From Alkalicoccus daliensis (GTDB lineage: Bacteria > Bacillota > Bacilli > Bacillales > Salisediminibacteriaceae), in assembly GCF_900103955.1 (NCBI RefSeq), contig NZ_FNIL01000016.1:1-64000 (forward strand): a stretch of DNA of 64,000 bases, read 5' to 3'. Position 1 is the stretch's first letter, and the number at the start of each line of letters is the position of its first letter. The notes under the pieces are model-generated. The model searched no databases, had not been told where the DNA came from, and worked only from the letters and a program-made list of their open reading frames with translations. The translations under genes and the position numbers were made by a program. Shown here piece after piece: positions 1 through 64,000 of this stretch.

Positions 1-146
1 CAAAGGGAAGAACGGAGCGGAAACCGGCGGACGCCTGTGGAAGAACGAGCTGGGAAGATCCCACAGCGCAGCGAGGAAGCTGAGGAGCTCGTCCACGGCA
101 AGCCTGCCGAGTTGCAGCGAAGTTTTCTCCTATCAACAATGAGTAT
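1..146 (+). repeat. Family-B intergenic repeat, right half, interrupted by a MITE
   Basis: This is a GC-rich block closely matching the right part of the complete family-B copy at 53392-53876. It lacks an internal stretch of about 120 bases that the 53-kb copy carries between the 'gacgcctgtg' and 'gaagaacgag' blocks. The repeat resumes at 309-324, after a 162-bp insertion, with the terminal block 'attaacagagc'. The left part of the repeat lies outside the window or is missing. No gene is seen here. Confidence 0.7.
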
Positions 147-308
147 GACTCTTACGTGAAAAAAGTGATTTTATTTTTTAGTTATTAATTTCCAGTTATT
201 CTTGTGCTCAAAAAGCTGTGAGTAAAGGTTTGAACAGCTAAAGTAATTTGGTTAAATTTAGAAAATTTGTTAAATAAACTTTACTTTCACTAGGTTTGCG
301 TAAGAGCC
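147..308. mobile_element. 162-bp MITE with ISL3-like ends and 8-bp target duplication
   Basis: An AT-rich, non-coding insertion starts with GACTCTTACG and ends with the near-complement CGTAAGAGCC. The terminal inverted repeats match at about 18 of 26 positions. It is flanked by ATGAGTAT (139-146) and ATGAGCAT (309-316), an 8-bp duplication with one mismatch. The 53-kb copy of the host repeat is uninterrupted at this point and reads 'gtgagcattaacagag'. Ends of the GGCTCTT type and 8-bp duplications are typical of the ISL3 family, so this is probably a non-autonomous derivative. The family assignment is inference. Confidence 0.75.
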
Positions 309-347
309 ATGAGCATTAACAGAGCTTTTTATTAAATTGTATCTACG

Positions 348-2837
348 CTATTTTGTCAGTTCCATAAATGTTTCTACATCCTGCTTGATAAAATCGATCG
401 CTTCCTGCCAGAATTCCGGCTTCGTAAGATCCACCTGCAAATGCTTCTCTGCCAGAGTCTCTACATCAAGACGCCCGGTATCCCGCAGTAATTCTGTATA
501 CTTCGCTTCAAACGACTCTCCTTCTTGAGCCGCTTTTGCATAAATTCCCATACTGAATAAATAACCGAAGGTATAGGGAAAGTTGTAAAACGGAACGCCG
601 GTAATGTGGAAATGAAGCTTTGACGCCCAGAATGTAGGCGAGTACTCACTTAACGCATTATTGTAGGCTTCTTTCTGCGCTTCCGTCATCAGCTTATTCA
701 AGCGATCCTTACTAACCAGTCCTTCTTTTCGTTCTTCATAAAACCGTGTTTCAAACAAAAAGCGGGAATGAATATTCATAAAGAAAGCGATGCTGCGGTT
801 CAGCTTGTCATCGAGCAGCTGAATTTTTTCTTCTTTTGTTTCTGCCTGCTTCACCGAAGCGTCTGATACGATCATTTCTGCAAATGTAGAAGCTGTTTCA
901 GCAACGTTCATTGCATAGCCCTGCGAAAGATACGGCAGATCATTCATTTTGTGCTGGTGATAAGCATGGCCCAGCTCGTGTGCCAGCGTTGCCACGTTGG
1001 AAGCCGAACCGTCGTACGTCATAAATATACGTGACTGTTCACGAATCGGAAAACTTGTACAGAAGCCGCCGGGACGTTTTCCTTCCCGATTTTCCGCTTC
1101 AATCCACTGATTGTCAAAAGCATGCTGCGCAAATTCTGCCATATCCGGACTGAATTTCCGGAACTGCGTTACAATCATATCTGCGGCATCATCAAAGCTC
1201 ACTTCAGGAACTTTTTTAGAAACCGGAGCTCCGACATCATATATCGCCAGTTTATCTAATCCCAGCAGCGCTGCTTTCCGGTGAAGGTATTCTGTAAACA
1301 CATCTTTATTTTTTGTAATGGTATCCCACATTACATCCAGCGTCTCCTGCTTCATCCGGTTAATCATCAGCGGTTCTTTTAAAACGCTGTCCCATCCTCG
1401 TGCTTCATATGTCTCCAGCCGGAACCCTGCCAGATGGTTTAAAGAACTCGTAAACAATTCTGCTTCGTTTTCCCAGGCCTGCTCAAACTGCTGGAAAACA
1501 TGCTTGCGCACGCTGCGGTTTTTATCGGATAACTTATTTTCCGCCTGCCCTACTGAGTATTTTTTCTTTCTGCCTTTTTCGCGGATTTCCACTTCCATCC
1601 GTCCAACGATCGTATTATACAGCTCGCCCCACGCCTGGTACCCATCCACAGAAAGTTTTTGAATCAGCTGCTCTTTGTCTGCGGACAGCTTTTCTTTTGC
1701 ATTTTTTCTTCGTTCCTCGAGATTAAATACAATTTTCTGCATGCTTTTCTGGTTGATAAAGTCTTCCCAGACAGCGTCAGTAAACTGCAGCAGCTGTTCA
1801 TCCACCGCTGAAATCAGCTGACGGTACTGCGAAGCAACCCGCTTGGTTTTTCCCCCGAGCAGCTTTGCCTCTTCGTCTTTCACATCCTGGGCTGTTAAAC
1901 AGCTGACGAATGCGTTTACTTCCCTGACTTTCATTCCGATCGTCTGCAGCCTTTCCACTACTGCCGCCCATTCTGTCACATCCGGCGCATCTTTTTTCGC
2001 AGCCTGCGCTACCTTTGCTTTCATCGTAGAAAGATCTGTTTCTGTATTCACTAAAAACTGACGGAACTGATTCGAGGCGCTTCCTCCTGGAAAGACCGAG
2101 TCAAGATTCCATGTAAGGCTGTATTTCTGTTCTTTCGAAGTGCTGTCTTCTGCTGCTTTTTCATCCTGATGCAGCGCCGAGTGAATTCGATGCAGATCTT
2201 CATTTTCGTATATATGGAATCCCTTGCTTTGAATTTTAGCAATAGTGCGCATTGCTTCTGCTACAGTTGCGGCTTCAATTGGCTTGAATTTGCGCAGGGA
2301 GCCCTTCATCCATCCACGCAGAGGTTTAGAGATTATTTCTGCAGACTTTTCCCCGAGCCGGAACTCGTAACGGTCTCCGGTGATAAGGGAAGGACGGATA
2401 ATGTGCAGGGAAGGAAGTTCAAGCGCCATTAAAGCTTCTTCCATACTTCCCTTTACCTGGTTATAGAAAAATCTGGCATCCCGGTCTGCACCCATTGCTG
2501 AAATTACTAGTACTCGTTCGCTATGATATTTTTTTGCCATTTCCGCTATTTTCAGTGGATATAAGTAGTCAACCTGCATAAATCCTTCCCTCGATTTCAC
2601 CTGTTTCATGGTGGTGCCCAAGGTAATAAAAACATCGTCTTTCCCTTCAAAGATTTTTTCTTCTTTTTCCATTTCATCAAAGGAGACTACGTGTTCTGTT
2701 ACTTTTGCATGGTCATAGAATGGTGTTCTTCGTCTTGTAAGAAGGTGCACTTCTTCATACTCGCTGCTTTGCAGCAGCTGTTCTGTCAACTGTCTTCCAA
2801 TCAGGCCTGTTGCCCCTGCTACTAATGCTTTTTTCAC
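348..2837 (-). CDS. Fusion: NAD(P)-binding Rossmann domain + M3B oligoendopeptidase
   Basis: A single 829-residue frame carries two unrelated domains. Residues 1 to about 215 form an SDR/HTATIP2-like NAD(P)-binding domain with GATGLIG at 8-14. Residues from about 235 to the end form a complete oligoendopeptidase F-like M3B zinc peptidase, with HELGH at 620-624 and a likely third ligand at Glu647. The peptidase part is about 600 residues, the normal length of the stand-alone enzyme. The junction near residues 220-240 is polar and contains no stop and no internal start with a good ribosome binding site. The gene starts with GTG preceded by AGGTGG. The peptidase should cut short cytosolic peptides; the substrate of the N-terminal domain is unknown. 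It could be a true fusion or two genes joined by loss of a stop. Confidence 0.85.
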   Translation of the reverse strand: MKKALVAGATGLIGRQLTEQLLQSSEYEEVHLLTRRRTPFYDHAKVTEHVVSFDEMEKEEKIFEGKDDVFITLGTTMKQVKSREGFMQVDYLYPLKIAEMAKKYHSERVLVISAMGADRDARFFYNQVKGSMEEALMALELPSLHIIRPSLITGDRYEFRLGEKSAEIISKPLRGWMKGSLRKFKPIEAATVAEAMRTIAKIQSKGFHIYENEDLHRIHSALHQDEKAAEDSTSKEQKYSLTWNLDSVFPGGSASNQFRQFLVNTETDLSTMKAKVAQAAKKDAPDVTEWAAVVERLQTIGMKVREVNAFVSCLTAQDVKDEEAKLLGGKTKRVASQYRQLISAVDEQLLQFTDAVWEDFINQKSMQKIVFNLEERRKNAKEKLSADKEQLIQKLSVDGYQAWGELYNTIVGRMEVEIREKGRKKKYSVGQAENKLSDKNRSVRKHVFQQFEQAWENEAELFTSSLNHLAGFRLETYEARGWDSVLKEPLMINRMKQETLDVMWDTITKNKDVFTEYLHRKAALLGLDKLAIYDVGAPVSKKVPEVSFDDAADMIVTQFRKFSPDMAEFAQHAFDNQWIEAENREGKRPGGFCTSFPIREQSRIFMTYDGSASNVATLAHELGHAYHQHKMNDLPYLSQGYAMNVAETASTFAEMIVSDASVKQAETKEEKIQLLDDKLNRSIAFFMNIHSRFLFETRFYEERKEGLVSKDRLNKLMTEAQKEAYNNALSEYSPTFWASKLHFHITGVPFYNFPYTFGYLFSMGIYAKAAQEGESFEAKYTELLRDTGRLDVETLAEKHLQVDLTKPEFWQEAIDFIKQDVETFMELTK

Positions 2838-3037
2838 AACTTGCCACCTCTGCTCTCTTCGTTTAAGTTTATGGTATCATTTTTGGAACGGAAACTTTGG
2901 AAATCCGCTTTCTATTATCCTTTTACTTTATACCACTTTATCTTAACGGATTATCGAACTGCACTGCCCCCTTACCGGGTTTATCATTACTGCAATGGAG
3001 ATTGTTTCATTGTCTTGTTATTCATAATAGACCTGTG

Positions 3038-3904
3038 TCATTTTTGAAAATAATATTTGATCAGCACCTGTGTGCCTGCATCTTCATATCCCGCTTCAGA
3101 CATCCTCGTATACAGCGACTCTGCCAGTGCAAGGCCGGGAAGATTCAAATTCATTTCTTTTGCTGACTCAATCGCAATACGCATATCTTTTATAAAGTGT
3201 TTTACGTAGAATCCGGGTTCGAAATCCTCCTCCAGCATTCTGCGTCCCAGTTTTGAAAGGGAAAAGCTTCCGGCGGCACCAGTTTCAATTGTATTAATCA
3301 CCTGTGCTGTGTCCAAGCCGGCTGCTTTTGCATAGGCAAGTGACTCACTTACCCCCATCATCGTGCTCGCAATGGCAATTTGATTTGCCATCTTGGTAAA
3401 CTGGCCTGCGCCGGCATCTCCAAGAAGCTGAATATTCTCTCCCATTATTTTAAAAAGCGGCTCTGCAAGCGTAAAGGCTTTCTTGCTGCCGCCGCTCATG
3501 ATTGCCAAGGCTGCATTTTTCGCCCCGATATCGCCTCCGGAAACCGGTGCGTCCAATGCGAACAATTTTCTTTTTTCGGCTTCTGCTGCTATTTTCACTG
3601 CCAGATCCGGTCTTGATGTAGTCATATCAATCAGCAGTGTTCCTTCCCGTGCATTCGATAAAATTCCTTCTTCCCCGAAATACACTTCCTCTACGTCTTT
3701 AGGATACCCAACCATTGTAATTACTGCATCACATCTGCCGGCAAGAGCTGCCGGTGTTTCATGCCATTCGGCACCTTTTTCCAACAGGTCTTCTGCTTTT
3801 GCCCTGGTGCGTGTATACAAATGAATATGATAGCCTTTTTCAAGCAGATGGCCTGCCATGCTTTTTCCCATTACTCCTGTGCCGATAAAGCCAATGTGTT
3901 TCAT
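3038..3904 (-). CDS. NAD(P)-dependent beta-hydroxyacid dehydrogenase (YkwC/GarR family)
   Basis: This 288-residue protein belongs to the 3-hydroxyisobutyrate / tartronate-semialdehyde reductase family. It begins with a Rossmann motif (GFIGTGVMG, residues 5-13), has the family substrate motif DAPVSGG near residue 118, and a catalytic Lys in the GQFTKMANQ segment near 171. Such enzymes oxidise or reduce short beta-hydroxy acids; the exact substrate cannot be read from sequence. The start has a good TAGGAGG site. It is the last gene of a likely operon with the aldo/keto reductase, 12 bases upstream, and ung. Confidence 0.88.
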   Translation of the reverse strand: MKHIGFIGTGVMGKSMAGHLLEKGYHIHLYTRTRAKAEDLLEKGAEWHETPAALAGRCDAVITMVGYPKDVEEVYFGEEGILSNAREGTLLIDMTTSRPDLAVKIAAEAEKRKLFALDAPVSGGDIGAKNAALAIMSGGSKKAFTLAEPLFKIMGENIQLLGDAGAGQFTKMANQIAIASTMMGVSESLAYAKAAGLDTAQVINTIETGAAGSFSLSKLGRRMLEEDFEPGFYVKHFIKDMRIAIESAKEMNLNLPGLALAESLYTRMSEAGYEDAGTQVLIKYYFQK

Positions 3905-3916
3905 ACAGCATTCCTC

Positions 3917-4741
3917 CTAAAAGATTTCGTCGGGATGTGAGCCAAATCGTCGTTCCTCGTTTAATTCGCTGAGTTTCTTCTGGTCTTCTTCTGTAAGAGA
4001 AAAATCAAATATATCTGCATTTTCCTGAATACGTGCGGGAGTAACCGACTTGGGAATGGTCACTACCCCCTGCTGCAGATCCCAGCGCAGAATAATCTGG
4101 GCCGGTGTTTTTCCATACTTTTTAGCTAGTTCCAGCAGGAATGGGTCATCCAGTTTTCTTCCCCTGGTAAGCGGACTCCATGCTTCCAGCTGAATGTGAT
4201 TTTCATTGCAGTACGCATGCAGGTCCAGCTGTGTCAGCCACGGATGATATTCCACCTGATTCACCATCGGAACAATAGTGCTGTGTGGAAGCAGTGCTTC
4301 CAGATGATGCGGCAGAAAATTACTGACACCGATCGCCCGTACTTTTCCTTCTTCATAAATCTTTTCCAGCGCACGCCATGTTTCCTGGAACGTTTCTTTT
4401 ATCGGCCAGTGAATTAAGTATAAATCAATTATCTCCAGCCCGAGTTTATGCCTGCTTCGTTCAAAAGCTTCCAGCGTACTTTCATATCCCTGTTCATCGT
4501 TCCAGACCTTCGTTGTAATAAATAATGTTTCACGTGGAACACCAGAGTCACGGATGGCCCTTCCAACAGCTTCTTCGTTTCCGTAAAAGGAAGCAGTATC
4601 CACACTTCTGTAGCCAACCTTAAGAGCTTCCTTCACAGCGGTTTCTACTTCTTGATCATCTGTAACTTTATACACACCCAGCCCTACCTGCGGCATTTTC
4701 ACTCCATTATGCAGGGTAACAGTATCCTGAATTGAATTCAT
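3917..4741 (-). CDS. Aldo/keto reductase (YvgN/YtbE-like)
   Basis: A 274-residue NADPH-dependent aldo/keto reductase. The catalytic tetrad is visible: Asp48 and Tyr53 in VDTASFYGNEEAVG, Lys78 in TTKVWN, and His111 in YLIHWP. The length and the C-terminal cofactor-binding stretch around IPKS fit the family. The B. subtilis relatives YvgN and YtbE reduce glyoxal, methylglyoxal and other aldehydes, so detoxification of reactive aldehydes is the likely role. It sits between ung and the beta-hydroxyacid dehydrogenase on the same strand with short gaps. Confidence 0.9.
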   Translation of the reverse strand: MNSIQDTVTLHNGVKMPQVGLGVYKVTDDQEVETAVKEALKVGYRSVDTASFYGNEEAVGRAIRDSGVPRETLFITTKVWNDEQGYESTLEAFERSRHKLGLEIIDLYLIHWPIKETFQETWRALEKIYEEGKVRAIGVSNFLPHHLEALLPHSTIVPMVNQVEYHPWLTQLDLHAYCNENHIQLEAWSPLTRGRKLDDPFLLELAKKYGKTPAQIILRWDLQQGVVTIPKSVTPARIQENADIFDFSLTEEDQKKLSELNEERRFGSHPDEIF

Positions 4742-4760
4742 ATCTATATTCCTCCTGAAA

Positions 4761-5444
4761 TTATTTCCACTCTACGGGAAGTTCCCAGTCAATCGGAGCA
4801 TCTCCCCATGCTTCCAGCTGTTGGTTAATTTTGGAAAATGGCCTGCTTCCGAAAAAACCACGGTTTGCGGAAAACGGACTCGGGTGCGGTGAGGAAAAAA
4901 TCACGTGCTTTTCCTGATCCACTCTTTCGGCTTTTTCCTGCGCCGGCTTTCCCCACAGCAGAAAGATCACAGGTTTTTCCCGTTCATTTAACCGGTCAAT
5001 CACTTCATTTGTAAATTCCTCCCACCCCTTTCCCTTATGGGAGTGCGGCTGTCCTGCACGGACAGTAAGAACAGAATTCAGCATCAGCACGCCTTCGTCT
5101 GCCCACTTCTGCAAAAAGCCATGCTTTGGAATTTCAAATCCTAAATCTGCATGAAGCTCCTTATAAATATTCACGAGCGACGGTGGAACTTTCACACCTG
5201 GACGAACGGAAAAACTTAATCCGTGCGCCTGATCCGGTCCATGATAAGGGTCCTGACCGAGCAGCACAACTTTTGTATCTTCATAGGCAGTGGAATGAAA
5301 GGCATTCATTACATTGTCTTTCGGCGGGTAAACAGTCTGTTCCTTATATTCCTGTTTTAAAAAGGCACGCAGCTCATGAAAATAAGTTTTTTCCATTTCA
5401 TTCGTGATTTTATCTTTCCAGTCGTTTTCAAATGGCTGTTTCAT
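4761..5444 (-). CDS. ung: Uracil-DNA glycosylase
   Basis: A 227-residue family-1 uracil-DNA glycosylase that removes uracil from DNA to start base-excision repair. The water-activating motif GQDPYH lies at 63-68, with catalytic Asp65, and the minor-groove loop HPSPFSANRGFFGSRPFS lies near the C-terminus. The length is normal for the family. It is the first gene of a three-gene transcription unit with the two oxidoreductases downstream. The pairing of DNA repair with aldehyde reduction is seen here, but a functional link is only inference. Confidence 0.96.
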   Translation of the reverse strand: MKQPFENDWKDKITNEMEKTYFHELRAFLKQEYKEQTVYPPKDNVMNAFHSTAYEDTKVVLLGQDPYHGPDQAHGLSFSVRPGVKVPPSLVNIYKELHADLGFEIPKHGFLQKWADEGVLMLNSVLTVRAGQPHSHKGKGWEEFTNEVIDRLNEREKPVIFLLWGKPAQEKAERVDQEKHVIFSSPHPSPFSANRGFFGSRPFSKINQQLEAWGDAPIDWELPVEWK

Positions 5445-5605
5445 TCAAATCTTTCCTTTCAGTTTTGGTCCTGCTAAGTATCTTTCCCTATTACAGCAGA
5501 AAAGAAAACTCTCTTCCTGTATTAATAGCTTTCCTCTTATAAACTATTCCTGAAAGCCTGAATTAATTAACTAAGAAAAAATATTCAGGAAAATAGAATG
5601 TGTAC

Positions 5606-5634
5606 TTCCCTATTTAGAGGGAATACATTATAAT
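5606..5634 (+). promoter_or_regulatory. Candidate cheY promoter overlapping an inverted repeat
   Basis: A perfect TATAAT (5629-5634) lies about 90 bases before cheY. The expected -35 position carries only TTCCCT, which is weak. That segment is the left arm of an inverted repeat, TTCCCT-N6-AGGGAA, with flanking TGTA and TACA, which could be an operator replacing or masking the -35. No sigma-D (TAAA-N15-GCCGATAT) promoter is visible. Confidence 0.4.
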
Positions 5635-5721
5635 AAAAGGGACTATTGAATCTTAAAATTAATTTTTTATAAGGTATTTAGGACTATTAAAACATTCAAT
5701 ATATTTATACAGGAGGATATT

Positions 5722-6084
5722 ATGGCTAAATTACTGATAACAGACGACGCTGCATTTATGCGGATGACTTTAAAGAAAATGGTGACTGATGCTGGATTTG
5801 AAGTAGTAGCAGAAGCTGAAAATGGACTGGAAGCCGTGGATCTTTATAAAGAGCACCGGCCCGATATTGTGACAATGGACATTACGATGCCCGAGATGAA
5901 TGGAATTGAAGCCCTGCAGAAAATTCGTGAATACGATCCGGAAGCGAAAGTGATTATGTGTTCTGCGATGGGACAGCAGAATATGGTAGTGGATGCGATT
6001 CAAAAAGGAGCTTCTGACTTCCTTGTGAAACCATTTGATGAATCAAGGATTAAAGAATCCCTCGAAAAAACACTCAGTAAATAA
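5722..6084 (+). CDS. cheY: Chemotaxis response regulator CheY
   Basis: A 120-residue single-domain receiver with all signature residues: Asp8 and Asp9 for metal binding, Asp53 as phospho-acceptor, Ser81 and Lys103. It closely resembles the CheY of Bacillus flagellar operons (MPEMNGIEAL, FLVKPF). Phosphorylated CheY binds the flagellar motor switch. It stands alone, bounded by its own promoter region and a terminator, not in a fla/che operon. A chemoreceptor gene lies 2.7 kb away on the other strand. The AGGAGG site fixes the start. Confidence 0.9.
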   Translation: MAKLLITDDAAFMRMTLKKMVTDAGFEVVAEAENGLEAVDLYKEHRPDIVTMDITMPEMNGIEALQKIREYDPEAKVIMCSAMGQQNMVVDAIQKGASDFLVKPFDESRIKESLEKTLSK

Positions 6085-6107
6085 TTTTCTTGTGATATGC
6101 AGAGGAA

Positions 6108-6190
6108 AAAGCCCGGCATCCTTCCAGCTGCGAGCTCTTTCTTCAAATTGCAGGAAGAGAGCTCATCATCCGGGCTCTCTTCTTTTTAAT
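6108..6190. terminator. Bidirectional terminator, cheY / sacA
   Basis: Long imperfect hairpin: outer arms AGCCCGG and CCGGGCT (6110-6116 / 6170-6176), inner arms built on GAGCTC, followed by a T-rich tract on the plus strand. It separates two converging genes. Confidence 0.8.
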
Positions 6191-6217
6191 ATGTGCCCGC
6201 GTTATGCCAGCAGTTTC

Positions 6218-7648
6218 TTACGATAGCTCCCAGGAACTCCATGTGATTCTTCCTTCTCCTCCGCTGATCTGCACTGTCGGAATTTCCGGATCCGGAAAAA
6301 ATCTTGCAGACATAACACTTTCACCATCGTTAATAAATACTTCTATCGAAGAATGATCCAGATAGATATGCAGCCTGCTCAGCTGTGCCACACTGCAGGA
6401 ACGCGTTTCTGTTGCGCCATCGCGAAAACGGGGACGCGAGAGCTGCAGTAATTTTTTCTCCGGATCATAATATAAAGAAATTTCTTCGCGGATAGACAGC
6501 TTCAGTTCTTCTGCTTCCTCACAGTCAATTTCAATTTCCGAGGCAGGTGTAAGGGCCACCTCTGCCCCGAATGCCGTATTTACTTTCATCTGCAGCGGCT
6601 CATCTCCGCGCAGTTTCTTTAATTCAGGCACTGGCTGCTGGTAAACTTTATTATTTTTTACTTCCAGCATCCGGGGAATGGTTAAACAATGAACCCATTC
6701 ATTCTGCACAGTCGGCTGGAATTCCTCATCTGAATCCGGCACACCCATCCAGCCTACGAGAATCCGTCTCCCCGTATCATCCACTGTCGTCTGCGGAGCA
6801 TAAAACTCAAATCCCTGATCAAGCTCCTGGAAATCACCATGAGAAAAACTCCCTGCTTCCAAGTCAGCTTCTCCCAGAAAATATCCGGATTGGTATACAT
6901 TTTCAAAATCGTGTCCTTTAGTTTCCAGTCCCTGTGGAGAAACTACGAGGATATCTCTGCCGTTGAGTGAGAATAAATCAGGGCATTCCCACATATACCC
7001 GAAATCTCCGAGACCATTCAGTCCGGATCCTGCAAACGGGCCTGCATACTTCCACTGTTTGAAGTCTGCAGATTTATATAGCAGCACCTGTCCCTTTAAT
7101 TCTTCTGTCTGCGCGCCGATCACAAAGTAATAGACACCATTTTCTTTCCATACCTTTGGGTCACGGAAGTGGGCAGTGTACCCTTCCGGCAGTGAATCTA
7201 CTACAGGTCCTTTTTTCTCGAAACTTATTCCGTCGCTGCTTACTGCAAGACACTGATAAGACTCCCGCTCATCGTTTTCATCCTTTACGTTTCCTGTATA
7301 CAGCAGTGCTAACTCGCCGTCTTTTTCTATGGCACTCCCGGAATAACAGCCATTTTTTTCATACCACTCGCTGGGTGCAAGCGCAATTTTTTCTTCGTTC
7401 CATGAAACGAGATCTTCTGATGTATAATGCCCCCAGAATTTATGTGTATGGTCCGGGCTGAAAGGATTCCACTGGAAAAACATGTGGTAGGTCCCCTTCC
7501 ACTGCACCCACCCGTTTGGATCGTTTAAAAGCCCAACCGGCGGCATGAGATGATACGTCTGCCGATAAGGGTCCGCCTGCACTTTTGCTCCTTTTTGGAC
7601 TACTGCCTGATATGCCTGGTCGTGAAGCTGCTTTTCATTTTCAGTCAC
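6218..7648 (-). CDS. sacA: Sucrose-6-phosphate hydrolase (GH32)
   Basis: A 476-residue glycoside hydrolase family 32 enzyme without a signal peptide, hence cytoplasmic. The nucleophile motif NDPNG lies at 42-46, with Asp43. The RDP motif is near residue 163 and the acid/base EC(PD) motif near 219, completing the catalytic triad. A C-terminal beta-sandwich follows. It cleaves sucrose-6-phosphate (or sucrose) to glucose-6-phosphate and fructose. The start overlaps the end of the fructokinase gene by 8 bases, so the two are translationally coupled. No sucrose PTS gene is adjacent. Confidence 0.93.
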   Translation of the reverse strand: MTENEKQLHDQAYQAVVQKGAKVQADPYRQTYHLMPPVGLLNDPNGWVQWKGTYHMFFQWNPFSPDHTHKFWGHYTSEDLVSWNEEKIALAPSEWYEKNGCYSGSAIEKDGELALLYTGNVKDENDERESYQCLAVSSDGISFEKKGPVVDSLPEGYTAHFRDPKVWKENGVYYFVIGAQTEELKGQVLLYKSADFKQWKYAGPFAGSGLNGLGDFGYMWECPDLFSLNGRDILVVSPQGLETKGHDFENVYQSGYFLGEADLEAGSFSHGDFQELDQGFEFYAPQTTVDDTGRRILVGWMGVPDSDEEFQPTVQNEWVHCLTIPRMLEVKNNKVYQQPVPELKKLRGDEPLQMKVNTAFGAEVALTPASEIEIDCEEAEELKLSIREEISLYYDPEKKLLQLSRPRFRDGATETRSCSVAQLSRLHIYLDHSSIEVFINDGESVMSARFFPDPEIPTVQISGGEGRITWSSWELS

Positions 7649-8609
7649 TGCCTTGCCCTCCCTGTGCTCTGCGTTCTTTTACTTCTTCCAACGTAGGAAG
7701 TGCTGTCATAGCGCCTTTAGTTGAAGCGGCCAGTCCTCCGGACACTGCTGCAAACGAAGCCATTTCCGCTGCCTCTTCTGGAGAGATCCCTCGTATTGAT
7801 CCTTTGCGAAGGTGCAGCTGATAAAGAAATCCGGATACATATGCATCTCCTGCCCCTGTCGTGTCGACTGCATTTACTTTCATCGCAGCAACCTGTACCG
7901 GCGCTTCTCCCTGGATGAAAATATAGCTTCCTTCTGCTCCCATGGTTATCAGAATGAGCGGAATATTGTAGGCATCAAGTCTTCCTACCCCTTTTTCAAT
8001 ATCTTTTTCTCCGGTAATGAACTCGAGCTCTTCTTCTGATATTTTTAACACATCCGCTTCTCCAAGCATACTGCTGATCTCCTGTTTTGCCAGCGCTGCA
8101 GACTCCCACAGCCCAAGCCGCAGGTTCGGGTCATAGGAAACGAGCAGTCCATGTTCTTTTGCAAGGGACACCGCGCGTTTCGTTGCTGATTTTGCGGGCT
8201 CGCTGATCAAACTGATCGATCCGAAATGCAGGAGGTTATGTTCTTTAAATAACTCTTCTTCTATTTCTTTCTCTTCCAGAAAGCGGTCTGCACTTGGATC
8301 AATATAGAATTCAAAGCTTCTTTCTCCGCCTTCTCCAAGTGTGACAAATACAACTCCTGTGCGAGTATCTTTCGTAAAAAGCATGCGGGTCGTATCCACT
8401 CCATAGCTGTCGAGCGTTTCTTTCAGGAAGCGGCCCAGTACGTCGTCTCCCACCTTTCCTAAAAAGGTGCTTTTCGCCCCAAGTCTTGCAAGCCCTACTG
8501 CTACGTTCGCCGGAGCACCACCGGGACTTTTTTGAAATGTTTCATTGTTATCGTCCAGCGGAATAAAATCTATTAATGCTTCTCCTAAACTGATAATTCC
8601 CTGTGTCAT
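7641..8609 (-). CDS. scrK: Fructokinase, PfkB family
   Basis: A 322-residue ribokinase/PfkB-family sugar kinase. The N-terminal substrate motif (GGAPANVA, 30-37) and the C-terminal signature DTTGAGDAYVSGF are present, with GAGD at 252-255 and Asp255 as catalytic base. Its pairing with sacA makes fructose, released from sucrose-6-phosphate, the likely substrate. The first gene of a two-gene operon; start supported by GAGGAGA. No clear promoter or catabolite-response element was found between it and the terminator of the upstream chemoreceptor gene. Confidence 0.9.
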   Translation of the reverse strand: MTQGIISLGEALIDFIPLDDNNETFQKSPGGAPANVAVGLARLGAKSTFLGKVGDDVLGRFLKETLDSYGVDTTRMLFTKDTRTGVVFVTLGEGGERSFEFYIDPSADRFLEEKEIEEELFKEHNLLHFGSISLISEPAKSATKRAVSLAKEHGLLVSYDPNLRLGLWESAALAKQEISSMLGEADVLKISEEELEFITGEKDIEKGVGRLDAYNIPLILITMGAEGSYIFIQGEAPVQVAAMKVNAVDTTGAGDAYVSGFLYQLHLRKGSIRGISPEEAAEMASFAAVSGGLAASTKGAMTALPTLEEVKERRAQGGQGSD

Positions 8610-8670
8610 ATAAATCTCTCCTCGTCTCCCAAAGTCAACCGCTGTGCAGTTATCGCAATCTACGATAAAG

Positions 8671-8713
8671 AAAAAGGCTACCTGTACACCATGATGGTGG
8701 TATAAGGTAACCT
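8671..8713 (-). terminator. Terminator of the chemoreceptor gene
   Basis: On the minus strand, AGGTTACCT and AGGTAGCCT form the outer stem (one G-U pair), CACCA/TGGTG the inner stem, followed by a T run. It lies just after the chemoreceptor stop codon. Confidence 0.8.
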
Positions 8714-8763
8714 GTTATTATTCTTTGTTCAATTATACGTTTTCCTTGCTTAAGCGACAAGTG

Positions 8764-10740
8764 TCAGACGTGAAAACGGCTTGTTTTCGTCTGAAGGTCT
8801 GCACTCAAATCATTTAATTGTTCTGAGTTGCTGCCTACTTGTTCCACTGCCTTTGTCTGCTCGGAAGCCGAAGCAGAAACTTCTTCTGCAGTAGCTGCGG
8901 CATTTTCCGCTACTTCTGCAACATTTGCGATAGAAGCAGTAATATTATCTTTATATGAATTCACTGTTTCCAGATCAGAGGTTAAAGCACTGATTACACC
9001 GCGCAGAGATTCGATAGAAGTAATAATGGAGCCGAGTGATTCCCTCGTATCCTGGACTGCCTGCTGCTGTTCCTCCTGCATACTGTTTGCGCTCGTAATA
9101 GATGCTGCCACCTGCTCAGTTTCAGTTTCCACTTCTGCAAGGGTACTGTTTATTTTAGTTGTTGCAGCAAGAGACTGTTCTGCCAGCTTACGTACCTCAT
9201 CCGCTACCACCGCAAAACCTTTGCCATGTTCTCCTGCTCTTGCAGCTTCTATACTTGCATTCAGTGCAAGCAGATTCGTCTGATCTGCAAATTCAGAAAT
9301 GGTTTTTACGACAATGCCGATATCCCCGACCTTCTCCGTAAGTGCTGTCACCGCCTGATTTACCTCCCGGAAAACTTCTGAAGAAGCTTCGGTACGGTCC
9401 TCCAGCGTCTGCACCTGTTCACTGCCTTTCATATTCGCATCACGAATGGAATCAGATAACGTGTTCATTTCTTTAGTCTGATTGTTCGCCTGCTCCAGCT
9501 GATCAGCGAGCTGCTGCATCTGACGGTTCATTTCATCTATATCCTCTGCCTGTTTCGCAGCACCTTCAGCAACCCCATTTACCGCAAGAGACATATCGTC
9601 ACTGGTAGCCACGGTTTCTTCTGAAATCGCGCTCAGCTCCTCCGACATGGCTCTGGAATTATTCGCAGAAGTCTGAATCGAACCGATTAACGCTCTCAGT
9701 TCTGCCGTCATATGATTGACAGAAGATCCGAGCTGGCCGATCTCATCTTTGCCTTTTATGGAAAGGTTATGTGTTAAATCCCCATCAGCCATCCGGCTGA
9801 CATGCTCATTCACTTCTCTGATAGGTTTTGCCAGCTTTCCTGCAGCGATATAAGCAGCCGCCAGGGCAAGCAGCACAGCCAGCAGCCCTACAATGATAAA
9901 CGTGTTGCGTGTACTGCTGAGTTCCTGGTATAGATCACTGTCGTTATAATGAGATAATACTGTCCAGCCAAAGTTATCTACTTCCTGGTAGTAAGCAGTC
10001 TGTCCATTCCCTTCAAGGGAACCGCTTCCTTCAGCTCCTGCCGCACCTTGCAGATAGGAGTTTTCATCTACGGTCTCACCCAGCAGCGACACATCTGTAT
10101 GCGCAATATATGTGCCGGTGCTGTCCAGCAGGGCAAGCTCTCCGTTGTAGCCTATCTCGGATTCTTCCAGCGCAAGCACCATGTTATTCAGCGATAAATC
10201 CATAGCCTGTACACCAAGCACTCCGGTATTACCGGTGACAGTTTTTGCAACGGTAATAATTAATTCCTCTGTATCTATGTCTATGTACGGATCTGTCCAT
10301 ATGACTTCCCCTTCGGAAGCTAAAGCATCTTCATACCAAGGTCTCGTACGCGGATCAAAATCTTCCGGGAGATCGATTACCGGAGTGGTAAGCATCTCTC
10401 CTTCCTGCGTACCTACATAAATTAACTGTGCTCCCTCTTCCCTTGTCATGAAGGTTTCATGCGTAGCTGCGACTCCTGCCCACTCCGCAGGGTCTTCCTC
10501 TTCCAGAAAAGCAGCCGTTCTTTCATCTTCTGCAAGTAAATCAGTTGCCATAGAGTATTTGTCCATATATTCCTGAATAAATCGTTCTACATCTTCTACA
10601 GTAGCAGAAGCATTTTCATCTACCGACTGCGCAATGCCGTCACTTAATTGAAAATAAATAACAAGTGATGTTACCAGCATGGTCAGTACAATAAGTACCC
10701 CTGCAAATAATACGAGTTTTCCTTTAATCGATTGTACCAC
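8764..10740 (-). CDS. Methyl-accepting chemotaxis protein with extracellular dCache-like sensor
   Basis: A 658-residue chemoreceptor. TM1 spans about 8-30, then an extracellular sensor of about 245 residues containing the PWYEDA and DPYID features of double-Cache domains, TM2 about 275-298, a HAMP domain, and a long cytoplasmic coiled coil. The highly conserved hairpin tip reads [17 protein letters not shown], followed by [20 protein letters not shown]. It passes ligand signals to CheA/CheW. dCache receptors often bind amino acids, but the ligand here is unknown. GTG start with a strong GGGGGAG site. It has its own terminator and no cheA or cheW nearby. Confidence 0.93.
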
Positions 10741-10968
10741 TTTATCTCCCCCAGATTTCCTATATGTACTCTTTTTCCTATGTCTATTATCATATTAAAT
10801 TTTATAGAAAACAATGATTTTTTTGACTATTACCATTATTTTTATATTTTAAGGATTTTGTTAAGGCTTACAAACCAGATACTATATGCTCATTTCCAGC
10901 TGAAGCTTTTCATAAGTAATATCGGATCTGCACATAAATTTTTCATAGGTACATTCTTTTTTCTTTGA

Positions 10969-11125
10969 CTCTGTTAGAGCTGGTGTTGATATAAGAAAGT
11001 ACGCCTGCGGCTCCTTTTTCTTCGCTTGCCGCGGAGAAATCCTTCAGCTATCCCTTCCTTTCGTCCGGGATGATCTTCACGCTTTCTTTTTCCGCAGGCG
11101 TCTCGAAAAATCGCCTTGCCTTCTA
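10969..11125 (+). repeat. Family-B repeat, left part
   Basis: Nearly the same sequence as 53392-53555, from 'ctctgttaga' through the palindrome-rich block containing 'cttgccgcggagaaatc' to 'aatcgccttg'. The right half of the family-B unit is missing; decayed DNA and a family-A piece follow. No ORF with a ribosome binding site is present in the 10741-11464 gap. Confidence 0.75.
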
Positions 11126-11196
11126 TATTCTTTAAAAAAGAAAGAGTAATTTATAAAAGCTGCCTTCCTTCTGTTTATTAAATGTAAGACGAAGCG

Positions 11197-11316
11197 AAAA
11201 CTGGCGGACGTTCTTTCTGCCAAAATTAGTCGAGAACAAGCCCTTGGGTAAGCCGCTCCGAAAGTGAAGCAGTATGATTACTTCTTTTTAGCAATATTTT
11301 TATTTTCAGGGTAGCT
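11197..11316 (-). repeat. Family-A repeat, partial
   Basis: Contains the family-A core (minus-strand sense 'gggcttgttctcgactaat') and the end rich in 'ttttattttca', plus the 'gcggacgttctttc' block also found in the copy at 34533-34754. The other end is absent. Confidence 0.7.
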
Positions 11317-11464
11317 TTTTCTTTTAAAATCCAATTTGAAGAAGTATTTTTATGGCCTGAACAAACGAAGCAGGTGTAAGCCGGCAGAGGAGTTCGAGCG
11401 ATTATGTTGAAATGACACGCCTTCCTGCTACAATTAGAACTAGAGAAGAAAGGATGATCTGCAG

Positions 11465-12412
11465 ATGAAAAAAGTTTATATTTTACATGAAAACCGCGAA
11501 TGGACACAGCCATTGCTTGATGCATTAACTGAGCTGGATGTTCCTCATGAAGACTGGCACCTGCATGAAGGTATTGTTCCGCTGGATGAAGAGCCGCCGG
11601 ATGGTATTTTTTACAATCGGATGAGTGCTTCTTCACATTCCCGCGGCCACCGATACGCACCTGAATTAACAGAAGCAGTATTGAGCTGGCTGGAGCGGCA
11701 TGACCGTGTAGTACTGAATGGCACCCGGGCACTTTATCTGGAAGTAAGTAAAGTAGCTCAGTATGAAGCTTTGAAAAAGCATGGTATTCCTGTGCCCCAG
11801 ACCATTGCTGCCGTAGGAGAAAATCAATTATTACAAGCAGCAGAAAAGATGGAAACACCTTTTATTACGAAGCATAACCGGGCTGGTAAAGGACTCGGTG
11901 TGCAGCGGTTCAACAGCGTCAATTCTTTGAAAGAAACGCTTGCATCCGGCGGTGTAGATCCCTCCATAGACGGTGTCATGCTCCTGCAGCAGTATATTGA
12001 TGCTCCTGCTTCCACTATTACAAGATGCGAATTTATTAACGGGAAATTTATGTATGCAGTTCAAGTGGACACCTCAGAAGGGTTTGAGCTTTGTCCGGCT
12101 GACGCCTGCCAAATCGGCGACCAGTTCTGCCCCACCGATTCACCCGAGACAAAAAGCCGTCCTAAGTTTGAAATTCTGCCTGATTTTCAAAGCCCGTTAA
12201 TTCAAAAATACGAAGCGTTTCTGAAAGAAAATCAGATTACTTTCGCCGGAATTGAACAGATTACAGATGCTGAAGGAAGAACTTACACGTATGATGTGAA
12301 CACAAATACAAATTACAATAAAGATGCTGAAGCGGCCTACGGAGTTTACGGGATGAAAGAAATGGCGAAAGCTCTTCAGTCCTATGCCGGCCGTTCCGCG
12401 ATTCGAAGTTAG
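11465..12412 (+). CDS. ATP-grasp ligase of unknown substrate, upstream of yojF-bshB2
   Basis: A 315-residue protein with a RimK-like ATP-grasp fold. The ATP-binding Lys and loop appear in FITKHNRAGKGLGVQRF (about 136-152), and the metal-binding TYDVNTNTNYN segment near 278-288 supplies the usual Asp and Asn ligands. ATP-grasp enzymes join a carboxylate to an amine or thiol through an acyl phosphate. The substrate is not recognisable. The start has AGGATG. The gene ends 15 bases before yojF, which in turn precedes bshB2, so it probably belongs to the same operon and may act on bacillithiol or a related small molecule; that link is inference. Confidence 0.8.
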   Translation: MKKVYILHENREWTQPLLDALTELDVPHEDWHLHEGIVPLDEEPPDGIFYNRMSASSHSRGHRYAPELTEAVLSWLERHDRVVLNGTRALYLEVSKVAQYEALKKHGIPVPQTIAAVGENQLLQAAEKMETPFITKHNRAGKGLGVQRFNSVNSLKETLASGGVDPSIDGVMLLQQYIDAPASTITRCEFINGKFMYAVQVDTSEGFELCPADACQIGDQFCPTDSPETKSRPKFEILPDFQSPLIQKYEAFLKENQITFAGIEQITDAEGRTYTYDVNTNTNYNKDAEAAYGVYGMKEMAKALQSYAGRSAIRS

Positions 12413-12427
12413 AAAGGAGCACTTATT

Positions 12428-12778
12428 TTGGAAAAAATAAATCCTTCCCTTGTACAGGAAGAATTAAATAAACTGGCTGGGGAACCGCTTTATATACACC
12501 TGGAAACGACAAACGGAGCGTATGCAAGCCACAATGATAAGTCTATGCTTTCTGCAGGCGCTTTTATCCGCAATGTTAAGCTGCAGTATAAAATCGGGAA
12601 AATTACCGGCCCGGGACCTTACCGTGTTGGTCTTGAAACTGAAATGGGATGGCTTTACAGTGAAGGGTTAACGGAATGGGAAATAGATGAGGAAGGAAGA
12701 TTGCTGCTTGCTGGACATGATGCTGTCGGCCGGCTTGCTATTGCCCTCGAATTAAGCAAAACACCTTTTCGCAAATAG
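12428..12778 (+). CDS. yojF: YojF family protein (DUF1806)
   Basis: A 116-residue protein matching the YojF/DUF1806 family (IHLETTNGAYA, FIRNVKLQYKI, YRVGLET). It starts with TTG behind AAAGGAG. In Bacillus yojF sits directly before yojG (bshB2), as it does here (20-base gap). The function is not established; the tight linkage suggests a role with the bacillithiol deacetylase. Confidence 0.88.
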   Translation: MEKINPSLVQEELNKLAGEPLYIHLETTNGAYASHNDKSMLSAGAFIRNVKLQYKIGKITGPGPYRVGLETEMGWLYSEGLTEWEIDEEGRLLLAGHDAVGRLAIALELSKTPFRK

Positions 12779-12798
12779 ACGATTGGAGGAAGTTTCTT

Positions 12799-13467
12799 AT
12801 GGAAGAAAAGCACGTACTAGTTATTTTCCCTCATCCGGATGATGAAGCTTTTGGTGTTGCCGGCACTATCCTCTCTCATACAGACGCCGGGACCCCGGTG
12901 ACTTATGTATGTCTCACACTGGGAGAAATGGGGAGAAACATGGGCAGGCCCGTAATGGCCAATAGAGAAACACTTCCGGATATCCGGCGGGAAGAACTGG
13001 AAGAAGCAGCAAGACTGCTTGGAATCGATGATCTGCGTAAATTCGGCATGCGGGATAAAACGGTAGAATTTACAGATCAAGATGCTTTGGCGAAAAGATT
13101 TCAGGAAGTTATTGAAGAAATAGAACCTACGACGATCATTACGTTTTATCCAGGATACGCTGTGCATCCCGATCATGACGCTACCGGCGCTGCAGTAGTC
13201 CAGGCCGTCCGTCAGCTGAAAAAAGAAAACCGTCCGCGTATTCATGCTATCGCTTTTGCAGAGGGAAGTGAGGAAGAAATAGGAGATCCGGACGTAGTTA
13301 CGGATGTCCGTCAGTACAGAGACCGGAAGCTGGACGTTATTGGAGCACACGCTTCTCAAACTGCCGGTCTGATGGAACAAGTGCGTGGACACATGGAAGC
13401 ACAGGATGAAACGATTGAGTATATGCTGCAGACAGAACGATTCTGGACTTATCCAATAGAGGAGTAG
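12799..13467 (+). CDS. bshB2: Bacillithiol biosynthesis deacetylase BshB2
   Basis: A 222-residue zinc-dependent LmbE/PIG-L-fold deacetylase. The metal-binding motif PHPDDE lies at 11-16 with His12, Asp14 and Asp15, and the second zinc motif HPDHDATG follows in the middle of the protein. BshB enzymes remove acetate from GlcNAc-malate to give GlcN-malate, the second step of bacillithiol synthesis, and may also deacetylate bacillithiol S-conjugates. Third gene of the ATP-grasp-yojF-bshB2 operon, with GGAGGA before the ATG. bshA and bshC are not in the window. Confidence 0.92.
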   Translation: MEEKHVLVIFPHPDDEAFGVAGTILSHTDAGTPVTYVCLTLGEMGRNMGRPVMANRETLPDIRREELEEAARLLGIDDLRKFGMRDKTVEFTDQDALAKRFQEVIEEIEPTTIITFYPGYAVHPDHDATGAAVVQAVRQLKKENRPRIHAIAFAEGSEEEIGDPDVVTDVRQYRDRKLDVIGAHASQTAGLMEQVRGHMEAQDETIEYMLQTERFWTYPIEE

Positions 13468-13514
13468 CCATTCAGAACTCCCCCCTGCAGCAAATTCATC
13501 TTATGATTTAAAAC

Positions 13515-13552
13515 GAAAGAGAGCTGGGGATTACTCCCCTGCTCTCTTTTAC
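13515..13552. terminator. Bidirectional terminator after bshB2
   Basis: AAAGAGAGC-TGGGG / CCCCT-GCTCTCTTTT hairpin with T runs on both strands. It overlaps the TAA stop of the converging membrane-protein gene. Confidence 0.85.
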
Positions 13553-14043
13553 ATTTCTACTTCCAGTCTTGCTTCATTTGTTCTTTTGCCGAATTCTTCC
13601 CGCACTTTTGCCGGAGATGCAATTATAAAGTGAATACACCTTTTTTCGAAGGCCTGTTTATAAAGCAGTTCCATATATCCGCCTTCCACATCAAAAGAAT
13701 GTACATCTTTCCACTCTGTAATAAAAGTTGTTTTATGCATATGCGGCACAAACAGTATATACGACTCCGTCATTACCAGAAATCCTTTCCAGTCAGCACG
13801 CGGCATAATAGCAGGAAGCATCGCCTGCGCGCCTTCTTTTGTCAGCTTTTCTGCTTTGTATTTGGAGAGTTGATACATTGCCGTATCCCACCCAAATGTA
13901 ATCAGCAGAGCCACAATAATGCTTATAAGCGACCACCATAGCTGTGTTTCCACAAGCACTACTGGAACTAATATTCCCAGCACTAACAGCGTGACTACGT
14001 ACCGCAGGTATCTTCCGATAAAGGGATTGTTATAGCGCAGCAT
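13549..14043 (-). CDS. Small two-TM membrane protein, hypothetical
   Basis: This frame is open for 170 residues, but the upstream ATG at 14061 has no ribosome binding site, whereas the ATG at 14043 follows GGTGGTGAG; the shorter 164-residue form is preferred. Two adjacent hydrophobic segments (about residues 13-32 and 36-54) form a hairpin in the membrane. The C-terminal 100 residues look soluble, with short strands (YILFVPH, HSFDVEGGYMELLY, RCIHFIIAS) of the kind seen in YcxB- or PH-like domains of small Bacillus membrane proteins. I do not recognise the family. It is monocistronic. Confidence 0.7.
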   Translation of the reverse strand: MLRYNNPFIGRYLRYVVTLLVLGILVPVVLVETQLWWSLISIIVALLITFGWDTAMYQLSKYKAEKLTKEGAQAMLPAIMPRADWKGFLVMTESYILFVPHMHKTTFITEWKDVHSFDVEGGYMELLYKQAFEKRCIHFIIASPAKVREEFGKRTNEARLEVEM

Positions 14044-14125
14044 CTTCTCACCACCCGTCATAATAAAGTAATATTCACTATTACCCTAATTCACAGGAGA
14101 TTAAACTTATTTTTTCTAAAAAAAG

Positions 14126-14178
14126 GAAAGCAAAAAGGAGAATGGTTATAAGTACTCACTTACAAACATCCTCCTTTT
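14126..14178 (-). terminator. Terminator of the LTA-synthase gene
   Basis: On the minus strand AAAAGGAG and CTCCTTTTT form the base and TAAGT/ACTTA the inner stem, placed directly after the stop codon. Confidence 0.7.
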
Positions 14179-14180
14179 GA

Positions 14181-16052
14181 TTACATTTCCTCTTCGTTAA
14201 AGAAACGCATGAGATCTCCATAGATTATCTGATCCGAATAGTAAAGCTCATCTTCTCCTCGCTCTGCGGCTTCTACGCATTCCCCAAGTTCCAGTTCTTC
14301 CCCGGACTCGGCATCGTAACAGAGTTCCCCAGTATAAACCACTTCATCTGTTACCACACTTCCATTACGAAGCACCGCAAAATCTTCACGCTCTTCTGCG
14401 AGCAAATCACTCCCGAACATAATATGTTTATCCTGAGATAAACCTAACAGATTCACAAGGGTAGGCATAATATCTATATGTCCTCCCACTGTCTCAATTG
14501 TTTCTGCTTCCTCTTCCATGCCGGGAATATGAATAATTAAAGGCACCCGGTCCAATTTTACAGTTTCATATGGATCAATTTCTTTATCCAAAAAACTTCC
14601 AAGTTCTTCGTAATGACTTTCCGCAATTCCGTAGTGATCCCCATATAATATAAACATGGTATTTTCATAAAGACCCGCTTCCTCAAATCGGTTGAATAAA
14701 AGGCGCACCGCTTCATCTGTATATCTGACAGCAGGAAAGTACCGATTCACAATATCACTTTCTGTTTCTGCAGGATCAATAAAATAGTCTTCCGGGTCCA
14801 GTTCATAGGGAAAATGATTTGTCAGTGTTAAAAAAGTAGCGTAAAAAGGCTGTTCCATATCTTCAATATGGGGCATAGACTGTTCAATAAAAGGCATATC
14901 TTTCAATCCCCAGCCCACAGAATTCTCATCAGTTACGTCAAAGTAGTCTAAACCAAAATAGTAGTCATAGCCAAGGCGCGGATAGACCTCGTTACGATTA
15001 TAAAATGTCTCGCTGTTCGCGTGAAAGACAACGTTATAATACCCTTCTTCGCTCAATGCCCTCGGAAGAGGCGTCATTTCAATTTCCGGATGTGTATGAA
15101 ACACTGCCCCGCGGCCAAGTGGATACAATGAATTATTCACCATAAATTCTGTGTCAGAAGTTTTCCCCTGGCCTGCCTGGTCATACATATTATTAAAATA
15201 GAAACTGTCTTCAATCAGCTCATTCAGAAAAGGAGTAACTTCCTGGCCATTGATTGTCTGTTCCAGAGCCATTGTTTCTACTGACTCTAAAGAAACTACA
15301 ACTACGTTCATATCCTCAGCCTTTGCAAAAAAATCTGCATTTGGATCGACATGGGTTTCCTGTAGGTGTTCCTGGATGTTATCCATATCTTCCCGTTCTG
15401 CAAAAGCAGGCTGTGCACCTGTAGTAAAGTGCAGATACACATCGTAAAAATAGAAATTATAAATTCCGAGACTTTTTATTAAATGCTGTCTGTCAAAAGA
15501 ATGCGCAGGAGTTTCTGCTTCTCCGACTTCCACTCTTCCCAACAGAATAATTAAAGCAGAAAGCACCAGCACTGCAAGGTATTTTCCTTTGGAGTCTCTT
15601 AATCCTGCTCTTGTGGCAGGGAGTGCAGATGGTTTTTTCACCATCGTATACCCGATGAATACTAAATCTAAAAAGAAAATAATATCCCACCATTGAATCA
15701 GTTCAAAAATACTTGTACTAAGGTCGCCCACATTTCCACTCATCACAAGCATTGGCAGCGTAATTATATCTGCGAATTCTCTAAAGTATACGGCGTTAGC
15801 ATAGAGAATAGAGGTGAGTACAAGGCTCATTATAAAATAGTAGGGACGCTGCCATGATGGTTTCAGCAGCATGCCGAGACTAAAGATAACTAAAAGAAAA
15901 GCCAGTGGATTCACTATAAATATTACTGCTTCCAGCCAGTGCGTAATGACGAGATTGAACGTGAGAAACGAAACGACTACCGTCTTTAACCACATCAGTG
16001 ATAGACAGAGCAGCATAAAGCGGTGCCGATATATAAATTCCCGCATTCGCAC
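14181..16052 (-). CDS. Lipoteichoic acid synthase family protein (LtaS/YfnI/YvgJ-like)
   Basis: A 623-residue membrane enzyme. About five TM helices in the first 190 residues are followed by a long linker and an extracellular sulfatase-fold domain. Catalytic features of LtaS are present: the metal ligand in VVVVSLES, the nucleophilic Thr in GQGKTSDTEF, and the FHANSETFYNR and LYGDHYG motifs that hold Mn2+. These enzymes transfer glycerol-phosphate from phosphatidylglycerol to build lipoteichoic acid, or prime the chain. Which paralogue this is cannot be decided. Start is either GTG at 16052 or ATG at 16046; AAAGGA fits the latter slightly better. A Cys-containing acidic tail ends the protein. 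Confidence 0.93.
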   Translation of the reverse strand: MRMREFIYRHRFMLLCLSLMWLKTVVVSFLTFNLVITHWLEAVIFIVNPLAFLLVIFSLGMLLKPSWQRPYYFIMSLVLTSILYANAVYFREFADIITLPMLVMSGNVGDLSTSIFELIQWWDIIFFLDLVFIGYTMVKKPSALPATRAGLRDSKGKYLAVLVLSALIILLGRVEVGEAETPAHSFDRQHLIKSLGIYNFYFYDVYLHFTTGAQPAFAEREDMDNIQEHLQETHVDPNADFFAKAEDMNVVVVSLESVETMALEQTINGQEVTPFLNELIEDSFYFNNMYDQAGQGKTSDTEFMVNNSLYPLGRGAVFHTHPEIEMTPLPRALSEEGYYNVVFHANSETFYNRNEVYPRLGYDYYFGLDYFDVTDENSVGWGLKDMPFIEQSMPHIEDMEQPFYATFLTLTNHFPYELDPEDYFIDPAETESDIVNRYFPAVRYTDEAVRLLFNRFEEAGLYENTMFILYGDHYGIAESHYEELGSFLDKEIDPYETVKLDRVPLIIHIPGMEEEAETIETVGGHIDIMPTLVNLLGLSQDKHIMFGSDLLAEEREDFAVLRNGSVVTDEVVYTGELCYDAESGEELELGECVEAAERGEDELYYSDQIIYGDLMRFFNEEEM

Positions 16053-16344
16053 CCATTCCTTTCAAAATTATTTAGCCGCTTTGTATATATTATATTTATA
16101 TAGTTGCATATGAATGATTTTATAAAACGGGATCGAAATATGATAAGCGAATGTTGTGAAGAGCTGCCACTCCAGACCTTTTCCTAAGGTCCGTTGAAAA
16201 CAATCAAAAATTCTAATGAGGGAGATTGTTTCCACCATTCTGCTTTCTTCTATTTTACAAAGGGCTTGTCTTTGATACTTCCTCTCTCAGCAATCTATCA
16301 CTGGAATCCAGAGGTTTTAAAACTTCGCGGATTCTATCGCTTCC

Positions 16345-16416
16345 GCAGCCACGAAGCTGAGGATGTCGTCCACCGCAGGTCATCTGCAGAGTAGTTTTCT
16401 CCTATCCACAATGAAT
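16345..16416 (+). repeat. Family-B repeat, right-end fragment
   Basis: Diverged copy of the family-B right end ('cacgaagctgaggatgtcg', 'agttttctcctatcca'), fused directly to the family-A element that starts at 16417. The sequence from 16053 to 16344 shows no gene or repeat I can support. Confidence 0.6.
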
Positions 16417-16722
16417 ATTAACAGAGACACTCATGCAAAATTTTTGCACCATGAAGTATGGAAATTAATACTGCTGTGTAAAGAAGGAGGGGACGCACGA
16501 GCGCCGTTCGAGAATCCAAGTGGCCTGGTCACGAAGCACGAGCGGAATCGATCCTGGTTCTTCAAGACAGCATGGCGGTCTCTGCCCTGCTGTCTGTGGA
16601 TCGATGGAAGCCGCGCCCCGGGAGAGAAATTAGTCGAGAACAAGCCCCTGGGTAAGCCGCTCCGAAAGTGAAGCAGCAGTATTACTTCTTTTTAGCGGAA
16701 CTTTTATTTTCAAGGCAGCTTA
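16417..16722 (-). repeat. Family-A repeat, full length (about 306 bp)
   Basis: Starts with 'ttaacagagacactcatgc' and ends with 'ttttattttcaaggcag'. It is the reverse complement of the copy at 51290-51598 and nearly identical to it across the inner 100 bases (16510-16615). Subterminal blocks TACTGCT and GGAGAG recur in inverted order, so the unit can fold back. It contains no convincing gene. From 16723 to 16914 the DNA is AT-rich with no other feature seen. Confidence 0.8.
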
Positions 16723-16914
16723 AATAATGATCTTTTTATATCAGCTTAATATTTGATTTATATCTACTTTAATAAACATTCATGAATCCCTCTATATCCA
16801 TTCGCTATTTTACATGATTTTGTACAAAAAGATATCATTATATCATTCCCTCTTTTGTATATTATTAATCTTTCATCTATTTAGCCCCTCGAAGTATTCA
16901 ACATTTCTGAAAAC

Positions 16915-16923
16915 TGCTATACT
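16915..16923 (+). promoter_or_regulatory. Candidate extended -10 promoter of ampS
   Basis: TGC-TATACT 36 bases before the ampS start codon. The -35 position (16895-16900, tattca) is poor, as allowed for an extended -10 promoter. Confidence 0.45.
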
Positions 16924-16958
16924 ACAAAGGGAATTCTAATACAGAAAGGAAGATATAG

Positions 16959-18188
16959 ATGACTAGTTTTGCTCAAAAACTTGATAAATATGCTGAATTA
17001 GCTGTAAGAGTCGGAGTAAACGTGCAGAAGGACCAGACGCTTGTTGTAAACGCGCCGATTACTTCCGCAGATTTCGTCCGCTCCGTAGCCAAAAAGGCGT
17101 ACGAAGCCGGCGCAAAAAATGTACATGTAGAATGGAATGACGACGAGCTGACCCGTCTGCGCTATGATGAAGCTCCGTTGGAATCTTTTAAGGAATTTCC
17201 ACAGTGGAAAGCTAAAGGATTTGAAGAGCTTGCGCAGAATGGCGCTGCCTTTATGACAATTAAATCAACTGACCCTGACCTTCTCCAGGGAGTGGAAGGC
17301 GAAAAAATTGCAACGGCAAACAAAGCGGCCGGACAGGCGATGAATACGTTCCGCAAATATATTCAATCTGATAAAGTAAGCTGGCTTGTAATTTCTGCTC
17401 CATCTCCTGCATGGGCAGCGAAAGTATTCCCGGATACTCCGGAAGAAGAACAGGAAGATAAGCTTTGGGAAGCAATGTTTGAAGCAACACGAATTAATAC
17501 CGAAGATCCTGTAAAAGCATGGCAGGAGCACGATGACCTTCTGCAGACAAAAGCAAAAGAGCTTACACAGAAAAAGTATAAGCAGCTTCATTACACTGCC
17601 CCGGGAACCGATTTAACGATCGAACTTCCGGAGAATCATATTTGGATCGGCGGCGGCGGACCAAACACTGATGGCGTGCACTTTATTGCCAACATGCCGA
17701 CAGAAGAAGTGTTCACTGCACCTAAAGAAGACGGTGTAAATGGAACAGTCCGTAATACAAAGCCACTCAATTATGGAGGTAATGTAATTGACGATTTCAC
17801 CCTGACTTTTAAAGATGGAAAAGTAGTCGACTTTTCTGCTGGACAGGGAGAAGAAACCTTAAAAAATCTGCTTGATACAGATGATGGAGCAAGAAAACTT
17901 GGGGAAGTAGCTCTTGTGCCGCACAGTTCCCCTATTTCGCAGAGCGGCATCTTATTTTACAATACGCTGTATGACGAAAATGCATCGAATCATATCGCTC
18001 TGGGAAGCGCATATTCCACCTGTGTCGAAGGCGGCGCAGATATGAGTGAAGATGAGCTGAAAGAGGCCGGTTTAAATACAAGCATCACACATGTAGATTT
18101 CATGATCGGCTCCGCTGAAATGAACATTGACGGTGTTAAAGCTGACGGAACTTCTGAACCGGTCTTTCGTAACGGCGAATGGGCTTAA
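16959..18188 (+). CDS. ampS: M29-family aminopeptidase AmpS
   Basis: A 409-residue metallo-aminopeptidase of family M29 (thermophilic aminopeptidase group). Metal-ligand regions are visible in the C-terminal half: a Glu in NMPTEEVFTAP, Glu and His in GEVALVPHSSPIS, and His plus Asp in THVDFMIGS. The length is standard (about 410). It removes N-terminal residues from cytosolic peptides. ATG start behind AAAGGAAG, with its own promoter and a strong terminator, so it is monocistronic. Confidence 0.93.
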   Translation: MTSFAQKLDKYAELAVRVGVNVQKDQTLVVNAPITSADFVRSVAKKAYEAGAKNVHVEWNDDELTRLRYDEAPLESFKEFPQWKAKGFEELAQNGAAFMTIKSTDPDLLQGVEGEKIATANKAAGQAMNTFRKYIQSDKVSWLVISAPSPAWAAKVFPDTPEEEQEDKLWEAMFEATRINTEDPVKAWQEHDDLLQTKAKELTQKKYKQLHYTAPGTDLTIELPENHIWIGGGGPNTDGVHFIANMPTEEVFTAPKEDGVNGTVRNTKPLNYGGNVIDDFTLTFKDGKVVDFSAGQGEETLKNLLDTDDGARKLGEVALVPHSSPISQSGILFYNTLYDENASNHIALGSAYSTCVEGGADMSEDELKEAGLNTSITHVDFMIGSAEMNIDGVKADGTSEPVFRNGEWA

Positions 18189-18212
18189 TAACGAATAATT
18201 GTATGTACGAAA

Positions 18213-18246
18213 AACCTCGGGAGATTTCATCTCCCGAGGTTTTTCT
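18213..18246 (+). terminator. Terminator of ampS
   Basis: Perfect stem CCTCGGGAGA / TCTCCCGAGG with a T-rich tail, 25 bases after the stop codon. Confidence 0.95.
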
Positions 18247-18256
18247 TATTTTCCAA

Positions 18257-18454
18257 GGCTACTTTGAAAATAAAAGGTTTGCTAAAAAGAAGCAATAATA
18301 CTGCTTCTCTTTCGGAGCGGTTTACCCAAAGGCTTGTTCTCGAATAATTTAGGTGGAAATCAAACTGCGCTCGTGCGTCTTCTCCCTCGTTACATTGCAG
18401 TATAATTTTCCTCTTTTTATGCTCCAGATTTTTTACATGAAGGTCTCTGTTAAG
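18257..18454 (+). repeat. Family-A repeat, diverged (about 198 bp)
   Basis: Starts with 'ctactttgaaaataaaag', has the core 'ggcttgttctcgaataat' and ends 'aaggtctctgttaa'. It lacks the 100-base interior found at 16.5 and 51.4 kb. Confidence 0.7.
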
Positions 18455-18545
18455 TCTGGTGTCAGGAAGAGGGTCCTGCGGTTCCTTCTTCAATTGCTGC
18501 TGAAAAATTCTTCAGCTATCCCTGACGTCCAGGATGATCTTTAAA
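18455..18545 (+). repeat. Family-B repeat, left-end fragment
   Basis: Follows family A without a gap: 'gtctggtgtcaggaag' then 'aattcttcagctatccct' and 'ccaggatgatctt', matching the left part of the 53-kb copy with many changes. Confidence 0.55.
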
Positions 18546-18713
18546 AGTATTTTATCCATAATTCCATCTTGATTTTGCCGGAATATTCTGTATTTTATAG
18601 ATGTAAGATTTTTTTACAATATTTTTTCCTTCATTAAAGCTAGTTATTTCAATATATTTTCTGTTTACTGACTAATTTTTTTCACATAAAGTTCACAATT
18701 TTGAAATTCCTGC

Positions 18714-18742
18714 TTTTTAATTCTAATTTTTCGGAATATAAT
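18714..18742 (+). promoter_or_regulatory. Candidate promoter of the AlsT-like gene
   Basis: TATAAT at 18737-18742 with TTTTTA 17 bases upstream, in a very AT-rich stretch. The -10 is good, the -35 weak. Confidence 0.5.
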
Positions 18743-18774
18743 GAGAACATACATATAAAAAGGGGGTAGTTTTT

Positions 18775-20136
18775 GTGCAGGATTGGTTCATGAATATTTT
18801 AGGTGCGATTAGTGATGTCGTATGGGGCGTTCCGACGCTCGTGTTAATTGTAGGTACAGGATTATTTTTAACCATTCGATTAGGATTTCTTCAATTTCGG
18901 ACGCTTTTTTATGGTTTGAAGCTTGCTTTCAGTCCAAGTAAACAGGATAAGAAATCAGAGGGTGACATCAGTCACTTCGAAGCACTGACAACTGCTCTTG
19001 CTGCAACAATCGGAACTGGTAACATTGCCGGGGTTGCTACCGCAGTGGTGCTTGGTGGACCAGGGGCCGTTTTCTGGATGTGGATTAGTGCATTATTCGG
19101 AATGGCTACCAAATATGCCGAGGCCATTCTCGCAGTAAAATACCGCGAGAAAAACAGCAGAGGAAATTTTTCCGGTGGTCCAATGTATTACATAGAGAAA
19201 GGGCTCGGATTAAAATGGCTTGCAGTACTTTTCGCCATCTTTGGTGCGTTTGCTGCTTTCGGAATTGGAAACATGGTACAGTCCAACTCTGTATCTGATG
19301 CGCTGAATGAATCTTTTAACGTAAATGTATATATAACAGGTATTGTGTTAACTGTGTTAGCTGGGCTTGTTATTCTCGGCGGCATCCGTACGATCGGACG
19401 CGTGACAGCTTATATTGTTCCGTTTATGGCTTTATTTTATGTAATTGCAGGTATTGTTATTATGATAGCAAACTGGGAACTCGTCCCTGCTGCAGTCGGA
19501 TTTATCTTTACTGATGCTTTCACCGGAGAAGCTGTGGCTGGTGGTGCTATCGGTGCTGTTATCCGCTGGGGTGTAGCGCGTGGCGTATTCTCCAACGAAG
19601 CTGGACTTGGTTCTGCTCCAATTGCTGCTGCCGCTGCGCGTACAGACTATCCGGGGCGCCAGGCGCTTGTTTCTATGACCCAGGTGTTTATTGATACGAT
19701 TATCGTCTGTTCGATTACAGGTATCGTTATTGTTATGGGTGATATGTATATTGGCGGACCGGAGGGTGCAGCATTAACTTCCGCTACTTTTGACTTCTTC
19801 CTTGGAGGCATCGGAGGTACAATTGTTGCTATCGGTATTGTTTTCTTCGCCTTCTCCACCATTCTCGGGTGGTCCTACTACGGCGAAAAATGTTTTGGAT
19901 ATCTTTTTGATGATAAATTCATCCCTTACTACCGCGGAGCATTTGTAATTGCTATCTTCTTCGGTGCAATTGCGGAACTGAACCTTGTTTGGGCGCTTGC
20001 AGATGTTATGAACGGTTTAATGGCAATTCCAAACTTAATTGGTCTCCTTGGACTTTCCGGCGTAGTCGTTGCAGAAACGAACAAGTTCCTGAAAGTAGCC
20101 CGGGCAGAAAAAGAAAGAGATCTGCAAAGCAGATAA
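18775..20136 (+). CDS. alsT: Sodium/alanine (glycine) symporter, AGCS family
   Basis: A 453-residue inner-membrane carrier with about eleven hydrophobic helices. The AGCS signatures are present: TTALAATIGTGNIAG (about 75-89) and GGPMYYIEKG (about 134-143). It imports alanine or glycine together with Na+ (or H+), which fits a saline habitat. GTG start behind AGGGGG. The closing residues are charged and cytoplasmic. It appears monocistronic; the downstream gap has only a weak hairpin (20165-20202) that could end transcription. Confidence 0.92.
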   Translation: MQDWFMNILGAISDVVWGVPTLVLIVGTGLFLTIRLGFLQFRTLFYGLKLAFSPSKQDKKSEGDISHFEALTTALAATIGTGNIAGVATAVVLGGPGAVFWMWISALFGMATKYAEAILAVKYREKNSRGNFSGGPMYYIEKGLGLKWLAVLFAIFGAFAAFGIGNMVQSNSVSDALNESFNVNVYITGIVLTVLAGLVILGGIRTIGRVTAYIVPFMALFYVIAGIVIMIANWELVPAAVGFIFTDAFTGEAVAGGAIGAVIRWGVARGVFSNEAGLGSAPIAAAAARTDYPGRQALVSMTQVFIDTIIVCSITGIVIVMGDMYIGGPEGAALTSATFDFFLGGIGGTIVAIGIVFFAFSTILGWSYYGEKCFGYLFDDKFIPYYRGAFVIAIFFGAIAELNLVWALADVMNGLMAIPNLIGLLGLSGVVVAETNKFLKVARAEKERDLQSR

Positions 20137-20215
20137 ATAAATATACAAAAATTATGTATGGAAGAGCCGTCCCGGATTTTATTTTCTGTGTGGCGGCTGC
20201 TTCTTTGATTAATTA

Positions 20216-20229
20216 TGTAAGCGCTTTAT
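20216..20229 (+). promoter_or_regulatory. Candidate catabolite-response element (cre)
   Basis: TGTAAGCGCTTTAT matches the CcpA consensus TGWAANCGNTNWCA at 12 of 14 positions. It lies in the otherwise featureless gap between alsT and the YjiH-like gene. Site function is inference. Confidence 0.4.
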
Positions 20230-20420
20230 TATTTACTGAATATTCTTAATACAAAGTAAACATGTCTCTTAAAGCTCTACATCAAGCGGATTTATCATTT
20301 TCTATTCTATTCACACTGCTGGGAAGTAATTTTTTTAATAATTAAGATTGATTTCCTGTTCGTTATCTATTAAAATGAATTTCTGTGAATAAATATAACA
20401 ACAAGAAAGAGCTGATACAG

Positions 20421-21770
20421 ATGAATGAACGTTCGCCTATTAAATTTATAGTATTCTCTTTACTCGGTGTCCTTTTATTTATGACACCCATACCTACGGG
20501 AGAAGGTTTCACTATTCCAATTGCAGTTCTATCCAGCTATGCGCAGGATCTGCTTGGAAATGCGCTCCCTATTTTATTGATCGTCATAATTTTAGCCAGT
20601 TTTATCGGAAGTGCAGTGCAAAAATTTGTGCGGCCTGCTTCTATGGTAAATAATACATTTTTAAGCAGACTGTTTGATGTTTCCTATTTTTGGTTTGCCG
20701 TGCGGCTAATTGCTTCGGTGCTTGCTCTCATGACCTACTTTCAGATAGGCCCGGAATTTGTATGGAGTGAAAATACGGGTGGGCTGCTTTTCGGAGAGCT
20801 TCTTCCTACCTTGTTTACGATTTTCTTTTTTGCGGGGTTATTCCTTCCGCTGCTGCTCAACTTTGGGCTGCTTGAATTTTTCGGGGGATTGCTCACAAAA
20901 ATCATGCGTCCTTTATTTACACTTCCCGGACGATCTTCTATTGATTCCCTTACCTCCTGGCTTGGAGATGGGACGATCGGGGTCATACTTACAGATAAAC
21001 AGTATCAGGAAGGCTACTATTCGCAGCGGGAAGCTGCGGTAATCGGAACCACCTTTTCGGTCGTGTCGATTACCTTTGCACTCGTCATTATTGAATATGT
21101 GGAATTACAGGACATGTTCTTTCAATTTTATGGCACGGTGATCGCAGCTGGTTTTATTACTGCGCTGATCATGCCAAGAATTCCGCCGCTTTCCAGAAAA
21201 TCAAATCAATACGCAAACGGACAGGAAAATCAGCTGGATGAAACGCTGCCGGAAAGCTACCGCGGAAAAAGCTTTGGTCTTGTCCGTTACGGATACGACC
21301 TTGCTATACAGCGGGCAGCGAAAAATAAAAGCGCAGGCAGCTTTTTTTCTCAGGGAGGAAAAACTGTTCTCGAAATGTGGCTGGCTATTGCTCCTATTAT
21401 TATGGCGTTTGGAACAATTGCTACGATACTTGCAGAATTCACTCCGTTATTTTCCTGGCTCGGTGCTCCTTTCGTACCGATCCTGCAGTTAATGCAGGTT
21501 CCGGAAGCGGCGGAAGCATCTGCAACGATGGTGGTCGGCTTTGCTGACATGTTCCTTCCTGCAGTATTTGCAGCAGGCATTGAAAGTGATATGACTCGTT
21601 TTATTATTGCCTGTGTTTCGGTGACACAGCTTATCTTCCTATCCGAAGTCGGCGGTGTACTGCTGGGCTCCAAGATACCGGTATCGTTCCTTGATTTATT
21701 GATTATTTTCCTGGAACGTACGCTTATTTCTCTGCCAATTATTGTAATGATCGCGCACCTTATTTTTTAA
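20421..21770 (+). CDS. YjiH family membrane protein with nucleoside-recognition (Gate) domains
   Basis: A membrane protein of about 449 residues with ten or so hydrophobic helices. The frame opens at GTG 20385, but that codon has no ribosome binding site; the ATG at 20421 follows AAGAAAGAG and gives NERSPIKFIVFS as the natural N-terminus. Motifs GSAVQKF, SLTSWLGDGTIGVILTDKQY and GFADMFLPAVFAAG fit the YjiH/Gate group. The transported or sensed compound is not known. Monocistronic, with a strong terminator downstream. Confidence 0.85.
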   Translation: MNERSPIKFIVFSLLGVLLFMTPIPTGEGFTIPIAVLSSYAQDLLGNALPILLIVIILASFIGSAVQKFVRPASMVNNTFLSRLFDVSYFWFAVRLIASVLALMTYFQIGPEFVWSENTGGLLFGELLPTLFTIFFFAGLFLPLLLNFGLLEFFGGLLTKIMRPLFTLPGRSSIDSLTSWLGDGTIGVILTDKQYQEGYYSQREAAVIGTTFSVVSITFALVIIEYVELQDMFFQFYGTVIAAGFITALIMPRIPPLSRKSNQYANGQENQLDETLPESYRGKSFGLVRYGYDLAIQRAAKNKSAGSFFSQGGKTVLEMWLAIAPIIMAFGTIATILAEFTPLFSWLGAPFVPILQLMQVPEAAEASATMVVGFADMFLPAVFAAGIESDMTRFIIACVSVTQLIFLSEVGGVLLGSKIPVSFLDLLIIFLERTLISLPIIVMIAHLIF

Positions 21771-21832
21771 TCCTTTGCCGCTTCGAGGTAATTTAATCAA
21801 TATACTTTCAAAGTGAATGGAGCGCCTTTCAT

Positions 21833-21874
21833 TAAAAAAGCTTCCCGAGATGACACATCTTGGGAAGTTTTTTT
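21833..21874. terminator. Bidirectional terminator, yjiH-like / ridA
   Basis: GCTTCCC-AGATG / CATCT-GGGAAG hairpin flanked by A and T runs, between converging genes. Confidence 0.9.
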
Positions 21875-21884
21875 ATGCGCGTGT

Positions 21885-22265
21885 TTATTCTTTTACAGCA
21901 ATGACTTCTACCTCTACAAGCGCCCCTTTAGGCATTTTGGAGATTTCTACTGCGCTTCTTGCAGGGTATGGCTCTGTTAAATAGGAAGCATAAATATCGT
22001 TTACTAGGCTGAAATCTTCCATATCCTGCAGGAAAATCATTGCTTTAACGATTTTACTGTTATCCAGACCTGCAGCCTTCAAAATAGAAGATACATTTTT
22101 CATGACCTGATGTGCCTGTGCTTCCACTCCTTTAGTCATTTCCCCTGTTTCAGGATCAAGGCCAATCTGGCCGGAAGTGTATACAAATCCATTTACTTCT
22201 ACTGCCTGTGAATAAGGACCAATTGCTTCCGGTGCCATATTCGTATGAATAATTTTTTTAGTCAT
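21885..22265 (-). CDS. ridA: RidA family enamine/imine deaminase
   Basis: A 126-residue RidA (YabJ) protein that hydrolyses reactive enamines and imines such as 2-aminoacrylate made by PLP enzymes. Typical features are IGPYSQAV near the start, the conserved Arg in YPARSAVE, and LVEVEVIAV at the end. The frame extends seven codons upstream to a TTG, but the AGGAGG site lies inside that stretch, so the ATG at 22265 is the true start. It follows coaA after 28 bases on the same strand. Confidence 0.94.
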   Translation of the reverse strand: MTKKIIHTNMAPEAIGPYSQAVEVNGFVYTSGQIGLDPETGEMTKGVEAQAHQVMKNVSSILKAAGLDNSKIVKAMIFLQDMEDFSLVNDIYASYLTEPYPARSAVEISKMPKGALVEVEVIAVKE

Positions 22266-22293
22266 CTGTCTATTCCTCCTAAGCAAGCGTTAC

Positions 22294-23250
22294 TTATATT
22301 TTACGCATTTTAATTTGATTTACCAAGTGGTGTCCGCCTTTTCGCAGGATTAAATCTGCTCTGTTTTTCGTCGGGCGGATATTTTCTGTTAAATTTTTAT
22401 GGTTGATGCGGTCCCAGATATCTTTTGCAAAATCATATGCTTCTTCGTCATTCAGATCGGCATACTTGCGGAAATAGGAATGTGGATTACGAAAAGCTGT
22501 TTCCCGCAGCTTTTTGAACCGCTCAACATACCATTTAAAAATATCTTCTTCATCTGCATCTACATAAATGGAAAAATCAAAGTAGTCGGATACTGCCACT
22601 TCCTGCTCCTCTTCTTCCACCTGTCTTCTCGGCGGCTGAAGTACATTAATTCCTTCGATGATCACGATATCCGGCTGTTCTACAAGCTGTGTTTCCTCCG
22701 GCAGCACATCATAGGTGAGGTGGGAATACACGGGAGCTTCCACCTGCGGCTTGCCGGATTTCAGTGCTGCGAGAAACTCAAGCAGCGCCTGCACGTTGTA
22801 ACTTTCCGGAAACCCTTTTTTGTTCATAATTCCTCTTTTTTCAAGCTCTTCGTTTGGGTATAAGAAGCCATCCGTTGTTACCAGGTCTACCCGGGGATGC
22901 CGGTCCCAACGCGAAAGAAGAGTGTGCAGCACTCTGGCAAGCGTACTTTTGCCAACTGCAACACTCCCTGCAATTCCAATTATATATGGGACCTTTTTTT
23001 CCTGATTCTGCAGAAAAATAGAGCGGCTGCGGTATAATTCCTGGGAAGCAATCGCGTGCAGGTGAATAAGCCGGGTTAACGGAAGATAGATATCTGCTAT
23101 CTCCTCCATATTTAATACATCGTTCACACCTTTGAGCTTATCAATTTCTTCTGCTGATACTTCCATCGGATAAGATTCGCGCAGGGCCGCCCATTCATCT
23201 CGTGTAAATGTAGTAAACGGCGTAACGTTTTCAGTTACTTTCATCATCAT
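22294..23250 (-). CDS. coaA: Pantothenate kinase type I
   Basis: A 318-residue CoaA, the first enzyme of coenzyme A synthesis, which phosphorylates pantothenate. The Walker A GIAGSVAVGKST lies near residue 92, followed by VDLVTTDGFL and EGINVLQ. The frame can begin at a TTG at 23268, but AAGGGATGG just before the ATG triplet at 23250 supports the shorter start. Many Bacilli have a type II or III kinase instead or as well; the type I form here is complete. First gene of a coaA-ridA unit. Confidence 0.94.
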   Translation of the reverse strand: MMMKVTENVTPFTTFTRDEWAALRESYPMEVSAEEIDKLKGVNDVLNMEEIADIYLPLTRLIHLHAIASQELYRSRSIFLQNQEKKVPYIIGIAGSVAVGKSTLARVLHTLLSRWDRHPRVDLVTTDGFLYPNEELEKRGIMNKKGFPESYNVQALLEFLAALKSGKPQVEAPVYSHLTYDVLPEETQLVEQPDIVIIEGINVLQPPRRQVEEEEQEVAVSDYFDFSIYVDADEEDIFKWYVERFKKLRETAFRNPHSYFRKYADLNDEEAYDFAKDIWDRINHKNLTENIRPTKNRADLILRKGGHHLVNQIKMRKI

Positions 23251-23383
23251 GTACCATCCCTTGTTCAAAAATCACTGTTCGCCGTATTTTCTCACATTTT
23301 CACGGCTGATGACCAGTATTTACGAATGTTTTATTGTAATCGCTTTCCTGATTATATCTTTCTGCATTCGAAATATCCAGTCT

Positions 23384-24256
23384 TTAAATGAAAACGGATG
23401 TTTCATTCTGTTCAAGCAGCTGGACACTGACACTGACATCAAGTGTATGCTGGCCACCCCGATAGACTCCTTCTACCGGACTCGTATCCAGGTAGTCTCT
23501 TCCTACTCCGACACGAATGTGCTGTTCCAGTGCTTCCAGATTGTTTGTAGGATCCAGTCCTACCCATCCGATGCCAGGTACCATCATTTCCACCCATGCA
23601 TGCGTGGCAGAATCTCCGACGAGGGCAGAATCTTCTCCTACGTATAAATATCCACTGACATAACGGGCTGGAATTTTACGTGCTCTCAGCACTCCCAGCA
23701 TGACGTTGGTTAAGTCCTGACATACGCCGCGTTTTAAATCAAACGCATCACATGCTTTTGTTTCCACAACAGTTGCATTTCCATCGTAGGTAAACCGGTT
23801 GTAAATATAGTTCATCGCAGCAAGCGCATATTCTACCGGATTTTCTATGATTCCTATCTCATTATTTAATTCTTCCAGCTGTGCTTTTTTAATATAGGTG
23901 GACTCTGTATCAGCTAAAAACGCGAGGTAGTGCTTATGAAAAAGATCTGATTCATAAATTTTCCGCATTCCATCAGAATAATCGACCATCCGGATAAACG
24001 GACTTTTTTGTATGCTTACAATTGATTTTGTTTTTACCGTCAGCTTCTGGTGCGGTTCGGCAATAAAAAATGTTTCGACGGTATTCCCCCATATATCTGT
24101 GTGCTCTTTCGTCATGGATACAGGGGTAATCTCCGGCTGATAGGAAAGCAGCCGCTGGCACTCATCCGTTCTCGGCTTCAGGCGGATACGGTTTAAGCTT
24201 TGGTCTACGAGCGTTTCGTAGTTAAATTCATTCACATGATCAATTTGATATTTCAT
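23384..24256 (-). CDS. Transglutaminase-like cysteine peptidase of the ATP-grasp/alpha-E triad
   Basis: A 290-residue protein with an N-terminal beta domain typical of bacterial transglutaminase-like proteins and a C-terminal transglutaminase-core domain. The catalytic triad is intact: Cys179 in RGVCQDLTN, His219 in SATHAWVEM and Asp235 in VGLDPTN. Start at 24256 is supported by AGAGGTGGG; an upstream extension of 17 codons is unlikely. It is the last gene of a three-gene operon with the alpha-E protein and the circularly permuted ATP-grasp. In such triads it is thought to hydrolyse or transfer amide bonds, perhaps of a peptide made by the ligase (inference). Confidence 0.9.
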   Translation of the reverse strand: MKYQIDHVNEFNYETLVDQSLNRIRLKPRTDECQRLLSYQPEITPVSMTKEHTDIWGNTVETFFIAEPHQKLTVKTKSIVSIQKSPFIRMVDYSDGMRKIYESDLFHKHYLAFLADTESTYIKKAQLEELNNEIGIIENPVEYALAAMNYIYNRFTYDGNATVVETKACDAFDLKRGVCQDLTNVMLGVLRARKIPARYVSGYLYVGEDSALVGDSATHAWVEMMVPGIGWVGLDPTNNLEALEQHIRVGVGRDYLDTSPVEGVYRGGQHTLDVSVSVQLLEQNETSVFI

Positions 24257-24281
24257 AGTTCCCACCTCTGATGATGTATTA

Positions 24282-25232
24282 TTATGCAAAATAATAGGTA
24301 TTGGCAAAAACTGAACTAATGCGGTTGCAGTCGTTTTGGAACCTGTCGAGAAACGGTCCCATTTCTTTCGTGGACATCTCTTTGAATTTAATTTTCATAA
24401 ATTCGTTCGTCACATTATCCAGCGCGCTGAAAAGATCTTCGGAATAATGTGAAACCTGTCCATCTTCCAGCTTCATTACTACTTCTTTGACATGTTCAAT
24501 ACAATATTCTATCGAACGCGGAAACTGTTCATGTGAGATTAAAAACGATAGTACGTGCCTTGGCTGCATCGTAGGAGGATATCTTTTTAAATAAGCACTG
24601 TATCCATTCGCAAACTGCAGGGCGCTCAGCCAGTAATAATAGTGATCCGTATGCGTTTCTTCTTCGGCTTCCAGTGTCTTTTCGCAAGTCACATTTAATA
24701 TTCTGGCAGTTTTTTCTGCACGCTCTAACCATTTTCCCACTTTAATGAAATAATAAGCCTCTTCCCGCAGCATACTGGATTCAATAATTCCCTGCAGGGC
24801 AAGCGAAAGCAATTTCACTTCCTGCAGGAAGGTATGCACCTGCTTTGTACTCCAGTTGGAAAATTGCTCTGACTGGAAAGAAATATAGTGTTCGTTTAAC
24901 ACTTCCCACAGTTCTTCCGGTATATTGTCTCTTACCGCTCTTGCATTGGCGCGGGCATTTTCAAGACAGTTGATAATAGAGTTTATATTATCACGGTCAA
25001 AAGATAAATAATAAGAAACAAGCTTGGGTTCGTACTCTTTATGTTTCGCCTTATAATCATCTGCCGAGGCACAGATTTCCAATACTGCTTCCCATTCCTG
25101 ATCAGCTACAATACCATAATCGGAAATTTCCAGTGCATTGATCAGACGGGACTCGAGTACCCGGGCATTACTTTCCGCCCGTTCAATGTTGCGTGCCATC
25201 CAGAATAAACTTGAAGCTACGCGGCTAAGCAT
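24282..25232 (-). CDS. Alpha-E domain protein (DUF403)
   Basis: A 316-residue, almost all-helical protein of the alpha-E family. The N-terminus LSRVASSLFWMARNIERAESNARVLESR is diagnostic. No enzymatic residues are recognised. Alpha-E proteins are found next to circularly permuted ATP-grasp enzymes in many bacteria and are proposed partners in amide-bond synthesis. The start at 25232 follows GGAGAG; the frame's upstream GTG is too close to that site. It overlaps the ATP-grasp gene by 8 bases and ends 25 bases before the transglutaminase gene. Confidence 0.9.
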   Translation of the reverse strand: MLSRVASSLFWMARNIERAESNARVLESRLINALEISDYGIVADQEWEAVLEICASADDYKAKHKEYEPKLVSYYLSFDRDNINSIINCLENARANARAVRDNIPEELWEVLNEHYISFQSEQFSNWSTKQVHTFLQEVKLLSLALQGIIESSMLREEAYYFIKVGKWLERAEKTARILNVTCEKTLEAEEETHTDHYYYWLSALQFANGYSAYLKRYPPTMQPRHVLSFLISHEQFPRSIEYCIEHVKEVVMKLEDGQVSHYSEDLFSALDNVTNEFMKIKFKEMSTKEMGPFLDRFQNDCNRISSVFANTYYFA

Positions 25233-26682
25233 ACTGATCACTCTCCTTCAGCACCCAGGTATCTTTACCTCCGCCCCCCTGGGAAGAGTTCACTACAAGA
25301 GATCCTTCTTTTAAAGCTACTCTGGAGAGGCCTCCAGGCATAACGTGGACATGATCACTGCCTATGGCATATACCCGGAGGTCTACATGGCAGGGATAGA
25401 AGCGTTCTTTTTGAAAAGCAGGGGCTCTCGAAAGCTGTATCGTCGGCTGTGCAATATACTGCTCCGGTGTTTCCTCTATTTTTTGTTTGAACAGCTCAAT
25501 TTCTTCTTCCGTCGCCTGCGGTCCAATCAGCATGTCATATCCGCCGGAAGCACCGACATTTTTTACGACAAGCTCGGGCAGTCTGCTTAACACATCTTTT
25601 CTTACTTCGGGATCGCTTAAAAAGTAAGTATCTACGTTTGGAAGGAGCGGTTCTTCTCCAAGGTAATAACGGATCATGTCCGGCACGAAAGCATAGATTG
25701 CTTTATCATCTGCCACTCCATTGCCCACGCCGTTTACGAGTGCCACGTTTTCTTTCCTGACCGCTTTCATTAAACCTGCCACTCCCAGTGCTGAATCTTC
25801 ACGAAATTCTTTCGGATCGATAAAATCATCATCAATCCGGCGGTAAATAATATCCACCCGCTGCAGGCCGCGCATTGTTTTCATATATACTACGTCACCT
25901 TTTACAAGCAGGTCCTGCCCTTCTACAAGCTCAATTCCCATCTGCTGGGCCAGAAAGACGTGATCGTAGTAAGCAGAGTTATACATGCCGGGAGTAAGCA
26001 GCACTGCTGTAGGATTGTCCTGTTCCTTCGCATTTGCTGGAATATGGCTTAACAGTGCGGAGTGCAGATGCAGCATCTGGTGCTCCAGTGTTTTAATCGC
26101 ATGCTCAAAGAAAAATTCAGGAAATACTTTCCGCATTACAAAACGGTTCTGAAATACGTAGGAAAGGCCGGAGGGGTTGCGCAGATTATCTTCAAGCACC
26201 CGGTAAACCCCATTGTCGTCACGGATAAGATCAATGCCGGCAAGGAAAATGTGGTTTTTATGCGGCATTACTATGCCTGCTGCCTGCTCTTCATAATAAT
26301 ACTGATTTTGTTCCACAAACTCTCGGGGGATAATATTATCTTTTAATATTTTTTGTCCGTTATATACGTCTTCCAAAAAGTAATTCAATGCTTTGACCCG
26401 CTGTTTTATTCCTGCCTCAATATCCTTCCACTGATCATCCGGAATAATAATGGGCACGAGGTCAAAGGGCATTGTTCTTTCAGTGCCGCCTTCTTCATGA
26501 TAGACAGTAAAAGTAATCCCCTGTCTTAAAAAGCTCAGCTGGGCAGTTTCATGCTTTTCATGCAGCTCTTCTTTTGTCATCTGGTGCAGAATCTGGTGAA
26601 ATTTTTCATAATGAGGACGAGCTTTTTTCGCATTCTCCATCATCTCATCATAAAAAGTGGAAGTCTGGTAGTTCTGGAGCAT
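25225..26682 (-). CDS. Circularly permuted ATP-grasp ligase (DUF404/DUF407)
   Basis: A 485-residue circularly permuted ATP-grasp type 2 protein. Family segments include YYDHVFLAQQMGIELVEGQDL, RRIDDDFIDP, NGVGNGVADDKAIYAFVP and LVVKNVGASGGYDMLIGP, and the C-terminal SSQGGGGKDTWVL. The long frame begins 35 codons upstream, but AAAGAGGCG before the ATG at 26682 marks the real start. The family is predicted to form amide bonds; no product is known. It heads the triad operon and faces the M20 amidohydrolase gene, with a short divergent gap of about 160 bases. Confidence 0.9.
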   Translation of the reverse strand: MLQNYQTSTFYDEMMENAKKARPHYEKFHQILHQMTKEELHEKHETAQLSFLRQGITFTVYHEEGGTERTMPFDLVPIIIPDDQWKDIEAGIKQRVKALNYFLEDVYNGQKILKDNIIPREFVEQNQYYYEEQAAGIVMPHKNHIFLAGIDLIRDDNGVYRVLEDNLRNPSGLSYVFQNRFVMRKVFPEFFFEHAIKTLEHQMLHLHSALLSHIPANAKEQDNPTAVLLTPGMYNSAYYDHVFLAQQMGIELVEGQDLLVKGDVVYMKTMRGLQRVDIIYRRIDDDFIDPKEFREDSALGVAGLMKAVRKENVALVNGVGNGVADDKAIYAFVPDMIRYYLGEEPLLPNVDTYFLSDPEVRKDVLSRLPELVVKNVGASGGYDMLIGPQATEEEIELFKQKIEETPEQYIAQPTIQLSRAPAFQKERFYPCHVDLRVYAIGSDHVHVMPGGLSRVALKEGSLVVNSSQGGGGKDTWVLKESDQYA

Positions 26683-26840
26683 ACTTATCGCCTCTTTCAC
26701 TATAAAATTTTGAATTTTCTTTCTTTTATTATACACATCTTTTATTCTTTCTCCTACTAATATCTGGCTGATTGGTTGTACATACAAAGAGCGTGCGATA
26801 AAGTAATGGAATAGAAATGATGAAGGGAAGAGAAAAATTT

Positions 26841-28019
26841 ATGAAGGAAATAATTCAGCAGCATATAGATGCAAACCAGGAGACTTTTTTTGAAGTCAGT
26901 CAGTTTATTGGACACCATCCGGAACTGGGAAACGAAGAATTTCAGGCAAGCAGCCTTCTTTCTGATACATTGAAAGCACATGGATTTGAAGTAAACAACA
27001 ATGTTGAAAACCAGCCTGAAACAGCGTTTATTGCTGTAAAGTCGTCAGGAAAACCGGGTGCAGAAATCGGATTCATGTGTGAGTATGATGCCCTCCCCGG
27101 TATCGGCCACGCGTGTGGACACAACTTGATCGGCACCCAGGGAATAGCGGCTGCAATCGGCTACGCGGCCGTGCTCGATGAAGTCGGCGGCAGTGTATAT
27201 GTGTACGGCACGCCTGCGGAAGAGACGAACGGCGCAAAAGTGACAATGGCGGAAGACGGCATATTTGATCATCTTGACGCGGCTTTAATGGCCCACCCAT
27301 CGTCCGAATTTGTAAAAAGCGGTACCTCTTTAGCGATGGACGCGCTGGAGTTTTCTTTTTATGGAAAAACTGCCCATGCAGCCGCGGCTCCTGAGGAAGG
27401 TATTAATGCACTGGATGCAGTGCTTCAGACCTTCCAAAGTATCAATGCCCTTCGGCAGCATGTGACAGATGATGTGCGGATTCATGGGATCATTCCTAAT
27501 GGCGGCTCCGCTGCAAACGTTGTACCGGAGTTTGCTTCTGCGCAATTTTATGTACGTGCCGATTCCCGGCAGACAGTCAATCCGGTTGCTGAGAAAGTAA
27601 AAAATTGTGCGCGTGCTGCAGCTCTTGCTACAGGTGCACAGCTGGAAATCAATAATTATGAGTATTCCTATGACGATATGCGTACAAACGCTGCACTGTC
27701 TGATTTATTTACCAAGCAGCTCCTGGCCCTCGGTGTTCCGGCAGAGGAAATTTATGAACAGGAAAGTGGCAGTGGCTCTCTTGATATGGGAAATGTAAGT
27801 CAGCGGTGTCCTTCTATTCATCCTTATATTAAAATCACTTCCAAACCTCTTACACCGCACACAGTGGAGTTCCGGGATGCTGCCCTGAGCGAGGAAGGTT
27901 TTGCTGGAATGATGCTCGGTGCCAAAGCACTCGCACTGACCGCATTGGATATAACACAAAATCCAGATATGCGTGCAAAAATAAAGCAGGAATTTCAAGG
28001 CGTTTTATCTATGAATTAA
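26841..28019 (+). CDS. M20-family amidohydrolase / amidase
   Basis: A metal-dependent amidohydrolase of about 392 residues, of the M20D / p-aminobenzoyl-glutamate hydrolase type. Metal motifs are present: CEYDALPGIGHACGHN, GTPAEETNG with the catalytic Glu pair, and MAHPSSE. The C-terminal SGSLDMGNVSQRCPSIHPYI supplies a late ligand. The frame opens at 26817; the ATG at 26841 after AAGGGAAG gives the usual N-terminus, so I prefer it with modest confidence. The substrate is probably an N-acylated amino acid or peptide. It is divergent from the ATP-grasp triad, whose product it might process (speculative). Confidence 0.88.
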   Translation: MKEIIQQHIDANQETFFEVSQFIGHHPELGNEEFQASSLLSDTLKAHGFEVNNNVENQPETAFIAVKSSGKPGAEIGFMCEYDALPGIGHACGHNLIGTQGIAAAIGYAAVLDEVGGSVYVYGTPAEETNGAKVTMAEDGIFDHLDAALMAHPSSEFVKSGTSLAMDALEFSFYGKTAHAAAAPEEGINALDAVLQTFQSINALRQHVTDDVRIHGIIPNGGSAANVVPEFASAQFYVRADSRQTVNPVAEKVKNCARAAALATGAQLEINNYEYSYDDMRTNAALSDLFTKQLLALGVPAEEIYEQESGSGSLDMGNVSQRCPSIHPYIKITSKPLTPHTVEFRDAALSEEGFAGMMLGAKALALTALDITQNPDMRAKIKQEFQGVLSMN

Positions 28020-28083
28020 TATATCCATTTTTCCCCATAATGAATATAATATGGTTAAAGATCCGGAGGAGGATGACTGAATT

Positions 28084-28431
28084 ATGCCCACACACAAAAG
28101 GCACGAACCATTCCGCTATGAATTTAGAATTCCGCATGATACAAGCTTTTATATCAGTAAAGTGAGTGGCAGGGAATCTCACTCCAAAAGTGGAAAAGGC
28201 GTGTTAATTAACATCAGCCCCGGCGGCCTCCGGATGAAAACCTCATTTGATCTGCCGGAGAAATGTGAACTGACTTTTGAATTTATCATCGCGGAAATGA
28301 CGCTGCAGCCTGTCGGAGAAATTGTCTGGAAGCGCTCCAGCGGCAAAGAATATTTATACGGCGTAGATTTCACAAGCGAAGCAGAAGCAAAAGACATCCT
28401 GAAAGCATTGAAGCTTTATGCAAAGAAATAA
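28084..28431 (+). CDS. PilZ domain protein (candidate c-di-GMP receptor)
   Basis: A 115-residue single PilZ domain. The N-terminal Arg-rich stretch (KRHEPFRYEFR) and the NISPGGLRM motif correspond to the RxxxR and (D/N)xSxxG c-di-GMP-binding signatures; the first motif is slightly non-standard. A beta-barrel pattern (LTFEFIIAEM, GEIVWKR, YLYGVDF) follows. The only diguanylate cyclase in the window is encoded at 41318-42934. The gene overlaps or nearly abuts the racemase gene, so the two are co-transcribed. Confidence 0.88.
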   Translation: MPTHKRHEPFRYEFRIPHDTSFYISKVSGRESHSKSGKGVLINISPGGLRMKTSFDLPEKCELTFEFIIAEMTLQPVGEIVWKRSSGKEYLYGVDFTSEAEAKDILKALKLYAKK

Positions 28432-29128
28432 CAAAATGCGGAAAATAGGCCTTGTGGGAGGAATGAGCTGGGAAACTACAATGCAGTACTACAGCCGGAT
28501 ACAGCAGAAAGCAGCGGAAGTTCTGGGTCCGAACCATACGGCCCCCTGCTTGATTTATTCCATACCTTTTCACGAGCTGATTGCTTATCAGGAGGCTGGA
28601 GACTGGAAGTCTGTTGGAGCAATGATGGCAGAGGCAGGGCAGGCACTGGAGAGATCCGGCGCAGAAGCAGTCGCTTTCTGCTCCAACACTGTACACAAAG
28701 AAACACATTATATTCGCAGCCAGCTCCAGGTCCCGATGCTTTCTATCGTAGATGCTGTCAAGGCGTCCCTGCCTCCCGGGATAAAAAGACCTTTCCTGCT
28801 CGGTACCGCTTTTACAATGCAGGCAGGGTTTTATCAGAATGAATTTGCAGCTCATGGAATTGAGATTGCTCTTCCGCAGCAGGCAGACCAGGAAAAACTC
28901 CATCAGCTGATTTTCGGAGAACTTTGCAGAGGAAACGTAACTCCGCAGGCGCAGCAGTGGGTTACAGATTTACTCGGAGACGCAGCAGCATCCCAGCAGG
29001 TTGATGCAGTCATTTTCGGCTGTACAGAACTTGATCTGCTGCATGTAAAGGATGCAGGGATGCCTGTTATTTCTTCCACACAGGCACACATTCAGCAGAT
29101 AACAGATTTTGTGTCTGGGCATGTTTAA
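28418..29128 (+). CDS. Aspartate/glutamate racemase family protein
   Basis: A cofactor-independent amino-acid racemase of the aspartate/hydantoin racemase superfamily, 236 residues from the first ATG or 230 from the ATG at 28436, which gives the usual RKIGLVGGMSWE start. The two active-site Cys regions are AFCSNTVHK and FGCTELDLL. It would interconvert L and D forms of aspartate, glutamate or another amino acid. Neither start has a strong ribosome binding site, which fits coupling to the overlapping PilZ gene. Confidence 0.88.
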   Translation: MQRNNKMRKIGLVGGMSWETTMQYYSRIQQKAAEVLGPNHTAPCLIYSIPFHELIAYQEAGDWKSVGAMMAEAGQALERSGAEAVAFCSNTVHKETHYIRSQLQVPMLSIVDAVKASLPPGIKRPFLLGTAFTMQAGFYQNEFAAHGIEIALPQQADQEKLHQLIFGELCRGNVTPQAQQWVTDLLGDAAASQQVDAVIFGCTELDLLHVKDAGMPVISSTQAHIQQITDFVSGHV

Positions 29129-29193
29129 CCTTTTCTTAAAAGGGGAATTTGCTTACTTGTAGTAAGTGAACGAATTTGAAGGAGGTTTCATTC

Positions 29194-29859
29194 ATGACGA
29201 AAAAAGTATTAATTGTAGTAACAAGCGCAGATAAAATCGGCGATAATGATACGGGGCTCTGGTTAGAAGAGTATGCAGCTCCTTATGTGAGTTTTGTACG
29301 TAAAGGATATGATGTCATCGTAAAAAGTATAGAAGGCGGTCAGGTACCGCTTGATCCCAACAGTCTTCCGGAAGACGAAAATCTGACTTGGCAGGAAGCG
29401 CAGTCGAAACTTGCGAATACAGAAAAGCTGTCTGAAGATGATGTGAAAGCTGATTATGATGCTGTTTATCTTCCCGGCGGCCACGGTACTGTATTCGACT
29501 TCCCGGACAATCTTTTACTGCAGCGTGTGATTCGCGCCCATGCAGAGAATGATAAAGTCATCGGTTCTGTATGTCATGGTCCTTCCGCCCTTGTACATGT
29601 CACTTATACTGACGGTACACCGCTCGTAAAGGATAAAAAAGTAAGTGCCTTTACTGACGAAGAAGAGCGTGAGATGGGTCTTGAAAATGCAGTGCCATTC
29701 CTTCTGGAATCTACGTTAAAGGAAAAGGGCGCAATTATTGAAAAAGGTGACAACTGGAGCGAATTTTCTGTACGTGACGGTAACCTTGTGACAGGACAGA
29801 ATCCTATGTCCAGCCAGGGTGTTGCGGACAAAGTAATTGAAGCTGTAGAAGGAAAATAA
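29194..29859 (+). CDS. DJ-1/PfpI superfamily protein (class I glutamine-amidotransferase-like)
   Basis: A 221-residue DJ-1/PfpI protein. The nucleophile elbow GSVCHGPSAL places Cys127 next to His128; the acidic partner is in DTGLWLEEY (about 25-26). GGHGTVFDFPDN is typical of the Hsp31-like or YDR533C-like branch of glyoxalase III and chaperone proteins. Its role may be methylglyoxal or protein-damage repair, but members of this branch differ. ATG start behind a perfect GGAGG. Monocistronic with its own terminator. Confidence 0.9.
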   Translation: MTKKVLIVVTSADKIGDNDTGLWLEEYAAPYVSFVRKGYDVIVKSIEGGQVPLDPNSLPEDENLTWQEAQSKLANTEKLSEDDVKADYDAVYLPGGHGTVFDFPDNLLLQRVIRAHAENDKVIGSVCHGPSALVHVTYTDGTPLVKDKKVSAFTDEEEREMGLENAVPFLLESTLKEKGAIIEKGDNWSEFSVRDGNLVTGQNPMSSQGVADKVIEAVEGK

Positions 29860-29869
29860 TAACTTATAA

Positions 29870-29906
29870 TAAAGGCCTGCTCCCTTATAGAGAGAGCAGG
29901 CCTTTT
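29870..29906 (+). terminator. Terminator of the DJ-1/PfpI gene
   Basis: AAGGCCTGCTC / GAGCAGGCCTTTT hairpin. A related hairpin sits at 30327-30362. Confidence 0.9.
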
Positions 29907-29949
29907 CAGTTTGTTTATAAAGCAAGAAAGCATGTATATTTATGATTTT

Positions 29950-30326
29950 TTCTGTATAGGTTCTCCTTCGCTTCTCGGCGGAAGCTTGCCTTGGGGCTTG
30001 TCTTCAGCTATTTGAAATGCCTGCCGGCATTCCAAAGGATCTTCAAACTGCGCTTGAACCCCACAGGCGTCCCCGCCGGACGCTTCGGAGATAAATTGTA
30101 TTTATGGAATACTTCTTGTATATTGTTGCTTCCCCTAAAAAAATCTATGTCTATTACATACATGCTGCAGTCGCAGAAGGCCGACTCCAGGAGGAATTAG
30201 AACGATTCGAAGATCCATCTGCCAAAGGCAGATTAGCTGAGAGAGTTCCCTCCGGAAAGCGTGCCTTCGGAGACAAAAGCATAGAACCGTATACTTATAC
30301 AGAAAAATTACTTTTCAACAGCCTGT
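29950..30326. repeat. GC-rich palindromic repeat island
   Basis: About 375 bases without a supported gene, containing several small palindromes (ATCTGCC-AAA-GGCAGAT at 30218; TGCCTGCCGGCA near 30019) and blocks resembling families A and B, such as 'ggggcttgtcttcagctat' and 'cggacgcttcggag'. A 74-codon frame at 30104-30328 lacks a ribosome binding site and is judged non-coding. Confidence 0.5.
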
Positions 30327-30362
30327 AAAGACCTGCTCACTTAGAGAAAGCAGGCCTTTTTT
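30327..30362. terminator. Second copy of the CCTGCT hairpin terminator
   Basis: CCTGCT / AGCAGG stem with a run of six T. The sequence resembles the terminator at 29870-29906, so the island between them may be an insertion that duplicated it. Confidence 0.7.
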
Positions 30363-30431
30363 GTTTGAAATTATTACAATCCTTATAACACTACCAGATT
30401 TTAATAAAGTTAATATTCAAAGAAGTTGTGC

Positions 30432-32072
30432 TTAAAGTTTAAAAGAACTCTTCAATCCAACGATGCGGTTAAATATGAGCTTTTCTTCTGTACTGTCCTG
30501 CGGATCTACATTGAAGTAGCCGTGTCGGAAAAACTGAAATTTGTCATTTGGCGCTGCCTCTTTCATATTCGGCTCTACAAATCCATGCTGTACAGTAAGC
30601 GATGCTTCATTTACATGATCAAGGAAGTTGTTCCCTTCAGCTTCATCATCGATCAGCGAATCATACAGACGGAATTCTGCAGGCACCGCCTGGGAAGCTT
30701 CTACATAGTGCAGCGTTCCTTTAACTTTACGTGCGTTAAAGCCGGAGCCGCTCTTTGTTTCCGGATCATACGTACAGTGAAGCTCTGTGATTTTACCATT
30801 TTCATCTTTCACGAAATCATGGCACTTAATGAAGTATGCATGCTTAATGCGGACTTCGTTTCCTGGGAAGAGACGGAAATATTTTTTCGGCGGGTCTTCC
30901 ATAAAGTCTTCTCTTTCAATATAAATTTCTTTCGAGAATGGAATTTCCCGCATACCCATTTCATCGTTTTCCGGATTAATATCTGCAGGCAGCCATTCTA
31001 CGTGGCCTTCCGGATAATTTGTAATGATTACTTTAATCGGATCAAGCACTGCCATTGTCCGTGGTGCTTTCAGCTTCAAATCTTCGCGCAGAAAATGTTC
31101 CAGCATCCGGAAATCTACGAGGTTATCCGCTTTTGAGACACCAATTTCCCGGCAGAACTGCTTAATGGATTCCGGTGTGAATCCGCGGCGGCGCAGGCCG
31201 GAGATTGTCGGCATCCGTGGATCGTCCCAGCCGTCTACGTAATTTTCATCCACCAGCTGTTTCAGCTTACGCTTGCTCATTACTGTATTTGTTAAATTCA
31301 AACGAGCGAATTCAATCTGCTTCGGTGTGCTTTCCAGATTCGCATGAGCTATTACCCAGTCGTACAACGGACGCTGATCCTCGAATTCCAGTGTGCAGAG
31401 AGAATGTGTCACTCCCTCAATCGCATCCTCCAGCGGATGAGCAAAAGAATACATCGGATAAATGCACCAAGTATCACCTGTATTATGATGCTCGGTATGG
31501 GAAATGCGGTAAAGAATTGGATCTCGCAGATTAATATTTGGAGAACTCATATCGATCTTCGCCCGAAGGACTTTTTCTCCGTCCGCAAATTTCCCCTGGC
31601 GCATCTGTTCAAACAGCTCCAGGTTTTCTTCTATGCTTCTTGTACGGGAAGGACTTTCTTTGCCCGCTTCGGTCAGTGTGCCGCGGAGCTCGCGAATTTC
31701 CTCCTGGGAAAGATCCTCTACATAAGCCAGCCCTCTTTCTATCAGGCTTACAGCCTGCTTGTACATATCTTCAAAATAGTTCGATGCAAAGCGGAGCTCT
31801 TCCGGCTCATATCCAAGCCATTCAATGTCTGTTTTAATTGCATCTACATATTCTTTATCTTCTTTTAGAGGGTTTGTATCATCGAAGCGTAAATTCGTAC
31901 GGCCGTGAAACTCGTCTGCGAGCTCAAAATTCAGGACGATTGATTTTGCGTGGCCGATATGAAGATAGCCGTTCGGTTCCGGTGGAAATCTGGTTACTAC
32001 TTCTTCATATTTCTTTTCTTCCATATCCTTTGTCACGATGTGCTTAATGAAATGGGTATTATTTTCACTCAT
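30432..32072 (-). CDS. glnS: Glutaminyl-tRNA synthetase
   Basis: A 546-residue class I aminoacyl-tRNA synthetase that charges tRNA-Gln directly. The HIGH motif is HIGH at 38-41 within [15 protein letters not shown], and the KMSKS motif appears as MSKRK at 265-269. GlnRS-specific features such as the catalytic-core FDDTNP and the C-terminal beta-barrel anticodon-binding region are complete. Most Firmicutes lack this enzyme and make Gln-tRNA with GatCAB, so the gene was probably acquired. Start is supported by AAAGGTGAG. It lies 57 bases after the methyltransferase gene with no terminator between, so the two share the leader described at 33346-33513. Confidence 0.96.
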
Positions 32073-32129
32073 AAGAACTCACCTTTCTGTTTTTGAAGTG
32101 TCATTACTCGTGTGAAGCTGCTCTAGGCA

Positions 32130-33323
32130 CTATGTTAATTTTTTTATAAAAAATACTTTCAGGTAATTCCCTTCGGCAAAAGAAGAATGTGTAACAAAAT
32201 CCTCCGGCAGAGAATAAGATTCCTTTATTTCGTATTCATGCCCGTTTTCCTTAAATGCCTGGTCAATAAAAGAAAGAAATTTCTTTTTGGATAAGCCTGC
32301 ATGATTTGTAGAAGCGATAATGAGTCCTCCGCTGTTTGTGATAGGAAGTGTCTGTTTTATCAGTTCCCCATAATCCTTCGAGGCACGGAAAGTCGTTTTT
32401 TTCGTCCTGGCAAAGCTTGGCGGGTCCAGTATCACAATATCGTAGTTTTCTTCCCGTTTTGCAGCTCTGCGGTAATAGGCAAACACATCATCCACAATAA
32501 TTCTGTGCGCTGCGGGATCAAGTCCGTTCACACGGAACTGCTCTTCTGTTTTTGCTTTGCTCCGATTTGCAGCATCAATACTTGTGGTATGAGAAGCTCC
32601 TCCAAGCGCCGCAAATACAGAGAAGGCACCCGTATAAGAGAAAGTATTCAGCACCGTTTTCCCTTGGGAGTATTTATCCTTCAGCGTTTTTCTTACTTCC
32701 CGTTGATCCAGAAAAACGCCTGTCATGGCGCCGTCATTAAGGTAGACTGCAAAAGTAACACCGTTTTCTTTTACGAGAAGCGGGCTCTCTGCCTTCTCTC
32801 CCGTTACAAAGTCTTCATCTTCCACATACTTGCCTTCTTCTGCAAAGCGTTTTTTCTCATAAATTCCTTTTGCATCAGTGGAATTTAAAAGGAGGTTAAT
32901 AATCGTTTCTTTAAAGGAATATATGCCGGCACTGTACCATTGCAGCAGATAGTAGCCGTCGTAGTAATCGATGATTAAACCGCCGAGCCCATCGCCTTCT
33001 CCGTTCAGCATGCGGAATGCAGTCGTATCTTCAGAAGCAAGGAGCTCGCTGCGTCTGCCAAGTGCAATCATCAGTTTTTTCTCAAACAGTTTTTCATCGA
33101 CTGCTTCTTTTTCTTTCTGTGTGAGAATCCACCCTACGCCTTTGTTCTGCTCGCCGTAGTAGCCGCGGCCGATAAATGTACCGTCTTCCAGTACAACTTC
33201 CAGGAGCTGTCCTTCTTCCTGCAGCACGTGCGGATTGGCGACAGCTTCTTTGAGCAGCAGCGGAAAGCCTGCCTGATATTGTTTTTTATATTTCTGCTTT
33301 ATTTTCAGCGTAGTCAGTTCCAT
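32130..33323 (-). CDS. Class I SAM-dependent rRNA methyltransferase (RlmI/YwbD-like)
   Basis: A 397-residue methyltransferase with an N-terminal PUA-like region, an EEHEL-like middle domain and a C-terminal Rossmann fold. SAM-binding and catalytic motifs are LNTFSYTGAFSVFAALGGA, ILDPPSFARTK (the DPPSF motif of 5-methylcytosine enzymes) and GGLIIASTNHAG. RlmI methylates C1962 of 23S rRNA in E. coli. The frame extends 51 codons upstream, but GGAGGAAAG just before the ATG at 33323 marks the start, and the upstream part encodes a terminator hairpin rather than protein. First gene of an operon with glnS. Confidence 0.9.
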   Translation of the reverse strand: MELTTLKIKQKYKKQYQAGFPLLLKEAVANPHVLQEEGQLLEVVLEDGTFIGRGYYGEQNKGVGWILTQKEKEAVDEKLFEKKLMIALGRRSELLASEDTTAFRMLNGEGDGLGGLIIDYYDGYYLLQWYSAGIYSFKETIINLLLNSTDAKGIYEKKRFAEEGKYVEDEDFVTGEKAESPLLVKENGVTFAVYLNDGAMTGVFLDQREVRKTLKDKYSQGKTVLNTFSYTGAFSVFAALGGASHTTSIDAANRSKAKTEEQFRVNGLDPAAHRIIVDDVFAYYRRAAKREENYDIVILDPPSFARTKKTTFRASKDYGELIKQTLPITNSGGLIIASTNHAGLSKKKFLSFIDQAFKENGHEYEIKESYSLPEDFVTHSSFAEGNYLKVFFIKKLT

Positions 33324-33345
33324 ACATCTTTCCTCCTCCGGACAC

Positions 33346-33391
33346 AAAAAAACCGCATCGATCCCAACGTTTGTTGATTCATCACTGCGGT
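33346..33391 (-). terminator. Leader terminator (attenuator) before the methyltransferase-glnS operon
   Basis: Minus-strand arms ACCGCA (33391-33386) and TGCGGT (33357-33352), with inner pairs GAT/ATC and CAAC/GTTG, followed by seven T. It stands between the promoter region and the first start codon, so it must be read through for expression. An alternative pairing ATTTCAC with GTGATGAAT places ACCGCA in a loop and would block the terminator. The 5' arm region TGGAACCGC also resembles the T-box core UGGNACCGCG. Confidence 0.75.
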
Positions 33392-33402
33392 TCCATGTGA
33401 AA

Positions 33403-33447
33403 TAGCTCTCCCTTTTTCGCTTTTTTAAAATCGAAAAGGCAGAGCTA
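33403..33447 (-). promoter_or_regulatory. Leader hairpin overlapping the leader-peptide stop codon
   Basis: TAGCTCT-CCTTTTCG pairs with CGAAAAAGG-AGAGCTA. The first three bases of the 5' arm are the TAG stop of the leader peptide, so a ribosome finishing or stalled near the end of the peptide would disturb this hairpin. Confidence 0.65.
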
Positions 33448-33483
33448 GTTCTGTTGTTGAAGTTGTAGGCGGGCATTCATCAT
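33445..33483 (-). CDS. Gln-rich leader peptide of the methyltransferase-glnS operon
   Basis: A 12-codon frame reading MMNARLQLQQQN, with four Gln codons among residues 7-11. It starts 10 bases after an AGGAGG (33499-33494), the only strong ribosome binding site in the leader. A further hairpin (GAAGTT 33513-33508 with AACTTC 33464-33459) can enclose this site. The position before a terminator and upstream of glnS suggests that translation of Gln codons senses charged tRNA-Gln. Whether the peptide is made is not shown; a second ATG at 33480 is in the same frame. Confidence 0.5.
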   Translation of the reverse strand: MMNARLQLQQQN

Positions 33484-33519
33484 ATCGCGCCATCCTCCTG
33501 CTTTTTAAACTTCTATAAA

Positions 33520-33546
33520 ATTATCATAGACCAAAAAAGATTGCAA
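33520..33546 (-). promoter_or_regulatory. Candidate promoter of the methyltransferase-glnS operon
   Basis: TTGCAA (33546-33541) and GATAAT (33525-33520) are separated by 15 bases, shorter than ideal. It lies directly after the fdhD stop codon, and transcription would begin near 33512, giving a leader of about 190 bases. Confidence 0.4.
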
Positions 33547-33547
33547 C

Positions 33548-34375
33548 TCAGTCTTCGACGATGCGCTCTGGATGGGTGTAGACATTAAAACGGTTCTTGC
33601 GGATAAATCCAACGGCTGTAATACCGAGATCCTCTGCGAGATCCAGTGCCAGTGTTGTAGGTGCAGATTTGGACAATACAACTCCTACACCTATTTTAGA
33701 CACTTTTAACAGCACCTCTGAAGACAGACGTCCGCTGAAAACAATTACTTTATCCCGAAGCTTCACTTTATTTCGGACGCAGTAGCCAAAGACTTTATCG
33801 AGCCCGTTATGCCGGCCGATATCCGACCGTGTTAACAGCAGTTCCTCCGGCGTAGCGATACCCACATTATGGAGCCCGCCGGTATCGTGAAAGTCCTGGG
33901 AGTTTTCCTGCATATCCCGCATTCTCGCCATGATCTGCTGCGGCGTAATCGTCACATCTGTTGTGACTGTTTTTGCAGTTCTGCGGTCATTTTCAAAGTA
34001 AAACTGCCTGCTTTTGCCGCAGCAGGAGCCAATGACCCGCTTCGATACCCCGAGCCGGTCCAGCGGGCGCATTTCTGTAAGCTCTGCATAGACGAGCCCT
34101 TTTTCTTCCGAAATGTTTAAAGAGGTCACGTCAGATGCTTTTCTGATAATACCTTCAGATAATAAAAAACCGTAAGCCATATCTTCTATATAAGAGGGCG
34201 TGCATAAAAGTGTAGCGAATTCTTCCCCATTTACGTACATTGTCAGTGGTGCTTCCACCGCTACAAAATCCTTCGGCTGTTCCCATCCTGCCTCGTTGTA
34301 TGTTTTTATTGTTCGCTTGTTTCGCACTGATTCTGCCTGTAATTTTTCATGATCGATCATGAAACTCATCCCCAT
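33548..34375 (-). CDS. fdhD: Formate dehydrogenase accessory sulfurtransferase FdhD
   Basis: A 275-residue FdhD that passes sulfur from a cysteine desulfurase to the molybdenum cofactor of formate dehydrogenase. The family CxxC region appears as GSCCGKS, followed by HDTGGLHNVGIAT, TRSDIGRHNGLDK and FSGRLSSEVLLKV. No formate dehydrogenase or Moco gene is in the window. Several closely spaced ATG codons (34375, 34369, 34360) make the exact start uncertain. Confidence 0.93.
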   Translation of the reverse strand: MGMSFMIDHEKLQAESVRNKRTIKTYNEAGWEQPKDFVAVEAPLTMYVNGEEFATLLCTPSYIEDMAYGFLLSEGIIRKASDVTSLNISEEKGLVYAELTEMRPLDRLGVSKRVIGSCCGKSRQFYFENDRRTAKTVTTDVTITPQQIMARMRDMQENSQDFHDTGGLHNVGIATPEELLLTRSDIGRHNGLDKVFGYCVRNKVKLRDKVIVFSGRLSSEVLLKVSKIGVGVVLSKSAPTTLALDLAEDLGITAVGFIRKNRFNVYTHPERIVED

Positions 34376-34386
34376 TCTTTGAATGC

Positions 34387-34532
34387 TGCCTAGAAAATAA
34401 AAGTTTCTTCAAAAAGAAGTAATACTGCTAATATACTTTCGGAGAGGCCTACCCAAGGGCTTGTTCTCTCCTTCGTTCCAAAGCAGTGTTAATTTTCATC
34501 TTTCATGGTGCAGTTTTATTACATGAAGGTCT
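34387..34532 (+). repeat. Family-A repeat, short form
   Basis: Begins 'ctagaaaataaaagtttc', has the core 'acccaagggcttgttctc' and ends 'catgaaggtctac'. It is followed head-to-tail by a second family-A unit. Confidence 0.7.
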
Positions 34533-34754
34533 ACCTTGAAAATAAAAGTTTTACTAAAAAGAAGTAATCATACTGCTTCACTTTCGGAGAGTCTTGCCCA
34601 AGGGCTTGTTCTCGACTAATTTTGACGGAAAGAACGTCCGCCAAAATGGATTCTCCAACTGCGCTCATCCTTTGGACGTCCTCTCCTTCGTTACACAGCA
34701 ATATTAATTTTCATAATTCATGGTGCAAAAATTTTGCATGAGTGTCTCTGTTAA
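34533..34754 (+). repeat. Family-A repeat, second tandem unit (222 bp)
   Basis: From 'ccttgaaaataaaagtttt' to 'gcatgagtgtctctgttaa'. The middle contains the small palindrome GGCGGACG / CGTCCGCC context also seen at 11.2 kb. The rest of the gap to queF (34755-35104) shows no gene, riboswitch or strong promoter that I can support. Confidence 0.78.
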
Positions 34755-35104
34755 TTTATGTATTTTTTAAATTCCAGCTGAGGTTTAACTTCTATAAAAA
34801 TAAAGGTGGTTCTAATTGCGTTCTACTCTCGGCGTCCTTCTCTTTGTTCCCCAGCAGAGCAGTTTCTGTGTCTGCAGGAAAGCCTTTATAGCTTCATAGG
34901 CGGCTTCGCTCTTCACTTTATAAGTGTAGCATGAAAGAAAGCCTTTACAAAAAGCTTTTGCATCGAATTTTTGGTTTCTGCCTGCCGCTTAGTTTTTCTG
35001 TTTTAAATAGGTGACAGCTGGAAGAAAACAGTGCTGCTTTTAATTTTCAGGAAAAAGCGATAAGATAGGTGAGAAGTTTTTATATTAGAAAGGAACGATT
35101 TCTT

Positions 35105-35593
35105 ATGGCACATAATCGCGAAGAAGAAGTGAACCTGCTTGGAAATACAAATGTAGAATATAAAATGGACTATGATCCATCGATTTTAGAAGCTTTTGAA
35201 AACCGTCACCAGTACCGTGACTATTTTGTGAAGTTCAACTGTCCAGAATTTACAAGTCTCTGTCCAAAAACCGGGCAGCCTGACTTTGCTACAATTTACA
35301 TCAGCTATATTCCCGGTGAAAAAATGGTAGAGAGCAAGTCGCTGAAGCTTTATCTGTTCAGCTTCCGCAATCATGGAGATTTTCATGAAGACTGTATGAA
35401 TACTATTTTAAATGACCTGGTTGAATTAATGGGACCCCGTTACATTGAGGTGCTGGGTAAATTTACACCACGCGGCGGCATTTCTATTGACCCTTATGTA
35501 AACTATGGTCAGCCGGGCACGAAATACGAAAAAATGGCGGAACACCGTTTAATGCAGCATGATATTTATCCGGAAAATATAGATCACCGTTAA
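35105..35593 (+). CDS. queF: NADPH-dependent 7-cyano-7-deazaguanine reductase
   Basis: A 162-residue QueF that reduces the nitrile preQ0 to preQ1 in queuosine synthesis. The thioimide-forming Cys53 lies in [14 protein letters not shown] with catalytic Asp60, and the NADPH motif [21 protein letters not shown] follows. The length matches the short unimodal type of B. subtilis. Start chosen at the ATG behind AAAGGAACG; the frame extends 12 codons upstream without support. The other queuosine genes (queCDE) are not adjacent, and no preQ1 riboswitch is seen upstream. Confidence 0.96.
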
Positions 35594-35597
35594 AACT

Positions 35598-35636
35598 AAA
35601 AAACCAGCAGCTTCGCAAAGCTGCTGGTTTTTTTTG
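35598..35636. terminator. Bidirectional terminator, queF / signalling cluster
   Basis: Strong ACCAGCAGCTT / AAGCTGCTGGT hairpin with A and T runs on both sides, between converging genes. Confidence 0.95.
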
Positions 35637-35659
35637 CGTAAATTTCCCTTAAAAAGGAT

Positions 35660-38494
35660 TTAGATTTCTTCCTCTGCCGGAAACAAAATATCTCCTTTGT
35701 GGCTGCGGTACTCCTGGATGAAGTTCAGCAGTGTCCGTGATAAATCCTGCGGCGGATACGGCTTGGTCAGGTACTTCTCAATTCCGTACTGGCGCATTTT
35801 TTCATCAGATCTGTCCAAGGCAGAAGATATTACTATTGGGATATCCTGTGTTTCTGCATTTTCCTTCAGGCGCTGTACCAGATCCCATCCGTCCACTGTG
35901 TCTCCCAGCATGAGGTCGACCACTACCGCGGAAGGCTGCTGACGTAATATATCTTTATAGGCGTGGTCCGGATTTAAGTGGTGAATCACTTTAAACCCGT
36001 GTGACTTTAATTCTTCCGACAGCAGCAGCGCCAGGCTCGCATCGTCTTCTACGATAACTGCAGATGCTCCGTCCGGATGTCCTTCCGGCAGGGTCACTCT
36101 TGGCCTTGCATCATCGTGCGGCTGCATTGGAAGCCGGAAAGAGAAAGTAGACCCCTTTTCCTCCACCGACTCCACCCAGATTCGGCCGCCGTGCCTTTCA
36201 ATGATTTCTCTGCAGATGGCAAGCCCCAGACCAGTGCCGCCGATGTTTTTCCTGTCCCCTTGATCAATTCGCTGAAATTTATTAAACAGCGTGGATATAG
36301 AAGCCTCTGGTATCCCTAAGCCTTCATCTTCGATCGCAACGACAATATCTTCTCCTTCATTGCGCAGATGCAGTGTGATCTCTCCTCCTTCCGGAGAAAA
36401 CTTTACTGCGTTGCTTACCAGATTTGTAAGCACCTGCTGCAGCCTTTCCCGATCTGCTTTTACAAGCGCTGAACTTGTCTCATCGATGAAAGAGAATTCA
36501 TGTTTTTCATTTTTAAACTGATAAATAATTTCCATCGCCAGTTCATCCAGTGAGGTGTTTTCCATATGGTACGGCTGGCTTCCTGCTTCCATTCGCTGCA
36601 GATCAAGGAAATCGTTAATAAGATTGGTCAGTCTTTTTGCCTCTTTGTGAATGGTGGACAGGTAGCGTTTCTGCCTTTCCGGCTTCAGCTCTTTTGTTAA
36701 TAACAGTTCCGTAAACCCGAGTACACTGGAAAGCGGCGTGCGCAGTTCATGACTTACAGTGCTCACAAGCTCTGATTTCATCTGATCTAATTCGTATTCT
36801 CTTGTCATATCCCGATAGACAAATACAGTTCCCAGTTTTTCTTCTTCATCATACACTGTGGTTCCGTAGGCAATGATTACTTTTCGTATATTCTCTTCCG
36901 TCATTTCAAACTGGCGCGATTTGGTTCCTTCATAGTGATTATTTAAAAATTCATTAAAGAAATCCTGCAGCGATTCAGGGTCTTCCACTTTATCCAGTAA
37001 GCTCTGTTCCCATTCGCTCCGCTCCAGATCGCCTGTTTTCTGCAGGAACCGGCTCATAGAGCGGTTCATCTGCACTGTCGTTCCTTTTGCAGAAACAAAC
37101 TGAATCGCTTCATTTACATTATCAAGAATATCCTGGCTCAGCTTGCGGGAGCGTGCTATTTCTTCGTAAATCACAGAACGTTCAAGCCCAAGACCTACAT
37201 GACTCATTACGGCTTCAATTTCTTCCATTTCTTCTTCTGTATAGGATTCACCAATCTTAACAGAAGTAAAAATCGCGAAAATCTTGTCATTGGTATCTTT
37301 AATGGAAGTGTAGTAATCGTACACCATCACTTCCTCGTCTGCGACACCTCTCTCACTTTGTGTCCCGGGACGCTGAATTAACACATGCGAGGATTCCCGC
37401 AGGCGCTGGATCCATTCCGTTTTATCGGCATTCTTCCAGTTTTGTATATTCTCCTCTGTCATCCCGACCGCACGGTATTCTTCGTCCTCCAGCATATAAA
37501 GAATACTTTTATCACTCGGATAAAGTTCATTAATATATTGAAAAATGGAAGTGAGAAATTCTTCTTTTTCCAGCTTTGTGGACATTGTCTGGTTCAATTC
37601 ACTGTATCGGTCAATTTTCATTTTTTCCTTTTGAATTTCATCCAGGGAATCTTCCAGCATTTCCTGCTGGGCATGGAGCTCTTCATTCTGTGCTGTAAGC
37701 TCTTCCTCATTCCGCTGCATTGTATTTACCATGTTTTTAAAGGCGAGATTCAATACTCCAATCTCATCATTCCGATTGGATCCTTCCAGCCTCATTTCTT
37801 TTCCTTCTGCAAGATCATCTGAAGCAAGCGTTAATTCCTCGATAGGTTCCACCAGTTTATTCAGCATACGCAGAGAGCCGATAATCATGGCTGTAAAACC
37901 AAGTGCCCCGAGAAGCATTGCCAGAAGAATGTTACGGTTGCTCTCCGTCATGGCTTCTGCATACCCATCCTGCAGTTCTTCAAATGCCTGGTCACTTAAT
38001 GTATCAGCCTGATTCAGCAGATAATCAATCTGTGCTGTGGAGCCCTGGACTCCGTAATTTTGCAGTCCCTCATAATCGTTCTCCTCCACAAAACTTAACG
38101 CTGTCGGGAGAATCGTACTCTGGTATCGTATAAGGAAAGATTCGAGTTCTTCAATAAACATAAATTCTGATTCTTCCAATTCACGATCCCGGTAATTGGA
38201 AATAGCCACTTCTATTCGCTCTATGACATTATCTATAGACGCTAAATCATTCTCCTGCCGGTACGCAAAGTAAGCACGCGAATGATAAAATAAGCGGTTT
38301 AATTCATCACTGACGTCGTTCGTTGCTTCTAATTGCGCGCTTAAATTTTCCTGTTCCTCCATCTTCTGCTGCTGATCAATAAAAATATAAATCGTTACTG
38401 CCAGTGCTACCGCTGCAATGACGGAAATAAACAAAATCGTTCTTCTTATAAAGTCTCTGCGGATACTGCCTTTTTTCTTCTGTCCCTCTTTCAT
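35660..38494 (-). CDS. Hybrid sensor histidine kinase with C-terminal receiver
   Basis: A 944-residue membrane kinase. TM1 is at about 18-38, an extracellular helical (CHASE3-like, four-helix) region to about 190, and TM2 about 190-212. A HAMP domain, coiled coil, GAF-like domain (about 300-450) and PAS-like domain (about 460-565) follow. The HisKA box contains VSHELRTPLSS with His582, then the HATPase domain with N, G1 and G2 boxes (NLVSNAVKFS, DEGLGIP, GGTGLGLAI). The terminal receiver has phospho-acceptor Asp860. It is the last gene of a five-gene operon and overlaps the upstream receiver gene by 4 bases (ATGA). The signal is unknown. Confidence 0.93.
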   Translation of the reverse strand: MKEGQKKKGSIRRDFIRRTILFISVIAAVALAVTIYIFIDQQQKMEEQENLSAQLEATNDVSDELNRLFYHSRAYFAYRQENDLASIDNVIERIEVAISNYRDRELEESEFMFIEELESFLIRYQSTILPTALSFVEENDYEGLQNYGVQGSTAQIDYLLNQADTLSDQAFEELQDGYAEAMTESNRNILLAMLLGALGFTAMIIGSLRMLNKLVEPIEELTLASDDLAEGKEMRLEGSNRNDEIGVLNLAFKNMVNTMQRNEEELTAQNEELHAQQEMLEDSLDEIQKEKMKIDRYSELNQTMSTKLEKEEFLTSIFQYINELYPSDKSILYMLEDEEYRAVGMTEENIQNWKNADKTEWIQRLRESSHVLIQRPGTQSERGVADEEVMVYDYYTSIKDTNDKIFAIFTSVKIGESYTEEEMEEIEAVMSHVGLGLERSVIYEEIARSRKLSQDILDNVNEAIQFVSAKGTTVQMNRSMSRFLQKTGDLERSEWEQSLLDKVEDPESLQDFFNEFLNNHYEGTKSRQFEMTEENIRKVIIAYGTTVYDEEEKLGTVFVYRDMTREYELDQMKSELVSTVSHELRTPLSSVLGFTELLLTKELKPERQKRYLSTIHKEAKRLTNLINDFLDLQRMEAGSQPYHMENTSLDELAMEIIYQFKNEKHEFSFIDETSSALVKADRERLQQVLTNLVSNAVKFSPEGGEITLHLRNEGEDIVVAIEDEGLGIPEASISTLFNKFQRIDQGDRKNIGGTGLGLAICREIIERHGGRIWVESVEEKGSTFSFRLPMQPHDDARPRVTLPEGHPDGASAVIVEDDASLALLLSEELKSHGFKVIHHLNPDHAYKDILRQQPSAVVVDLMLGDTVDGWDLVQRLKENAETQDIPIVISSALDRSDEKMRQYGIEKYLTKPYPPQDLSRTLLNFIQEYRSHKGDILFPAEEEI

Positions 38495-38847
38495 AAAATA
38501 CCGCCCACCAGACTTTCAAGCTCCTGCGGACTGAAAGGTTTGGCCACAAAGTAGCTGGCTCCTTCCGACAAGGCGCGCTGTTTATCCTGATCCTGCGCTT
38601 TGGCAGTCAGCATAATAATGTATGTGTTTTCTTTTATGTCGGAAGAAAGCGCCTGCAGCACTTCCATTCCGGTCTTTCCAGGCATCATATAATCTAAGAT
38701 AACAAGATCGTAGTTTTCTGCCTGCAGCTTCGTCAGCGCTTCTTCTCCATTTTCTGCTTCTTCAATTTCGTAGCCAAGGTCCTCCAGTGTATCTACAATC
38801 AGCATTCTCAGAATTTCTTCATCGTCTGCGACTAAAATTCTTTTCAT
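38491..38847 (-). CDS. Single-domain response regulator
   Basis: A 118-residue stand-alone receiver with Asp8/Asp9, phospho-acceptor Asp52 (LVILDYMMPG), the Thr in MLTAKAQ and Lys in FVAKPFSP. It has no output domain, so it probably relays phosphate or binds a partner such as the adjacent glycosyltransferase, HEAT protein or kinase. It is separated from the glycosyltransferase gene by 3 bases and overlaps the kinase gene by 4, so its amount is coupled to both. Confidence 0.92.
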   Translation of the reverse strand: MKRILVADDEEILRMLIVDTLEDLGYEIEEAENGEEALTKLQAENYDLVILDYMMPGKTGMEVLQALSSDIKENTYIIMLTAKAQDQDKQRALSEGASYFVAKPFSPQELESLVGGIL

Positions 38848-38850
38848 ATT

Positions 38851-40275
38851 CTATAACTCCTTTTCTTCGTCTTCACTAATTCCGGTACGCTTCATCTCTC
38901 CCCACGTTTGTTTCTTTTTTAAAACGGAGAAGAACCCTACCACCCGGCACCATACCATAAAGGGACGGTACCAAAAAGATTCCGTCAGCGCCCAGCCGTA
39001 CAGGACCACTACGCTTTTTAAATCCCGATATTTATGATAGGTCCATTCTTCCAGTAAAATTGCCAGGGCGGAAAGCAGGGAACCATACAGCACCGTTACA
39101 ATTACCATCAGCAATGTCACCTGCGGATTGACCAGGCCAAAAAATATTCCCAGAATGATAATCGCATAGCCCAGCAGCTCGAACACCGCACTCAGCAGTT
39201 CCACGAATAAATAGTAGGGCATGGAAAATAACCCAATACTTTTATATTTTGGATTGAACATCATCTTTTTATGGCGCCATAAGGTTTCCGCCAGCCCTTT
39301 TTGCCAGCGGATCCGCTGGGATTTCAGCGATTTTATATCAGAAGGTGCTTCTGTCCAGCAGACCGGGTCCTGGATATATTCGATCCGCTGCTTTGATTTT
39401 TCATCTTTCAGCATGCGGTGAATGCGGACTACAAGCTCCATATCTTCCCCGATAGTTTTGGTTTCATATCCGCCGGCACGAATTACCCGTTCCTTTTCAA
39501 ATACTCCAAACGCCCCGGAAATAATCAGTAAGGCGTTTACCCGGCTCAAGCCCAGGCGCCCGATAAGAAAGGCCCGGAAATATTCAACAATCTGCATAAT
39601 TGCAAGCGGATGTTTCGGAAGCGCAATTTGCTCGACGACACTTTGCCTTATTTTTGAGCCGTTGGCAATGCGAACTGTGCCTCCCGTAACCGTTACATTT
39701 CCGTTCGAATCGATAATCGGCTTCATCGTTTTCAGCAGTGCATCACGTTCCAGAATAGAATCTCCATCAATCGCTGCGAAGTATGGATATTTGGAAATGT
39801 TTATTCCAGCGTTCAGTGCATCGGCTTTCCCGCCATTTTCTTTTTCCACAAGCACTACGTTTGGGTAAATTTCTGAATGGTAGACAGCAACGACTTCTGC
39901 TGTTGGAAAATGCATTTTAATTGCAGAATTCACTTTTTTCATCTGAAACGCTTTGATCATTTTATCGTTTGTAGCATCCTTTGACCCGTCATTCACTACA
40001 ATTATTTCAAACTGGGGATATTTCAGGGCGAGTAAAGAACGCACCGTTGTGACTACCCCCACTTCTTCATTGTAAGCAGGTACGAGAATCGAAACAGGAT
40101 AGGTATCCTGGCTTTCCTGCAGCTCTTCAATCGGTTCCTCTCTATGGAGCCCATGCTCCCGGTGAATTTTAGGGCTTGAGAATAGAAAAAGTGCCACATA
40201 AATTACACAAACAATAATCATATAAACAATAATTGCATAAGCCATGATAGTTAACAGCAATGACACCCAGTCCAT
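38851..40275 (-). CDS. Processive family-2 glycosyltransferase (BcsA/PgaC-like)
   Basis: A 474-residue membrane glycosyltransferase. One TM segment near residues 8-32 precedes a GT2 catalytic domain: VPAYNEE, VNDGSKDATN, AAIDGDSILE (the DxD-like site), the acceptor-site Asp in TIGEDMEL, and QRIRW as the QxxRW motif of processive polysaccharide synthases. Three or four C-terminal TM helices form the export channel. The polymer could be cellulose-like or poly-N-acetylglucosamine; the sequence does not decide. It has no PilZ domain. It is within a cluster encoding a diguanylate cyclase, which suggests c-di-GMP or phosphorelay control. Confidence 0.92.
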   Translation of the reverse strand: MDWVSLLLTIMAYAIIVYMIIVCVIYVALFLFSSPKIHREHGLHREEPIEELQESQDTYPVSILVPAYNEEVGVVTTVRSLLALKYPQFEIIVVNDGSKDATNDKMIKAFQMKKVNSAIKMHFPTAEVVAVYHSEIYPNVVLVEKENGGKADALNAGINISKYPYFAAIDGDSILERDALLKTMKPIIDSNGNVTVTGGTVRIANGSKIRQSVVEQIALPKHPLAIMQIVEYFRAFLIGRLGLSRVNALLIISGAFGVFEKERVIRAGGYETKTIGEDMELVVRIHRMLKDEKSKQRIEYIQDPVCWTEAPSDIKSLKSQRIRWQKGLAETLWRHKKMMFNPKYKSIGLFSMPYYLFVELLSAVFELLGYAIIILGIFFGLVNPQVTLLMVIVTVLYGSLLSALAILLEEWTYHKYRDLKSVVVLYGWALTESFWYRPFMVWCRVVGFFSVLKKKQTWGEMKRTGISEDEEKEL

Positions 40276-41318
40276 TATTTATTCACCTCTGTAAATGTGG
40301 TAAGCATCTGTGCTGCCATATCACGTCCATATCGATCCTTGTGATTGTTTTTCGCATACTCCAGGATGATCATTCCATCGGAAAAAGTATTTAATGCCTC
40401 TGCGGCTGCAAAACGCACCCACCACTCTTGGTCGCCGAGCAGTTCCATCAGCTCCTCACGCCACGTCTCTTTGGAAAGCGCAGCGGTCACTTTGCAGGCA
40501 TACATTCTTTCTTCCCAATACGGAGAAGTCATAAATACTTTTATTTTTTCCGGATGCATCATAAACTGGTAAAAAATAATGCTTTTCATGGCCTTTAACC
40601 TTATTTCCTTGGAGTCACTTTCCAATGCTTGCTCGACGTCTTCCAAAAAATTTATTAAGTGCCGTTCTCCAACGTGTACCAGAAATGCCTGCAGCAGCAG
40701 CTCGTTGCTTTCTTCAGAAGCATCCAGCGCTGTCTTCAGCTCATGCAGCTGGTCTTCATCAAATCTCCGGAGAATTTCTTTGATAAACGTGAGACTGATT
40801 CTATTGCAGTTCATTATTAATTCTACTGTTCTCGGATCAGAAAGCGTGGCAAGAGTTCTCATTGCCTGCCTGAATTCATCCTGCTCCTCACTTAACCTGC
40901 GTACATGCAGATAGATATCATCCTGCATTTCCTGCAGTGCAAAATCCTCAATAAAGTACAAAGCATTCATGCGTGCAGACCAGGAACCTTTCAGCAGCAT
41001 CTTTTTATAAAGAGGCTGTAGTTCTTCCACTGCCAGCTGATGCAGACGTTCCTGCTCTCTGGATTCCTGTGTTATCGTAGATAATCGGCTTAAAAGAAGT
41101 TCGAGCACTTCCTTCCTCAATTTTCTGTCTTTCGGCAGATCCGGCAGCGCTGCACTTTCTTCTGCGGAATATGCAATTACTTCAGGGAGCAGTTCATCAA
41201 AAAGCGTATCCAGCTTTGCCTCATAACGAATGCTCCTTGCTTTCGACACTAAAAGATATGCCAACAATACAATCTGTAATAACAGGAAGATGCCTATCAT
41301 CCACCATGCCCAGGTCAT
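40275..41318 (-). CDS. Membrane-anchored HEAT-repeat protein
   Basis: A 347-residue protein with a single N-terminal TM helix (about 4-24) and a cytoplasmic all-helical region. Repeated helix pairs (for example SARMNALYFIEDFA, KEIRLKAMKSIIFY, WWVRFAAAEALNTF) match HEAT-like repeats, a scaffold for protein binding. No catalytic motif is seen. It shares one base with each neighbour (TAATG-type junctions), so translation is coupled to the cyclase gene upstream and the glycosyltransferase gene downstream. It is probably a structural partner of the synthase (inference). Confidence 0.85.
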   Translation of the reverse strand: MTWAWWMIGIFLLLQIVLLAYLLVSKARSIRYEAKLDTLFDELLPEVIAYSAEESAALPDLPKDRKLRKEVLELLLSRLSTITQESREQERLHQLAVEELQPLYKKMLLKGSWSARMNALYFIEDFALQEMQDDIYLHVRRLSEEQDEFRQAMRTLATLSDPRTVELIMNCNRISLTFIKEILRRFDEDQLHELKTALDASEESNELLLQAFLVHVGERHLINFLEDVEQALESDSKEIRLKAMKSIIFYQFMMHPEKIKVFMTSPYWEERMYACKVTAALSKETWREELMELLGDQEWWVRFAAAEALNTFSDGMIILEYAKNNHKDRYGRDMAAQMLTTFTEVNK

Positions 41319-42934
41319 CAGCTAAACACCCTTTCCATCAGTCTTTCCATTCTCGCCATTACTTCTCTAACGCGGAAAGGTTTTACCATATAATCATCTG
41401 CACCAATCTCCAGCGCACGCGCTACTTCAATTTCCCCTTTACGGGCTGTAAGCATTGCTACAAGAATGTTTTCTTTTTCATATTTTTCCCGTACTTGTTT
41501 CAGCACTTCTATGCCGTCTATTTTTGGCATCATGCCGTCCAATAAAAGAAAAAAGTAATCTCCTTCCACATACCACTCATCCTCCAGAAAAGCAGCCCCG
41601 TCCTGGTAGCTGTGGAACCGGATGACTTTCCCTGCCATTTCGGTGCGTCTTTCAATATAATGACGGATAATATCGCGGACAACTATATCGTCATCCACAA
41701 TAATAATATGCACTACACCTTTTCCTGCTGAATCCTCCATGGAAGAATGATAGCTCAGCGTGGAATTTCTTCCGCTTTTTTTAGCAGCATAAAGGGCTTT
41801 GTCGGCTTTTTCAAGGATTTCTTCCGAGTGAGGTGCTTCTCCAAGAACTTCTATTAAACCTGCAGAAAACTGAATTTTTAAATCTTTTGTTCCTGGAACA
41901 GCTTCTTTTTCCAACAGCGTTCTCAATCGTTCTGAAGTTCGATAAGCTTCTGCTTCTGTCGTATTAGGAAGTACTAAAACGAATTCTTCCCCGCCATAGC
42001 GGCAGACGAGATCACCTGGCCCGGACACTTTAAGTAATTCACGTACAAAATGGCGCAGCGCTTCATCTCCAATTACGTGCCCGTAAGTATCGTTTACTTT
42101 TTTAAAGTGGTCCAGATCAAGCAGCATGAGTGTAAAGCGTTCTACTTCGCTTCGCTCCATTTTTTCTTTTAAGCTTTTCATTTCTCCTATCATAAACTTG
42201 CGGTTTTTTGCGCCTGTAAGTTCATCCTGAAGAGCGGAAGTCCAAATCCTCTCCTGCAGCGCAAGACGATTTTCCACAAACGGAAAAAACAGCTCCCGCT
42301 GAATTGGTTTACTAAGAAAATCCATCGCCCCAAGCTGATAGGATTTTATTCGATTTTCCTGTGTAGCATTTGCACTCAGCATAATAACGGGTGTAAAGTC
42401 ATGCTTAGCTTTTTCTGTGATCTGCGCTAAAAGCTCCACTCCATCAGCATCCGGAAGACAATAATCCAATATCACCAGACGAGGGCTGAATTCATAGTAC
42501 AGCTCAATTCCTTTTTCTCCATTAAGTGCAATCAGTGCCTGATAGCCATTGTCTTCCATTAAATCCTTTAGAAATGCAGCGAATTCAACATCATCATCTA
42601 TGATTAGGATCAGGGGCACAGAGGGTTCTGCTTTAGTTTCTTCCAGCTTCTCTTCCTCCACCGGTTCTATTTCCTCGACAGCTGCGTAGGGCAGCAGTTC
42701 ACTGAGGAGAGGCTTCCATTCTTTCTGTGTCCATTTTCTCTCTGAGTCTTCAGCCAGAAGATTTAATTTTTCTTCGGCTGTATCATGTATCCCGCTCATC
42801 CCTATTGTTCCAGCGGTCCCTTTAATATTATGGAAAAAGCGATAAAGTTCTTTCTCCCGAATATACTCTGCTGTAAGCCACCCTTCATAGGTGGATTCGA
42901 TTCTGCTGTAAATCATCTGTTTATATTTTTCCAT
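41318..42934 (-). CDS. Hpt-REC-GGDEF-REC signalling protein (diguanylate cyclase)
   Basis: A 538-residue multidomain regulator from the ATG at 42934, supported by AGGAGAGG. An Hpt domain (His35 in FFHNIKGTAGT) is followed by a receiver with Asp157 in VILDYCLPD. Next comes a GGDEF domain with an intact active site, GGEEF at 314-318, and a second receiver with Asp466 in LLLDGMMPK. The RxxD autoinhibitory I-site five residues before GGEEF is changed to GPGD, so product inhibition is probably absent. It is the first gene of the cluster and can both exchange phosphate and make c-di-GMP. Its domain order is unusual. Confidence 0.93.
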   Translation of the reverse strand: MEKYKQMIYSRIESTYEGWLTAEYIREKELYRFFHNIKGTAGTIGMSGIHDTAEEKLNLLAEDSERKWTQKEWKPLLSELLPYAAVEEIEPVEEEKLEETKAEPSVPLILIIDDDVEFAAFLKDLMEDNGYQALIALNGEKGIELYYEFSPRLVILDYCLPDADGVELLAQITEKAKHDFTPVIMLSANATQENRIKSYQLGAMDFLSKPIQRELFFPFVENRLALQERIWTSALQDELTGAKNRKFMIGEMKSLKEKMERSEVERFTLMLLDLDHFKKVNDTYGHVIGDEALRHFVRELLKVSGPGDLVCRYGGEEFVLVLPNTTEAEAYRTSERLRTLLEKEAVPGTKDLKIQFSAGLIEVLGEAPHSEEILEKADKALYAAKKSGRNSTLSYHSSMEDSAGKGVVHIIIVDDDIVVRDIIRHYIERRTEMAGKVIRFHSYQDGAAFLEDEWYVEGDYFFLLLDGMMPKIDGIEVLKQVREKYEKENILVAMLTARKGEIEVARALEIGADDYMVKPFRVREVMARMERLMERVFS

Positions 42935-43314
42935 GTAAAGATGTCCTCTCCTTATCGTTCTGCCCAATTTAAGGATTTTTCTCCTATAACGTTACAACTA
43001 TTATAGGCTTTATTTCAAAAAAAAACGAGAAAAAATAACACTTGTAGACTATATTCACTTATTGCATTAGTTGAAACAGGGAATTTTTTCTATACACCTT
43101 AGGAATATTCTTTTCGTTTTATTCTATTCAAAATAATTCTTGATTATCCGAGGGCTATGCTATGAAAATTTCACATGGCAGTTATATAAAAATTTCTTGC
43201 CAGGTGCATTGTTTTCAGATGCTGCAAAAACAAAAAATTACCCTACAAAAAAACGGACAGTTTTATTCGTTGTTCCTCTCACAGCGAAGACTTATCGAAG
43301 GGCTTATTTTCGCC
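42935..43314. other. Upstream region of the signalling cluster, no gene seen
   Basis: AT-rich sequence holding the cluster's promoter, which I could not place with confidence. Short frames here lack ribosome binding sites. Confidence 0.5.
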
Positions 43315-43399
43315 AAAAGAAGAACGAAGCGAGGAAGCGGAGGAGCCCGTTCACAGAAGGTCGGTTGCAGCAAAGTCTTCTCTTATTAAAAATAAGTAT
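43315..43399 (+). repeat. Family-B repeat, right-end fragment
   Basis: 'gaacgaagcgaggaagcgg' and 'ggttgcagcaaagtcttctc' match the family-B right half. It joins directly to the family-A copy that follows, as at 16.4 kb. Confidence 0.6.
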
Positions 43400-43562
43400 T
43401 AAAAAAGATACTCATTCAAAATTTTTGCACCATGAAGTATGAAAATTAATACTGCTGTGTAACGAAGGAGAGAACAACCCCTTGGTAAGCCTCTCCGAAA
43501 GTGAAGCTGAATAATTACTTCTTTTTCTTCTTCAGTAAAACTTTTTATTTTCAAGATAGTTT
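43400..43562 (-). repeat. Family-A repeat, short form
   Basis: Contains the 'aaatttttgcaccatgaag' end, a truncated core ('aacaaccccttggtaag') and the 'ttttattttcaaga' end. The 100-base interior is absent. Confidence 0.72.
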
Positions 43563-43669
43563 AATTTATAAACAGCCTGAATTCTTTTGCCGGATGGAAA
43601 GCATGCAGGGATATCATGCTTAAAGTAAGCGCATACAGCAATTTAATAGGTTTTTTTAAAGATCTTCTG

Positions 43670-43698
43670 TTGTATTCTATATCAAACCCCTCTATAAT
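43670..43698 (+). promoter_or_regulatory. Promoter of hom-thrC-thrB
   Basis: TTGTAT (43670-43675), a 17-base spacer and TATAAT (43693-43698), about 55 bases before the hom start. The leader is too short for a T-box or riboswitch. Confidence 0.75.
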
Positions 43699-43755
43699 GT
43701 CCTTTATACAAACACATTTGTACTGTAAATAGAGACATTCAGGAGTGATAGTTGC

Positions 43756-45054
43756 ATGGCACAAGTAATGAACGTAGGATTGCTCGGTTTTGGGACAGTA
43801 GGCACAGGCGTGCTGGAAATTATCGAGCAGCATCAGGATAAATTATCGCATCAGATCGGTGCTGAAGTACGGGTAAAAAAGATTCTTGTGAACGATTTGG
43901 AAAAAGACCGGGGGAATCTTGTAAAACCGGAACAATTAACGAAAAATGCTTCAGAGGTACTGGAAGATGATGAAATTGATGTTATTGTAGAAGTAATGGG
44001 CGGCATTGAAGAAGCCCGTAACTATATGAAGCAGGCTTTGTTAAACGGAAAGCACGTAATCACAGCAAATAAAGATGTCATGGCGCTTTATGGCAGTGAA
44101 CTGCTCCAAATAGCTAATGAGAAAAACTGTGACTTGTTTTATGAAGCAAGCGTTGCCGGCGGTATTCCTATTCTGCGAACGATTGTGGAAGGACTCGCTT
44201 CCGACCGCATTACGAAAATGATGGGAATCGTCAACGGAACAACGAATTACATTTTGACGCAGATGACGAAAGAAGGCAGACTGTTTGATGATGTATTGAA
44301 GGAAGCGCAGGCGCTCGGCTATGCAGAAGCAGATCCTACCGCGGATGTGGAAGGCCTCGACGCTGCGAGAAAGATTGCGATTCTTGGAACACTCGGCTTT
44401 TCAATGCGGCTGGATTTAGACGACGTAAGTGTAAAAGGTATTACAGACGTTACTTCCCAGGATCTAAAATATGGAGATCAGCTCGGATACACGATGAAAC
44501 TCGTCGGTATTGCAAACCGTACCGGCGATAAAGTGGAAGTCAGTGTACAGCCTACACTTGTCCCACACGAGCATCCGCTCGCTTCCGTAGATGATGAATT
44601 TAATGCAGTCTATGTATACGGGGAAGCCGTGGGAGAAACGATGTTCTACGGACCAGGTGCCGGTAAGCTTCCAACTGCGACTGCTGTCGTATCCGACCTG
44701 GTGGAAGTCCTGAAAAATAAAAGGCTCGGCGTCAGCGGTAACTCTGCGGTGATTCCGCAGCACGAAAAGAAATTAAAAACAGACGAAGAAATCCATTCTA
44801 AATATTTCCTCCGTCTGCACGCAAAAGACCTGCCGGGTACATTTGCTGCATTAACAGCACTTTTCCATGAAAACAATGTAAGCCTGGAAAAAATACTGCA
44901 GGTTCCTTTGAATGAAGGAAAACTCGCAGAAATTATTTTAGTTACCCATGAGGTATCAAAAAAGGATTACGACATTTTGCTCAAGCGCCTTGAGGAAGAA
45001 GAGGTAGTAATTGAAGTGAAGAGCAGCTATCGTACGGAAGGAGAAATGAAGTAA
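43756..45054 (+). CDS. hom: Homoserine dehydrogenase
   Basis: A 432-residue NAD(P)-dependent enzyme that reduces aspartate semialdehyde to homoserine. The nucleotide-binding motif GFGTVG lies at 11-16, catalytic-domain blocks include [21 protein letters not shown] and [12 protein letters not shown], and a C-terminal ACT domain (about 350-430) probably binds threonine for feedback control. The last base pair region overlaps thrC by one base (TAATG). Start behind GGAGTG. First gene of the threonine operon. Confidence 0.96.
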
Positions 45055-46118
45055 TGTTATGGCGCGGATTGCTTGAAGAATATAAACAATATTTACCTGT
45101 AACGGAGGAAACTCCGATGCTTTCCCTTCAGGAGGGAAATACTCCATTACTTCCATTAAAACACCTTTCAGAAAAATTAGGAGTAGAGCTGTTTGTGAAA
45201 TATGACGGCGCAAATCCCACAGGTTCCTTTAAGGACCGTGGAATGGTAATGGCAGTTGCAAAAGCAAAAGAATCCGGAAGCGAGGCAATCATGTGCGCTT
45301 CTACGGGAAATACTTCTGCGGCGGCTGCGGCCTATGCAGCACAGGCAAAAATGCGCTGTCTCGTTGTAATTCCTGAGGGGAAAATTGCAATGGGCAAGCT
45401 GGCACAGGCAGTGGTTTATGGCGCTGAAATCGTCAGCATCGCCGGGAACTTTGATAATGCCCTCCAAATGGTGCGCAACCTGGAGAAACAGTCTCCTATT
45501 TCCCTGGTGAACTCCGTCAATCCTTTCCGTATTGAGGGTCAGAAAACGGCTGCATTTGAAATTGTAGATGCACTTGGAAGTGCGCCGGATATTTTAACAA
45601 TTCCAGTAGGGAACGCAGGAAACATTACTGCTTACTGGAAAGGATTTAAGGAATACCATGAAGCGAAGCAGACCGGCCTTCCACAGATGCGCGGCTTTGA
45701 AGCAGAAGGCTCCGCTGCCATCGTGCAGAATAAAATCATTGACCAGCCGGAAACACTTGCTACTGCGATCCGTATCGGAAACCCTGCCAGCTGGGATAAA
45801 GCAGTAAAAGCTTCCGAAGAATCCAACGGAAAAATTGATTTTGTTACAGATGAGGAAATTGTAGAAGCGTACAAGCTTCTGGCAAGAGAAGAAGGCGTAT
45901 TTGCAGAACCAGCTTCTGCTGCGTCAATCGCCGGACTGATCAAGCAGATTAATTCCGGAGAAATTAAAAAAGGCTCCCGTGTAGTATCCGTCCTTACAGG
46001 AAACGGTTTAAAAGATCCGAATACTGCAATCGACACTGCACCGGTGCAGCCGGTAAAACTGCCTAACGATGAGCAGGTGGTCTTTGATCATATGCTCGGG
46101 CGGGTGAAATCTTCATGA
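45054..46118 (+). CDS. thrC: Threonine synthase
   Basis: A 354-residue PLP enzyme converting O-phosphohomoserine to threonine. The PLP-binding Lys60 lies in [10 protein letters not shown], and the phosphate-binding glycine loop in [11 protein letters not shown]. The length fits the short Bacillus type. It is coupled by overlap to hom (one base) and to thrB (four bases, ATGA). Confidence 0.96.
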
Positions 46119-47047
46119 CAAAAGGCTGGAAAATCCGCGTCCCGGCAAGTACCGCTAATTTAGGTCCTGGCTTTGATTCCGTAGGGATGGCGTTAAGTAA
46201 ATATTTAACTTTATTTGTTACACCAGCAGCAGAATGGTCTTTTACCGGCCATTCCAGGCACCTGGAGGGAATTCCATCCGGAAAAGATAATTTAATCTAT
46301 ATTATTGCGGCATGGGTAGCTGAAAAGTACGAAGTAACCCTCCCAGCTGCAAAAGTGGAAATGGAAAGCGACATTCCCTTATCCCGAGGTTTTGGAAGCA
46401 GTGCGACGGCGATTGTAGCAGGTATAGAGCTTGTAAATGAACTGTGTGAATTAAAGCTTACGAAAGAAGATAAAGCCCACTGGGCGAGCCTGTACGAAGG
46501 GCATCCTGACAATGTCGTTCCTTCTATTTATGGAGGCCTTGTGATCGGGAGCCAGTTTGAAGAAGATACCTATCTGGTTCATGCCGGCGTGCCGACGGTG
46601 GATCTTGTTGCTGTTGTTCCTTCCTATGAACTCAGTACAAAAGAGTCCCGGGATACCCTTCCGGAAGGATTCACTTATAAATCAGCAGTCGCCGCAAGCA
46701 GTATTGCAAATGTGCTGGTCGCAGCTATTATGCAGGATAATTGGGAACTCGCGGGAGAAGTCATGCAAAAAGACCTTTTCCACCGTCCTTACAGACTCCC
46801 CTCTATTCCGGAATGGCAGCGGGCAGAACTGCTCGTAAAAGAACTTCCTGTTTACGGGGCTACTCTGAGCGGCGCCGGACCGATTATCCTTTTCTTTGTA
46901 CCGAAAGGAAAAGGAAAAGAAGTACAGCTGCAGCTCCGCTCTCATTACCAGGAACACGTAGTGGAGCAGGTAGAGGTGGATACCGAGGGTGCTGTCACTG
47001 AAGTGCTGCAGAAAGATCATTCTTATGTAAATTCGGGAAAGCAATAA
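46115..47047 (+). CDS. thrB: Homoserine kinase
   Basis: A 310-residue GHMP kinase phosphorylating homoserine. The ATP loop [12 protein letters not shown] lies at 88-99; the N-terminal [19 protein letters not shown] and the C-terminal [11 protein letters not shown] are family signatures. Last gene of hom-thrC-thrB, followed by a strong terminator. Confidence 0.96.
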
Positions 47048-47068
47048 GTTTACCTTCATAATAAGAAA

Positions 47069-47108
47069 AGCCCTGGTATAAGGTGATGCCTTATACCAGG
47101 GCTGCTTT
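47069..47108 (+). terminator. Terminator of the threonine operon
   Basis: Perfect 15-base stem AGCCCTGGTATAAGG / CCTTATACCAGGGCT with a short T-rich tail. Confidence 0.93.
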
Positions 47109-47119
47109 TATATGGTGAA

Positions 47120-47680
47120 TTAGAGTCCGCCTCGCTGCGACTCTGCATCCTGATCTGGGTACATATGCGTATTCCTAGTATTGTTGTCTCTGAATGTTGT
47201 ATACACATCAGATTCCTGATTTTCATCTGCTTCTACCAGCACTACAACATTGCCGTCTTTAATATACTGGTCATATTCTTTTGCGTCCTCTTCGTTAATA
47301 CCGGCTCCTGTAAGCGCACCAACTAGTCCGCCGCCGCCGGCACCAAGAACGCCGCCTTCAATCGCTGCAGCAATAGGTCCGATTGCGAGGAATGGTCCTG
47401 CACCAGGTACTGCTAATAAACCAAGCCCTGCTGCACCACCGAGTACTGCACCGGAACCTGCGCCAATACCGGCACCTTTACCTGCTTTTTTTCCTTTATT
47501 ATCATCGTCAGTAGAGTCTGCTACATCAACGTCTGTTTTGTCTCCGATCGCGTCTGCATCATCTCCCTGTGCAAACACAGAGAAGTCATCTCGCTTGAAA
47601 CCCTGGTTTTCCAGAGCCTCAATTGCTCTTACTGCTTCCTCTTCATTTGAAAATACTCCGCCTACAATCTTTTTTTCCAT
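47120..47680 (-). CDS. General stress protein (YflT/GS17M-like) with glycine-zipper
   Basis: A 186-residue protein. The first 45 residues (KIVGGVFSNEEEAVRAIEALENQGF) form the GS17M/YflT domain. An acidic linker follows, then a long Gly/Ala-rich hydrophobic stretch (about 65-130) of glycine-zipper type that may insert in or bind to membranes, and an acidic tail. The molecular role is unknown. A sigma-B-like promoter at 47730-47755 supports stress induction. Start behind TAGGAGG. Confidence 0.88.
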   Translation of the reverse strand: MEKKIVGGVFSNEEEAVRAIEALENQGFKRDDFSVFAQGDDADAIGDKTDVDVADSTDDDNKGKKAGKGAGIGAGSGAVLGGAAGLGLLAVPGAGPFLAIGPIAAAIEGGVLGAGGGGLVGALTGAGINEEDAKEYDQYIKDGNVVVLVEADENQESDVYTTFRDNNTRNTHMYPDQDAESQRGGL

Positions 47681-47729
47681 GATTATAACCTCCTATAAGT
47701 TTTAATTATTATCCTGTTCTATAGGAGCC

Positions 47730-47755
47730 ATACCCAGCAGCAGAAATCATTAATC
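47730..47755 (-). promoter_or_regulatory. Sigma-B-type promoter of the general stress gene
   Basis: GATTAA (47755-47750), 14 bases, GGGTAT (47735-47730), close to the GTTTAA-N12-14-GGGTAT consensus, 50-60 bases before the start codon. Confidence 0.7.
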
Positions 47756-47944
47756 ATAAAATCGGGTGATTTTATTAAATTTCGTGACTTTTTCATAAGG
47801 CTTAAGATGATAGAATCCTTGTCATAAGCCTTTTCTCATCAATTTAATCTTTAACATATATTGGCTAAAAAATATTTACCGCGCCGATGAAGGTAGAGAC
47901 ATTCTATCGTATATTTAGCAGCAAAATTTTATTTTGCCCAGCTT

Positions 47945-47975
47945 AAAGCCCCTCGAAAAAATTCGAGGGGCTTTA
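47945..47975 (-). terminator. Terminator of doxX
   Basis: AAAGCCCCTCGAA / TTCGAGGGGCTTT hairpin immediately after the doxX stop codon, able to act on both strands. Confidence 0.9.
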
Positions 47976-47976
47976 A

Positions 47977-48498
47977 TTATGCTGCTTTTGTATATTTTCT
48001 ATGAGGAAGACGATTTTTCAGCCATTCACGCTCTGTGAAGCTTGCTTTAAGGTAAGGAAGCACCCAGCGGTCTCCGCCGAATCTGCCGGCATTTGCTCCT
48101 GCAGCGAGAAGGAAAATTGTGAACAATACGAGCCAGGGATTGCTGCTGATGGTACCGGCGAACATAAACGCGAAATTCATCATGATCCCGAAAAATGCCG
48201 CTGCGGTAGTAAAGACACCTAGAATCAAACCGAGTCCTACGAGCAGTTCTCCCCAGGCTACCATGAAACTGAACAAGCCTGCATTCGGAACTGCAACATT
48301 TTCAATAAATGCATGATACGTTGGGTACTGTGTCATTACTGCTTCATTAGCGACTACGCCCTGGAGGTAACCACCTGCATCAAAACCCCCCATTACTTTT
48401 CCCCATCCGGCAGTTAACCAGGCATACCCTACATAAAGACGAATAAAAGTAAGTATTCCAGCTGCCACCTTATTATTTCTTAAAAAGTCCATAAACAT
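47977..48498 (-). CDS. DoxX family membrane protein
   Basis: A 173-residue protein with four hydrophobic helices (about 14-30, 70-90, 95-115, 122-140). The motif RLYVGYAWLTAGWGKV at the start of helix one and GELLVGLGLILGVFT fit DoxX/MauE-like proteins linked to quinone or thiol redox and oxidative-stress responses. Start at 48498 is chosen for the AAGGAGG site; the frame extends six codons upstream. Three similar palindromic sites lie upstream (48584-48681), so redox- or oxygen-dependent control is likely. Confidence 0.88.
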   Translation of the reverse strand: MFMDFLRNNKVAAGILTFIRLYVGYAWLTAGWGKVMGGFDAGGYLQGVVANEAVMTQYPTYHAFIENVAVPNAGLFSFMVAWGELLVGLGLILGVFTTAAAFFGIMMNFAFMFAGTISSNPWLVLFTIFLLAAGANAGRFGGDRWVLPYLKASFTEREWLKNRLPHRKYTKAA

Positions 48499-48583
48499 GA
48501 GAAGTTCCTCCTTCAAAGTTTTAAGTTAGGAAGAAAGGCTGCTCATGCATGCGCGCCTTGATTCACTGCATCATCTGGGGATA

Positions 48584-48681
48584 TTGTGAAATCATGAGCA
48601 ACTTTTCTATAGTCTTAATATATCACATCATGTGAAATTATGAGCAATTACTTTGTGAATAAATTGTGAAATTATTCACAT
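48584..48681 (-). promoter_or_regulatory. Cluster of three Rex/Fnr-like operator sites upstream of doxX
   Basis: TTGTGAAATTATTCACAT (48664-48681) matches both the Rex site TTGTGAA-N4-TTCACAA (one mismatch) and the Fnr/CRP pattern TGTGA-N6-TCACA. Two related sites, TTGTGAAATCATGAGCAA (48584-48601) and ATGTGAAATTATGAGCAA (48630-48647), keep the left half and share an altered right half. A separate palindrome TCACATCATGTGA lies at 48623-48635. The probable target is doxX; the lipoprotein gene on the other side could also be affected. Confidence 0.6.
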
Positions 48682-48838
48682 GTATAATTCAACTGTATTC
48701 GGCTGACTTTACAACGTTAATTGCAAATATGGGCTCACAGGCTTGATCCGCTCTTCTGTTTAACCATTATTTGAAAAGGGTATTTTGTAAGGAGAGTGAT
48801 ACTTTTACTGACTTTAAACATAACAGGAGGAATTTCAA

Positions 48839-49222
48839 ATGAAAAGAGCAGTCTTACTACTTTCCCTGAGCACCGTCTTCGCGCTGGGTGCCTGTGGAAA
48901 TAATACAGATCATAATGAAAATAATACTGCAAACCCTGACAATGTACTGAATGATAACGCTCCTGAAGCAGATGAAGACAATATGGAAGATGTAAACGCC
49001 GATGATGCTACACAGGATACAAGCAATATGGAAGAAAACAATGGGAATCTGAATGATGGAGCAGAAGAAGATGGAAATAGTAATATTGATGGAAGCGGAA
49101 ATGCAGAAGAAAGCGAAGTCGACAACGAAATGCATACTGATGATAATGAAGGGCAGAACAATAACGTAGAAGGCGTAGAAGAGGAAGAAGTAGAAAATGA
49201 AGAAAATACAGATGAAGAATAA
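48839..49222 (+). CDS. Polyacidic lipoprotein, no known family
   Basis: A 127-residue protein with a lipoprotein signal peptide: MKRAVLLLS, hydrophobic core and lipobox LGAC with Cys19. The predicted mature chain of 109 residues has 39 Asp or Glu, very many Asn, and no Lys or Arg; it is surely disordered. It may bind cations or hold water at the membrane surface, which suits a saline habitat (inference). The start has AGGAGGAA. A strong terminator follows. I recognise no homologue; low-complexity composition makes database matches unreliable. Confidence 0.82.
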   Translation: MKRAVLLLSLSTVFALGACGNNTDHNENNTANPDNVLNDNAPEADEDNMEDVNADDATQDTSNMEENNGNLNDGAEEDGNSNIDGSGNAEESEVDNEMHTDDNEGQNNNVEGVEEEEVENEENTDEE

Positions 49223-49223
49223 A

Positions 49224-49258
49224 GAAAGCACCCGGAGGATTTTTCCGGGTGCTTTTTA
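49224..49258 (+). terminator. Terminator of the lipoprotein gene
   Basis: AAAGCACCCGG / CCGGGTGCTTTTT hairpin just after the stop codon. It may also serve the tRNA gene that converges from the right. Confidence 0.92.
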
Positions 49259-49267
49259 AAGTATGTA

Positions 49268-49344
49268 TGGCGACCCTGAAAGGATTCGAACCTTCGACCT
49301 GCCGCTTAGGAGGCGGCTGCTCTATCCTGCTGAGCTACAGGGTC
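49268..49344 (-). tRNA. tRNA-Arg (anticodon CCT)
   Basis: A complete 77-base cloverleaf on the minus strand. The acceptor stem is GACCCTG/CAGGGTC, the D arm AGCTCAGCAGGATAGAGC, the anticodon loop CTCCTAA with anticodon CCT, and the T arm GGTTCGAATCC; a CCA end is encoded. It reads AGG codons. It lies 28 bases after the HAD hydrolase gene on the same strand. Confidence 0.96.
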
Positions 49345-49372
49345 CTGAGAGAAGGAGAAGTATTTCTTCTCC

Positions 49373-50152
49373 CTATTTAATTAATGCAAACTGACGCAGT
49401 GCTTTCACAATCCCATCGTCATTAACATGCGCTGTTTCAATCGCTGCCGCTGCTTTTGCCTGCGGTACGGCATTTCCCATGGCTACACTGTTTTCTGTAA
49501 AAGAAAGCATTTCTACATCATTCGGCCCGTCTCCGAACACATATACATCTTCTTTTTTCATCCCCAGTTTATTCATGATAATTTCAATCCCGATAGCTTT
49601 TGAACCTCCCGCGGGCAGAACATCTGTAGAGACTTCATGCCAGCGGATAAAATCAAACTCCGGAAATTCTTTTTCATAGGGGACTTCCTCTCCATCGGTA
49701 CAAAAAAGAAGTGTTTGATAAATATTCCGATCCTCCAGGTAAGTTTCATCTAATTCCGGATGGTCAAATTTTAAGGAGCCTAGACTTTCTTCTATGTGAG
49801 GATGGTGCGGAACGTTTGCTTTCATATCCAGATGATCCAGATAAACAACTGGATGATCGTTTTCTGCTGCAAATGCGGTAAACCGCTTGAGTTCTTCCGG
49901 ATTTAAAGACTGCTTATGTACCGCTTCGCCTTCAAACTCTACGTAAGAGCCATTAAAGCTCACAAATGAATTAATCTTGAGTCTTTCCTGCAGTTTGGAA
50001 AACATAAACGGCGCCCGTCCGGTAGCAATCACTACATAGTGTCCTGCTTCTTTTAATTCTGCCACGGCAGCTTCTGTTGAAGCGGGAAGGTGTTTTTCTT
50101 CATCCAGTAAGGTTCCATCAATATCAAAGAAAATAAGCTTGCGTCCTGACAT
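49373..50152 (-). CDS. Cof-type HAD-IIB hydrolase
   Basis: A 259-residue haloacid-dehalogenase-superfamily phosphatase of the Cof/YwtE/YkrA type. Motif I is FFDIDGTLL (nucleophile Asp9 or nearby), motif II the Thr in VVIATGRAP, and motif IV GDGPNDVEML. A C2 cap domain occupies the middle. These enzymes dephosphorylate sugar phosphates or flavin/pyridoxal intermediates; the substrate is not known. Probably co-transcribed with tRNA-Arg downstream. Confidence 0.92.
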   Translation of the reverse strand: MSGRKLIFFDIDGTLLDEEKHLPASTEAAVAELKEAGHYVVIATGRAPFMFSKLQERLKINSFVSFNGSYVEFEGEAVHKQSLNPEELKRFTAFAAENDHPVVYLDHLDMKANVPHHPHIEESLGSLKFDHPELDETYLEDRNIYQTLLFCTDGEEVPYEKEFPEFDFIRWHEVSTDVLPAGGSKAIGIEIIMNKLGMKKEDVYVFGDGPNDVEMLSFTENSVAMGNAVPQAKAAAAIETAHVNDDGIVKALRQFALIK

Positions 50153-50237
50153 CCTGACTACCCCTCTCTTTTTTCAGCTCCCCCTATTATAATTGAAATA
50201 GAAAGCATCGTACAGCGTATCAAACCAATGATTTTGC

Positions 50238-50251
50238 AGGAAGCGCTTACA
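50238..50251 (+). promoter_or_regulatory. Weak cre-like site upstream of metA
   Basis: AGGAAGCGCTTACA agrees with the CcpA consensus at 12 of 14 positions, 26 bases before the metA -35. It could be chance. Confidence 0.3.
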
Positions 50252-50276
50252 GTTCTTGGTCATGGAGAGAAAAGCA

Positions 50277-50304
50277 TTGTAGATTTCCTGCCAGTTGTTA
50301 TAAT
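50277..50304 (+). promoter_or_regulatory. Promoter of metA
   Basis: TTGTAG, 16-base spacer, TATAAT (50299-50304), about 45 bases before the start. No S-box (SAM) riboswitch fits in the leader. Confidence 0.65.
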
Positions 50305-50347
50305 AGAAGTTATCAGAATTTTTGCTTCTTAAGGAGGGTGTTTTGCA

Positions 50348-51262
50348 GTGCCGATCAATGTACCGAAGAACCTACCGGCTAAGGATATTTTAGAAACAGA
50401 AAATATTTTCGTAATGGAAGATGAACGAGCTACACTGCAGGATATCCGGCCGTTAAATATAGTTATATTGAATTTGATGCCAGAGAAAGAGAAAACAGAA
50501 GCACATTTACTGCGCCTTCTTGGTAACTCACCGCTTCAGGTAAACATTACTTTTTTACGTACGGTTACGTATGAACCTAAAAATGTAAGCAAATCCCATC
50601 TGGAAGCATTTTATAAAGACTTTGAAAGTATTAAACACCATAAATTTGATGGAATGATTGTTACCGGGGCACCTATCGAACATTTAACTTTTGAAGATGT
50701 GCTCTACTGGAAAGAAATCACGGAAATTATGGACTGGGCGGAGGAAAACGTCACTTCCAGCCTTCATATCTGCTGGGGCGCACAGGCAGCACTCTATCAC
50801 TTGTATGGCATAGACAAAGTACCTCTCGAAGAAAAATGCTCGGGTATTTTCCGTCACCGTATCGATCCGATCATGAAAAAAATTGAGCTGCTGCGCGGCT
50901 TTGACGATGAATTTATTGCTCCTCACTCCAGACATACGAATATAGCGATCGATGTTTCTGAAGAGCACGATGAACTGCTGCTTTTGGCTGCTTCTAAAGA
51001 AGCCGGACCGTTCCTGCTGATGTCAAAAGACGGAAAACATGTTATGGCGACAGGACATCTCGAATACGATACTGTTACATTGAAAGAAGAGTATGAACGC
51101 GATCTGGACCGTGGATTAAGTGTGCAGATTCCAGCACATTATTTTCCTAATAATGATCCTACTGAAGCACCAATGAACCGGTGGCGCTCTCATGCCCATC
51201 TTTTATTTTCCAACTGGCTGAACTATTATGTGTACCAGCAGACTCCTTATGAATGGAGATAG
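50348..51262 (+). CDS. metA: Homoserine O-acetyltransferase (MetA type)
   Basis: A 304-residue MetA-fold acyltransferase, the first committed step of methionine synthesis. The nucleophile Cys142 lies in [16 protein letters not shown], and the His and Glu of the triad in ATGHLEYDT near 235-237. Residue 111 is Glu ([10 protein letters not shown]). In B. cereus MetA, Glu at 111 directs acetyl-CoA use, whereas Gly in E. coli gives succinyl-CoA, so this enzyme should make O-acetylhomoserine despite the usual succinyltransferase label. GTG start behind TAAGGAGGG. Monocistronic. Confidence 0.95.
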
Positions 51263-51289
51263 AAAGTGCAGGAAAAGTTTTATGGAAAG

Positions 51290-51598
51290 ACTGCCTTGAA
51301 AATAAAAATTTCGCTAAAAAAAGTAATCATACTGTTTCACTTACGGAGAGGTTTACCCAAGGGCTTGTTCTCGACTAATTTCTCTCACAGGGCACGGCTT
51401 CCATCGATCCACAGGCAGCAGGGCAGAGACCGCCATGCTGTCTTGAAGAACCAGGATCGATTCCGCTCGTGCTTCGTGACCTTCCAGAAGGACACTTGGA
51501 TTCTCCAACTGCGCTGGTGCGTCCTCTCCTTCGTTACACAGCAGTATTAATATTTATACTTCATAGTGCAAAAAATTTGCATGAGTGTCTCTGTTAAA
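51290..51598 (+). repeat. Family-A repeat, full length (about 309 bp)
   Basis: The best-preserved plus-strand copy, from 'actgccttgaaaataaaaa' to 'gcatgagtgtctctgttaa'. The interior (about 51396-51500) is almost identical to the inverted copy at 16417-16722, which argues for recent spread or gene conversion. It starts 28 bases after the metA stop codon. Confidence 0.82.
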
Positions 51599-51680
51599 TT
51601 TCCTGATTGGTAATGGCAGAAAACTCCGCCTCCAACTCGGCAGGCGAAATTAAAGGAACTGCAGGCGTGCCTTTCTTATT

Positions 51681-51722
51681 AAAAAGTCATGGGAGATTCG
51701 AGCGTTTCCCATGACTTTTTTT
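51681..51722 (+). terminator. Terminator upstream of the amylase gene
   Basis: AAAAAGTCATGGGA / TCCCATGACTTTTTTT hairpin. With no gene between it and metA it may end metA transcription, displaced by the repeat. Confidence 0.85.
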
Positions 51723-51753
51723 GTGTTTCTCATTTTATATAGATGTTGTATTT

Positions 51754-51779
51754 GTTTGCTCCTTTCTTTCCGGGGGTAT
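51754..51779 (+). promoter_or_regulatory. Sigma-B-type promoter of the amylase gene
   Basis: GTTTGC, 14 bases, GGGTAT (51774-51779), 35 bases before the start codon. The -10 is perfect for sigma-B; the -35 matches at four positions. Confidence 0.6.
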
Positions 51780-51813
51780 AGATAAGATATTCTAATTTAA
51801 AGGGGGGCTTCAA

Positions 51814-53280
51814 TTGGCGGATTTACCAGAAAATAGAACGATGATGCAATTTTTTGAATGGCACCTCCCGAACGACGGCGAACATTGGAAGCGTCTTGCA
51901 GAGAGAGCAGAGGAACTGAAAAGCAAGGGCTTTGATTCTATATGGATTCCTCCCGCAGCAAAAGCCATTTCACAGGATGATAATGGTTATGCTACATATG
52001 ACGTTTACGACTTAGGGGAATTTGATCAAAAGGACACCGTCCGCACCAAATATGGTACAAAAGAAGAGCTTCTTGAAGCTGTGGAAGCATGCCATGAACA
52101 TGGTCTGCAGGTATATGCGGACGTTGTAATGAATCATAAGGCCGGAGCCGATGAGACAGAAACATTCGAAGTAATAAAAGTAGACCCTGATAATAGAGAA
52201 GAAGAAATTTCCGAACCTTTCGAAATTGAGGGATGGACTTATTTTAATTTTCCTGGAAGAGACGGAAAACACTCAGATTTTGTATGGCATCACCACCATT
52301 TTAATGGTACAGATTATGATGCTGCAAATGATGAAGAAGGGATTTTCCGTATTCTCGGGGATCATAAAGAATTTACTGATCACGTAGTAGATGAATTTGG
52401 GAATTATGATTTTCTTATGTTCGCCAATATTGATTATCAGCATCCCGAAGTAAAAGAGGAAATGATTCACTGGGCCAGCTGGTTTGCAGAGGAAACCGGG
52501 GTGGACGGTTTTCGGCTGGATGCAATTAAGCACATTAACCATCTTTTCATTGCTGACTTTATAGGAGCGGTAAAAGAGGCCCACGGAGATGATTTTTACA
52601 TTGTAGGGGAGTTCTGGCAGCCGGAGCTGGAGATAATCGAAACTTTCCTTGAGTATGTTGACTATGGAATGAACCTGTTTGATGTTACTCTCCATTATAA
52701 ATTTTTTGAAGCTTCAAATCAGGGCCCTGACTTTGATTTAACAACGATTTTTGAAGATACACTTGTAGGCACTCATCCGCTGCAGGCAGTAACTTTCGTA
52801 GATAACCATGATTCCCAGCCGAACGAATCTCTGGAATCCTGGGTGGATGACTGGTTTAAACCACTGGCTTATGCCCTGATTCTGCTCCGAGAAGATGGCT
52901 ATCCCTGCGTATTTTACGGTGATTATTATGGGATTGATGGCGAAGCGCCCCAGGACGGAAAGCAGGAAATGCTGGACCCGCTGCTGCATGCAAGATCTCA
53001 TTTCAGCTACGGACCGCAGGAGGACTATTTTGATCATCCTAATACGATTGGCTGGGTGCGGTTCGGAGAAGAAGAAAAACCAAATTCCGGCTGTGCGGTT
53101 ATTATGTCCAACGGCGAGCCTGGTGCCAAGGTGATGCATGTAGGAGAACACAGAGCCGGGGAAACATGGCATGATATGACGGGTACGATGGACAATAAGA
53201 TCACGATCGGGGACGATGGAAATGCAGAATTCCCTGTCGAAGGTGGAAGTGTTTCTGTGTACGTGCAGGAAACTGAGTAA
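51814..53280 (+). CDS. Cytoplasmic alpha-amylase (GH13)
   Basis: A 488-residue GH13 alpha-amylase without a signal peptide. Conserved regions: DVVMNHKAG (103-111), GFRLDAIKH with nucleophile Asp236, GEFW with acid/base Glu266, and FVDNHDSQ with Asp333. The closest type is the liquefying amylase group that includes the E. coli cytoplasmic AmyA. It would degrade internal maltodextrin or glycogen. The protein is visibly acidic. TTG start after AAAGGGGGG, preceded by a sigma-B-like promoter, which suggests mobilisation of storage glucan under stress. Confidence 0.93.
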   Translation: MADLPENRTMMQFFEWHLPNDGEHWKRLAERAEELKSKGFDSIWIPPAAKAISQDDNGYATYDVYDLGEFDQKDTVRTKYGTKEELLEAVEACHEHGLQVYADVVMNHKAGADETETFEVIKVDPDNREEEISEPFEIEGWTYFNFPGRDGKHSDFVWHHHHFNGTDYDAANDEEGIFRILGDHKEFTDHVVDEFGNYDFLMFANIDYQHPEVKEEMIHWASWFAEETGVDGFRLDAIKHINHLFIADFIGAVKEAHGDDFYIVGEFWQPELEIIETFLEYVDYGMNLFDVTLHYKFFEASNQGPDFDLTTIFEDTLVGTHPLQAVTFVDNHDSQPNESLESWVDDWFKPLAYALILLREDGYPCVFYGDYYGIDGEAPQDGKQEMLDPLLHARSHFSYGPQEDYFDHPNTIGWVRFGEEEKPNSGCAVIMSNGEPGAKVMHVGEHRAGETWHDMTGTMDNKITIGDDGNAEFPVEGGSVSVYVQETE

Positions 53281-53325
53281 ACATAAGCTTCTTTACATGT
53301 GAGGACACCTTTCTTTCTTCCCATA

Positions 53326-53376
53326 AAAAATGCCTTTCTGACCAGCTGGCACACAGCTGAAAAGAAAGGCATTATA
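53326..53376 (+). terminator. Terminator of the amylase gene
   Basis: AATGCCTTTCT / AGAAAGGCATT hairpin enclosing a CAGCTG-containing inner stem. Confidence 0.85.
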
Positions 53377-53391
53377 TATTTCTAATAATTC

Positions 53392-53876
53392 GGCTCTGTT
53401 AAAGTCTAATGTTGACATAAGAATATTACGCTTGCGGCTCCTTTTTCTGCGCTTGCCGCGGAGAAATCTTTCAGCTATCCCTCCCTTTCGTCCGGGATGA
53501 TCTTCACGCTTTCTTTTTCCGCAGGCGTCTTGAAAATCGCCTTGTCTCCGTTTTGTTGATAGAAAAGCTTGTAATAGAAACAATCTTTTTCTTTTGTTTC
53601 GCAAAGGAAAGAACGAAGCGGAAACCGGCGGACGCCTGTGTAGAGAGTGAGCATTGCTCCGCTCGACCAGCAGTCATCTTCACCAAGAGCGTGAAGCTGA
53701 CTTTAAGATCATTTGGTCGGCTGCGCAAATGCTTCCGGCGGTGAAAGTGCACAAAACCTCTGGAAGAACGAGCTGGGAAGATCCCGCAGTGCAGCGAGGA
53801 AGCTGAGGAGCTCGTCCACGGCAGGTCAGTTGCAGCGAAGTTTTCTCTTATCAACAGTGAGCATTAACAGAGCTAA
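53392..53876 (+). repeat. Family-B repeat, complete unit (about 485 bp)
   Basis: The most complete family-B element, bounded by CTCTGTTAA at the left and its complement TTAACAGAG at the right, so it has short terminal inverted repeats. The left half holds 'cttgccgcggagaaatc' and 'cgtccgggatgatcttcac'; the right half 'gaagctgaggagctcgtcc'. An inner segment at about 53641-53762, with GTGAAGCTGACTTTAAGATC and other blocks complementary to the left half, is missing from the copy at position 1. Short frames inside lack translation signals. Confidence 0.75.
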
Positions 53877-53881
53877 TAACT

Positions 53882-55246
53882 TTAAGCTTTCGCTTTTGCA
53901 AAACAGGCATTATATAAGCTCGTTACTGCAAGGTCCGCTTCGGATGCATTTACGCCGAACATCATGCTCACCTCGGAGGATCCCTGGTTGATCATCTTAA
54001 TATTTACTCCTGCTTCTGCGAGGGCAGTAGTCGCTTTCGCTGCTACCCCTACTGTTTTTGCCATTCCTTCTCCTACGACCATCACCATTGCAAGCTCCCG
54101 CTCCACATGAACTTCTTCTACATCCAGTTCCTTTTGAATCCGCTCCAGAATTTTCTTTTCTGCTTCTTCGTTTAAATATTCTTCGCGCACAATTATAGAC
54201 ATATTGTCTATTCCAGAAGGTGTATGTTCAAAGGAGATTCCTTCTTCTGCAAGAATATGCAGCAGATGCCTGCCGAAGCCCACTTCTTTATTCATTAAAT
54301 ACTTTCGTACATTGATAGAAATAAACCCTTTATCACTGGCAATGCCGATCACAGGAAGCCCACGCTGTTCTCTCTCATCCACGATATACGTTCCGGCTGC
54401 CTGCGGGTGGTTGGTATTTTTAATGCATACAGGGATTTTTTTCTTTACTACGGGATGAAGTGCTTCATCATGAAAGACCGAAAAACCTGCGTAAGCAAGC
54501 TCCCGCATCTCCCGGTAAGTAAGTTCTTCCATCTCGTGCGGTTTTTCCACTAAAGAAGGATTTACTGAATAAATAGAATCTACATCAGTAAAGTTTTCAT
54601 ACAGGTCCACTTCTGCTCCTGCCCCGATAATTGAACCCGTAATATCTGATCCACCGCGGGGGAAGGTTACAATATGTCCTGTTTTTGATACACCGAAAAA
54701 GCCTGGTATAACCAACCTGCCGGACCGCTCCCGCAGCTTGGCAATTTTCTCGTAGGATTCCGGCAGAATTCTGGCATTGCCGGGATCATCCGTCACAACC
54801 ATGCCTGCTTCCTCCGGAGACACGTAATAAGCCTCTTCGCCTAGCTGCTGCAGATATGCCGCCATCAGTTTGGCATTTTCATTTTCCCCGCTTGCCATTA
54901 ACGCATCATACAATCTTGGGTGATCCTCCTGATACGTTTCAATTAATGAAATAAGCTGTGCTTTAAGCTCTGCAAGCAGCTGTGAGGGTAAAGAAAGGCT
55001 TTCCACGATAGCTGTATAGCGTTCTATTACCTGCTGGAGCTCTGCATCATAGTCTTTCTTTTCTGCAGCAGCATCCGCTAAATGAATAAGTAAGTCTGTG
55101 GTTTTAATATCTTCGGCAAATCGTTTTCCTGGTGCTGATACGACAATAAGACGGCGCGCTTCTTCCTCGCGGATAATTGCGGCCACCTTTTCAAACTGTT
55201 TTCCGTCTGCGACAGAACTTCCGCCAAACTTTACAACTTTCACCAT
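53882..55246 (-). CDS. Aspartokinase (YclM / aspartokinase III type)
   Basis: A 454-residue monofunctional aspartate kinase. The N-terminal KFGGSSVADG (from residue 6) binds ATP, TFPRGGSDITGSIIGAG follows, and two C-terminal ACT domains end with MINQGSSEVSMMFGV. The length and lack of an internal-start beta subunit point to the YclM type, in B. subtilis inhibited jointly by lysine and threonine. Start at 55246 after AAGGGGCG; the frame extends 41 codons upstream into the promoter. It feeds hom and metA. No lysine riboswitch is present in its 60-base leader. Confidence 0.94.
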   Translation of the reverse strand: MVKVVKFGGSSVADGKQFEKVAAIIREEEARRLIVVSAPGKRFAEDIKTTDLLIHLADAAAEKKDYDAELQQVIERYTAIVESLSLPSQLLAELKAQLISLIETYQEDHPRLYDALMASGENENAKLMAAYLQQLGEEAYYVSPEEAGMVVTDDPGNARILPESYEKIAKLRERSGRLVIPGFFGVSKTGHIVTFPRGGSDITGSIIGAGAEVDLYENFTDVDSIYSVNPSLVEKPHEMEELTYREMRELAYAGFSVFHDEALHPVVKKKIPVCIKNTNHPQAAGTYIVDEREQRGLPVIGIASDKGFISINVRKYLMNKEVGFGRHLLHILAEEGISFEHTPSGIDNMSIIVREEYLNEEAEKKILERIQKELDVEEVHVERELAMVMVVGEGMAKTVGVAAKATTALAEAGVNIKMINQGSSEVSMMFGVNASEADLAVTSLYNACFAKAKA

Positions 55247-55310
55247 GAAAACGCCCCTTCTTGTGTATTCTCTTGAAGTACAAATGCTCTCTCTAAAAAC
55301 ACATAACGAT

Positions 55311-55339
55311 AGTATACTAAAATTTCCGCTTCCAGACAA
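55311..55339 (-). promoter_or_regulatory. Promoter of the aspartokinase gene
   Basis: TTGTCT (55339-55334), 17-base spacer, TATACT (55316-55311). Confidence 0.75.
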
Positions 55340-55365
55340 TACCTGACAGCTTTCTCCCGGATTGC

Positions 55366-55400
55366 TCAAAAAAAACGCCCGGGAGAGTCCCGGGCGTTCG
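55366..55400 (-). terminator. Terminator of the peptide-binding protein gene
   Basis: AACGCCCGGG / CCCGGGCGTT hairpin followed on the minus strand by a T run. It abuts the aspartokinase promoter. Confidence 0.93.
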
Positions 55401-55408
55401 CTTAATAA

Positions 55409-57088
55409 TTATTGTTCGATTGTTACATCACGTAACTGATAGATACCGTTTGGATGCTTCCAGAAGCCTTCTACTTCATCACGTACACCTACAAGGTAGT
55501 CTGTGTGGTAAAGGTAAAGCATTGGAGCTTCTTCTACAAGAATTTCCATTGCCTGCTCGTAAAGGTCCTCACGAGTAGCTTCATCCGGCTCGCGGCGAGC
55601 TTCGTCAAGGATTTCATCAAGCTCTGCGTTGTCCATGAATGAACGGTTACCAGCAGCACCCTGCTGTTCAGAATGGAACAGTGCATACATACCGTAGTCA
55701 GCATCTGCTGTTACAGTAACCCAGCCAAGGATGAACATGTCATGCTCACCAGCAGCAGTGTTGTCTAAGTAAGCACCCCACTCAAGAACTTCGATCTCAG
55801 CGTTAACGCCGATTACAGAAAGCTGTGCCTGAACAAGTTCTGCAACTGCAATACGCTCGTCGCTGTCATTTGTCCAGATAGTAGTATCAAATCCGTCTTC
55901 ATAGCCTGCTTCAGCAAGAAGCTCCTGCGCACGTTCCGGATCATAATCTAATGCATCAATTTCGTCAGAGAAACCAAATACCTGCTCCCCGATTGGACCA
56001 ACTGCAGGTGTTGCAGCTCCTTCATATACACCTTCAATCAGGTCATCTTTATTGATTGCCATAGACAATGCCTGGCGGACCTGCTGATCATCAAGCGGTT
56101 CTTTCTGCATGTTAAAACCGATATAAGCAAGGCTTAAGCTTTCCTGCTCATACATATGGATGCCATCTGTTTCTTCGATTCGTGAAGTATCACTTGGGCT
56201 TACAGGATAAATAATATCTGCAGCGCCTGTTTCAAGCTCACCAATACGCGTCAGGCCTTCAGGAGACACGCGGAATGTTACCTGCTCTACTCCTGCAGTA
56301 TCGCCCCAATAGTCATCATTGCGGGAAAGTACGATTTCCGTACCCGGGCTCCACTCTTCAAACTGGAAGAAGCTTGTACCGATTGGATTTTCATTCAGAT
56401 AATCCCCAGGCTGTCCTCCGTCTTCCATTGCTGCGTAGTCTTCTTCAATAACTTCCGCACTCATAATGGATCCACCAGTATGTGCAAGGTGTGATGGGAA
56501 TGGTGCAAATGGGTATTCAGTGTGGAATTCTACAGTGTAGTCGTCCACTACTACTACTTCTTCTACCATTTCATATAGAAAAGCACGCTCAGAAGCTACA
56601 TCTTCATCAAGCACGCGGTCAAAAGTAGCCTTTACATCATCTGCAGTAAAGTCTGATCCGTCATGGAATGTTACGTCCTCACGAAGCTGGACTGTCCATA
56701 CGTTATCTTCTGTTGCTTCCCACTCTGTAGCAAGAAGCGGCTCTAATTCTGCTTCTTCATTTTGTGAAATAAGTGTTTCAAAAATATTGTGCTGTACAGC
56801 ACTGGAAGGAACATCATTTGAACCGTGCGGGTCTAGAGAGTTTGCGTCAGAAAGAGTGGCAATTACAAGGTTGCTTGGATCCGCGTCTTCATCTGAAGCT
56901 TCTCCGCCTTCACCTTCGTTATTTGTATTGGTGTTATCAGCGTTACCATCGTTTACTTCTGCATTGTTGTCATTCGCCGGTGCATTATCTCCGCCGCCGT
57001 TATTGTCCGGCTCGCTTGCACACGCAGTGAAAGTCAACGCAACTGCTGCTGAAATAACAGCTGCTTTCAGTGACTTGCTTCTTAACAT
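55409..57088 (-). CDS. Peptide ABC transporter substrate-binding lipoprotein (DppA/OppA-like)
   Basis: A 559-residue family-5 solute-binding protein. The signal peptide ends in lipobox FTAC with Cys23, then an acidic, Asn/Gly-rich linker of about 45 residues separates the lipid anchor from the binding domain. Family blocks: DANSLDPHGSNDV, LREDVTFHDGSDFTADDVKATFDRV, NPIGTSFFQFEEWSPG and YIGFNMQKEPLDDQQVRQALSMAI. It binds di- or oligopeptides, or glutathione, outside the membrane. The acidic composition suits salt exposure. It is divergent from the four other transporter genes, sharing the gap 57089-57489. Confidence 0.92.
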   Translation of the reverse strand: MLRSKSLKAAVISAAVALTFTACASEPDNNGGGDNAPANDNNAEVNDGNADNTNTNNEGEGGEASDEDADPSNLVIATLSDANSLDPHGSNDVPSSAVQHNIFETLISQNEEAELEPLLATEWEATEDNVWTVQLREDVTFHDGSDFTADDVKATFDRVLDEDVASERAFLYEMVEEVVVVDDYTVEFHTEYPFAPFPSHLAHTGGSIMSAEVIEEDYAAMEDGGQPGDYLNENPIGTSFFQFEEWSPGTEIVLSRNDDYWGDTAGVEQVTFRVSPEGLTRIGELETGAADIIYPVSPSDTSRIEETDGIHMYEQESLSLAYIGFNMQKEPLDDQQVRQALSMAINKDDLIEGVYEGAATPAVGPIGEQVFGFSDEIDALDYDPERAQELLAEAGYEDGFDTTIWTNDSDERIAVAELVQAQLSVIGVNAEIEVLEWGAYLDNTAAGEHDMFILGWVTVTADADYGMYALFHSEQQGAAGNRSFMDNAELDEILDEARREPDEATREDLYEQAMEILVEEAPMLYLYHTDYLVGVRDEVEGFWKHPNGIYQLRDVTIEQ

Positions 57089-57361
57089 AATGTTTCCCCC
57101 TTGATTTCATAATTTTACAAACTTGTTCCATACCAATTTACAATAGTCGGGAAAAAAAGACAAGCAATATTTAGAATATTAATTTAATGTATAATTATTA
57201 GTTCAATATAATTTCATTAGCCCTTTACAGCACTGCAGTTTTTGTGCACTGAATCACGAGGATGTCAGTGTTTCTGACAAGGATTTTACTAAGATATGGA
57301 ATAGATCCTGTTTCTTGTTTCATTATATTGTGAAAATATTCGCCTTTTTGTAAATTAGGAC

Positions 57362-57389
57362 TTGTGAAAAAGTGTGGGGATGATATAAT
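57362..57389 (+). promoter_or_regulatory. Promoter of the peptide transporter operon
   Basis: TTGTGA, 16-base spacer, TATAAT (57384-57389), 100 bases before the first start codon. The rest of the divergent gap (57089-57361) holds a small hairpin TGTCAG/CTGACA near 57266-57282 and no supported promoter for the binding-protein gene. Confidence 0.6.
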
Positions 57390-57489
57390 TTTTTCGTATC
57401 GTCCGTTAAATTTCCTTTATATAAGGATATATCTGGAAGAAGATTCTAGGTTTTATACCAATATAAATATGAAAGAGAGGTTTAATTAC

Positions 57490-58386
57490 ATGTCAGAAAC
57501 GACGGCTAACGTTTCCAAGGAAGAAAAGAAACGTATTAATCCGCAGATTGAAAGTTTGAAAAACGTTTGGCGTAAACTTAAAACAAACTACCTTGCAATG
57601 GCAGGCGGCATATTAATTATCTTATTCATAATTACCGCTATCGTAGGCCCATGGCTTACCACCCTCGATCCAAATATGCCGAATGTACAGGCACGGCTGC
57701 AGGGGCCTTCCAGTGAGTTCTGGTTTGGAACAGATCACCACGGGCGCGATATATTTACCCGGATTGTTCACGGTATGTCTATTACCCTTTACATAGGATT
57801 CTTTTCAGTAGCTATTGGTATGGTTTTAGGTGTAGTTTTAGGGATTGTTGCTGGCTATTACGGCAGACGCATTGATGCAGTAATTATGCGTATTATGGAT
57901 GTACTTCTCGCTTTCCCTGGTATCCTGCTTGCACTGGGTATCGTAGCGGTATTAGGCGGAAGCATTAACAATGTAATCATAGCGATTTCGATTTTCTCGA
58001 TTCCTGTGTTTGCACGTATTGTAAGGGGTTCCACTCTATCCGTACGTAAACTGGAATATGTAGATGCAGTCAGAGCACTCGGTGCTTCTGATTTCAGAAT
58101 TATTTTTCTTCATATTCTTCCAAATATTTTGTCTCCGATCATTGTACAGGCCACGTTGCACATTGCGACAGCGGTCCTTACTGCTACCGGTCTTTCCTTC
58201 CTGGGCTTAGGAGCGCAGCCTCCGACTCCCGAATGGGGTGCAATGCTTGCATCAGGACGAAACTATATGTGGGATCACCCTCATATCGCGCTTTTCCCAG
58301 GGCTTGCTATCGTTCTCGTAGTACTTGCCTTTAATCTGTTCGGCGATGGCGTGCGTGACACACTTGATCCTAAAATTAAATCCTAA
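57490..58386 (+). CDS. Peptide ABC transporter permease (DppC-like)
   Basis: A 298-residue permease with an extended cytoplasmic N-terminus, TM1 at about 37-58 and five further helices. The EAA-type coupling loop is RALGASDFRIIFLHILPN, and the family motif WFGTDHHGRDIFTRIVHG lies near residue 80. Start chosen at the ATG after AGAGAGG; the frame extends 42 codons upstream without support. First gene of the operon, unusually placed before the DppB-type permease. Confidence 0.92.
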   Translation: MSETTANVSKEEKKRINPQIESLKNVWRKLKTNYLAMAGGILIILFIITAIVGPWLTTLDPNMPNVQARLQGPSSEFWFGTDHHGRDIFTRIVHGMSITLYIGFFSVAIGMVLGVVLGIVAGYYGRRIDAVIMRIMDVLLAFPGILLALGIVAVLGGSINNVIIAISIFSIPVFARIVRGSTLSVRKLEYVDAVRALGASDFRIIFLHILPNILSPIIVQATLHIATAVLTATGLSFLGLGAQPPTPEWGAMLASGRNYMWDHPHIALFPGLAIVLVVLAFNLFGDGVRDTLDPKIKS

Positions 58387-58407
58387 CAGTGAGAGAGGTG
58401 AAGCTTT

Positions 58408-59328
58408 TTGTTTATTTATACACTTAAACGATTACTGCAGACAATCCCTGTACTTATCGGGGTAACACTCGTAGTATTCTTAATGATGCATTTAATTCCC
58501 GGAGACCCGGCACAGATTATGGCCGGCGAACGCGCAAGTGAAGAGCAGATCGAACTGACTCGCGACCGTCTCGGCCTGAATGATCCACTTCCGGTGCAGT
58601 ACGCAACCTTTGTAGGGAATGCAATTCAGGGAGACTTGGGCAACTCTATCCGTAATGGGCGCGCAGTTACTACAGAAATCGGGACACGCTTCTGGGTTAC
58701 CGTGGAGCTCGCTTTTTACAGTACGTTATTAAGTATTTTTATGGGTCTGATGGCGGGGATCATTTCCGCAACGAGACGTAACTCTCCAGTAGATATGTTC
58801 ATTATGGTATTTGCATTGTTCGGTTTATCCATGCCCAATTTCTGGCTTGGACTGATGCTGATCCAGTATTTCGCATTAAATATAGACTGGCTGCCGGTTT
58901 CCGGCTGGGGCTCGCCGCAGGCACTTATCCTGCCGGTTATCACGCTTGGAACAGCCGGTGCTGCAATCATTGCAAGAATGACACGCTCCAGCATGCTGGA
59001 AGTTATTCATCAGGATTATATCCGTACAGCGCGGGCGAAAGGTGTAAAAGAACGTTACGTAATATACAAGCACGCACTTCGTAATGCGTTGATCCCTGTT
59101 GTTACTGTAGTCGGGCTCCAATTCGGCGCACTTCTGGGCGGAGCAGTTCTGACAGAAACTGTTTTTGCAATTAACGGTCTCGGACGTCTCGTGGTAGATG
59201 CGATCGGCCAGCGGGATTTCCCGATTGTACAAGGCTCTGTATTGGTTCTTGCACTTCTGTTTGTACTTGTTAACTTCCTGGTAGACATTTCGTATCGATT
59301 CCTGAACAAGCGAATCGAACTTGACTGA
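58408..59328 (+). CDS. Peptide ABC transporter permease (DppB-like)
   Basis: A 306-residue permease with six TM helices. The N-terminus [29 protein letters not shown] is typical of DppB/GsiC, and the coupling loop is [24 protein letters not shown] start behind GAGAGGTG, 21 bases after the first permease gene. Confidence 0.93.
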
Positions 59329-59362
59329 TATTTCATCCCGACATAGAAAGGTGGGAAATTTT

Positions 59363-60412
59363 TTGGATAATACAAATACGATTATTAAAGTAGATAATCT
59401 GCAGACATCGTTTTTTACACATAGAGGCGAAGTAAAAGCTGTGGATGGCGTACACTTTGATGTGCCTGCCGGTAAAACGCTCGGGATTGTAGGGGAATCA
59501 GGTTCCGGAAAAAGTATCACTTCCCTATCCATTATGAGACTGATTGAATCCCCGGGACGTATTAAAGGCGGTAACATTACGTTTAATGGAGAGGATCTGC
59601 TTGCAAAAACGGAAGCAGAAATGCGCAGCATCCGCGGCAACAAAATTTCTATGATTTTCCAGGAGCCGATGACGTCGCTTAACCCGGTATATACCATCGG
59701 CGATCAAATTGCGGAAGCCTACCAGATTCACCAGGGACTTTCGAAAAAAGAGGCACTCCAGAAATCGCTTGGTATGCTTGAGCTTGTTGGTATACCTTCT
59801 CCCAAAGCCCGTTTGAAAGCATATCCACATGAGCTTTCCGGCGGTATGCGCCAGCGGGCCATGATTGCGATCGCCCTTGCCTGCAACCCGCAGCTGCTGA
59901 TTGCTGATGAGCCGACGACTGCACTGGATGTAACGATTCAGGCACAGATTCTCCGTTTAATCAGCGGGCTGCAGAAAGAGCTGGGCATGTCTATGCTGCT
60001 TATCACACACGACCTTGGAGTTGTTGCAGAAACGTGTGACTATGTAGCTGTTATGTATGCTGGTAAAATTGTAGAATATGCTGACGTAACCACTTTATTT
60101 AAACAACCGAAACACCCCTATACTGTAGGACTGCTCAAGTCCCTTCCCCGTCATGATATTGACCAGGATGAACTGCAGGTAATTAAGGGAATGGTTCCGA
60201 GCCCGGATGACCTTCCCGAAGGCTGCCGCTTCGCACCGCGCTGTCCTTTTGCAAGAGAAATGTGCGTAAACAGCCTTCCCGATCTGCGGGATCAGGAAGA
60301 AGGAAATCAAGTCCGCTGCTGGATTCATACAGACGAGTGGGACGGCCCGGAGGTGAATGTTAAAGATGACTACGACTACGGATACAGAACTGTTGAAGGT
60401 ACAGAATCTTAA
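59363..60412 (+). CDS. Peptide ABC transporter ATP-binding protein (DppD-like)
   Basis: A 349-residue ATPase. Walker A GESGSGKS, signature LSGGMRQR, Walker [13 protein letters not shown] and the switch His in [10 protein letters not shown] are all present. The C-terminal oligopeptide-type extension carries Cys residues in [14 protein letters not shown], which in relatives may hold an iron-sulfur cluster. The TTG at 59363 after AAGGTGG is chosen over an ATG upstream that overlaps the previous gene. It overlaps the next gene by about 47 bases. Confidence 0.93.
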
Positions 60413-61391
60413 GCAGTATTTCCCAATTAAAGGCGGTGTATTCGGCCGCAAGGTAAATGATGTAAAAGCGGTGGACGACATCTCTTTTGAAGTAAAAGCT
60501 GGAGAAACATTAAGTATTGTGGGAGAGTCCGGCTGCGGAAAATCCACAACCGGACGGGCAATTTTACGGCTGGATGAGCCGACTGCAGGTCAGGTGGAGT
60601 TCGGAGGAAAGGACCTGCTTGCTTTAAGCAAAAAAGAAATGCGCAAAATGCGCAAAAATCTGCAGATTATTTTCCAGGATCCCTATGCTTCCATCAACCC
60701 CCGTCAGACGGTGCGCCAGATTCTGAGCGAAGCGATGCAGATTCAGGATGTGCTTCCGAAAGACAAGCGGGAAGAGCGCATTAAAGAACTGATGAAAACA
60801 GTAGGTCTTGGGGAACACCAAATCGACCGTTTTCCGCACGAATTCAGCGGCGGGCAGCGCCAGCGTATCGGTATCGCCCGGGCACTCTCTGTAGACCCGC
60901 AGATGATCATCTGTGATGAATCAGTTTCTGCACTGGACGTATCTATTCAGGCTCAGGTTTTGAACCTGCTGAAAAAGCTGCAGCGCGAGCTTGATCTTAC
61001 CTATCTGTTTATTTCCCATGATCTTGGGGTGGTAAGACATATTTCCGACCGTGTACTCGTGATGTACCTGGGGAAAATTGTAGAAATTGCTGACAAAAAA
61101 TCTCTATTTGATAACCCGAAGCATCCGTACACAAAAACGCTGTTATCAGCGATTCCTGTACCGGATCCAACAGTGGAAAAAGAGCAGATCATTCTTAAAG
61201 GTGATGTTCCTTCTCCTATTGATCCGCCGACCGGGTGCCGTTTCCATACGCGCTGTCCGTTTGCGACAGATAAGTGTATACAGGAAACGCCGGAGCTTCG
61301 TAATAACGGTGATTTGATGAAAGACGGCCACCGTGCTGCCTGTCATTACATTGAAGAAATTGAATCCGGTGAAATGCAGCCGAATTATTAA
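60366..61391 (+). CDS. Peptide ABC transporter ATP-binding protein (DppF-like)
   Basis: A 341-residue partner ATPase. Walker [10 protein letters not shown], signature FSGGQRQR, Walker [13 protein letters not shown] and switch His in [10 protein letters not shown] are intact; [14 protein letters not shown] forms the C-terminal Cys cluster. ATG at 60366 has AGGTGA at good spacing; another at 60357 is too close to it. Last gene of the operon, ended by a strong terminator. Confidence 0.93.
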
Positions 61392-61433
61392 TATCACGGA
61401 AAAAGAGGCTGGACAAAAGCTTTTTATTATATG

Positions 61434-61494
61434 AAAAAACCGAACTATCTTTTGAAACTCTTTTCGGAGTTTCTTGATAGTTCGGTTTTTTGTT
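61434..61494 (+). terminator. Terminator of the peptide transporter operon
   Basis: Long hairpin: AACCGAACTATC / GATAGTTCGGTT outer and GAAACTC / GAGTTTC inner stems, then six T. Confidence 0.95.
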
Positions 61495-61611
61495 TTCGCA
61501 GTGTTTGCAGACATCTTATTATTCAGCTTTATAAATAGTGAATATAGTTCTCTCCCTGCCTCTTTTTGCAGTTCAACTATAAATGAAAACAGGAAAGTTC
61601 ATATTGCTTAC

Positions 61612-61720
61612 TTGTGGCGAATGCTTGCTCTCGACTAATCCTCTCAGCAGCCGAGCTTTTATTATCTATGGTACAGAGATTTTTTCTGCATAAACGACTA
61701 CTTTGAAAATAAAACTTTCA
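61612..61720. repeat. Decayed family-A repeat
   Basis: Recognisable pieces only: 'gcttgctctcgactaat' and 'actactttgaaaataaaac', in an order different from the intact copies. The remainder of the gap 61495-61811 shows no gene. Confidence 0.45.
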
Positions 61721-61811
61721 TTTAAAATCATTCTATTAAACTATCTTATTGATCATGATTTAAACGCTGCTTTCACTAGGCAGGTTTGCCGTGGTTTAAG
61801 CTGAGGCTGAT

Positions 61812-62414
61812 TCACAAAAACGTTTCTGCTGTTTTTTCTGCCTGCAGTTTTGCTGCTTCCAGCCGTTTTACGGCTTCCTCTGGATAAGTGCTCGTTCCTT
61901 CTACATAAATATGCTCATACTGCTTTACCCCTACCAGCTTAAAAATCGTACGCAGGTAGCTGTCTCCATGTTCAAATGCAGCAAGCTTGCCCTCCGAATA
62001 AATGCCGCCTCTCGATTGAAGGTGGAGCACTCTTGTATCCTGAAGCAGTCCTTCGATCCCTTTTTCACCGAACCGAAATGTTTTCCCGGGCAGGATAAGG
62101 TGGTCGATATAAGCTTTTACCGGGGATGGCACTCCCATATTCCAAAGCGGTGTTACAAACACTACCTGTTTATATTTTAAAAATTGTTCCACATAGGTGT
62201 TTGTCACTTCTGCATCGCTCTGCTTTTCCCAGGCAGCAAGCGCATCTCCTTCCAGCGGCGGAATCTGTTCAGCAAATAAATCCAGCTTCGTTACTTTTGA
62301 AGACGGGTGCAGCTTCTGGTAATGCTTCAGAAAATGTTCTCCCAGCTGCAGACCGTATGATTCCCCCATTTGTTTCGGGTTTGCTGTAATATATAAAAGA
62401 CTCAACGGGTTCAC
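61812..62414 (-). CDS. azoR: FMN-dependent NADH:quinone / azoreductase
   Basis: A 200-residue flavodoxin-fold oxidoreductase of the AzoR/AcpD family. FMN-contact segments are ITANPKQMGESYGLQL, TPLWNMGVPSPVKAYIDHL and LQSRGGIYS. It reduces quinones by two electrons, and azo dyes in vitro, and protects against thiol or quinone stress. The GTG at 62414 directly follows the TAG of the preceding gene; a TTG at 62405 has better spacing to AGGTG and may be the true start. Last gene of the run that includes the ABC ATPase. Confidence 0.9.
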   Translation of the reverse strand: MNPLSLLYITANPKQMGESYGLQLGEHFLKHYQKLHPSSKVTKLDLFAEQIPPLEGDALAAWEKQSDAEVTNTYVEQFLKYKQVVFVTPLWNMGVPSPVKAYIDHLILPGKTFRFGEKGIEGLLQDTRVLHLQSRGGIYSEGKLAAFEHGDSYLRTIFKLVGVKQYEHIYVEGTSTYPEEAVKRLEAAKLQAEKTAETFL

Positions 62415-62999
62415 CTACTTATCAAGAATTTTCTTTGCATGGTAGAGCCGCTGCATGGCGGCAATTAATTCCACTGCCAGAAAGAGCAGCGTGAAAAACA
62501 ATAAATAGTTTACAAAAATAATCATCAGCGAAAGCAGAATAAATCCTTCCGTTCTTTCTGCAATTGCCGGCTGGTAGTAAAAAGATTTTTCCGAGTTTTC
62601 ATCTGCCACCGCTCCTACTGTAAGAAATATAGTCACAGTATAAAGGATAGATACTACGAGCAGCAGCATGACCCACATCAGGTCCGGAAAGCGGAAAGCG
62701 AGTCCCACAATGATGCCTGCTTCCACCAGCCGGTCAAAGCTCACGTCCAGCACGGTTCCAAACTTTGTAGAAGTGGTTTTCCGGGCCATTGTTCCATCGA
62801 CGGCATCCAGATACCCGGAAAACCATAATAATGCAAGGGCCAGCCAGGAATAGCCTAAATACACCGCGCCCCCCGCTGATATGCCGACAAGAAAGCCTAT
62901 GATGGTTACCTGGTTAGCGGTCAACCCTATTTTCAATGCTGCATCCGCACTTTTATTAAGAAGCGGCTGCACAGTATGGCGGGCTTTCGTATCAATCAT
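62415..62999 (-). CDS. CDP-alcohol phosphatidyltransferase family protein (YnjF-like)
   Basis: A 194-residue integral membrane enzyme with about five helices. The family signature DG-x2-AR-x8-G-x3-D-x3-D is complete in DAVDGTMARKTTSTKFGTVL followed by DVSFD. It would transfer a phosphatidyl group, or related moiety, from a CDP-linked donor to an alcohol. Start at 62999 is supported by GGGAAG; the longer frame is not. It overlaps the ABC ATPase gene by 8 bases. The same neighbour pair exists in E. coli as ynjD-ynjF. Confidence 0.88.
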   Translation of the reverse strand: MIDTKARHTVQPLLNKSADAALKIGLTANQVTIIGFLVGISAGGAVYLGYSWLALALLWFSGYLDAVDGTMARKTTSTKFGTVLDVSFDRLVEAGIIVGLAFRFPDLMWVMLLLVVSILYTVTIFLTVGAVADENSEKSFYYQPAIAERTEGFILLSLMIIFVNYLLFFTLLFLAVELIAAMQRLYHAKKILDK

Positions 63000-63936
63000 C
63001 AGCAGCACTTCCCTTTTGTTGAACTGCAATCGAAACCTGCTGTCCTTCCTCCCGGACTTCGTCTGAGCGGACAACAACGGATTGTTCCAGCTCCGGAATC
63101 TTAATCCTGTAAAATGTATAGCCATATGCAAATAATGGGTGTTCAATTATTCCCTGATACGTTCCTGCTTGAGACCCGCTGATGGATAAAGAAGACGCTG
63201 TATAAAATTCCCCGTCCAAATGCAGTCCATCACTCATAAAATCAGCAACGTCTTTATTCAACGGCTGTTCATACACTTCCCTGGGTTCTCCTTCCTGCTG
63301 CAGCTTTCCATCTTTCATGACAATCAGCCGGTCACTCATGACAGCTGCCTCTTCCCGGTCGTGCGTAACAAATAAGGCTGTGACGCCCTCCTGCTTCAAA
63401 AAATCACGCACCCAGATGCGCAGAGAATGACGCAGATGAGCGTCAAGGCTGCTGAAAGGCTCATCAAGCAATAAAAGTGACGGCTGCAGCAGCAAGGCTC
63501 TGGCAAGAGAAACTCGCTGCTGCTGGCCACCTGAGAGCTGAGAAGGGTATCGGTCTTTCCATTCAAACATTTCAATTTTTTTAAGCATTTCTTCTGCCTG
63601 CCGGATTCGTTCTTTTCTGGATAGTTTTCGTTTCCCGTGTTTCATTCCGTAAATCGCATTCTGCAGTACAGTGAGATGCGGAAACAGAAGCGGCTCCTGA
63701 AACATCAGGACAACTGGTCTGTTTTCAGCTTTTATACGTGTCACTTCCCTGGAATCAATAAACAACTCTCCTTCGGTAAAAGCAGCAAGTCCTGCAATGC
63801 AGCGGAGCAGTGAGGTTTTTCCACATCCGGAGGGCCCAAGTATACTGACAATGTCTCCAGCTTTTACCGCTATATCAATATTGGAAAATATCACCTGGTC
63901 CTCGTATTTTTTAGCAGCTTGTCTCAGCTTCAGCAT
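62992..63936 (-). CDS. ABC transporter ATP-binding protein (YnjD/PotA/FbpC-like)
   Basis: A 314-residue importer ATPase. Walker A GPSGCGKTS, Q-loop LMFQEPLLFPHL, signature LSGGQQQR, Walker B LLLLDEPFSSLD and switch His in FVTHDREEA are all present. A C-terminal regulatory region of about 90 residues ends in acidic residues. The start at 63936 follows AGGAGGG; the frame's first ATG lies upstream of that site. It is preceded by the end of what seems to be a permease gene. The substrate is not known. Confidence 0.9.
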   Translation of the reverse strand: MLKLRQAAKKYEDQVIFSNIDIAVKAGDIVSILGPSGCGKTSLLRCIAGLAAFTEGELFIDSREVTRIKAENRPVVLMFQEPLLFPHLTVLQNAIYGMKHGKRKLSRKERIRQAEEMLKKIEMFEWKDRYPSQLSGGQQQRVSLARALLLQPSLLLLDEPFSSLDAHLRHSLRIWVRDFLKQEGVTALFVTHDREEAAVMSDRLIVMKDGKLQQEGEPREVYEQPLNKDVADFMSDGLHLDGEFYTASSLSISGSQAGTYQGIIEHPLFAYGYTFYRIKIPELEQSVVVRSDEVREEGQQVSIAVQQKGSAADD

Positions 63937-63950
63937 CTTTTCCCTCCTTT

Positions 63951-64000
63951 TTATAAACGGTGCAGCCATTGTTTATACAGATAGATACTACTTTCCATCA
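63951..64000 (-). CDS. C-terminal end of an upstream gene, probably the cognate permease (partial)
   Basis: The frame ending in YLYKQWLHRL and TAA at 63953-63951 stays open to the window edge, 14 bases before the ATPase start. Only about 15 codons are visible, so the identity rests on context alone. Confidence 0.35.
   Translation of the reverse strand, partial: MESSIYLYKQWLHRL

Follow-up and report, generated by a model that had tools for sequence, protein, structure and literature searches.

A Gln-codon leader before a methyltransferase-glnS operon of Alkalicoccus is related to the His-codon leader of hisS* and probably acts as an attenuator

In Alkalicoccus daliensis, a two-gene operon of an rRNA methyltransferase gene and glnS is preceded by a short open reading frame with a cluster of Gln codons, a hairpin, and an intrinsic terminator. 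By sequence comparison, this unit is homologous to the His-codon leader that stands before hisS*, a paralogue of the histidyl-tRNA synthetase gene. We think it likely that the unit attenuates transcription by way of its leader peptide, sensing charged tRNA-Gln and raising expression of the methyltransferase-glnS operon on shortage. Sensing of Gln-tRNA is well supported by comparison; any one set of switch pairings is clearly less certain than the attenuator as a whole. We also lean towards the view that an attenuator changed specificity in nature, such that a His-tRNA cassette came to precede the glnS operon and was redirected to Gln-tRNA with its RNA frame kept.

Structure of the leader and operon

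All parts of the unit lie on the minus strand of the window, the 64,000-nucleotide stretch of DNA that we analyzed. A putative promoter, TTGCAA-14 nt-TGA-TAATTT (33518..33546), has a 17-nt spacer and an extended -10, and starts one base past the stop codon of fdhD, which ends at 33548. The Shine-Dalgarno sequence AGGAGG (33494..33499), also found in relatives, is separated by ten bases from the ATG (33483) of the leader ORF, MMNARLQLQQQN (33445..33483 including the stop codon). Its 12 codons and stop read ATG ATG AAT GCC CGC CTA CAA CTT CAA CAA CAG AAC TAG, with Gln encoded by CAA, CAA, CAA and CAG. The stop codon (33447-33445), UAG in the RNA, is the first triplet, at the base, of the stem of hairpin A:B, TAGCTCTGCC...GGGAGAGCTA (33403..33447), which shows covariation and one conserved G.G mismatch. 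A NusG-pause-like CTATTT (33405-33400), recognized from motif counts as a possible pause site, overlaps the foot of A:B; with the linker UUUCACAUGGAA it fills the stretch up to the terminator (33391..33405). The intrinsic terminator C:D, AACCGCA...UGCGGUU (33346..33392), is evident from the sequence, from relatives and from covariation. It ends in seven T (33352-33346), and the ATG of the methyltransferase gene, 33323, lies 22 bases downstream.

The first gene of the operon (32130..33323) encodes, by similarity, an RlmI/YwbD-like 23S rRNA cytosine methyltransferase, which scores under the curated cut-offs of the NCBIfam models closest to it. The second gene (30432..32072) is glnS, for glutaminyl-tRNA synthetase (725 bits against TIGR00440, cut-off 426). 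The original prediction had described AGGAGG, the ten-base spacing, the 12-codon ORF with four Gln codons, the stop codon at the hairpin base, and a seven-T terminator just before a methyltransferase-glnS operon, and all of these were confirmed on the minus-strand sequence and, for glnS, with TIGR00440.

Searches of the window with general tools added little. C:D was absent from the output of a generic terminator scan of the window, most likely on account of its loop, which is longer than the 3-8 bases that the scan permits. At the gathering level the sole Rfam match in the whole window was a tRNA elsewhere, and at E up to 1 positions 33300-33600 gave three microRNA matches far under their cut-offs and otherwise nothing. 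ORFs of 8-25 codons led by a Shine-Dalgarno sequence and containing at least 4 Gln codons occurred once in the 64-kb window, compared with 0.067 expected from 60 first-order Markov sequences. Conservation in relatives is stronger proof that the leader ORF is real than this chance estimate.

Two other features of this region were considered. A 448-aa ORF (32130-33476, minus strand) is in the methyltransferase frame, which differs from that of the leader ORF, and has its ATG inside the leader. We rejected it as the methyltransferase start, as the three nearest relatives (G001, G005 and G007) have 398-aa frames there. Separately, a GTG directly follows the T run (33343-33345 in the window) in 8 of 9 Gln leaders, and comes two bases later (ATGTG) in G013; we found no role for it.

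Gln leaders in related genomes

We found the promoter-leader-terminator unit before methyltransferase-glnS in 9 of 35 genomes of the family: all eight Alkalicoccus genomes and the single genome of genus g7 (G013). We read approximately 450 nt or more before glnS in the 35 genomes and, where the methyltransferase gene and glnS adjoin, some 300 nt or more before the methyltransferase gene. glnS itself is present in 35/35 genomes, so it stands without the Gln leader in 26. glnS lies behind the leader at all nine Gln loci, although in two it is cut by a contig end.

Following the comparison suggested by the original prediction, we found that the Shine-Dalgarno sequence, the ATG and the Gln codons are kept in 9/9 leaders of methyltransferase-glnS operons, that the ORFs are intact, and that the hairpins covary. 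The leader peptides are MMNARLQLQQQN, MNAAERVQFQRQSRLCLSDC, MKAAERVQFQRQSRLCQSDC (twice), MIPLIRVQFQLQR, MKNAHTYMTIQQQQ, MNTPIRRQQQQI, MILYRAQQQHKLCFFPRAEQ and MLTARSVHVQQQK. In every one, precisely 5 nt separate an in-frame CAG (Gln) from the GCU of the hairpin behind it, and Gln is also encoded two codons upstream of that CAG; most other residues vary. The ORF continues through A into the hairpin loop in four of the nine.

In a tree of 30 GlnRS proteins, the 7 from genomes with the leader fall into one clade (SH-aLRT 99), which the g6 GlnRS joins in an open fork (support 90). Among 80 named methyltransferase loci, glnS was in the fetched flank in 4, and a pattern test on 350 nt upstream of each locus detected the leader in these same 4 only. 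Three observations weigh against our reading of the leader as a sensor for glnS. In three g6 genomes the methyltransferase gene is beside glnS and the leader is absent; glnS has no such leader in 26 of the 35 family genomes; and gatB is present in 35/35, so Gln-tRNA may also be made without GlnRS.

One genome of the family, G033, has a second, divergent copy of glnS (58% identity), with a T-box approximately 350 nt upstream (L069:698-956, plus strand; RF00230, 119 bits). Sensors of two kinds may therefore serve glnS in this family.

Conservation of the hairpins

Both hairpins covary. A joint alignment held 59 leaders. L224, whose terminator is quite different, and the misaligned G004 were left out, and leaders found later (L233-L236 and L238-L240) are outside the covariation counts. 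In A:B and C:D together (30 pairs), 90.8% of cells were paired, compared with 84.3% in shuffles, and 19 of the 30 pairs had two-sided changes; these values were reached in 0/500 shuffles, which ignore kinship. The Gln leaders taken alone (8 leaders) had two-sided changes in 5/17 pairs (3/500 shuffles as high, kinship again ignored). The G.G mismatch of A:B was present in 56/59 rows. The stop codon lies at the base of A:B in 46/49 His leaders and in 4/8 Gln leaders counted, and in the His rows this stop and its partner were UAG-CUA (39), UAA-UUA (7) or UAG-UUA (3). By these alignments, the intrinsic terminator before the operon is conserved and covarying.

Homologous His leaders before hisS*

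The kinship of the Gln leader with a His leader of bacilli is not visible from the window alone. It appeared when we searched with R1, a covariance model for which 8 Gln leaders were used. With E up to 0.05, R1 had 62 matching places, spread over 59 of 397 genomes of the order. Of these places, 52 had E <=8.5e-6 and comprised 7 leaders of the Gln kind and 45 with His codons, all 45 of which we read; the Gln-built model matched His leaders at E down to 1.9e-13. The ten weak places (E 3.5e-4 or above) held no such leader on reading and were dropped, as were four further places from another R1 search. That other search contributed 7 more His leaders, a search for hisS* contributed 3 (family leaders in G021, G026 and G030 that R1 had missed), and a model called R2 contributed 4, for a total of 59 His leaders.

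The gene behind the His leaders is hisS*, which scored above the cut-off of NF009085 in the three cases tested and which tblastn placed downstream in 57/59 His loci across Bacillales. The two loci without it are L168 and L234. At L168 (1501-1614) an intact His leader has no hisS* within 1.5 kb behind it, and the next gene, by our reading of its sequence, encodes a HAD-like hydrolase; we take this as a probable orphan or re-used attenuator. At L234 (1501-1623) an intact His leader precedes a decayed hisS* with in-frame stops. Two other loci depart from the common form. In G020 (C1:2927984-2929213) hisS* has one internal TGA and the His leader is intact. At L224 (in G021), approximately 160 nt upstream of hisS*, A:B and the linker are kept, the terminator stem is wholly different (ACGCCCA... 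for ACCGCA...), and the leader ORF terminates inside the hairpin arm.

The His and Gln leaders have in common A:B with its G.G mismatch, a similar linker, the ACCGCA/UGCGGU terminator, and the type of promoter, as in the aligned His leader L172, UACAACUUCAUCAUCAC, and window leader, UACAACUUCAACAACAG. The promoter pattern TTGNNN-N14-TGN-TANNNT is upstream of 9/9 Gln leaders and 46/49 His leaders. The window leader matches the hisS* type in its RNA frame and lacks the His run and a downstream hisS*/hisZ.

The codons differ with the gene behind them. There are 147 His codons in 49 His leaders, and 33 Gln codons against 3 His codons in 9 Gln leaders; the three His codons are single, in three of the nine. 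Gln codons are not rare in the His leaders either, with 78 in the same 49, often as a CAA immediately ahead of the His run (judged by eye), so the mere presence of Gln is no sign; the sign is the run at the hairpin foot. That the codon run tracks the amino acid of the downstream synthetase would be explained if the codons are sensed. Sensing of charged tRNA-Gln through translation of the leader, as proposed in the original prediction, is therefore favored by the comparison, both by the tracking and by the Gln codons kept in all nine. Relatives with the hairpins and without the Gln run, which that prediction had counted against itself, do exist, but they precede hisS* and carry His codons, and this strengthens the case for codon sensing.

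More distant searches returned few matches. A single-protein scan of genome contigs and an alignment scan of viral contigs gave no confirmed relative. R1 matched 1 of 398 genomes in a sample of the class, the window's own. R2 matched 6/398 in the class sample (the window's own genome, four that carry His leaders, and G486, in which we found no leader on reading) and 1/398 in a sample of the phylum, again the window's own. R2 was poorly suited to wide searches, as it scored 8 of approximately 300 to 2,800 first-look candidates per genome in the rows listed, so the few matches beyond the order do not demonstrate absence there.

Origin and change of specificity

The His leaders are widespread in the order, and the Gln leaders that we found are confined to one clade. 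Since a model of Gln leaders finds the His leaders of hisS*, the glnS leader is most likely a hisS* attenuator in which CAU/CAC changed to CAA/CAG. We suggest that a hisS* cassette came before the operon, that third-base changes from CAU/CAC to CAA/CAG retargeted the leader, and that hisS* was lost in the Gln-leader lineage. hisS* was above cut-off in 10/35 family genomes, and at E 1e-60 there was none in 8/8 Alkalicoccus genomes and 1/1 g7 genome, two of these nine being approximately 80% complete.

A tree of the RNA without its codons grouped seven of eight Gln rows (100/100) and did not place G013. A single Gln clade was not rejected (p-AU 0.577) in this tree, which is limited by few columns, long branches (above 0.6 changes per site for some Gln leaders) and an unsure root. 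A separate, second re-aiming in G013 is possible, as is the reverse direction, from Gln to His.

If re-aiming did occur, the leader family would amount to a re-programmable, modular sensor of aminoacyl-tRNA in bacteria whose transcription reportedly outruns translation, the two being held in step through a hairpin pause. It would be a natural case of one regulatory RNA frame serving two amino acids, with specificity residing in the third bases of a few codons. Having two homologous elements makes leader-peptide attenuation directly testable through codon swaps, and bears on whether the position of a ribosome can steer RNA polymerase in Bacillota.

Proposed switch

We propose that the ribosome's dwell time decides the outcome. 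When Gln-tRNA is short, a ribosome delayed at the Gln codons by the foot of A:B would prevent this hairpin from refolding, the terminator would fail more often, and glnS would be read. When Gln-tRNA is plentiful, the ribosome would finish and leave, its departure would permit A:B to refold, and transcription would end at C:D. We hold to this logic because the alternative that we modelled was contradicted and the predicted antiterminator is weak.

That alternative paired a hairpin E against an antiterminator F, with A:B formed in the ON state, and we dropped it after a test on 58 leaders. In the calculations, the codon in the A site gave the ribosome's position and 13 nt were taken as covered. 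Under the E/F model, a ribosome stalled at the first control codon should disfavor the terminator more than one at the stop does. A difference of >0.5 kcal/mol in this direction was obtained in 0/49 His and 3/9 Gln leaders, and in the opposite direction in 16/49 His and 5/9 Gln leaders. When its A site holds the first control codon, the modelled ribosome barely clears A:B, which can then fold; once at the stop codon, it lies over the 5' arm. The geometry of the classical trp attenuator is thus not reproduced.

We then compared the predicted chance that the 5' arm of the terminator is already paired before the 3' arm exists. For Gln leaders this was 0.37 at the first Gln of the cluster, 0.38 at the last Gln, and 0.40 at the stop. 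For His leaders the means were 0.12 at the first His, 0.34 at the last His, and 0.25 at the stop. Pairing rose by >0.1 from the first to the last control codon in 34/49 His leaders and 0/9 Gln leaders, and fell as much in no His leader. The modelling therefore predicts a weak antiterminator for the His leaders only. In several of them the pairing is that of the GC of B with the GC of C around UUUC-UCAU-GAAA. Helix H, formed by this sequence in the linker, was 82.0% paired with 47/500 shuffles as high, which is not clearly beyond shuffles, and we rejected it. Helix G (H plus the GC of B with the GC of C) was 86.7% paired, with 21/500 shuffles as high and little covariation.

In the nine Gln leaders, predicted pairing gave no convincing antiterminator, and the doubt about the exact switch that was voiced in the original prediction stands. 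The small pairing offered there as a block to the terminator, ATTTCAC with GTGATGAAT, fared in part: its core, UCAC:GUGA, is in the best fold of the window leader at the stage when the 3' terminator arm has yet to be made, but we did not find it at homologous positions in relatives.

A:B and the T-rich stretch behind it might act as a pause of the NusG type, giving the ribosome time to catch up. CUAUUU or UUAUUU is behind A:B in 35/59 rows. The strict TTNTTT is in just 10 or 11 rows and absent in the window, so the pause role is a suggestion. The published motif is TTNTTT at -11 to -6, and its hairpin lies 11-12 nt from the RNA end on the upstream side (PMC12288461). According to Johnson et al. 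2020 (cited in PMC7858274), transcription in Bacillota runs ahead of translation, and in B. subtilis a leader peptide together with NusG pausing controls tlrB (yxjB) (PMC6851288). A pause here would answer how a ribosome keeps pace under runaway transcription (PMC7858274), as shown for tlrB (PMC6851288).

Alternative explanations

We weighed four other readings, each improbable in our estimate. The least improbable reverses the logic: a ribosome at the stop would cover the 5' arm of A:B and free B for readthrough, so that the operon is on when Gln-tRNA is plentiful and off in starvation. That most His leaders and half of the Gln leaders counted have their stop codon at the A:B base is consistent with this, as is the terminator being less favored at the stop in the 16 His and 5 Gln leaders noted above. 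In addition, moving the ribosome from the first His codon to the stop increases pairing of the 5' terminator arm in 20/49 His leaders, with the opposite in 1. However, the last His codon gives still more pairing than the stop, no Gln leader's 5'-arm pairing shifts by >0.1, and GlnRS and HisRS would be lowered when most needed. A little less probable is that the Gln leaders are decayed relics of a His leader, with a terminator that does no more than lower expression and codons that are drifting. The orphan His leaders without hisS* at L168 and L234 indicate that such relics could exist. Decay is difficult to reconcile with two-sided changes in the hairpin pairs among 8 Gln leaders, and with nine intact ORFs that retain a Shine-Dalgarno sequence and Gln at the same two codons despite the long branches.

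The original prediction had also named antibiotic-responsive attenuation of the rRNA methyltransferase; on this reading, which would follow the style of tlrB or erm leaders, the Gln codons are incidental. An rRNA methyltransferase gene is indeed first in the operon, and tlrB offers a precedent for such control, yet this reading was not supported and we consider it very unlikely. Among the 80 named methyltransferase loci, the pattern test found the leader only with glnS in the flank, and the homologous leaders stand before hisS*, not methyltransferases. None of the 9 peptides has, by eye, a C-terminal R/K-X-R/K, the motif given in PMC6851288. We give least credence of all to a T-box or other ligand-binding leader with a coincidental ORF. 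T-boxes are often used for synthetase genes of Bacillota (also PMC2965389), and one is near the second glnS of G033. But no T-box or other bacterial Rfam family matched the leader region (33300-33600) at E up to 1, and the Gln or His codons track the synthetase. Sensing of charged tRNA-Gln through the leader peptide remains the reading that we prefer.

Comparison with known systems

The trp and pheST leader-peptide attenuators of enterobacteria combine control codons with a terminator. The enterobacterial trp, his and pheST attenuators share with the Gln leader control codons, a terminator, and synthetase genes as possible targets (his: PMC9413887). In contrast to them, the control codons here are upstream of the first hairpin arm, and there is no match to an Rfam leader family. 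The usual sensor of tRNA charging for synthetase genes of Bacillota is the T-box (RF00230), which reads uncharged tRNA directly; it has no match here, neither at gathering level in the window nor at E up to 1 in 33300-33600.

In Bacillota, the Leu-rich attenuator peptide of S. aureus ilv is amino-acid specific and experimentally supported; the operon there is biosynthetic and the amino acid different (PMC5794164). A predicted regulatory RNA before glnS of Shewanella was flagged with a terminator and an attenuator. It is listed as a tRNA synthetase leader, in another phylum, and the part of PMC2659441 that is available describes no Gln-codon peptide. We found no published description of a Gln-codon leader before glnS in Bacillota, in a search that scarcely covered the subscription literature.

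The closest relatives are His leaders. Attenuators of his operons in the B. cereus group and other Firmicutes have a leader peptide with three to five His in a row (PMC9413887). Likened by description, they share with the Gln leader a short leader peptide and attenuator and terminator hairpins, before other genes; the accessible text of that paper has no mention of a Gln or glnS leader. His leader peptides were predicted upstream of hisS* and hisZ in bacilli by Naville and Gautheret in 2010 (PMC2965389), in whose main text 'glnS' occurs 0 times. Our identification of the His leaders with theirs rests on the gene and the description, as given in the available part of that paper. The His version was predicted in 2010, and we found no earlier report of a Gln version. 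The hisS*/hisZ attenuator has a His codon stretch before the same hisS paralogue that follows our His leaders; the leader described here has Gln codons and stands before a glnS operon.
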